Under the pieces are notes generated by a model that was not told where the DNA came from, made no database searches, and saw only the letters and a program-made list of their open reading frames with translations. Positions 1 through 26,474 of a DNA stretch of 26,474 nucleotides are shown piece after piece; the first letter of the stretch is position 1, and each line of letters opens with the position of its first letter. Origin of the DNA: a virus; IMG/VR virus record IMGVR_UViG_3300039159_000062, positions 1 through 26,474 of that record; one strand, given 5' to 3'. Position numbers and translations under genes: made by a program.

Positions 1-524
1 GCCATCTGCTTCTTCTCAAACAGGTCGTCGTCCTGCGGGTCTGCTTCGGAGGTTGGAGGGGTCGTGGTTGCGTCGATTATTTTTCTGGGCGAGAAAGATC
101 TGGCTTGCGAATGGTCGGACCGGACACGACCGCGCAGCGGTCTGGTCGTCGTGAGCTCCCCAGAGGCATTTCCAGGGCCGGGGAGTTCCCTCAGATACCA
201 CGGGGGCGTCGAGGACGTGGCGTTTATGAACGGCGCGTTGTACGCTATCACGTAGTCTGAATAGTGCAGGATTCCGGGCAAAAACCGTTCTTGCAGGGTT
301 GGCGCTACGTGCAGCATATCTACCACCCCACTGTCCATTTTCATGGACCCGCTCCCTTCGATTGACAGGTACTGGTGCCCAGGCTCGATCCAGACTCTGA
401 CAGTCGCGTCGCCCATTTCAAACTTCTGCGATGCGTAGGGCATCCCCGTCGCAAGCAACCTTTTGATGCAGTTCCGCGCAAAGGGGAGATACTGTTCACC
501 CCCTCGAATAAGCCTGTGCTCCAC
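1..524 (-). CDS. Unidentified phage protein, 3' end beyond window
   Basis: This frame is open from about position 524 to the left edge, so about 174 codons are visible and the stop lies outside. I do not recognise the family. The visible protein is soluble-looking, with a basic amino-terminal part (IKRLLATGMPY around residues 20-30), a central part that reads as beta-rich (RVWIEPGHQYLSIEG), and a polar, proline- and acid-rich tail near the edge. The start is uncertain. I chose GTG at 524, just after the stop of the 151-residue gene, but the frame is also open further upstream inside that gene and no good ribosome-binding site precedes the GTG. It follows two structural genes in the same direction, so a minor virion or tail role is the reasonable guess. 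Confidence 0.6.
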   Translation of the reverse strand, partial: MEHRLIRGGEQYLPFARNCIKRLLATGMPYASQKFEMGDATVRVWIEPGHQYLSIEGSGSMKMDSGVVDMLHVAPTLQERFLPGILHYSDYVIAYNAPFINATSSTPPWYLRELPGPGNASGELTTTRPLRGRVRSDHSQARSFSPRKIIDATTTPPTSEADPQDDDLFEKKQM

Positions 525-529
525 GTCTA

Positions 530-985
530 TCAGCTTGCGGGCTGGGTCCAGGTGAACGAGTCGATAGTGTTCGGCGCCGCGACCGCAATCGCGATGTTGG
601 ACAAGTTCATGTCGGCTCCACTGACAGCGACAGAGCCGTCGAGCCGAGGCAGCGTTGTCGACAGCAGCCCGTTATCTGCCGCATTTGCGCGCAGTCGAAA
701 CCAGCCAGCGGTGCCGGCGGCAATTCCGTTGAAGCTCCACGTCCCTGATTTGCTTACAACCCCATTGGAGGCTGCAGCGAACGTCAGACCATTGGTTGGT
801 GAGCCGGGTGTGAATGCGCCCGAGCTCAGCGTCACCGTGCCCAGCAGCGTGCCGCTTGCCGCTGAATCAGCGGACGCGGGCTGAGGTCCGGTGTAAATGT
901 CGATGACGCCGTTGGCGAAGGTGGCGGCAAAGCCGGTGGTGCCTGCAAGATTGCTGCGCAGTTGGGTCGAGAGTCGGACGGTCAT
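530..985 (-). CDS. Small beta-rich virion protein, probable tail/fibre component
   Basis: A 151-residue protein rich in Gly, Ala, Ser and Thr, with alternating hydrophobic stretches typical of beta-sandwich virion proteins. It resembles the first half of the 198-residue protein at 8768-9364: both have an amino terminus of short polar helix type, then a segment naming 'I-Y-T-G / I-F-S-G', then a 'LLGT' or 'LLAT' strand, then a 'GTW' strand. This suggests a shared fold or old duplication. A strong AAGGAG site lies 6 nt before the ATG, overlapping the end of the upstream gene region. It is probably cotranscribed with the 353-residue gene upstream. Function is inferred from context only. Confidence 0.8.
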   Translation of the reverse strand: MTVRLSTQLRSNLAGTTGFAATFANGVIDIYTGPQPASADSAASGTLLGTVTLSSGAFTPGSPTNGLTFAAASNGVVSKSGTWSFNGIAAGTAGWFRLRANAADNGLLSTTLPRLDGSVAVSGADMNLSNIAIAVAAPNTIDSFTWTQPAS

Positions 986-994
986 GGTGGCTCC

Positions 995-2056
995 TTAAAA
1001 AGCGTTGAAGGGCAAGCCGCCCTGTTGAATGGCCACGACATATCGGCGTTGGCCACCTCGTTGCACGACAGCGCCGCCAGCACGAACGCCGGGGGCGACT
1101 GACACATGCCGATCGGTCATGTTTTTGAAAGGCAACGCAGTGCAAAGGCCCCGCGTTGACCAGAAGTAGATTTGCTTGTCGTCCGCCGACCAGTGCTGGC
1201 CGGGCACCACGCCGTAGGGGGCGAGCGTCTCCAGCTTGGTGTTGTCGTAGGCGTAGATGCTCGAGGCGGTGCCGATCAGCAGCGCGTCGTCGGTGGGGGC
1301 CAGCATCAGGATTCGGCCGGGCACCAGCACCACGTCTTTGGCCAGATCGAACAGGTGAAAGCCCAGCGGCTGCGAGAACCACAGCGCGGTCTGGTCGGCT
1401 TCGGGGAAATACTGCGCGGCATAGATGCGGCCCTTCCAGGCCTGGATCACGTCGGCGCCGAAAGGCAGTGCGTCAAGGCCAGCGGTCATCAAGTCGCCGT
1501 GCTGGTCGTTGGTGAACACCGCGCTGGCGTCTTCGCCCGCCTCAGTCTGGAGTTCGCGCGTGAACTTCACCAGTGCTGCACCGGCAGGGGCTGGGCCAGT
1601 TGCACCGCTGCCAACGCCGGTCATGCGGCCGTCGGCCAGCCGGTAGGTGAAGTAGGTGCTGTCGTCGCCTGCGGGCGGTGAACCCCAGCGCCACACCAGA
1701 ACCTCGTTGTCAGGATTGATGATTCCGGCGTCGGTGCCGTTGTTGAAAAACACCTGGTCGTTGATCTCGGCCCAGTGCATCGGTGCGGCAGCCAAGCCGG
1801 TCTGGAGCGTCACCGCCGTGGCCGGGCCGGTCATGGCCTTGAGCGCACCGCCGTCAACCACGTACATGTGCGAGAAGTCGGATGTGCTGAACGCACTGGT
1901 GAACGCGCCGGGCAGCGCCCGGCTGTAGCCCTCGCGCTTGACGATGCCGCCAGTGTCGGTGATGTCGATGTTGTCGGCCTGATCCAGCCACCCAAGGCCC
2001 AGCCGCAGCTTGTCGCTGACGTTGTGCAGGCCGTTGAAGGACTTGATCGGTTTCAT
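995..2056 (-). CDS. Phage structural protein, possible beta-propeller / stabilisation-type tail protein
   Basis: A 353-residue protein beginning MKPIKSFNGLHNVSDKLR. It has an amino-terminal 'NGL.NV.D..RL' and 'DN.DIT..G...R.GY' pattern, followed by repeats built on Trp, Tyr and Gly (for example IYAAQYFP, LWFSQPL, IYAYDN, IYFWSTRG). These are typical of the beta-propeller-like proteins that phages encode near tail genes, including packaged-DNA-stabilisation-type proteins. The exact role is not provable here. The start is the ATG at 2056, which has no Shine-Dalgarno sequence but lies 7 nt after heptad element A. A candidate terminator of the preceding lysis operon lies just upstream, so this gene probably opens a new transcription unit with the two genes to its left. 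Confidence 0.75.
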   Translation of the reverse strand: MKPIKSFNGLHNVSDKLRLGLGWLDQADNIDITDTGGIVKREGYSRALPGAFTSAFSTSDFSHMYVVDGGALKAMTGPATAVTLQTGLAAAPMHWAEINDQVFFNNGTDAGIINPDNEVLVWRWGSPPAGDDSTYFTYRLADGRMTGVGSGATGPAPAGAALVKFTRELQTEAGEDASAVFTNDQHGDLMTAGLDALPFGADVIQAWKGRIYAAQYFPEADQTALWFSQPLGFHLFDLAKDVVLVPGRILMLAPTDDALLIGTASSIYAYDNTKLETLAPYGVVPGQHWSADDKQIYFWSTRGLCTALPFKNMTDRHVSVAPGVRAGGAVVQRGGQRRYVVAIQQGGLPFNAF

Positions 2057-2063
2057 CGCTTGG

Positions 2064-2084
2064 ATTCTAACTTAGAGCTTAGAG
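2064..2084 (-). promoter_or_regulatory. Heptad promoter-like element A
   Basis: On the minus strand this reads as three heptads: CTCTAAG, CTCTAAG, TTAGAAT. The final TAGAAT resembles a -10 box and ends 7 nt before the ATG of the 353-residue gene. That gene has no Shine-Dalgarno sequence, so a transcript would start at or next to the ATG. It is one of six copies in the window and lies just after the lysis cassette. Confidence 0.7.
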
Positions 2085-2092
2085 AAATAGGT

Positions 2093-2129
2093 GCCCAGGG
2101 AACTCGACTGGTTCATCTGCTCCCTGGGC
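2093..2129 (-). terminator. Candidate terminator after the lysis cassette
   Basis: A perfect 9-bp inverted repeat (GCCCAGGGA and TCCCTGGGC) has a 19-nt loop. On the minus strand it is followed by a broken U-tract (acctatttctct) that runs into heptad element A. Its position between Rz/Rz1 and the next module fits termination, but the loop is long and the U-tract imperfect. The rest of 2130-2198 shows nothing. Confidence 0.4.
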
Positions 2130-2198
2130 GGTGGGGGGTTGGATAGCGAGGTCCAATGGCAGCCCCGCACAACGACAGCACCCTCCACTGGCTTTGCG

Positions 2199-2723
2199 TC
2201 ATCGATTCAGTTTGTCGCGGGCGGTATCGAACTCGCGCTCGCAGGCACGCCCGGCAAGACCCCGGTCGTCAGCAATTCTTGCCAGATCAGTCGCTCGGTC
2301 GTCAATGCGTCCAAGCACGTCGGCCAACACGCCGATGGGGTCATCGGTTGGCGGGCGTAGCTCGGAAGCGCCGGGAGCTGCACAGACTTGACGGGCGCGG
2401 TTGGCAGCGGCTTGGGTGGCGCTGCGCAGCCCGGCAGCAGCAGCGCGAGCGCGAGTGTCAGCAGCAGCCACAGCGACGCTGAGAGCGGCAACTTCTTGGC
2501 CGTGTTTTTCGGTCGCATCATTCAGCTCCTGTTCGATCTGTCGGTTTTTCGCTTCCTGGTTCGCGCGGGCCGTCTGTGTCGCCAGGCGCTCCGCGTCCCA
2601 TTGCGCCTGGGTAGTCGCTATCCCTGATTGCTTGCCTTTGCTGTAGCCGTACCATGCAGACCCAGCAAGTGAGATGGCAATAGCTGTGAGGGCAACCAGG
2701 GGTTTCAGAATCGTCCATGTCAT
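2199..2723 (-). CDS. Rz: Inner-membrane spanin (Rz-like)
   Basis: A 174-residue protein with one amino-terminal membrane segment (about residues 7-27) followed by a long Gln/Glu/Ala-rich helical region (about 35-115) that should form a periplasmic coiled coil. This is the architecture of i-spanins, which join the outer-membrane lipoprotein Rz1 to fuse the two membranes in the last step of lysis. The start ATG at 2723 overlaps the stop of the holin-like gene (ATGA) and has a good AAGGAG site. The identification rests mainly on the nested lipoprotein gene and the adjacent endolysin. Two cysteines in the carboxy-terminal half could form disulfides. Confidence 0.85.
   Translation of the reverse strand: MTWTILKPLVALTAIAISLAGSAWYGYSKGKQSGIATTQAQWDAERLATQTARANQEAKNRQIEQELNDATEKHGQEVAALSVAVAAADTRARAAAAGLRSATQAAANRARQVCAAPGASELRPPTDDPIGVLADVLGRIDDRATDLARIADDRGLAGRACEREFDTARDKLNR
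2207..2521 (-). CDS. Rz1: Outer-membrane spanin lipoprotein (Rz1-like), nested in Rz
   Basis: A 104-residue protein encoded entirely within Rz in another reading frame. It has a basic start, a hydrophobic signal segment (about residues 11-30) and a lipobox LLPGC with the lipidated cysteine at residue 32, followed by a proline-rich stretch (AAPPKPLPTAP). This is the signature of o-spanins. After export and lipidation it would sit in the outer membrane and bind the Rz periplasmic domain. Two adjacent ATGs (2521 and 2518) are possible; AGGAG lies 4 nt before the first. At 104 residues it is longer than many Rz1 proteins, with a less characteristic carboxy-terminal half. Confidence 0.85.
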   Translation of the reverse strand: MMRPKNTAKKLPLSASLWLLLTLALALLLPGCAAPPKPLPTAPVKSVQLPALPSYARQPMTPSACWPTCLDALTTERLIWQELLTTGVLPGVPASASSIPPATN

Positions 2724-2929
2724 TGCGGCTCCTTGACTGCCACGTCATCCCAGGTCGCAAAGCCGATGTAGGCCGCAACCACCGCGCCAGCGAAAGCGTA
2801 AAACGCACCAGCCACCGCGCCAAGCTGCTCGGAGTCCGTGTAGAGCAACAGCAGCGGAAACGCCAGCCCGGCCAGCAGCGCCAGCCATGCCATGCGGCGG
2901 CGGTTTTTCCAGCGGTCTTTTTCGATCAT
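2720..2929 (-). CDS. Small two-span membrane protein, holin candidate
   Basis: A 69-residue protein starting MIEKDRWKNRRRM. It has a strongly basic amino terminus, a first membrane segment (about residues 13-30), a short acidic loop (TDSEQ) and a second segment (about 37-57), then a charged tail. Size, two-span layout and place directly after the endolysin fit a class II-type holin, which would form the lesions that release endolysin. The start at 2929 overlaps the endolysin stop (ATGA). No sequence motif is diagnostic, and the other small membrane protein at 3399-3635 is an alternative holin or an antiholin partner. Confidence 0.65.
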   Translation of the reverse strand: MIEKDRWKNRRRMAWLALLAGLAFPLLLLYTDSEQLGAVAGAFYAFAGAVVAAYIGFATWDDVAVKEPQ

Positions 2930-3402
2930 GCGTCCATCAGGTCGGCAATGCGCCGAGCCCACCCGCGAGAAAAACTAGGCCAGTGGCTCAGGCTGGTCAT
3001 GAAGCGCAACCGCTGTGCCAGCATCCGTTTCGCCAGCGCGTGCGGGTCGGCCTGCCGGGCGCTGGCAATCGTGAGCGGCCCGATCTTGCCGTCATCGGCA
3101 ATGCCCAGCGCTCGCTGTAGCCATCGGGCCGACTGCCCGACGCCGGAGTTCACGGCAGCGTCAAACACCGGGTAACGCACCGCTGGCGGCAACTCGTCGG
3201 CCTGCACCGCGTCCCAATATTTCAGCCGATAGATTTTCTTTGCCCGGTCTTGCCCGAGGTCGCGCATTGAGCCGGTGTAACCAGCCTCACGCGCCACGGC
3301 GGCAGTCACGCCCCACATCGTCTCGGCTCCGGGGTCAGCCGGGTGAAAGCTGTACCCGCCTTCGTGACCAAGCAGCTTTGTGAATGCTTCATCGAATGTC
3401 AT
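2926..3402 (-). CDS. GH108-family endolysin (muramidase)
   Basis: A 158-residue peptidoglycan hydrolase. The HEGGY motif at residues 13-17 supplies the catalytic glutamate (Glu14) of the glycoside hydrolase family 108 fold, followed by the usual 'PADPG..T.WGVT' strand. The carboxy-terminal half (about 85-150), with 'VNSGVGQSARWLQRALG' and 'DGKIGPLT', matches the peptidoglycan-binding type-3 region normally joined to GH108. Its length is normal for the family and there is no signal peptide, so release would depend on a holin. Its start overlaps the upstream small membrane gene (ATGA) and its stop overlaps the next, which shows tight translational coupling in the lysis cassette. Confidence 0.92.
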   Translation of the reverse strand: MTFDEAFTKLLGHEGGYSFHPADPGAETMWGVTAAVAREAGYTGSMRDLGQDRAKKIYRLKYWDAVQADELPPAVRYPVFDAAVNSGVGQSARWLQRALGIADDGKIGPLTIASARQADPHALAKRMLAQRLRFMTSLSHWPSFSRGWARRIADLMDA

Positions 3403-3635
3403 GGCTTGTCCGCTTTCTTTTCGATGGCATCCTGAATCTTGTCGAGCTTCGTGAAGAGCGCGTCAAACATCCGAGTCGCCTCTTCTTTGCGCATGTATTG
3501 CCCAGCCACCAAGACGTCTATCGCGGCGACCTTTGTTTCAAGGCTGCGCACCGCTTGCCACATGGTGTTTAAGAGCCATCCGCCGATGGCGCCCAAAAAC
3601 CCAGCGGCCATATTGAAAAGGTCTTGCGATTCCAT
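3399..3635 (-). CDS. Small single-span membrane protein of the lysis cassette
   Basis: A 78-residue protein starting MESQDLFNMAAGFLG. It has one glycine-rich membrane segment (about residues 7-24) and then a charged helical region (VRSLETKV..., about 28-75) that may be a coiled coil. It may be a holin, antiholin or holin-associated factor; the sequence does not decide. I chose the ATG at 3635: an AAAAGGA site lies 8 nt upstream and the codon overlaps the stop of the preceding gene (TAATG). A longer reading to 3719 would extend into that gene without a better ribosome site. The gene runs directly into the endolysin with a 4-nt overlap. Confidence 0.75.
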   Translation of the reverse strand: MESQDLFNMAAGFLGAIGGWLLNTMWQAVRSLETKVAAIDVLVAGQYMRKEEATRMFDALFTKLDKIQDAIEKKADKP

Positions 3636-4051
3636 TATTTTTTTCCTTTTGAAATCAAGGCCAGCAAGTCTTCGGGTGTGATGCGCTGCTTGGGCATCTC
3701 GCCGGTCAACAAAAACCACGTCAGCTCGTAGCAGTACAAGCGTTTGGAGTCGCGGGCGCTGTTGGGGATGACGAACGCGAACTGGCTGAAAATGTCGTAG
3801 GGCATGCCGAAGGCAAACCTAAAGCGGTCCCAGGCCAGCTCGTCGTCGCCACCGGGCACGTCGAACAAGTCCCAACCTTGGGGGATGAACGTCTCGTTAT
3901 GAACGCCCGCGGACAGGTTGGTGTGCAGCAGTTGGTCACCGATGACGATGCCGCTGTGCGGGTAGTGGGTGACAAGCCGGTAGGCCGTCAGCTCATGAAA
4001 TGCGCGTTTGGCGAAGCCTTTGGGCGGGGCGTGTTTGAGTGTGAGCTTCAT
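3635..4051 (-). CDS. Permuted papain-like (NlpC/P60-type) protein, candidate second lysis or virion hydrolase
   Basis: A 138-residue protein. The segment HSGIVIGDQLLHTN (His32 and following) and the later YDIFSQF...LYCYELTW (Cys107, Glu109) appear in the order His then Cys, as in circularly permuted NlpC/P60 proteins of the YiiX kind, where a '.CSEL.' motif carries the cysteine. This suggests a cysteine amidase or peptidase acting on cell wall or a thioester/amide bond, but the match is partial: Tyr stands where Ser is usual. It is the first gene after heptad element B, has no Shine-Dalgarno sequence, and overlaps the next lysis gene by one base. It could instead be a virion protein. Confidence 0.55.
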   Translation of the reverse strand: MKLTLKHAPPKGFAKRAFHELTAYRLVTHYPHSGIVIGDQLLHTNLSAGVHNETFIPQGWDLFDVPGGDDELAWDRFRFAFGMPYDIFSQFAFVIPNSARDSKRLYCYELTWFLLTGEMPKQRITPEDLLALISKGKK

Positions 4052-4058
4052 AGTAGTG

Positions 4059-4079
4059 GTTCTATCTTAGAGCTTAGAG
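4059..4079 (-). promoter_or_regulatory. Heptad promoter-like element B
   Basis: On the minus strand it reads CTCTAAG, CTCTAAG, ATAGAAC, ending 7 nt before the ATG at 4051. No Shine-Dalgarno sequence lies between. It precedes the lysis cassette and fills almost all of the 33-nt gap after the fibre-tail adaptor gene. Confidence 0.7.
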
Positions 4080-4084
4080 CGTTA

Positions 4085-4405
4085 TCACTTCAGCAGTTCT
4101 TTGACTCTGACCGTCACTTGGTGCTCTATCCGTTGCCCGCTCACCGTATGGAGCCAGACCGTGAGTAGGTAGTCCGTCAGGTCTGTACCGCCACTGATCA
4201 GAAGGTCCAGCAGCCCGGTCGCCGGGGTGAACAACTGCTCGTCAATCGCGATGCCGGCGGGGATTGTGTCGAACTCGATCGGCGCAATCGCACGTGGGGT
4301 ATCTGCGTAAGCCAGGAGTAAATCGGCGAACGTGATCGTGAACCACCTGATTTCGCGGGGTTGTTTTGGGAACCTGTTGGTGATGACGGGTCTTGCGGTG
4401 GCCAT
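4085..4405 (-). CDS. Fibre-tail adaptor-like protein
   Basis: A 106-residue protein. The pattern 'NRFPKQPREI', a central strand pair, 'LLDLLISGGTDLTDYLLTVWLHTVSGQRIEH' and a final 'V.V.V' strand matches the small beta-sandwich proteins often annotated as phage fibre-tail adaptors. Those proteins join a receptor-binding fibre to the tail or baseplate. The start at 4405 has an AAGGAA site 6 nt upstream. It follows the 571-residue repeat protein by 18 nt, which fits an adaptor encoded next to its fibre. The family name is from memory and not verified by search. Confidence 0.65.
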   Translation of the reverse strand: MATARPVITNRFPKQPREIRWFTITFADLLLAYADTPRAIAPIEFDTIPAGIAIDEQLFTPATGLLDLLISGGTDLTDYLLTVWLHTVSGQRIEHQVTVRVKELLK

Positions 4406-4423
4406 GGGTAATTCCTTGCTGGA

Positions 4424-6139
4424 TCAAGACACGGGTGATGTGTATTTTACCGCCGCGGCGACCGATATGTACCTGTCTGGATCTGCAACTGACAGGTATC
4501 GGCCCGAGTCGGCCACCGACCGGTACCTTGTAGGGTCGGCGATGGACAAGTAGGCGTGATCGTTCGGCGGGCCGGTCGTTGGGTCAAGTACCTGGACCGA
4601 GCCGCCAAGCCTGTCTAGCCTGTCGATATTGTCCAAGAACGCCATCAGGCTGATACGCGCTTCGCCAGCCAGCGCGTCAGCTTGCTCGATGGCTGCGAGG
4701 AACGCCGTAGCGGCTACCTGGGTGGCGCTTGACACGCGGTCGCCCGCGTCAACTATGGTGGCCGCTACACCCACGCCGATCTGCGCCGCAGCAGAAACCC
4801 GATCGCCGCGGTCAACCGTTGTCGCGTTGGCGAACACGACCGTCTCGTTGCTCGCGCTGGCCTGAAGCGTGTCCCTGCCTTCAGGCAAAGACGCGGTGGC
4901 GTTCACCGCCAGAGCAACCGCGCCCGTGACGCCGCCCGCCGCTTCGCGGATCAACGCTGTGGCTACCAGAGCCGTCGTCGCTGCGCCTGCTACACGGTCG
5001 CCTGCCTCGTTGATTGCCGCAGCTATGGCGAGCGGGATCGACGCCGCACCCAGCACCGTGTCGGCGCGGTCGGTAGCAGCCAGAGAGGCGACGACCCCGC
5101 TGGCCGCTTCTACGCTGGCGGTGAGCGTATCGCGGGAATCAGTGGTGGCGCTTGTGGCGTTGACGGCAGCGCTCGCTGCCGCGGACACAACCTCACCCGC
5201 GTCCACCATTGTTGAGGAGACAGCGACCAGGGCTTGCGCTGCGCCAGAGACGGCGTCGGGAGCTTCTGCGATGGAAGCCGAGGCCTCGACCCCGCTGACA
5301 ATGCTGGCGCTGGCTGTGAGCGTGTCTCTTGCGTCGGTGGTCGCGCTTGTGGCGTTGAGTGCAAGTTGGGACGCGCCCAACACAGCGTCTGCACGGTCGG
5401 TGATCGCGCTTGTGGCGTTGACTGCAGCTTGCGCAGCTCCCGACACAGTCTCTGCGCGCTCAGCGATGTTGGTATCGGCGGACACCCCGCTGACAGACGA
5501 GGCTTCAGCAGTAAGCCGGTCAGCTGCGTCGGTGGTTGCGCTTGTCGCGTTGACGGCAAGCTGGGCCGCGCCCGCCAGCCGGTCTGATGCGTCAATGCTC
5601 GCCAGCGAAGCGCCGATGGCAATTTGTGCAGCGCTGGCCAGCGTGTCCGGTGCGTCGGGCGTGGCGCTTGCTGCATCGACCCCGCTGATAATGTTGACGC
5701 TGGCCGCAAGCGTGTTGGCTACATCGGTTGTCGCGCTTGTCGCGCCGATGGCAATTTGTGCAGCGCTTGCGAGCCTGTCGGCTGCGTCCGTGGTTGCGCT
5801 TGCTGCGCCGATTCCAACCTGGCTGAGTGCAGATAGCGTGTCTCTTGCGTCGGCCGTTGCGCTCGACGCACCGACGGAAACAGATGCAGCAGATGTGAGC
5901 CCGTCGCCACCGTCGGGTGTGTCCAGGCTGGCTGTGACGCCAGACGTCACCGTCAGCAGCGCCGCCGAGCTGGTGGTGCTGCCTGCTGCGTTGGTTGCGA
6001 CCAGCCGGTACTGCGCGCCGTTGTCAGGCGCTGTCAGCGTGGGCGTGGTGTAGCTGCTGCTGGTCGCGCCGGGGATGTCTAGCCAAGCTGGTGCGGGTGG
6101 TGCGCCGCCTACGCCAATGGGTATAAATCTAATCGGCAT
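4424..6139 (-). CDS. Long repeat protein, probable tail fibre, with half an Ig-like domain at its start
   Basis: A 571-residue Ala/Ser/Thr/Asp-rich protein. After a short lead (MPIRFIPIGVGG), residues about 18-65 carry the carboxy-terminal half of an Ig-like domain (WLDIPGATSSSYTTP, then DNGAQYRLVATN). From about 75 to 530 there are about 20 tandem units, mostly 21 residues long, built on 'NATSATTDA.DTL.ASA'; some are extended to about 23. The last 45 residues switch to an octad repeat (RYRSVADS, RYLSVADP, RYISVAAA). Regular short repeats suggest an elongated shaft. There is no Shine-Dalgarno sequence: the ATG comes 3 nt after the upstream stop (TAAGCCATG), so coupled translation is likely. 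The missing half of the Ig domain is in the 7695-7925 gene. Confidence 0.8.
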   Translation of the reverse strand: MPIRFIPIGVGGAPPAPAWLDIPGATSSSYTTPTLTAPDNGAQYRLVATNAAGSTTSSAALLTVTSGVTASLDTPDGGDGLTSAASVSVGASSATADARDTLSALSQVGIGAASATTDAADRLASAAQIAIGATSATTDVANTLAASVNIISGVDAASATPDAPDTLASAAQIAIGASLASIDASDRLAGAAQLAVNATSATTDAADRLTAEASSVSGVSADTNIAERAETVSGAAQAAVNATSAITDRADAVLGASQLALNATSATTDARDTLTASASIVSGVEASASIAEAPDAVSGAAQALVAVSSTMVDAGEVVSAAASAAVNATSATTDSRDTLTASVEAASGVVASLAATDRADTVLGAASIPLAIAAAINEAGDRVAGAATTALVATALIREAAGGVTGAVALAVNATASLPEGRDTLQASASNETVVFANATTVDRGDRVSAAAQIGVGVAATIVDAGDRVSSATQVAATAFLAAIEQADALAGEARISLMAFLDNIDRLDRLGGSVQVLDPTTGPPNDHAYLSIADPTRYRSVADSGRYLSVADPDRYISVAAAVKYTSPVS

Positions 6140-6142
6140 GGC

Positions 6143-6826
6143 TTAGCGGAAGATTTGCCAGGGGTTTGCGAACATGCTGACCTTTTCCGGGTCTGAAAGC
6201 GATCTATTCCACGCGCAGCAAAGAGATGTTGGGGCGGCGTTAAACGAACTGGCAGATGATCTAAAGAGCGAACCGATAGCGATACGGTCTAGGACTCTTG
6301 CGGCAAAACTATTTACAGGAGCGGAGAATGCGGCAAATTCCCCATCTTGCCAAAGATTATGGCCCGATGGGTCGAATGTGAGTAATAACGCATGAGACTC
6401 GTTGTCAACGAAGGCAGGGCGTCCGGTGGTCAAGTCCACACTCGGCAAACTCCTAACAAAAGCACCTCCGTTAACCCGGTTGAGTTGGTCTGTTTGAAGC
6501 GAAAGGGTTGGTGTAATGCTAGCGCTTGAGCCAAAAGCGTAAATCCTAGCATCTACGTTTGGCGTGCTGCCGTTGACGATGGAAAACAGCGTACCTTCGG
6601 TCGTTATTGGCGCTATTTTCCTAGTGTTTAGCCAGTAGCTGTTGGTGCCGTTGCCCTTGAAAGAAACGCCGCTTGCACTTGGGATAATTGCCGCGCCGTT
6701 GATGGGCAGCATGTCGCCTCGCACATCTGGCGTGTTCCAGTCAAACAGCCCCCGCGTGATCGGATTGCCCCAATCAATCTCGCGTGCCCCGCCTTGGCTC
6801 AGCCGTGTGCTTTTAAGCGCCAGCAT
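6143..6826 (-). CDS. Tail-associated protein with LamG/concanavalin-like fold
   Basis: A 227-residue protein. The middle (about residues 50-200) has the strand pattern of a LamG or concanavalin-like lectin domain (GNGTNSYW, EGTLFSIVNG, ARIYAFGS, SHALLLTFD), and the end 'CCAWNRSLSDPEKVSMFANPWQIFR' is the usual close of such domains in phage tail proteins ('A.NRALSD.E...L..NPW..F'). A carbohydrate-binding role at the cell surface is plausible. The ATG comes 3 nt after the stop of the upstream gene, with no clear ribosome site. It is one of the genes lying between the two halves of the split Ig domain. Confidence 0.75.
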   Translation of the reverse strand: MLALKSTRLSQGGAREIDWGNPITRGLFDWNTPDVRGDMLPINGAAIIPSASGVSFKGNGTNSYWLNTRKIAPITTEGTLFSIVNGSTPNVDARIYAFGSSASITPTLSLQTDQLNRVNGGAFVRSLPSVDLTTGRPAFVDNESHALLLTFDPSGHNLWQDGEFAAFSAPVNSFAARVLDRIAIGSLFRSSASSFNAAPTSLCCAWNRSLSDPEKVSMFANPWQIFR

Positions 6827-6829
6827 GGG

Positions 6830-7237
6830 TTACACCGTGTCGAACGAAGTCAACTCACTCAGGAATGCTTCGCAAACCACAGCCTGCGCAGTGTTTCCTG
6901 TTACTTGCACATGAATGTGCATAACCGCCGCATCAATCGCAATCGACTGCTCGGTGATGGTGTTGGCTACAGTGCCACCACCGAATGACCAGATCGTTTT
7001 CCACACCGTGCCAGCGCTGCCGCCAGCTGGCGTTGTGCCGCCATCGTGTGCGATCAGGATGTTTGCCACAGCTTGAATCGTGGGGCCTGTGCCGCCGTTC
7101 GTGAGCTTGATCGTGAGCATCCCGCCCGAGCGCGTGCGCAGGTCAATCGGTGTGCCGTTGGTGGTGGCTGCTGCTGCGTTGCTTGTTGCCGCTGCAATGA
7201 GTGTGCGCGGGTTCTTGATGAGGGTGGTGATGGTCAT
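6830..7237 (-). CDS. Small beta-rich tail-region protein
   Basis: A 135-residue protein starting MTITTLIKNPRTLIAAAT. It is rich in Thr, Ala and Gly, with alternating hydrophobic residues (MLTIKLTNGG, IQAVANILIAHDGG) expected of a beta-sandwich virion protein, and a last segment MHIHVQVTGN. I cannot assign a family. The start overlaps the upstream stop (ATGA) and a GGGGAG site lies about 7 nt before it. It sits in the structural operon between the 134-residue gene and the LamG-like gene, inside the interval that separates the two Ig halves. Confidence 0.75.
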   Translation of the reverse strand: MTITTLIKNPRTLIAAATSNAAAATTNGTPIDLRTRSGGMLTIKLTNGGTGPTIQAVANILIAHDGGTTPAGGSAGTVWKTIWSFGGGTVANTITEQSIAIDAAVMHIHVQVTGNTAQAVVCEAFLSELTSFDTV

Positions 7238-7638
7238 GCAAGGTACTCCCCAGCGTCAGACCAAACGGCCCGGCGCACATCGAATTCAGAAACCGGGTCA
7301 GGCACCGAAGCAATCGCCAGCAGCTTGTCGGCGTCGGCCTGGGTGATAACGCCACCGGCAACCATGCCCATCAATGCAACGGCCACCAGCGGGCCCCCAA
7401 TAATCAACCGGCCTTGCTCCACCAGTGGCTTGACGTGCCGGAAGTCGGGCGCGTTGTTGATCGCGTCCAGCAGCGCATTCCCAGCGGCCAGGCCCAATAC
7501 TTCAAGAATCGTGCCGTTGCCAATTTCGCGTGTGCTGGGTTTCGTGCGCCCGACACTGAGCGCGTCGGCAATGGCTTGCGTGTCCCGGCTTGCAACGAGC
7601 ACCGGGTCAAGTGCTTGGATTTCAGTGAGTAGGTTCAT
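7234..7638 (-). CDS. Conserved-type phage protein of tail region
   Basis: A 134-residue mostly helical protein starting MNLLTEIQALDPVLVASRD. It has an 'IADALSVGRTK' segment, an 'EIGNGTILEVLGL' strand-turn and a helical carboxy-terminal half (VVITQADADKLLAIA type). I recall similar unnamed proteins beside tail-fibre genes in other phages ('.IGNGTILE.LGL... PDFRHVKPLLEQGRL'), but their function is not known to me. The start overlaps the stop of a 15-codon reading frame just upstream (CCATGA), so it may be translated by coupling. No Shine-Dalgarno sequence is visible. Confidence 0.75.
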   Translation of the reverse strand: MNLLTEIQALDPVLVASRDTQAIADALSVGRTKPSTREIGNGTILEVLGLAAGNALLDAINNAPDFRHVKPLVEQGRLIIGGPLVAVALMGMVAGGVITQADADKLLAIASVPDPVSEFDVRRAVWSDAGEYLA

Positions 7639-7682
7639 GGCTTAAGGCCCAGCGCGAGAGTGATGGCGATGATTTTATTCAT
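7635..7682 (-). CDS. 15-residue micro-ORF, possible coupling peptide
   Basis: The frame reads MNKIIAITLALGLKP and then stop. The stop overlaps the ATG of the 134-residue gene by 2-4 bases. Its ATG lies 12 nt after the stop of the 76-residue gene, with only a weak TGAGA-like site. It fills what would otherwise be a 56-nt gap in an operon with almost none. It may be a tiny real protein, a leader that delivers ribosomes to the next start, or chance. Confidence 0.45.
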   Translation of the reverse strand: MNKIIAITLALGLKP

Positions 7683-7694
7683 GGTGTTCTCAGG

Positions 7695-7925
7695 TTAGGG
7701 TGCGAGCCGCTGCCACTGAAACGACACAGCGCCAGTGGCGGTTGCCGTGAATGTGGCGGTGGCGCCAACGGCGGCAGATTGGTCGCTAGGTTGCACCGTG
7801 AAGACGGGCGCGGTGAGGGATGCAAAGAACTCGTCTACCACCAGCGAGCCGGCGTAGGTGTCCCAGGCGTCCGCACCGCCGCGAAACCCGGCGGGTAGAT
7901 CGCGCTCAGGGCCGGGAATGCTCAT
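7695..7925 (-). CDS. Short protein ending in the first half of an Ig-like domain
   Basis: A 76-residue protein. Residues about 1-38 form a lead (GPERDLPAGFRGGADAW). Residues about 40-73 read FTVQPSDQSAAVGATATF, then SFQWQRLAP. This is the standard opening of an Ig-like domain in phage and bacterial surface proteins, up to the core tryptophan, and it then stops. The strands that should follow begin the 571-residue fibre-like protein at 6139. This gene therefore looks like the detached amino-terminal part of an ancestral fibre protein. The start follows the upstream stop by 3 nt (TAAGCCATG) without a ribosome site. Confidence 0.75.
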   Translation of the reverse strand: MSIPGPERDLPAGFRGGADAWDTYAGSLVVDEFFASLTAPVFTVQPSDQSAAVGATATFTATATGAVSFQWQRLAP

Positions 7926-7928
7926 GGC

Positions 7929-8756
7929 TTACCCGTGAGCGATTTTTGCCGCGCCGCGAAGAAGTCCGCTGCTTGTGTTGGCGCCAATCACGGCGAGCTG
8001 CAAACACGACGCGTTGTAAATCTCAGGCAAGCCCAGCGCGGCCCAGTCGTTCGTGTATTTGGAGTTTGCCAGCGGCGCGAAACAAGCCGCTCGCAGCCGC
8101 GTGGCGGTGAAGCCAAAGTTGCCGGCAGCGGCGGTGCTGGCGCTCAGGATCACGGAGTTGATGCCGCGAATGAACTTCCCGGCGGCAGGATCAATGCCGT
8201 TCAGGCTGAACCAGTTGCCGGCGCGGACGGTGCCGCCCACAGCAAGCACGTTCAGGTTGCCGGTTGTGCCGTCGTTGTACGTCACATTGATGGTCGCGTT
8301 CGATGCTGTTGCCCCGCCGTCGGTGTACACCTCCAGCCACCATTGAATGTCGGAAAAGTTCGCATCGCCGCGTCGCTCTGCCACCAGGCCAAGCGTGGAC
8401 AGGTCCATGCCGGTCACGGTCTGCGATGTGGTGACGTTGAGCACCAGACCGCCCATGTGCGCCAGCCGGTCGTGAAACTCGATTGTGCTGACGTTGTTGC
8501 TGTTCAGCACTTCGGCATAGCCGAGATACGACGTGGCGGGCGCGGTCTGCTGGTTGAACTGCACCGCGCCCGTCAGGGTGTTGTTGCAGATCGCTGCTGC
8601 GGTGGGGATCGCGCCCTGTCCCGGCTGGCCCGTGGCTCGCCAGAGCGAGATATAGCGCCCGGCAAGCTGGTTGGCCAGGCTGGCCTTGTCGATGACAACT
8701 CGGCTGCTGTTGTTCCCCAGCGCGTCGATGAGCTGGTCGCGGGTGGTGATGGCCAT
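7929..8756 (-). CDS. Virion structural protein (tail region)
   Basis: A 275-residue protein starting MAITTRDQLIDALGNNSSRVVIDKA. An amino-terminal helix (TRDQLIDALGN) is followed by residues 30-130 that mention aromatic surface strands (RYISLWRATGQPG, TSYLGYAEV), and then beta strands to the end (INVTYNDGTTGNLNVL). I recognise this as the kind of conserved protein phages encode between head-tail connector and fibre genes, without a known biochemical role. A weak GTTGAG site lies before the ATG. The order in the operon suggests a tail component. Confidence 0.75.
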   Translation of the reverse strand: MAITTRDQLIDALGNNSSRVVIDKASLANQLAGRYISLWRATGQPGQGAIPTAAAICNNTLTGAVQFNQQTAPATSYLGYAEVLNSNNVSTIEFHDRLAHMGGLVLNVTTSQTVTGMDLSTLGLVAERRGDANFSDIQWWLEVYTDGGATASNATINVTYNDGTTGNLNVLAVGGTVRAGNWFSLNGIDPAAGKFIRGINSVILSASTAAAGNFGFTATRLRAACFAPLANSKYTNDWAALGLPEIYNASCLQLAVIGANTSSGLLRGAAKIAHG

Positions 8757-8767
8757 GACTCAACCGA

Positions 8768-9364
8768 TCAAGTATTCGCAGCAGTCAGGGTGAAGCTCGA
8801 CACAGTGATCGTCTGGCCGCTGGTGATCGTGCCGTTGACGGGCAGATCGGAGCTGAACGTGATCGAAGCCGCGCTGGCGACGCCTGCGGTCGACGTGTTG
8901 CTGATGGTTACGGCGGTGCCGGTCAGGGCGACCACAGTTGCACCTACCGGAATACCGGCTCCGCTCACATTCTGGCCGACCGCAGCACCGGTGGTCGAAG
9001 CAAAGTTCAACACGTTGCCGTTGGCTGCGGTCAGGGCGCTGGTGGCGATCACGGTGTTGATGCCGCTGGTGCCCTGGATGTGACAGGTCGCGCCGGCCTT
9101 GATGCGGAAGGACTGTGGGGTAGCAGCGGCGCCGCCCGAAGCGGTTCCGGTCCATGTACCCAGCAGCGTCTTGGTGGTGCCAGACGCGGCGTTCATCCAG
9201 TCGGACGGCAGCACAAGCGTGGCCAACAAACCGGTCGGGTCAGCGGCGGCAGCGTTGGCTGGCACAGCGCCCGAAAAGATCAGCAGCGAGGGTGCAGTGC
9301 CGGGGATCGACTCGGCGAGGTCGAGGCGGGCGAGGTTGATAGCAGATGAGTATTGCAATGACAT
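8768..9364 (-). CDS. Beta-rich tail-region protein, paralogue-like to the 530-985 protein
   Basis: A 198-residue protein starting MSLQYSSAINLARLDLAESI. The first ~100 residues (LLIFSGAVP, GLLATLVLPSDW, LLGTWTG, PQSFRIKAG) resemble the 151-residue protein at 530-985. The second half is a Gly/Ala/Thr/Val-rich string of short strands (for example GQNVSGAGIPVGATVVALTG), as in many phage spike and decoration domains. The start has an AAGAGGA site 7 nt before it. It lies directly after the head-tail adaptor gene, with a 20-nt gap, and is probably part of the tail or its decoration. Confidence 0.75.
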   Translation of the reverse strand: MSLQYSSAINLARLDLAESIPGTAPSLLIFSGAVPANAAAADPTGLLATLVLPSDWMNAASGTTKTLLGTWTGTASGGAAATPQSFRIKAGATCHIQGTSGINTVIATSALTAANGNVLNFASTTGAAVGQNVSGAGIPVGATVVALTGTAVTISNTSTAGVASAASITFSSDLPVNGTITSGQTITVSSFTLTAANT

Positions 9365-9384
9365 GGTGAAGTCCTCTTAGGTAA

Positions 9385-10035
9385 TTAAATTCCGCCGTAC
9401 ATAACGGACCCGGCTGGGTGCCGGGCTCGCTGCTGCTCGATCTTGGCCTTCTCGCAGTAGCTGCGGAACAGCGCCCCGTGGGTGTCGGCCAGCTTGACGT
9501 TGAGCGTCTCTGCGTCGTGGCGCGAGTACGCGAGGTGGCGCATCCAGTCGAGCAGCGCCAGGTGGTGCTGGTCGTCGAGATCGAACTCAACGCCCGGGCC
9601 GTCGATGGCTGCTTCGGGCAGGCGGAACGTGCCGAGCTTGATGGTGACGGTCTCGCTGGGCGTGGGCCAGACGCGGACCTTGCCCTTGCTCTCGCCGGTG
9701 ATCAGGTGGGTGACCTGGCCGGTGCGCTGGCCGAGCAGCACGCCCGACTGCGAGGCCTTCTCGATCGACATGATCTCCACCGGCCGGCCGTTGTCGGCGC
9801 GGCGCGCGTAGCGCAGCTTCAGAATGAGTGGGGAGAGCGTGAACAGCTCCACCCCGGGTGTGACAGCCAGCTGCGTGAACCCGCTGGTGGCATCTTCGAT
9901 GCCCTCAGTCCAGCGGTGGAACCACTTGTGCGCCTCGTCCATGTAGCGGTAGATGGCAGAGTCCGACCACAGGTACGGCTCCGCCATGTCCGACATCTCT
10001 TCGCGGAAGATCTGCAGCAGCTGGGTACTGTCCAT
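9385..10035 (-). CDS. Head-tail adaptor protein
   Basis: A 216-residue mostly helical protein. It opens with MDSTQLLQIFREEMSD, then 'YLWSDSAIYRYMDEAHKWFHRWTEG', a pattern typical of phage adaptor (connector) proteins that bind under the portal. A middle beta region (LFTLSPLILKLRYARR) and a carboxy-terminal helix (LALLDWMRHLAYSRHDAETLN) complete the usual layout. Its place between capsid genes and tail genes is where this protein is normally found. It starts 3 nt before the end of the upstream gene's stop region, with an AAGG site upstream. Function by family resemblance and order, not by a catalytic motif. Confidence 0.75.
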   Translation of the reverse strand: MDSTQLLQIFREEMSDMAEPYLWSDSAIYRYMDEAHKWFHRWTEGIEDATSGFTQLAVTPGVELFTLSPLILKLRYARRADNGRPVEIMSIEKASQSGVLLGQRTGQVTHLITGESKGKVRVWPTPSETVTIKLGTFRLPEAAIDGPGVEFDLDDQHHLALLDWMRHLAYSRHDAETLNVKLADTHGALFRSYCEKAKIEQQRARHPAGSVMYGGI

Positions 10036-10037
10036 GT

Positions 10038-10409
10038 TCAGACAGCCTTGTCTTGGGAGAACTTCATCCAGGTGACGTCGCGCTCTTTGGCGTCAACAGC
10101 CCAGCCGAGCTCTTTGGACAGGGGCGCCAGCTGGGGCATGCCCGAGGCGGTGAAGCTCTCGCGCTTGTTGGCCAGGGACATCTTCTCGTAGGCAGCGAAC
10201 AGAGCAGCTTCGCGCTCGGTGGCCGCGGTTGGCTCTTGTGGGCCGTCGCCTTTGGCGGGCTCAGGAATTTCTTCGGTGGGCATGATGCCGTTGGCAACCA
10301 GCTCCGCGTGCATCTGGGGCGGTGCGTAGGTGGGCTCACCTTTTTTGAACTCGACCGATCGGCCGGAGGTCGAGATGAACGTCAGATCGCGGTGGGCGAC
10401 GTATTCCAT
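10038..10409 (-). CDS. Unidentified capsid-region protein
   Basis: A 123-residue protein. The first 45 residues look beta-rich (LTFISTSGRSVEFKKGEPTY) and resemble small phage proteins that begin with a similar 'F....G..V.F.KG....P' strand pair. The remainder is charged and helical (REAALFAAYEKMSLANKRESF), with a Pro/Glu-rich linker between. It has a good AGGAGA site 6 nt before the ATG. It sits between a capsid-associated gene and the adaptor gene, so a head-completion or minor capsid role is plausible, but I cannot assign one. Confidence 0.7.
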   Translation of the reverse strand: MEYVAHRDLTFISTSGRSVEFKKGEPTYAPPQMHAELVANGIMPTEEIPEPAKGDGPQEPTAATEREAALFAAYEKMSLANKRESFTASGMPQLAPLSKELGWAVDAKERDVTWMKFSQDKAV

Positions 10410-10469
10410 GGTTTTCTCCTGGTGGTTGAGAAGAACGGGCCGAGTGGCCCGTTCTGGTGGCTACGACGA

Positions 10470-10970
10470 TCAGGTGATCTGGATCTCGTTGGTGCGGCCG
10501 TCGATCGTGTACTGGACACGGATGCGGGCCTTGCCTGCTGTGGCCGTGGCGGTCAGGCCAGCGGTTGTCATGCGCAGGTTCTGACCGTTGTTGGCCACCA
10601 GCGGGGCGGTGAGCGCCAGCGCCGTGCGCGAGCCCACAGTGGCCGCGTCCAGGTCGAACGCAGCGAGCAGAGCGCCGGTGGCGCCAGCGATGCCGACGTT
10701 CAACGTGGCGCCGGCGCCGATGCCAGCGAAGGCGGTCTCGACGATGACTTCGCCGCCGATGATCACGGCGCCCACGGGCATCGGGATGCAGTCGAAGACG
10801 ACGCCGGTGCCAGCGTTCAGGCCCTGCTCACCGGGGTCGGTGGAGTTGGCTGCGGTAGAGCCGAAGGTCTTCTTCGTGCCGTCAACGGAGTCGACGACCC
10901 ATTCGTTGAACGCGAAGGTAAATTCGGCGACCAGTGGGTACTGGGCGGTACGGGATGCAAGATTTTTCAT
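10470..10970 (-). CDS. Capsid-associated (decoration-like) protein
   Basis: A 166-residue protein rich in Ala, Gly, Val and Thr, with an amino-terminal aromatic segment (VAEFTFAFNEWVVDS) and beta strands through the rest (AVIIGGEVIVETAF, TLNVGIAG, IRVQYTIDG). Phages often encode a small beta-sandwich protein just after the major capsid gene that decorates or stabilises the head. The position and composition fit, but no family motif is visible. A GAAAGA site precedes the ATG by about 6 nt. The 52-nt gap to the capsid gene holds no evident terminator. Confidence 0.7.
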   Translation of the reverse strand: MKNLASRTAQYPLVAEFTFAFNEWVVDSVDGTKKTFGSTAANSTDPGEQGLNAGTGVVFDCIPMPVGAVIIGGEVIVETAFAGIGAGATLNVGIAGATGALLAAFDLDAATVGSRTALALTAPLVANNGQNLRMTTAGLTATATAGKARIRVQYTIDGRTNEIQIT

Positions 10971-11022
10971 GGTGTTCTTTCAGAGGGTTCTCGATAGGCG
11001 GGCCGAAGCCCGCCCGAATCGA

Positions 11023-12144
11023 TTACTGGGCCACGTAGCAGCTGATGACGCCGAAGTCTTCGACGGCGTTGCCTTCGTAGATGTTGCCGAACTTGGGCTT
11101 CAGGAAGCCCAGGATCTTGCCGATGGCGATGGCCTGGGAGTTCTTGAAGTCGAACTCTTCCTCGTTCCACTCGGGGGCACCCAGGTCGGCCATGCCGAGC
11201 GCTTGCGCACCGCAGAACAGCACCTGGCAACCGTCCACCGTGCCGGAGGCGCCGTACTTGCCGGTGGCCACGCCAGAGGTGTTCGGGACGTGGCGGAACT
11301 CGTGCAGGTAGATGCCGTCGATCTTCACGCTGTCACCGGAGTACAGCTTGTCGTTGACGCTGGTGCTCTGGCTGTGGCGCAGGTTCAGGTTGTAGTCCGG
11401 GTCCTGCTTTAGCTTGGCCATGGCCTGCGGGGTCAAGAAGGCGTGGTACGTCTCCTGACCGCCTTCGCCACCGACGCCACGGATGTAGCGGTCCTTGGCA
11501 TAGGCCTTCAGCTGCACAAACATCTTCCAGCCGGGGAAGTCGGTGGCGGTCACAGCAGCGGAGGTGTTGCCACCGGTCTGGCTGGAGCGCAGCACGCCGG
11601 CGGTGGAGTCCCAGCGCGTCATGCGGCGGGTCGACGGGGCGCTGACGTCAGCGGCAAACTCGAGGTGGCGCAAGTCCGAACCAACGCGCGCCGCGCCGCT
11701 GGGCTTGAACTGGTAGCCGATGCCAGCCAGCGTCTGGAACGCCATCTGGTCGATACGGTCTGCCAGCCAGTAGCTCAGCACGTTCTTGGAGTTGTCGCGA
11801 AAGCTGATGATCGACTTCTGGTCGGCCATCTTGCCCTCGTGGCGGTTGGCGTGGCGCAGCTGGTCGATGCGGATGACCTGCTCAAACGTCTGCATGCCCT
11901 CCTCGTTGCCCACCAGGGTGCGGTCGCCGGCCACGCCGTCGCCCTGCAGGTCGGCCAGCAAGGTGATCACCGCGCGGGCGCCCTTTTCAGACGACTTCAA
12001 GGAGGTGATGTGCTGGATCATCGAGTTCGTGCCCGAACCCAAGAACTTGTTGATGAACGACTGGTTGCGTGCGTTCTTCCATAAATCCATGCTCCAAATG
12101 GTCTTTTGTTCATTTGTGAGCAGGCCAAAGTTGGTGAGTGCCAT
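11023..12144 (-). CDS. Major capsid protein, N4-gp56 type
   Basis: A 373-residue protein forming the head shell. The amino-terminal half carries the pattern typical of the N4-gp56 capsid family (for example DQKSIISFRDNSKNVLSYWL and 'DQMAFQTLAG'). I chose the ATG at 12144 (MALTNFGLLTN) because a GAAGGAG site lies 7 nt upstream; an alternative in-frame start at 12198 would add a basic segment with no ribosome site. Heptad element C lies 113 nt upstream, so the transcript would have a short leader with a proper ribosome site, unlike the leaderless genes in this window. It follows the scaffold in the usual head-gene order but with two genes, the gp49-type gene and the homing endonuclease, between them. 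Confidence 0.88.
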   Translation of the reverse strand: MALTNFGLLTNEQKTIWSMDLWKNARNQSFINKFLGSGTNSMIQHITSLKSSEKGARAVITLLADLQGDGVAGDRTLVGNEEGMQTFEQVIRIDQLRHANRHEGKMADQKSIISFRDNSKNVLSYWLADRIDQMAFQTLAGIGYQFKPSGAARVGSDLRHLEFAADVSAPSTRRMTRWDSTAGVLRSSQTGGNTSAAVTATDFPGWKMFVQLKAYAKDRYIRGVGGEGGQETYHAFLTPQAMAKLKQDPDYNLNLRHSQSTSVNDKLYSGDSVKIDGIYLHEFRHVPNTSGVATGKYGASGTVDGCQVLFCGAQALGMADLGAPEWNEEEFDFKNSQAIAIGKILGFLKPKFGNIYEGNAVEDFGVISCYVAQ

Positions 12145-12257
12145 ACGGCTCTCCTTCATAAAAACAGATGTACAAATTGGCTTTCGCCGCCTTGCCATGT
12201 GTCGTCATGACCAACGAAGGGTGGGTAATGTCTATCGGGTTACCAGTCCGTAGTGCG

Positions 12258-12278
12258 ATTCTAACTTGGATCTTAGAC
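12258..12278 (-). promoter_or_regulatory. Heptad promoter-like element C
   Basis: The minus strand reads GTCTAAG, ATCCAAG, TTAGAAT. It overlaps the last codons of the homing endonuclease gene and lies 113 nt before the major capsid ATG, which has its own ribosome site. This is the likely capsid promoter. The middle heptad differs from the consensus and is closest to element D. Confidence 0.65.
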
Positions 12279-12770
12279 GGATGCGCGCGCCACAGGCTGA
12301 AAAGTGTGGTATCGCGCCTTGGCTACTGCCTGCGCGTCTTTGGCGGCTGTAAGGTCGGCAAAATAACCGACATGGTGGTGCGTCCCGCGCACTGTCACCC
12401 GTACACGCCAGCGGTCTCCCACCCGGCACACCCCGGGCACGCCGCTCGAGTTGTCTTTGCGCACGCTCATGTTCTGGTTGTTCTCAGCCCGGTCTGCCGC
12501 CCGTAGATTGGTCCAGACGTTGCTCCGTCTGTTCCCGTCGCGGTGGTCGATGTCAGCAGGCGGGAATGCACCGGTCATGTAGAGCCAAGCCAAGCGATGG
12601 AGCATGTAGTTCTTGCCTTGAACCATCGCTGACTGGTACCCAGAAATATGTGCGGACCCGACTGACCCGCCGGATTTACGTCCTCTGCCATCCGTGCCCG
12701 GAAGGCGTGTAAACACCCCAGTCTCGGGGTCGTAAGACATCAGGCTCTTCAGTTCGGCTTGGGTGATCAT
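12273..12770 (-). CDS. HNH homing endonuclease with AP2-like DNA-binding domain
   Basis: A 165-residue free-standing mobile endonuclease. The HNH core runs about residues 50-95: HRLAW (His58), then DIDHRDGNRRSN (Asp75-His76 through Asn84) and the supporting 'NLRAADRAENNQN'. Residues about 106-155 are an AP2-like domain (GVPGVCRVGDRWRVRVTV, HVGYFADLTAAKDAQ), the DNA-binding partner usual in this family. It would cut an allele lacking it and be copied by repair. It lies between the scaffold and capsid genes and has its own element D and a GAAGGA site. It is not needed for growth, so I treat it as a mobile guest. Confidence 0.9.
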   Translation of the reverse strand: MITQAELKSLMSYDPETGVFTRLPGTDGRGRKSGGSVGSAHISGYQSAMVQGKNYMLHRLAWLYMTGAFPPADIDHRDGNRRSNVWTNLRAADRAENNQNMSVRKDNSSGVPGVCRVGDRWRVRVTVRGTHHHVGYFADLTAAKDAQAVAKARYHTFQPVARASV

Positions 12771-12856
12771 TGTGTTCCTTCATCAAGGTCATCTGGAGAA
12801 GTTACCGACGGCGCTGATGAGGCGCTTTTCAGGCTGCAGGCCCTAGTCGGCGGTCT

Positions 12857-12877
12857 AGTCTAACTTAGATCTTAGAA
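12857..12877 (-). promoter_or_regulatory. Heptad promoter-like element D
   Basis: The minus strand reads TTCTAAG, ATCTAAG, TTAGACT. It lies 86 nt before the homing endonuclease ATG and just after the terminator at 12893-12931. The third heptad lacks the TAGAAT end of most copies. It shares the AGATC step with element C. Confidence 0.6.
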
Positions 12878-12892
12878 CGGTGGAAGACCGGC

Positions 12893-12931
12893 AAAAAAAG
12901 AGCCCCGGCTCCATTTCTGGGGGCGGGGCTC
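12893..12931 (-). terminator. Intrinsic terminator
   Basis: On the minus strand an 8-bp GC stem (GAGCCCCG and CGGGGCTC) is followed immediately by seven U. It lies 32 nt after the stop of the gp49-type gene and just before element D. It should end transcription of the packaging and scaffold module before the capsid module. Confidence 0.85.
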
Positions 12932-12962
12932 AAAACGGGGATTGCACCCGTCAAGGAGACAA

Positions 12963-13349
12963 CTAGATATTCAGTTTGGATTTCAGTTCGTAGCCCATCA
13001 AAGGCCAGACTTTGGCGACTGCATTGGCACGAGCAATCTTGCGGCCAATCTCAGCGTCGAAGTTTTCCGGGCTGGCGCAGGCTGACTCACCTGTGACGGT
13101 GAACCCGTTCTTTAGGGAAAGAACGCAGAACGTGAGAAGCGCAAGTTCTGCATGAGCGCCGGTTAATCGCGTCAATTCATCTTGACTGTGAAGCGCAGCC
13201 TGGACGCCGTCCTTTGCGGTGAAGTAATACACGCCGGCAATGTTGCCCTCGATGTCAGCAGGCGTAACCCGTGGAGCGGTCTTGCCCTTGGCTTGGATCA
13301 GCGCCTCGACGCCTTTGTCGCTCATGTCGGGTGAGGTGATGCTGTTCAT
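12963..13349 (-). CDS. N4 gp49 / Sf6 gene 66-type protein
   Basis: A 128-residue protein. The second half reads 'LLTFCVLSLKNGFTVTGESACASPENFDAEIGRKIARANAVAKVWPLMGY', which is the signature region of the phage N4 gp49/Sf6 gene 66 family. The family's function is not known to me. I chose the ATG at 13349: an AAGGGG site lies 6 nt upstream and overlaps the end of the scaffold gene. A GTG at 13364 would add five residues but lacks a ribosome site. Position between scaffold and capsid modules is unusual for a protein that is often scattered in phage genomes. It is followed by the terminator at 12893-12931. Confidence 0.85.
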   Translation of the reverse strand: MNSITSPDMSDKGVEALIQAKGKTAPRVTPADIEGNIAGVYYFTAKDGVQAALHSQDELTRLTGAHAELALLTFCVLSLKNGFTVTGESACASPENFDAEIGRKIARANAVAKVWPLMGYELKSKLNI

Positions 13350-13360
13350 GGTGATCCCCT

Positions 13361-14338
13361 TCACAGCTCGTCGCCGCGCAGCTTGGACAACATCTCGTCG
13401 GACAGGGCGGCGAACTCGCGCTGGCTCATGGCCATCACTGCTGCGGCCGAGGACTCGCCCCCGCCCAGCTTGTCGCTGTCCAGGCCGGTGTTCAGGCTCG
13501 CAGGGGTCGCCTTCACGGCGGCTGCGGTGCGCACGGCGGCGTCTTTCTTGCGCTCTGCGGCCACGTCTTTGTCGCTCACGCGCGGCGTGGTGTCCACCGC
13601 TGCCACCTGGCGCGCGGTGCGGGGCTCGACGATCAGCTTGACGGCTTTCTGGAGGGCATCTGTGGGGCTCATGCCGCGCGACTGGTACGCGGCCTTCAGG
13701 TCCAGCACCTCGGCTTCGGCCTCAGCGTCGTAGGCTTCGTGGTCGGGGTTCAGGGACGGGAAGCTGGTCTCGATGCGTTCCAGCACGGTCGTGTAACGCA
13801 CGCGCTCAGCCGCACGGATCTCTGCGGCCTGGATCTTCATGTCGCTCTTGGCTTCGGCCATGGTGCGCTCGTCTTTGCGGATCAGCGCCATGATGGCGGT
13901 GGCCTTATCCACCTCGCCGTCGGCCAGGAACGACGCGTAGTCCTTCTCCAGCTTGATGATGTTCGACTCCAGCGAGGTGATCTCGGTGTTCACCTCAGCG
14001 ATTTCGTCGCCCTTCCTGAACTGGGCCAGCTGGCGCTCCAGGTCGGCGCGCTTGTCGCGCTCCTTCTGCAGCACCGCTTCGTGGCGGCTCAGGGGGATGC
14101 GGGAGTCCTTTTTCTTGTCTTTGTCGGCGGAGGCGTCATCCGCGTCGTCGGGGTCGCCAGCGCCCAGCTCAGCAGCCAGGGCCTTGTCCTCAGGAGTAGG
14201 CGCCACGGGGGCTGCGGGCGCGGCTGGTGGCGCCACGGGCGCTACAGGCGGGGTGAACTCGTCGCCCCGGTCAACCGGGCCACCGCCGCCGGACGCGTCA
14301 TCGGGGCTGTGCAGGCGGAAGAAATGGCGTGGGTTCAT
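13361..14338 (-). CDS. Scaffolding protein
   Basis: A 325-residue protein, placed between portal and capsid. It has a Pro/Ala-rich amino-terminal spacer (about residues 25-50), an acidic Asp/Lys stretch (DDADDASADKDKKKD), a long Glu/Lys/Arg helical coiled-coil region (about 85-185) and a mixed carboxy-terminal helix. This is the pattern of P22-type scaffolds, which guide capsid assembly and leave before DNA packaging. The start is the ATG at 14338, 4 nt after element E and without a Shine-Dalgarno sequence. Sequence conservation of scaffolds is poor, so the call rests on composition and gene order. No protease gene is visible next to it. Confidence 0.75.
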   Translation of the reverse strand: MNPRHFFRLHSPDDASGGGGPVDRGDEFTPPVAPVAPPAAPAAPVAPTPEDKALAAELGAGDPDDADDASADKDKKKDSRIPLSRHEAVLQKERDKRADLERQLAQFRKGDEIAEVNTEITSLESNIIKLEKDYASFLADGEVDKATAIMALIRKDERTMAEAKSDMKIQAAEIRAAERVRYTTVLERIETSFPSLNPDHEAYDAEAEAEVLDLKAAYQSRGMSPTDALQKAVKLIVEPRTARQVAAVDTTPRVSDKDVAAERKKDAAVRTAAAVKATPASLNTGLDSDKLGGGESSAAAVMAMSQREFAALSDEMLSKLRGDEL

Positions 14339-14342
14339 TGTG

Positions 14343-14363
14343 GTTCTACCTTAGAGTTAAGAC
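14343..14363 (-). promoter_or_regulatory. Heptad promoter-like element E
   Basis: The minus strand reads GTCTTAA, CTCTAAG, GTAGAAC, ending 4 nt before the scaffold ATG. It overlaps the last codons of the portal gene. The first heptad is degenerate and the spacing to the ATG is shorter than in A, B and F. Confidence 0.55.
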
Positions 14364-16573
14364 TTCGACGTGGGCAACCGGGACCGGTTGGCAACCTGCG
14401 CCGTCGACGGGGGTTTCGCTGCCACTGCGGCGGCGTCTCGTACAGCCTGGACACGCTCGTCCATGCGTTTTTGGGCCATGTCGTTCTGCTGCATGGCCAT
14501 CTTGTCCTCGCTCTCGCGGGTCTTGCGGCCGTGCTCCATCATGTCCATGCGCTGTTTGTGCGCCAGGGTGCGCTCTTCGATGTCGGCCTTGTGCTCGGCC
14601 TCAGCCATCTCGATTTCGGGGTTCTTGCCGCCACCGGTGCCGCCTGGGGGCTCGATCGGGGTGTTGGCCAGCACCTGGGCCTTGACCGTGGTTTCCTGCG
14701 TCTTGGCCTGCTTCAGGCCGGCGTCAGCCTGCTTCTGGCCAGCCTCCGCCTCGGCCTTGGCCACCTCAGCGGCCTGCCCGCGCTGCTGCAGCTCTTTCGC
14801 AGCCATCGCCTCTGGGCTGGTCTGGTCGCCTGCCATCTGGCGGATGATGTCCTTCTTGTTCACGAGGCGGCTGGAGTCGATCAGGATGCTGTCTGGCAGC
14901 ATGATGCCGGCTTCGCGCATGGCCATGGCCTGCTCGAACTGGCTGTCCTCCATCGTCTCGCGGCGCGGCACCGAGCTGACCACCACGGCGTACTCGCCCA
15001 GCGTCAGGTCGTTCAGGATGGCCTGATACGGCGCCTCTTCCGGCTCCTCGCCGGTCTCTTCCTGGGGGTTGGGCTGGTTGATCGAGAACGTCTCGCTCTG
15101 GCCAGTGGCCTGGTCGTGGGTGATCGTGATCAGGCGCTCTTCGCTGTAGAACTCCTGCACCAGGCACAGGACGTTGCGAGCAATGAAGAAGTCAGTGCGC
15201 ACTAAGTTGTCCAGGGGCTTGACCAGGTTCGTGCTACCGGCCTGGCGCTTGGCCTGGATGGCCTTAGCGGCCACGTCAGCGCGATCCATGCCCTGCATGG
15301 AGTCAGATACCCCGGAGATGCTTTTGATGCTCTCCTCGGCCTTGTAGCTGATCCTGTCGAGGCCTTGGGGCACCTGGTTGGGGGTCAGCTTCTCGATGTT
15401 GGCGATTTCGTCGACTTCGACCACCAGACCGGTCTGCGCGCCCTTTTGCTCCAGCTCGGCGGTGGTCATGTTGCGCAGCGCGCCGGACTTGACCTTGTAT
15501 CCTGAGTTGGCCGTGGTGTTGACCACGTGCAGCTCTTGGCTGGTGACCTTGTTCAGCAGCTCCTGCGGCCCCAGCAGGTTCTCGACCAGGCCCAGGGTGT
15601 GCCCGTGGCGGAAGTGCGGGAAGTACGGCACCACGGTGAAGTGCTTGTACGGGCTCCAGTCGTCGTGCAGCACGACGTTATCGGCCACCACGGTCCAGCG
15701 GATGCGCCGCACGACCTTGGACACGATGGTGAAGCCGAAGGTCTCGACGAAATAGGCGATCTTCGCTTGATCGAAGTCATCGGGCACCGGGCGCATGTCG
15801 CCGGTGGCTGGGCTCAGGAAGAACTTCTGGCGGTGCAGCTGGCGGTACTGCCGGTCGATCACGCGGATGTTGCGCACGACGTTGGTCTGGTCAGAGCCGG
15901 TGTTGTAGGCCGCTGTGTCGGCAGTGCCGAAGCGGTCGCGGCTTGACTGCACGCTGTCGTAGCCGTACGGGAACGAGTCGACGCTGCTGCGGCGCAGCAG
16001 ATCGGCGTCGGCTTTGGTGTAGAGCACCGCGATGTCGTCGGCGGTCATCCACTTCGTCGTAAACACCTCGCTCCAGGTGTCGGGGTCGTACTGATCGGCG
16101 TCGGGGTCGATCATCACGTTTTTGCGGTTCAGGCCGGTGATCTTGACCTCACCCTGGGCGCTGTCGCCGTAGTCCAGCCGGATGTCGAGGAACCCGCGGC
16201 CCGAGATGATGCCGTCAGCGAACATGTCGCTGCGCAGCCAGTCGAGCTGGTTGTTGTCGCTGATCTGCTTGAACACCTTGGTCAGCGCGTCGGCGGTGGC
16301 CGCTGGGGCGCCGGAACGGGGCCGAAACGCGATCTCGGCCCGGTTGTTGATCTGTTCGCCCAGGACGTTCGAGATCGTCGACATGATCTTGTTGATCGTG
16401 AGCGCTGGCCGGCCGGTGGACTCGAGCACAGCGCGGTCTGCCGCACGCCACTGGTCGCCGAGGAAGAAGCGCTCGCACAAATCGGCTTTTTCGACGAACC
16501 GCGAGTGCCCATCATCCCTCACCCGGGCGTAGCGGCACCAGGTCTTGTAGGAGAGCTCAGTATTGATGGGCAT
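14357..16573 (-). CDS. Portal protein, P22 type
   Basis: A 738-residue protein forming the dodecameric ring at the head vertex through which DNA enters. The amino-terminal segment (CERFFLGDQW..., then 'GRPALTINKI') and the later 'VVPYFPHFRHGHTLGLVENLLGPQELLNK' are characteristic of P22-like portals, and the length agrees with P22 gp1. From about residue 600 the protein is a long Ala/Glu/Gln/Lys helix (for example KAEAEAGQKQADAGLKQAKT), as expected of the barrel. It starts 27 nt after the terminase stop with no clear ribosome site. It is cotranscribed with terminase from element F. Confidence 0.9.
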   Translation of the reverse strand: MPINTELSYKTWCRYARVRDDGHSRFVEKADLCERFFLGDQWRAADRAVLESTGRPALTINKIMSTISNVLGEQINNRAEIAFRPRSGAPAATADALTKVFKQISDNNQLDWLRSDMFADGIISGRGFLDIRLDYGDSAQGEVKITGLNRKNVMIDPDADQYDPDTWSEVFTTKWMTADDIAVLYTKADADLLRRSSVDSFPYGYDSVQSSRDRFGTADTAAYNTGSDQTNVVRNIRVIDRQYRQLHRQKFFLSPATGDMRPVPDDFDQAKIAYFVETFGFTIVSKVVRRIRWTVVADNVVLHDDWSPYKHFTVVPYFPHFRHGHTLGLVENLLGPQELLNKVTSQELHVVNTTANSGYKVKSGALRNMTTAELEQKGAQTGLVVEVDEIANIEKLTPNQVPQGLDRISYKAEESIKSISGVSDSMQGMDRADVAAKAIQAKRQAGSTNLVKPLDNLVRTDFFIARNVLCLVQEFYSEERLITITHDQATGQSETFSINQPNPQEETGEEPEEAPYQAILNDLTLGEYAVVVSSVPRRETMEDSQFEQAMAMREAGIMLPDSILIDSSRLVNKKDIIRQMAGDQTSPEAMAAKELQQRGQAAEVAKAEAEAGQKQADAGLKQAKTQETTVKAQVLANTPIEPPGGTGGGKNPEIEMAEAEHKADIEERTLAHKQRMDMMEHGRKTRESEDKMAMQQNDMAQKRMDERVQAVRDAAAVAAKPPSTAQVANRSRLPTSKS

Positions 16574-16600
16574 GGGCGTTGGTTCGGTTGGTTCGCGGGT

Positions 16601-18940
16601 TTAAGCCGCCATGAATGACTTGGAACCACCGGTTTTGAGCTTGTCGCGCCAGGAAGCGGGCTGTTTGTGCTCGGCGCGGCGCGGCGCGGCGCTGTTGAGC
16701 GACATCTGGACCATCCAACTCAGGCTGTCGACCTGGTCGTCGTGCGCACCGGCTGGAAACCGGAGCATTTCGGTGCGGCAAACGTCGTACCAGTCAGCGC
16801 TGGTGGCGAAACTGACCGCCCCCTGCTGCATCCGGCCCTGCAGCGGCCGCGCCCGCGCCAGCTTGTCGCTGATGGGCTTCAAAGTGACCGTGGAGGGGTA
16901 GAAACTGCGTTCTCTCATTCGTTTCTTGAGTAGAGATTCGATTGCACGGAAGATTTGACCGTCCTCGAAGCCGATCTGCATCGCAGGACTGTACCATTTC
17001 TTGGCCAGGTTCAAGATCGCTTCAATGATGAACAGGCTGTCGCCCGATTTGAACCGCACAATGTCGGCAATGTGCAGCTGGTCGTTCTCGTCTTGCAGCC
17101 CGACGGTGCCCACGGTGTAGTCGTTGGTCTTTTTTTCGCTGATGGCGAAGTCCCAGGCGATCAGCACGTTGCAGCGGTGGGTCGGCGGCAGGTCCTGGCG
17201 GCGAAAGTGCTCTTTCAGGAAGTAGCTGCCGTCATCGGGCACCGGGTTCTGCTGGTACAGGGCCGACCAGAAACGCGTGCTGATCGTGCGCTTGATCTGG
17301 TTGAGCTTTTGGATGTCGTATCGCGCCGGGTGCAGCGCTTCGCCTTTGAGGCGCAGCAGTTTGCCGTTTGCGGGCTCGGAATCGACGATCAGGTCCGTCT
17401 CAAAGTCGAGGTATTCGTCGGTCTCCGCAATCGCAGGGTATTTGATGACAGTGAACTGGTCGGCTTCGGGGTCTGCGGCCATCGCAACTTGAAGACGACC
17501 GGCGAGGTCGTCATCGTGCCACCAGGTATTGTGGCTGACCAGGCCGTTGGCGATGAAGTTCTCTGTCCGGTCGATCTGGACGTCAAACACTTCTTCAACG
17601 CCAGTTGACTCGATGCTGACAACTCGGTCAGCTGTGAATTCGGATGTATTCGGCCACGGCGAGCGCGACACGTTCAGTTTTTGTATGCCCGACAGCAGTA
17701 TTGCAGCCGTTGCATAGCAATCCACGAACTTTGCCGGTTTCGTGGCAGTGGTCGACGCAAAGTCCTCCACGCCAGTGGGAAGGCGTGCGCTCGGGCGCGT
17801 CACCACAGACAGCGCATTTGCCGCCCTGCTCAGCCAAGAGCCGATCATGCGCTTCGCGCGTGAGGCCGTACCGGTGTTTGAGGTGCCGCTCTCGCTGGGA
17901 CGTTGGGTTGACGGAGGGCGCCCGGTATCCGTCAGCCCACTTTTGCTTACTGTAGTGGGAGGCACACAGCCCCCGGCAGTTGACGGGCAGCTCGCAGCCT
18001 TCAGCGGCGCAGACGACGCCTTTCCACTTCCCCCACTGCCCTTCAAGGCTACGATTTTGTGGTCCGTAGTTAGGTCGTTCGTTCTTACCCATCTGAGCCC
18101 TTCGGTGGTGGAGACCAGGAACGGGTGTCGCCCGTTCGCTCGCACTATTTTACCGGAACTCGTCGTGATTGTAAACACATTATCACGACCATTGCTCTTC
18201 CATGCAGCGACCCTGGAGGCCGTGAGCTCCCCGTTCTCGTAGGTGGCCACCACGTCCCCCGCACGAACCTCGTCTAAGCGCTTCTCAGACCCATCCGGTA
18301 GGCGCACAGGGGTGTCCCCCACCATGCACTGAACGATGAGGACACCACCGCCTGGAGCCAGGCGCGTGTAGGCGGTGGAGTCATACCATTCCTTGAGTTT
18401 TTCGCGGTTGTCGGCGCTGTCGGCCTCTTCCGCGTTTTTGATTGGGTCGTCGATGGTCAGTATGTGTGCGCCCTTGCCGGTAATACCGCCGCCGACGCCA
18501 GCGGCCACGTAGCCGCCGCGCTTGCCCTGGACGCCCCACTCTTCAGCGCCCTGGAAATCGGGGTTCAGGCGGGTCTCAAACACCGGGTGGTAGGCCGGGT
18601 CCTCCAGGACCTCCTTCACCTTGCGGCTGAAGGACATGGCCAGGCCCACGTTGTACGAGCAGGCGATCACCTCGTGGTCGGGTGCGCGGCCCAGGTGCCA
18701 GGCAGGGAACATCCGGGAGCCCAGCTCCGACTTTCCGTGCCGCGGCGGCATCAGGATCATCAGGCGGGGGCTCTTACCCGCAATCACGTCGTCGCTGAAC
18801 TTCTCCAGGCGCCTGCAGATGTCCTCATGGACCCACCCGGCCAGGTAGCGCGGGTTGATGCGCTGGGTGAAGGGCAGCAGGCGGCGGCGCGACAGCAGCC
18901 GGGAGGCCAGCTCGATCTCAGCGGCGGTGGGCTTGGCCAT
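16601..18940 (-). CDS. terL: Large terminase subunit precursor, interrupted by an intein
   Basis: The packaging motor. The 779-residue precursor holds a 512-residue terminase split after residue 204 by a 267-residue intein. The ATPase domain has Walker A MPPRHGKSE (Lys70) and Walker B ILTIDDP (Asp164-Asp165). After the intein the chain resumes with the conserved TWWHDDDLAGRL (coupling motif), then the nuclease domain: IAWDF (Asp597), GFEDGQ (Asp660), AHDDQVDS (Asp734, 735 and 738). I start at the ATG at 18940; a GTG three bases upstream is possible. It overlaps the small-subunit stop (TGATG). Protein splicing is needed for activity, because the insertion falls in a core motif. Confidence 0.95.
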   Translation of the reverse strand: MAKPTAAEIELASRLLSRRRLLPFTQRINPRYLAGWVHEDICRRLEKFSDDVIAGKSPRLMILMPPRHGKSELGSRMFPAWHLGRAPDHEVIACSYNVGLAMSFSRKVKEVLEDPAYHPVFETRLNPDFQGAEEWGVQGKRGGYVAAGVGGGITGKGAHILTIDDPIKNAEEADSADNREKLKEWYDSTAYTRLAPGGGVLIVQCMVGDTPVRLPDGSEKRLDEVRAGDVVATYENGELTASRVAAWKSNGRDNVFTITTSSGKIVRANGRHPFLVSTTEGLRWVRTNDLTTDHKIVALKGSGGSGKASSAPLKAASCPSTAGGCVPPTTVSKSGLTDTGRPPSTQRPSESGTSNTGTASRAKRMIGSWLSRAANALSVVTRPSARLPTGVEDFASTTATKPAKFVDCYATAAILLSGIQKLNVSRSPWPNTSEFTADRVVSIESTGVEEVFDVQIDRTENFIANGLVSHNTWWHDDDLAGRLQVAMAADPEADQFTVIKYPAIAETDEYLDFETDLIVDSEPANGKLLRLKGEALHPARYDIQKLNQIKRTISTRFWSALYQQNPVPDDGSYFLKEHFRRQDLPPTHRCNVLIAWDFAISEKKTNDYTVGTVGLQDENDQLHIADIVRFKSGDSLFIIEAILNLAKKWYSPAMQIGFEDGQIFRAIESLLKKRMRERSFYPSTVTLKPISDKLARARPLQGRMQQGAVSFATSADWYDVCRTEMLRFPAGAHDDQVDSLSWMVQMSLNSAAPRRAEHKQPASWRDKLKTGGSKSFMAA
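17528..18328 (-). other. Intein in terL (267 residues), mini-intein with foreign-frame linker
   Basis: The intein spans residues 205-471 of the precursor. It begins with Cys205 (CMVGDTPVRLPDGSEKRLDE, block A), has a block B-like segment GRHPFLV (His272), and ends with a block F/G region: ADRVVSIESTGVEEVFDVQ, then NFIANGLVSHN (His470-Asn471). The +1 residue is Thr. These are the residues for class 1 splicing. The 130 or so residues between blocks B and F, about 300-435, are Ser/Thr/Arg-rich and not protein-like; their DNA codes for the HNH protein in another frame. The insertion point is the conserved 'VLIVQ/TWW' motif of terminases, a known hotspot type for inteins. Confidence 0.95.
17628..18092 (-). 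CDS. Endonuclease VII-like HNH protein nested out of frame in the terL intein
   Basis: A 154-residue protein in a different frame from terL. A cysteine-rich lead (Cys28, Cys33, Cys39/43, His46) looks like a zinc site. The core is CAVCGD (Cys93, Cys96), then 'LCVDHCHETGKVRGLLCNGCN' split as Asp114-His115 to Asn131, the signature of the recombination endonuclease VII (His-Me finger) family. It would cut intein-free terL and drive homing. Its ATG at 18092 has a GAAGGG site 5 nt upstream and lies inside the block B coding region; its stop is just before block F. It is therefore probably translated from the terL message as a separate protein. Confidence 0.9.
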   Translation of the reverse strand: MGKNERPNYGPQNRSLEGQWGKWKGVVCAAEGCELPVNCRGLCASHYSKQKWADGYRAPSVNPTSQRERHLKHRYGLTREAHDRLLAEQGGKCAVCGDAPERTPSHWRGGLCVDHCHETGKVRGLLCNGCNTAVGHTKTERVALAVAEYIRIHS

Positions 18941-19581
18941 CACTCGTCGGCGTCACTGACGTCTTCGAGCAGCTGCAGGGGCTCTGGCGCGCTGGCGCTG
19001 ATCACCTTGAGCAGCTCGGCGTCGCTCAGGCTGTTCATGCGGTCCAAGATGACGTTGCCAGTCACGTCAATCTTGACCCGATGCTCGACCGGAGCGTAGT
19101 AGTTGCAAAGTTTGCCGACCTCACGGGCCGCGCTGACCATCGTGGCCGGCTCGGCCATGAGCTTGGCCATGTCGTAGCTCTCCAGGAGCATGTCCATGAC
19201 TTTTTTACGGGTCATCTCGGACACCGCCTCGTAGGCTGCTGCGTACTTGGCCTTCAGCGCCAGGACGTTGGGCATGCGGACCATGCGGTAGGCGATCGAC
19301 GCCCCGTCGTTGTAGCCCGCCCGCGCGCTGGCGGTGGTGATCGACTCTCCTTCAGCCCAGTGCTTGACGAACAGCTTTTGCTTCTCGGTCAGGGGCTTGT
19401 CGGGGCTGATGGACTCGGCACCGGCGTTGGTGCTGGTGTTGATGCCACGGGAGCGGGCTTCGGTGATGGTGGCTTTGGGGTCAACACCACGAACACCACG
19501 GCGCGTTTTTTCTTTTGGCGTGAGGTCTTCGCGCTGGGCCGATCTGGCAATGGCTTCGGGGCGAGTTGAGCGCGCGGTCAT
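18940..19581 (-). CDS. terS: Small terminase subunit
   Basis: A 213-residue DNA-recognition subunit of the packaging terminase. The segment from about residue 62, LTEKQKLFVKHWAEGESITT, followed by 'ARAGYNDGASIAYRMVRMPNV', is the helix-turn-helix region of the Terminase_2 type. It precedes the large subunit with a 1-nt overlap. I moved the start to the ATG at 19581: an upstream in-frame ATG at 19590 lies inside element F, and the 19581 ATG has the same 7-nt spacing from the element as genes A and B. No Shine-Dalgarno sequence is present, so a leaderless message is likely. Confidence 0.92.
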   Translation of the reverse strand: MTARSTRPEAIARSAQREDLTPKEKTRRGVRGVDPKATITEARSRGINTSTNAGAESISPDKPLTEKQKLFVKHWAEGESITTASARAGYNDGASIAYRMVRMPNVLALKAKYAAAYEAVSEMTRKKVMDMLLESYDMAKLMAEPATMVSAAREVGKLCNYYAPVEHRVKIDVTGNVILDRMNSLSDAELLKVISASAPEPLQLLEDVSDADE

Positions 19582-19588
19582 GGAGCGC

Positions 19589-19609
19589 ATTCTAACTTAG
19601 AGGTTAGAG
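19589..19609 (-). promoter_or_regulatory. Heptad promoter-like element F
   Basis: The minus strand reads CTCTAAC, CTCTAAG, TTAGAAT, ending 7 nt before the terS ATG. It is the first copy of the leftward block and the likely promoter of terS, terL and portal. The same spacing as A and B supports the chosen terS start. Confidence 0.7.
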
Positions 19610-19625
19610 GTTTGGTTTCTGGGAA

Positions 19626-19645
19626 AAAAAATTATGAAATTTTTT
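19626..19645. repeat. AT-only inverted repeat between the divergent blocks
   Basis: AAAAAATT, loop ATGA, AATTTTTT: a perfect 8-bp A/T palindrome in an otherwise GC-rich gap. It may be an early promoter UP-type region, a protein-binding site or a weak bidirectional terminator. No good -35/-10 pair is clear here. Beyond it, 19650-19735 is GC-rich and shows no clear feature. Confidence 0.35.
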
Positions 19646-19735
19646 GGGAATCGGGGGCGCGGGTCCCCTCCCCCCGGGTCGGGATCGGACTACCCCACTT
19701 CGGATTCAGTTCCATCCCACCCGCAGAGGGGGACC

Positions 19736-19761
19736 CTAAGCCCCTGGGTACAGGGGCTTAG
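19736..19761 (+). promoter_or_regulatory. GGTA-tetraloop hairpin 1
   Basis: Stem CTAAGCCCCTG pairs perfectly with CAGGGGCTTAG (11 bp) around loop GGTA. The downstream tail TCGCGCATCTATTTT is like that of the other copies. It lies 72 nt before the first rightward gene. Confidence 0.75.
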
Positions 19762-19833
19762 TCGCGCATCTATTTTGAGCATCTCGCTCAGGGGCGCACA
19801 TGCCCACAACCTGTCCACCTAGGAGTACCTACC

Positions 19834-20160
19834 ATGGCACGCATCACACTCGCATCCCAAGCCGCTGCATACGAGGCACGCATCGCAGCCCTCGAGGCAA
19901 GGCTGGCCATCGCCACCACTGTGTACCGCAACCAGCGCGCGCACATCGCCGAGCTTGAGTCCGCACTCAACACACGCGGCACCAAGCCCGTCGTGCAGGC
20001 GCCTCAGCCCAAGGCTATCCCTACCCCCACCGTCACTACCTACCGTGACGGTTCAGGCCAGCTCTGGGAGCGCACCCGCTACAGCGCTTCGCGTTCCATC
20101 AGCCGCATGGTGCCCGATTGCGCCGAAGCCGAAGACCGCGTTCTCGAGGAAACGGTCTGA
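19834..20160 (+). CDS. Small coiled-coil protein, first early gene
   Basis: A 108-residue protein. Residues about 5-50 form a helix rich in Ala, Glu and Arg with heptad spacing (AAYEARIAALEARLAI), which suggests a coiled coil. A Pro/Thr-rich linker follows (PQPKAIPTPTV), then a basic, Ser/Arg-rich segment (ERTRYSASRSISRMV) and an acidic tail. I do not recognise a family. An AGGAG site lies about 8 nt before the ATG. It is the first rightward gene after the divergent gap, so it is probably expressed early. Function unknown. Confidence 0.75.
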   Translation: MARITLASQAAAYEARIAALEARLAIATTVYRNQRAHIAELESALNTRGTKPVVQAPQPKAIPTPTVTTYRDGSGQLWERTRYSASRSISRMVPDCAEAEDRVLEETV

Positions 20161-20171
20161 GCGCAGCCACT

Positions 20172-20197
20172 CGCAGCCCCGGGGTACCGGGGCTGCG
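20172..20197 (+). promoter_or_regulatory. GGTA-tetraloop hairpin 2
   Basis: Stem CGCAGCCCCGG pairs with CCGGGGCTGCG (11 bp) around loop GGTA, followed by TCACACATCTTCTTT. It lies 11 nt after the stop of the coiled-coil gene and before the first membrane gene. Confidence 0.75.
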
Positions 20198-20239
20198 TCA
20201 CACATCTTCTTTGTCTTTCAACCTTTCTTGGAGTTCATC

Positions 20240-20566
20240 ATGAACGCAAACGCTTCCACTTCTTCCGACTTCTTCACCGACGTGAGGCACGCCACACTCG
20301 GTGCCAAGGTCGTGTCCACCTGCCTCGGCCTCATCAACTTCGGCATTGCCGTTGCAGTTGCATGGAGCTGCAGCAGTTTCATTGTTGCGCTCATCGCCTT
20401 CATCGTGTCCGCGCTCGTCGGCATGTTGATCTGCGTCCTCGTCATGATGCTTTGGGCCGGGTACGCCACGAGCAGCATGGTCGCACTCGGCCGCAAGTTC
20501 GAAGAGTTGAGCGCATGGCTCAGCTCTAAGTTCGAGCGGGCGCCAGCCCCGGCGGTCGCAGCATGA
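20240..20566 (+). CDS. Small membrane protein
   Basis: A 108-residue protein starting MNANASTSSDFFTDVRH. Two long hydrophobic segments lie at about residues 28-50 and 52-75 (INFGIAVAVAWSC, IVSALVGMLICVLVMML), followed by an amphipathic carboxy-terminal region (LGRKFEELSAWLSSKF). I cannot assign a family. A TTGGAG site precedes the ATG. Its stop overlaps the start of the next 25-codon gene (ATGA). The neighbouring 148-residue membrane protein has a similar layout, two or three spans then a charged helix, so they may be distant relatives or partners. Confidence 0.8.
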   Translation: MNANASTSSDFFTDVRHATLGAKVVSTCLGLINFGIAVAVAWSCSSFIVALIAFIVSALVGMLICVLVMMLWAGYATSSMVALGRKFEELSAWLSSKFERAPAPAVAA

Positions 20567-20640
20567 GCGACTTCGTTTGCGGTGCTTGCACCGTCATCGT
20601 GTTCATCGCACTCGGGCTCATGCTCGGGTACGGTGCTTAA
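20563..20640 (+). CDS. 25-residue hydrophobic peptide gene
   Basis: The frame reads MSDFVCGACTVIVFIALGLM and then LGYGA and stop. It overlaps the stop of the 108-residue membrane gene (GCATGA), so it is probably translated by coupling. The peptide is a single hydrophobic segment with two cysteines near the amino terminus. It may be a small membrane subunit that works with the protein upstream. It is too short to identify, but the exact ATGA overlap and hydrophobicity favour a real gene. Confidence 0.6.
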   Translation: MSDFVCGACTVIVFIALGLMLGYGA

Positions 20641-20675
20641 ATCTTCGTCTTTTCTTTTCCTCTAGGAGTTATCTC

Positions 20676-20921
20676 ATGTCCTCACGTTCCTACTCGTTCT
20701 CCTTCGCATCCAATGTCAACAGCAACGGTGACCAGTATTGGTCTGCCTTTGAGCGAGGTCACAACAACGAAGCGGCGAAAGCCGCACTTGCCCGCATGTG
20801 GGCAGACGTCGTTGTCAAGCTCGACGAGCACCGCACACGCAACTGGCTGTTGGATCTCAGCTCCAACGGCAAGCGATGGAATGCGGAGCTGTCGTGTGAC
20901 GGCCGCACGGTCCGCATCTGA
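20676..20921 (+). CDS. Small unidentified early protein
   Basis: An 81-residue protein starting MSSRSYSFSFASNVN. A serine-rich, beta-like lead is followed by a helical region (NNEAAKAALARMWADVVVKL) and a final part that reads as short strands (NWLLDLSSNGKRWNAELSCDG). Soluble, with no membrane segment. I do not recognise it. I chose the ATG at 20676 because an AGGAGTTATCTC ribosome-site region precedes it, the same leader form used by the 21006 gene. It is followed at once by hairpin 3. Confidence 0.75.
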   Translation: MSSRSYSFSFASNVNSNGDQYWSAFERGHNNEAAKAALARMWADVVVKLDEHRTRNWLLDLSSNGKRWNAELSCDGRTVRI

Positions 20922-20924
20922 CAC

Positions 20925-20950
20925 AACAGCCCCGGAGTACCGGGGCTGTT
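20925..20950 (+). promoter_or_regulatory. AGTA-tetraloop hairpin 3
   Basis: Stem AACAGCCCCGG pairs with CCGGGGCTGTT (11 bp) around loop AGTA, one base different from the other loops. The tail TCACGTATTTATTTT follows. It lies 3 nt after the stop of the 81-residue gene. Confidence 0.7.
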
Positions 20951-21005
20951 TCACGTATTTATTTTGAGCGTCTTTGCTCTTGTCTTTATTTATTGGAGTT
21001 ATCTC

Positions 21006-21452
21006 ATGCCCACACGCACCACCACTCGCAAGTCCCGCGCTAAGCCCGTTGACCACATCGAGCCCATCGATGTTGAGTCCACCTTCGTCGAGCCCGTCGC
21101 ACCGACGTGGTTCGAGTCCATGCGCGCAGCACTCGGCGAGGGCACCGGCGCCAGCTGGAAGCGCATCGCAGCTACTGCGGTTGCTTGCTTCTTCGTCGGT
21201 GCTGGCATCGGGTACATCGCTGCCCCGATCATTAGCGTCCTCACGTTGATGGCGCTGTCCATCACGGGTTCGGCGTTCATCGCCATCTGCATTTATTTTC
21301 TCGGTGTGCTCGCGACATTGTTCGCTTCGTACCAGGTCGGCGGCATCGTCGCCCGTTCGATTCTCACCGGCAACGTTGACATCATGGCCAAGTCCGCGTT
21401 CAACAGCGTGCGCGGTTTCTTCGCCAAGCGCAGCGATGAGGTGGCGACATGA
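21006..21452 (+). CDS. Early membrane protein
   Basis: A 148-residue protein with a basic amino terminus (MPTRTTTRKSRAKP), an acidic linker, and two or three hydrophobic segments at about residues 56-75, 77-92 and 95-120 (AATAVACFFVGAGIGYIAAP, FIAICIYFLGVLATLF). A charged amphipathic carboxy terminus follows. Topology is uncertain. The start at 21006 has a TTGGAG site. It overlaps the next membrane gene by 4 nt (ATGA). Early phage membrane proteins often act in superinfection exclusion or host membrane takeover, but nothing here proves that. Confidence 0.8.
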   Translation: MPTRTTTRKSRAKPVDHIEPIDVESTFVEPVAPTWFESMRAALGEGTGASWKRIAATAVACFFVGAGIGYIAAPIISVLTLMALSITGSAFIAICIYFLGVLATLFASYQVGGIVARSILTGNVDIMAKSAFNSVRGFFAKRSDEVAT

Positions 21453-21730
21453 TCGAGATGGGCATCATCGTAGGCATTGGCCTACTGGTGACTCTCGTCA
21501 AATGCAACTGGTCCGTACGCATGTGGATCTTGTCGCATCCTGTGTTCATGGATGCACTAATCTTCATCGCATTGTGCTTGCTGCACTGGGGGACCTTTAG
21601 TGGGGTAATGGTCGCAACTATCGGTGCGCTTACCTGCAGTTTGGTCATAAGTGGCGCCACCAAGATCTACGGATCTGTGCAAAACGGTGTGTACCAACCA
21701 GGCTACTTCGACGTCAGCTCGAAGCTCTAA
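21449..21730 (+). CDS. Small multi-span membrane protein
   Basis: A 93-residue protein with hydrophobic segments at about residues 4-18 (MGIIVGIGLLVTLVK), 36-46 and 52-70 (FIALCLLHWG, GVMVATIGALTCSLVIS). The short carboxy-terminal tail is polar (QPGYFDVSSKL). Start ATG at 21449 overlaps the stop of the 148-residue membrane gene, which indicates coupled translation and probably a joint function. I do not recognise a family. It lies directly before hairpin 4. Confidence 0.75.
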   Translation: MIEMGIIVGIGLLVTLVKCNWSVRMWILSHPVFMDALIFIALCLLHWGTFSGVMVATIGALTCSLVISGATKIYGSVQNGVYQPGYFDVSSKL

Positions 21731-21737
21731 GCCACAT

Positions 21738-21763
21738 CGCAGCCCATGGGTACATGGGCTGCG
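21738..21763 (+). promoter_or_regulatory. GGTA-tetraloop hairpin 4
   Basis: Stem CGCAGCCCATG pairs with CATGGGCTGCG (11 bp) around loop GGTA, followed by TCACTCGTCTATTTT. It has base changes on both sides of the stem compared with hairpins 1-3 (AT for CG pairs), which keeps pairing. Confidence 0.75.
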
Positions 21764-21804
21764 TCACTCGTCTATTTTGTTCATTCACTTTTTGGAGTTA
21801 TCAC

Positions 21805-22209
21805 ATGGGCTACATGACACTCAACGTACTGCTGCTTGACGGCAGCTCAGTGTCCGTCACTGGGCAGCAAATCATACATTTGGGCAAGACCCCGTCCGAT
21901 GCTGTGTTCGGGGGCACCCTCGACGAGTTTGCCAAAACCTTCCCTGCCGCGATGACAGAGCTCATCGGATTGGGCGCGATCAAGTACACGCCTGCCGTGG
22001 ACGACGACCTGGCTCACAAGGCTGACATGCGCAAATTGCTACGCGAGCAATTGCGTGGCGACCCATGCGACGACTTTGAGTTGTCGTTGCAAGCCAGCGA
22101 GCAACTGTACGAAGAAGCAAGCATTGCAGCCGATGAGGCTGGCGGGTTCACCGAGCGTGAGTACCAGGACTTCATCGAGCGCTACGTCGAAGAACGCACG
22201 CCCGTCTGA
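21805..22209 (+). CDS. Unidentified early protein
   Basis: A 134-residue protein starting MGYMTLNVLLLDGSSVSV. The first part looks beta-rich (TLNVLLLDGSSVSVTGQQI). The second half is acidic and helical (DDDLAHKADMRKLLREQL, then EREYQDFIERYVEERT). It has no membrane segment or recognisable motif. I chose the ATG at 21805 because a TTGGAG site precedes it, with the same leader form as its neighbours. It lies between hairpins 4 and 5. Likely a small host-interaction or regulatory protein, but this is only inference from position. Confidence 0.75.
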   Translation: MGYMTLNVLLLDGSSVSVTGQQIIHLGKTPSDAVFGGTLDEFAKTFPAAMTELIGLGAIKYTPAVDDDLAHKADMRKLLREQLRGDPCDDFELSLQASEQLYEEASIAADEAGGFTEREYQDFIERYVEERTPV

Positions 22210-22217
22210 CCAACACG

Positions 22218-22243
22218 CACAGCCCATGGGTACATGGGCTGTG
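22218..22243 (+). promoter_or_regulatory. GGTA-tetraloop hairpin 5
   Basis: Stem CACAGCCCATG pairs with CATGGGCTGTG (11 bp) around loop GGTA, followed by TCACTCATCTCTTTC. It shares the CATG stem core with hairpin 4 while the outer pairs differ and still match. Confidence 0.75.
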
Positions 22244-22293
22244 TCACTCATCTCTTTCGCCAATCTTGGCTTGTTACCGCTTGGAGAACCAAC

Positions 22294-22449
22294 ATGGTTT
22301 ACCTATACGAAGAGCAACACGTCCTGTCCACCGCTGCTGACGAGGACATCCGCCACCGCAGCGACGACATCGGCATCGACAACGACTGGGGCATGGACCC
22401 CATGGAGCTGCTGGAGCTGAAACAGGAGCGTGAGGCACTCGACCTCTAA
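22294..22449 (+). CDS. Small acidic early protein
   Basis: A 51-residue acidic protein starting MVYLYEEQHVLSTAADEDI. It is rich in Asp and Glu and looks helical in its carboxy-terminal half (MELLELKQEREALDL). No family is recognised. I chose the ATG at 22294 because a TTGGAG site precedes it by about 8 nt. The acidity would suit a small DNA-mimic or regulatory protein, but that is speculation and I give it no weight. It ends 5 nt before the hairpin region at 22455-22503. Confidence 0.65.
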   Translation: MVYLYEEQHVLSTAADEDIRHRSDDIGIDNDWGMDPMELLELKQEREALDL

Positions 22450-22454
22450 GCTCT

Positions 22455-22503
22455 GAATGCGACCTACTGAGCACTCTAAGCAGTGCTCAGTGCGAGGCAT
22501 TCA
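22455..22503 (+). promoter_or_regulatory. Two-tier hairpin in early gap
   Basis: An inner perfect 9-bp stem (CTGAGCACT and AGTGCTCAG, 6-nt loop) is enclosed by an outer GAATGC and GCATTC pair, separated by 6-nt internal strands on both sides. The sequence is unlike hairpins 1-5, but the position is equivalent, between two early genes. No U-tract follows. Confidence 0.55.
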
Positions 22504-22530
22504 CCTCACCAACCCAAACCAGGCAAACAC

Positions 22531-22749
22531 ATGAACCGCATCGCCATCTTCTACCCAACCTTAGTAAAGCAGATCGACCTGACTGAAGCGGAGATCGACT
22601 TGATCAACAACAGGCAGACCAACGTCGTGACTCTCATCAAGTTCGTCCGCGCCCAGTACGGCCTTGGGCTGTACGACTCGAAGAGCATCGTAGACACCGT
22701 CCGCAGAAACGAGGATGAACGAAAGGTGCACGTCGCAAAATTCGGTTAA
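22531..22749 (+). CDS. Small protein resembling the ribosomal L7/L12 carboxy-terminal domain
   Basis: A 72-residue protein starting MNRIAIFYPTLVKQIDLTEA. Residues about 33-60 read VVTLIKFVRAQYGLGLYDSK and then SIVDTVRRN. This resembles the bL12 (L7/L12) carboxy-terminal signature 'K..VIK.VR..TGLGLKEAK.LV', the site that recruits translation GTPases. Whether this protein reaches the ribosome is unknown, as the segment joining it to the L10 stalk is missing. Homologues of bL12-like proteins in phages are known in general terms. The start at 22531 has only a weak AGG site, so the exact start is less sure. Confidence 0.6.
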   Translation: MNRIAIFYPTLVKQIDLTEAEIDLINNRQTNVVTLIKFVRAQYGLGLYDSKSIVDTVRRNEDERKVHVAKFG

Positions 22750-22755
22750 CTCACT

Positions 22756-22783
22756 GTGTGCGCATCTACCCAGGTGCGTACAC
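22756..22783 (+). promoter_or_regulatory. Hairpin between early genes
   Basis: GTGTGCGCA and TGCGTACAC pair over 9 bp with one G-U wobble and a 10-nt loop. It lies 6 nt after the L12-like gene. No U-tract follows. Confidence 0.5.
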
Positions 22784-22828
22784 GGGGCGTCTGCCCAAAC
22801 AACCCAACCTCAACTTAGGTAAATCCCA

Positions 22829-23788
22829 ATGTCCAAGACCCACACCTTGCCAGCCACCACATCTATCGCCACCGCACTGCAGAACGCAGGCGTCAAGGTG
22901 ACACACGGCACAACGTATGCCGACCCTATCGACTTGCTCGAGGACTACACAGCTGTGCATCCGCAGCTGTACGGCCGCACGATGAGCAGCGTTGCTTGGC
23001 GCATCGACACGATGTGCATCCAGGCAGCACGTGCGCTTCTGTTCGCACGTTACTCCGACCCCGAGCGTGACAACCGCGAGGGGTTTGCCAACTTTTGCTT
23101 GACCGTCGGATCAGAGCTCCAGCACGCCAGCCTGTACGAACAAGAGGGCCCAGAGAAAACCCTTGCGCAGCTGATGGCAGTCAGCAACCACTACCACGAC
23201 GCAGCAGCTAATGCGTCTGCATTGGCTGACAAGGACTACCGTGCCAAGAGCTTTCGCGAGTTGCTCGACGCGGAACACGCCAAGCCAGTGAGCTCACTCG
23301 AAGACGTGCCGCCGTCGCTGCAGTCGCGTACAAACTACGCCACCTTGGCAAAAGTCGAAGCACGCGGTGACGAAGCGGCAGAGGCTCGCATCTACGCAGC
23401 CTACTGCGAAGCAGACTCAGCCCAAGCATTCAACCGCTTGCAGAAAAACAAGGAGCTGGTTAACCCACTGCTCGAAGTTCTTCGAGCAGCGTCGATGTTC
23501 GCCGAAGAGGACACACGCTTTGACCAGCTGCCCTACAGCAACCAGCGCACGCTTGCGCAGTACTGCCTCACAGCGCTCATCAGGGTGCGTGGTGACTTGG
23601 CCAAGTCCACGACACCCATCGCGTTCGGCCATCTTGCCGAGTGCACGTTCAAGTGCGCCGGTGCACTCGAGGCGTTGATCAAAGCCAAGTTCAGCGACCG
23701 TGACCAAATGGAAAACGGCTCCACGCTCACGCAGCTTGAGCTCGATCACCAACGTGGTCAGAAACGGATGGCACGCGCGATCGACTAA
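22829..23788 (+). CDS. Unidentified 319-residue early protein
   Basis: A largely helical soluble protein starting MSKTHTLPATTSIATALQ. It has many Ala-rich helices with charged faces (DTMCIQAARALLFARYSD, EARIYAAYCEADSAQAFN, EVLRAASMFAEEDTRF) and no membrane segment. I cannot name a family. It is the largest unknown in the early block and ends 12 nt before a clear terminator. It lies before the probable origin and the primase-helicase, so a role in replication or DNA metabolism is possible but not supported by a motif. The ATG at 22829 has only a weak TTAGG site. Confidence 0.75.
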   Translation: MSKTHTLPATTSIATALQNAGVKVTHGTTYADPIDLLEDYTAVHPQLYGRTMSSVAWRIDTMCIQAARALLFARYSDPERDNREGFANFCLTVGSELQHASLYEQEGPEKTLAQLMAVSNHYHDAAANASALADKDYRAKSFRELLDAEHAKPVSSLEDVPPSLQSRTNYATLAKVEARGDEAAEARIYAAYCEADSAQAFNRLQKNKELVNPLLEVLRAASMFAEEDTRFDQLPYSNQRTLAQYCLTALIRVRGDLAKSTTPIAFGHLAECTFKCAGALEALIKAKFSDRDQMENGSTLTQLELDHQRGQKRMARAID

Positions 23789-23800
23789 GCCCTAGCCCAC

Positions 23801-23833
23801 AGCTGCCTGCCCCACGGGGTGGGCAGCTCTTTT
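23801..23833 (+). terminator. Intrinsic terminator after the early block
   Basis: A 12-bp stem, AGCTGCCTGCCC with GGGTGGGCAGCT (two G-U wobbles), is followed by CTCTTTTG. This is a good rightward terminator after the 319-residue gene. It separates the early block from the primase-helicase, which therefore probably has its own promoter. Confidence 0.75.
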
Positions 23834-23914
23834 GCTGTCGTCACTGTTGACGGACTTTAGCCACCTAACGCTTTCGAAGTTTTGGCTCCGTTTCTACTAT
23901 AGATTCTCTTTTAT

Positions 23915-23970
23915 ACTCTTATATATATATTTTAATAATAATAATAATAATATCGTAAGAATATAAGAGT
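23915..23970. other. AT-rich inverted-repeat region, candidate replication origin
   Basis: Perfect arms ACTCTTATAT (23915) and ATATAAGAGT (23961) enclose a 36-nt A/T centre that contains six TAA repeats. The whole 23900-23970 stretch is far more AT-rich than any other part of the window. It lies 119 nt before the primase-helicase start. An unwinding element or origin is the likely role; a regulatory cruciform is the alternative. The flanks 23834-23900 and 23971-24059 show no other clear feature. Confidence 0.5.
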
Positions 23971-24059
23971 GTAAGAAGCTGGCTAAAAAGGCTTACGTTC
24001 CCCCTACGAACTTGCACTTCTAGCCCATGTAATATGTGCCCCGGCCCTCCAAACAGTGC

Positions 24060-24094
24060 ATTTCACATAAAGTAAGTAGATTTCACATTATGAA
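24060..24094 (+). repeat. TTTCACAT direct repeats over the primase-helicase start
   Basis: ATTTCACAT occurs at 24060 and 24080, spaced 20 bp. The second copy overlaps the ATG and forms the palindrome TTTCA-CATTA-TGAAA. No Shine-Dalgarno sequence is visible. The spacing and position over the start suggest an operator or protein-binding site for self-regulation. Confidence 0.4.
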
Positions 24095-26423
24095 ACTCCA
24101 TTTTCTGTTAGGTTCGACCCCCCTAACCAAGACCTTCGTCAAGACAAAAACCGCCATCGAGAAGACTCCGTACCCCATGACGTGGGAGTTTTCCTCCGAG
24201 ACCGAAGACGTCACGACCCTTCGAGAGTTCGAGGCAGCGCTGCGCCGTCACGCTGCTCGTGGCCACTGCCTCCTCAAAGGCCAGATCGCCCAACCCCTGG
24301 TGACCGAGTCACGTGCTGGTGCAACCAACGCGTCCTCTCCAACAGACTGGCTGGTGCTTGACCTCGACGGCATTCCAGCGCCCGCTACCGTGGACTCGTT
24401 TCTCGCTGCCATGGGCTTGGCCGACTACAGCTACATCGTGCAGTGGTCAGCTTCCTACAAGGTGTACGACAACAGCTTGCGTGCTCACGTGTTCGTCCTC
24501 CTTGAGCGCCCTGTTGCTGCACCTCTGCTCAAGCAGTGGCTGATCCAGATGAACCATGAAATCCCTGCGTTGTCCGCGGCCATGGAACTCACCAAGACCA
24601 ACAACTCCATCCGCTGGCCACTCGACATCAGCGCATGTCAGAACGACAAGCTGATCTACATTGCGCCCCCGGTGCTCAAAGGCATGAAAGACCCGATGGG
24701 CAAGCAGCCCCGGATCGAGTTCATCCAGCGCAAGCTCGAGCGCTTTGACCTCATTGCCTTGGTCGCGTCGACTGAGAAAAACAAAGCATCCACCCACAAG
24801 CGCATCGACGAGATGCGTGACGCAGCTGGTCTGCCCAAGCGCAAGTACAACTACAAGTCAGTGGCCGGCACCGAAGTCATGCTCAAGCCCGACGCATGCG
24901 TTATCACCGACATCAAGGAAGACCGTGGCTTCATCTACTTCAACCTCAACGGCGGAGACAGCTGGGCCTACTACCACCCAGACAACAAGCCCGACTACAT
25001 CTACAACTTCAAAGGCGAGCCCACGTACCTCACCAAAGAGCTACTGCCCGAATACTGGCAAGAGCTCACCAATAACGGAGCTTCTCGAACGTCAAGCGCT
25101 GGTGTCACGTACCTGGCGTTCTGCGACAAACAAACCGGTATGTACTGGCGCGGCACTTACGACGCGGGTACTGACTCGCTAGACATCTACCCCGCCAAGA
25201 ACGAGACCCAGCTGCGCCACTTTTGCTCGCAGCACGGCATTCCGATTGGTGACTTTGTCCCGGAGTGGGATCTTGTGTTTGACCCACACGACAACGTGCG
25301 TGTGGACATGGCCAACAAGGTCGTCAACCGCTTCACGCCCAGTACCTACATGAAGCAAGTGGCCAAAAAAGTCACCAAGTGCCCACCGACCATTTTCAAA
25401 GTCATTCACCACGCGCTGGGTGGCGACGTCGACATCACCGAGCATTTCATCAACTGGACCGCATGCGTGCTGCAAAAGCGCGACCGCACCAAGACCGCCT
25501 GGGTCATGCACGGTACGCAAGGCACTGGCAAGGGCGTGTTGACCAACAACATCCTGCGCCCGCTGTTCCACCCCCACACAGCGTCCAGGCGCATGGAGGA
25601 GCTCAACGAGAAATACAACCACTTCATGGCCGACGCGCTCATGGTCTTCGTCGACGAGACGCAGATCAAAGCACTGGGGAACGAGAAGGGCATCATGGCC
25701 AAGCTCAAGAACTTCATCACTGAGGAGTTCGTGCCCATCCGTGCCATGCACGCCAATGCCATCGAGCAACGCAACTACACCAACTGGATCTTCATGTCCA
25801 ACATGAGCGACCCAGTGATGATCGACAAAGGCGACCGACGTTTCAACATCGGCAAGTACCAGACGCAAAAGATCGACATCAGCGACGCAGACTTCGAAAA
25901 GATTGACAAAGAGCTGCAAGCGTTTCACGACTACCTGCTGAGCTACCCGATGGACGAAGCCAAAGCGCGCCAAGTGATGAACAATAGCGACCGCGACGCC
26001 ATGATCGCTTTGTCCGAGACCAGCATCGACACCGTGTGCAACGGCTTCTTCGACGGTAAATTCAGCTTCTTCCTGGAGCAGATGCCCACCGACGACAGCC
26101 ATATGCGCAACGTGCTGGTCAAGATGCAGGTCGACGAGTACACCCATGTGCTCAAGAACCTCATGCTGCGCACAGCGAGCAACGGGCAATGCAGCGTGAG
26201 CCGCGAGGAGCTGTTCACGATCTACGACTACGTGGTGGGCAAAATCCCTCGCTCACCGAACAAGTTCACCTCGTTGCTCAAACACCACCGGATGCACATC
26301 GGCCCGGTGTGGGTCAACAACAAAACCGTCCGCGGCATCCCAGTCATCTGGCTGGACGTCGCGTCTTTCCCACAATACGCCAAGCAGTATCTTGGCATCG
26401 CCGCTGGAACGAAGACAAGATGA
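24090..26423 (+). CDS. Primase-helicase (AEP-like primase fused to SF3/DUF5906-type helicase)
   Basis: A 777-residue replication protein from the ATG at 24090. Residues about 85-210 hold a primase-polymerase-like half: DWLVLDLDG (Asp91 and Asp93) is the hDhD metal site of archaeo-eukaryotic-type primases, with 'RAHVFVLLERPV' later. Residues about 440-620 are a helicase: Walker A HGTQGTGKG (Lys481), Walker B MVFVDE, then sensor NWIFMSN and DRRF, the pattern of D5/SF3 or DUF5906 ATPases. The last 150 residues look like a winged-helix region. It would open and prime the origin just upstream. A longer start at 24036 (GTG) is possible; the chosen start lacks a ribosome site but begins the conserved part. 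Confidence 0.9.
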   Translation: MKLHFLLGSTPLTKTFVKTKTAIEKTPYPMTWEFSSETEDVTTLREFEAALRRHAARGHCLLKGQIAQPLVTESRAGATNASSPTDWLVLDLDGIPAPATVDSFLAAMGLADYSYIVQWSASYKVYDNSLRAHVFVLLERPVAAPLLKQWLIQMNHEIPALSAAMELTKTNNSIRWPLDISACQNDKLIYIAPPVLKGMKDPMGKQPRIEFIQRKLERFDLIALVASTEKNKASTHKRIDEMRDAAGLPKRKYNYKSVAGTEVMLKPDACVITDIKEDRGFIYFNLNGGDSWAYYHPDNKPDYIYNFKGEPTYLTKELLPEYWQELTNNGASRTSSAGVTYLAFCDKQTGMYWRGTYDAGTDSLDIYPAKNETQLRHFCSQHGIPIGDFVPEWDLVFDPHDNVRVDMANKVVNRFTPSTYMKQVAKKVTKCPPTIFKVIHHALGGDVDITEHFINWTACVLQKRDRTKTAWVMHGTQGTGKGVLTNNILRPLFHPHTASRRMEELNEKYNHFMADALMVFVDETQIKALGNEKGIMAKLKNFITEEFVPIRAMHANAIEQRNYTNWIFMSNMSDPVMIDKGDRRFNIGKYQTQKIDISDADFEKIDKELQAFHDYLLSYPMDEAKARQVMNNSDRDAMIALSETSIDTVCNGFFDGKFSFFLEQMPTDDSHMRNVLVKMQVDEYTHVLKNLMLRTASNGQCSVSREELFTIYDYVVGKIPRSPNKFTSLLKHHRMHIGPVWVNNKTVRGIPVIWLDVASFPQYAKQYLGIAAGTKTR

Positions 26424-26474
26424 AAGCCTCCCAACTACTGCGCGGCGCACTAGGGCACTTATCGCTCGACTCCT
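26420..26474 (+). CDS. Start of next early gene, cut by right edge
   Basis: ATG at 26420 overlaps the primase-helicase stop (ATGA). Eighteen codons are visible, MKASQLLRGALGHLSLDS, and the frame continues beyond the window. An overlap of this kind suggests a coupled replication-module gene. The product cannot be identified from what is visible. Confidence 0.6.
   Translation, partial: MKASQLLRGALGHLSLDS

Follow-up and report, generated by a model that had tools for sequence, protein, structure and literature searches.

The textbook intein is a splicing domain with a fused endonuclease domain. Among the inteins of mycobacteriophage large terminases (TerL), those inserted at the C-motif were classed as TerL6-f, and the Chandler gp6 member splices readily (Kelley et al. 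2016, PMC5050341). For TerL6-f, the main text mentions neither a homing endonuclease (HEN) nor an overlapping frame; cleavage tests covered TerL1-b and TerL1-c alone, in which a HEN could be identified. Out-of-frame HNH insertions have been described in methylases, not inteins, as the ShiLan domain and the Pacc40 insertion (Arsenault et al. 2025, PMC11855218). On reading-frame overlap in actinophages, that paper cites a preprint on actinobacteriophage inteins whose title includes "non-canonical architecture" (Gosselin et al. 2025, bioRxiv 10.1101/2025.01.02.630785). A C-terminal EndoVII motif (CxxC, DHxH, CxxCN) is found in the homing endonuclease F-CphI (PMC6083498), and in fractured genes a split intein is reportedly served by a separate endonuclease ORF between its halves (Dassa et al. 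2009).

The locus described here lies in a single IMG/VR viral record of 26,474 bases, the whole of which was analyzed and is referred to as the window. It is likely to represent a mobile intein whose homing endonuclease is encoded in a second frame of the same DNA, a view in which splicing of the window intein, translation of the nuclease and cleavage are inferred. The intein belongs to the same family as Chandler TerL6-f and occupies the same TerL C-motif site (35-45% identity to TerL6-f), and the Chandler intein (L117) carries the same out-of-frame HNH. As with ShiLan and Pacc40, the HNH is out of the host frame, the host frame is open, and the disjunct distribution suggests homing; the ShiLan HNH, in the third frame, has the same phase as the window HNH. 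The locus therefore meets the ShiLan-type criterion of an out-of-frame endonuclease in an open host frame but not that of absence of a splicing element. In ShiLan and Pacc40 there is no splicing domain and the insert stays in the methylase, no Shine-Dalgarno (SD) sequence was found, and few phages are involved. F-CphI shares the EndoVII motif with the window HNH but is free-standing next to an intron-bearing psbA, with neither an intein nor an overlapping frame. Fractured genes split the host gene in two, whereas the window TerL is one continuous open ORF, so that the split-intein criterion fails.

The literature searched for an intein with an out-of-frame endonuclease in TerL gave the ShiLan paper only; the full text of Gosselin et al. 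(2025) was outside that search. The preprint could include Gordonia and Mycobacterium TerL cases and could have priority there, but an actinophage survey would miss most of the relatives reported here, which comprise unknown-host contigs, Pseudomonadota, Chloroflexota and a cyanophage. The mobile intein as such is known, and ShiLan is a partial precedent, as the preprint may also prove to be.

An HNH gene nested out of frame in a terminase intein

The nested architecture, set out in Table 1, is directly visible in the sequence. Pfam matched Terminase_6N in the TerL ORF at 1.2e-11, and the intein is inserted between Q and T of the TerL motif VLIVQ/TWWHDDDL (the TerL6-f or C-motif site).

Table 1. 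Positions of the terminase features in the window and of the second-family inteins in other loci
Feature	Position	Strand	Description
TerS	19590-18940	(-)	Pfam Terminase_2
TerL ORF	18940-16601	(-)	779 residues, open throughout, intein included
P22-type portal	16573-14357	(-)	
N-extein of TerL	18329..18940	(-)	204 residues, ending ...GGGVLIVQ; Terminase_6N ATPase part
Intein	17528..18328	(-)	267 codons, C1 to N267; starts CMVGDTPV, ends FIANGLVSHN; Pfam Intein_splicing 1.2e-17
N-terminal splicing domain	18038..18328	(-)	Intein residues 1-97, blocks A and B
Intein-frame linker	17645..18037	(-)	Intein residues 98-228, predicted disordered; coding sense is that of the HNH frame
C-terminal splicing domain	17528..17644	(-)	Intein residues 229-267, blocks F and G, ending ...FIANGLVSHN; NCBIfam intein_Cterm
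C-extein of TerL	16601..17527	(-)	TWWHDDDL at start; RNase H-like nuclease part, through stop
Nested out-of-frame EndoVII/HNH nuclease	17628..18092	(-)	154 residues plus TGA; PF02945 (Endonuclease_7) 1.1e-18
HNH ATG start	18090..18092	(-)	TG also serves as the first two letters of the Trp codon conserved in block B (18091-18089)
SD-like GAAGGG	18098..18103	(-)	5 nt before ATG; also codes intein Glu-Gly
Second-family inteins	L011:2116-3105, L428:801-1811, L429:547-1701, L431:2001-3107, L432:339-1391		

The splicing domain and both intein ends were identified by Pfam and NCBIfam. The sequence marks of a class 1 intein are present, namely Cys1, a block-B His, and C-terminal His-Asn followed by Thr at +1; C1, N65, H68 and N267 are invariant in 53 relatives, and H266 is conserved in at least 90%. 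In the AlphaFold model of the intein frame, pLDDT is mostly above 90 for residues 1-97, confidence is also high for residues 229-267, and pLDDT is below 50 at residues 98-106 and 108-223. The folded part has the DnaB mini-intein fold, its best Foldseek matches being the Ssp and Npu DnaB inteins (E about 1e-9 to 1e-8), which satisfies the Hint fold criterion. According to the model, the intein is predicted to fold only outside the HNH overlap. From sequence and model we infer a complete class-1-type intein; its splicing is likewise inferred, and has been demonstrated by others for the relative Chandler TerL6-f.

The nested HNH frame is -1 relative to the intein frame (phase +2). The encoded protein has an N-terminal Cys/His zinc-finger-like region and a C-terminal catalytic domain with the layout CxxC...DHCH...LLCNxCN. 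In a PDB search its sequence profile matched T4 EndoVII at 9.3e-9, and also Hpy99I. The structure model has a pLDDT of 86, and Foldseek gave weak matches to Hpy99I and T4 EndoVII (best E 0.008); the sequence profile is thus stronger evidence than the fold search for EndoVII identity. The active-site set of T4 EndoVII (D40, H41, H43, N62 and four Cys; PMC6083498) corresponds in the HNH to D114, H115, H117, N128 and C93, C96, C127, C130. Across about 60 members D114, H115 and the four Cys are invariant and H117 and N128 are conserved in at least 90%, and the EndoVII/F-CphI family motif of two CxxC pairs, DHxH and an active-site Asn is present.

A sequence-only reading of the window had placed the intein at 18328-17528 and the HNH at 18092-17628, preceded by its GAAGGG site, and these coordinates held. 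Its description of the intein-frame translation between the blocks as not protein-like held in part: the first ~18 HNH codons overlie truly conserved intein sequence (residues 79-97), and only residues 98-228 are not protein-like. Elsewhere in the window a free-standing HNH_3 endonuclease gene (12273-12770, (-)) adjoins the major capsid gene (11023-12198) and is probably another homing endonuclease.

Conservation of the overlap among relatives

Two separate tblastn searches, one with the intein-frame protein and one with the HNH protein, hit the same terL genes, which belong to Mycobacterium, Mycolicibacterium and Gordonia phages. Loci that have both intein ends as well as the HNH were collected from bacterial genomes, viral contigs and phage records, first 54 and later 141 of them; every one is in phase +2 and has no stop in the TerL frame. 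The viral scan gave at least 430 relatives. The shared arrangement, consisting of the same phase, an open TerL frame and an ATG or GTG over the block-B Trp codon, is found in 154 of 155 distinct intein DNA sequences. A canonical in-frame homing endonuclease between blocks B and F is therefore not what these inteins carry: some 150 different relatives, from phages of a wide range of bacteria, have retained the same overlap, with one DNA stretch read in two ways. Named hosts or source bins in the genome set include Gallionellaceae, Endozoicomonas, Sulfuritalea, Nonomuraea, Mycolicibacterium, Geobacteraceae, Anaerolineae and other Chloroflexi, and Eremiobacterota, with the proviso that such bins may hold stray viral contigs.

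The sequence-only reading had proposed checking the HNH frame in related terminases, and had named as its refutation a sequencing or assembly error in which an ordinary intein, its HNH in frame, is masked by two indels. The effect of a single indel is illustrated by L354, the sole exception, in which the HNH is fused in frame to the N part of the intein and is followed by a stop, with the C part in another frame; a single indel is the likely cause in L354 itself. The error explanation is all but excluded, because 154 of the 155 distinct sequences, which come from bacterial genomes, phage isolates and many samples, have the out-of-frame phase in common; in addition, the HNH has its own conserved start and stop. 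The proposed refutation thus failed.

The loci were collected with family queries, and rare in-frame or nuclease-free forms could have escaped. The only search blind to the insert was that with the TerL C-extein, in which 5 of 5 true intein inserts were of the out-of-frame-HNH kind; an apparent sixth insert, L299, was rejected as a misplaced alignment. No in-frame HNH ancestor was found among the 155 distinct sequences, L354 being in frame at its N side only and then broken. Distant genome matches (L136-L187) were rejected as family members; those with a readable insert are in-frame inteins that lack this HNH, and similarity is weak except in the C-terminal block.

In six intein-bearing phage records (L116-L119, L121 and L122) the nuclease is unannotated, and searches of annotated frames probably miss such endonucleases; the Vincenzo record (L120) has the note "homing endonuclease in intein" and nothing more. 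Two size classes occur in the intein family, of about 265 and 300-310 codons (e.g., L001 and L015, respectively). The longer inteins have ~40 codons more near the HNH N-terminus, which form another Cys-rich finger, and both frames stay open. At 77609-78409 of the Streptomyces anulatus plasmid record NZ_CP108377.1, which is likely to be a phage-plasmid, a terminase gene contains an intein of the same kind (42% identity).

Start of the HNH and selection on the two frames

An ATG or GTG stands at the block-B Trp position in 155/155 distinct inteins, and the N of the start NTGG coincides with the third position of the intein codon before it. Among 89 dereplicated members, this position holds A in 70, G in 19, and C or T in none, compared with 28, 46, 9 and 5 expected for A, G, C and T from codon usage. 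Family-wide, anti-SD pairing upstream of the start is -6.5 kcal/mol versus -5.4 kcal/mol for synonymous versions of the intein residues (p 2e-8). A stop in the HNH frame lies directly before the start in 8 of the 89 members, the frame is open for no more than 5 codons upstream in 39, and in none of the 89 is it open back to the intein start. The start-base bias, the SD-like signal and the upstream stops together make internal initiation the best reading, and it is probably how the HNH is made; this is inferred from sequence, no proteomic or ribosome-profiling data having been found. The earlier suggestion that endonuclease level is set by internal initiation is supported to this extent, translation itself being inferred.

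Alternatively, programmed -1 frameshifting out of the TerL/intein frame could yield the HNH as a fusion. In favor of this, every member has its HNH in the -1 frame relative to the intein, and the catalytic domain would still be retained if the shift took place after the start codon. Arguments to the contrary are the conserved ATG/GTG, the SD-like signal above synonymous expectation, the short or absent open frame upstream of the start, and the opposite phase of a second intein family described below. A stop directly before the start makes entry by upstream frameshift impossible, and upstream -1 frameshifting was rejected for those eight members; entry after the start codon remains a possibility that sequence does not exclude. 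Overall we regard frameshifting as very improbable compared with internal initiation.

For a stop test, each HNH was recoded synonymously, with codons sampled according to TerL usage at the same locus. The TerL frame of the recoded window HNH was stop-free in 0.8% of trials. Across 36 dereplicated members, 0 intein-frame stops were seen versus 109 expected, whereas the third frame of the same members had 427 versus 380 expected and thus shows no avoidance. In the linker core of 87 members there were 0 intein-frame stops versus 235 expected. Free-standing EndoVII genes show no avoidance in the equivalent frame (216 stops seen versus 177 expected), and EndoVII relatives outside the intein have 252 stops in that frame (67 loci, including 2 truncated nested copies without stops). 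Because the members are related and not independent, the joint probability of the stop test is too small and overstates the case; comparison with free genes and the third frame nevertheless makes stop avoidance clear. The observation made from the window alone, that the TerL frame is open through the overlap, therefore held and is beyond chance. The obvious reason for selection on this frame is that TerL must be made.

Per-frame selection, another check that had been proposed, was compared in 24 close pairs. Over the shared DNA, mean pN/pS is 0.25 for the HNH frame versus 1.52 for the intein frame; the N block of the intein, which does not overlap the HNH, gives 0.25. Variation peaks at the third codon position of the HNH, which is the second position of the intein, and together these results indicate that the linker sequence follows the HNH. 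Compared with synonymous recoding, Cys is depleted in the linkers (0.023 versus 0.032, p 1e-8), hydrophobic residues are fewer and small flexible residues more frequent; free HNH genes lack such a bias. The bias would fit selection against residues that disturb splicing, although this is tentative and codon-usage differences between genes may contribute. The main part of the claim that the linker is a by-product of overlapping coding thus held, with the qualification that the linker is not wholly passive or neutral, since it avoids stops and is biased in residue composition. Dual coding, with selection in both frames, is very likely. The family is a large natural collection of overlapping genes for which the functions of both frames are known, and questions about dual coding can be tested directly in it.

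The HNH might instead be a relic, kept only for the sake of an open linker and no longer a working endonuclease. Consistent with this, the HNH is broken and the intein frame intact in L019 and L132. However, a relic would be expected to drift, and both the HNH-frame pN/pS and the conservation of the catalytic residues count against a relic, which we consider very unlikely. The reverse of the L019 and L132 condition occurs in no member, as expected if TerL is essential and a working endonuclease decays after fixation. The defects in L019, L132 and L354 are either natural decay or assembly errors.

Probable homing, origin and a second intein family

Exact empty sites, with no extra base, occur in 72 TerL loci. 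In a 132-row tree of TerL, at least 7 changes of intein presence or absence are required by the starred branches alone; the tree includes the L299 row, mislabelled as filled through the alignment artefact, which can lower the count slightly. Among the nearest TerL relatives of the window on this tree, filled and empty sites are mixed. The isolate contigs L001 (intein) and L280 (empty) differ by exactly the 804-base intein, with 60-nt flanks that are 93% identical on both sides. The exact empty sites and the patchy distribution are likely to reflect homing. This is an inference, no cleavage data having been found, and site-specific cleavage of an intein-free target by the HNH rests on these indirect signs only.

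A different possibility is that the HNH serves the phage, for example in packaging, as do the HNH proteins adjacent to some terminases. Such neighbors can help with cos cleavage, as discussed for HK97 (PMC10448857), and EndoVII itself is a resolvase. The HNH, however, follows the patchy intein, and close relatives without both have an intact TerL; a needed factor would not be lost so often, and a packaging role is therefore most unlikely.

For the homing reading we propose the following mechanism. Reading in the TerL frame would yield a precursor with a ~136-residue Hint splicing domain and a ~130-residue disordered loop in place of the nuclease domain, and the Hint domain would excise itself and join the TerL exteins. 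Ribosomes would also start internally, at the ATG or GTG over the block-B Trp codon, to give a separate EndoVII/HNH nuclease. The HNH would cut intein-free terL at the insertion site, and repair would copy the intein in. The DNA would then be under two demands, namely function of the HNH protein and an open, harmless TerL frame. Splicing and endonuclease functions would share DNA but not protein, so that their doses are separable and the splicing domain carries only a flexible loop. For mixed-phage use or therapy, terL would be marked as a homing target.

The second intein family comprises members in L011, Synechococcus phage S-EIV1 (L428), Gordonia phage Clown (L429), L431 and L432 (Table 1), the last two added by a viral scan with the Clown intein. 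In L011 both kinds of intein are present in one terL, the second lying upstream in the Walker B region (N/C.IDDP). In all five members the out-of-frame HNH is in phase +1 and is not homologous to that of the first family; it is of the PF01844/PF13392 type and has treble-clef fingers. In the three members tested, the TerL frame is stop-free versus 16.8, 4.9 and 11.8 expected stops. Two viral scans with a second-family intein and its HNH returned almost only the query contig. The sequence-only reading had left open whether the arrangement arose by invasion of a free HNH gene or by a fusion that slipped frame, and this is still undecided, with no in-frame ancestor found. Since the second family has an unrelated HNH, and the HNH has its own ORF in both families, invasion is the better bet, but it is not shown. 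A bolder reading, which we think likely, is that inteins have repeatedly come to carry a homing endonuclease by nesting it out of frame, with at least two origins in terminase inteins (unrelated HNHs, different sites, opposite phases); this would account for phage inteins that spread yet appear to be nuclease-free.

A ShiLan-like case is seen in L052, where an EndoVII HNH (2893-3306) lies out of frame, in the phase of the window HNH, inside an open DEAD-helicase-like ORF (1742-4003) without an intein. The search for an uninterrupted homologue of this helicase ORF found none, giving a single weak phage relative that stops before the HNH. The TerL of Corynebacterium phage Stickynote contains a mini-intein of ~134 residues without an insert (L124:2001-2402), and a separate, annotated HNH endonuclease gene (L124:1288-1704) is located just upstream of terL.
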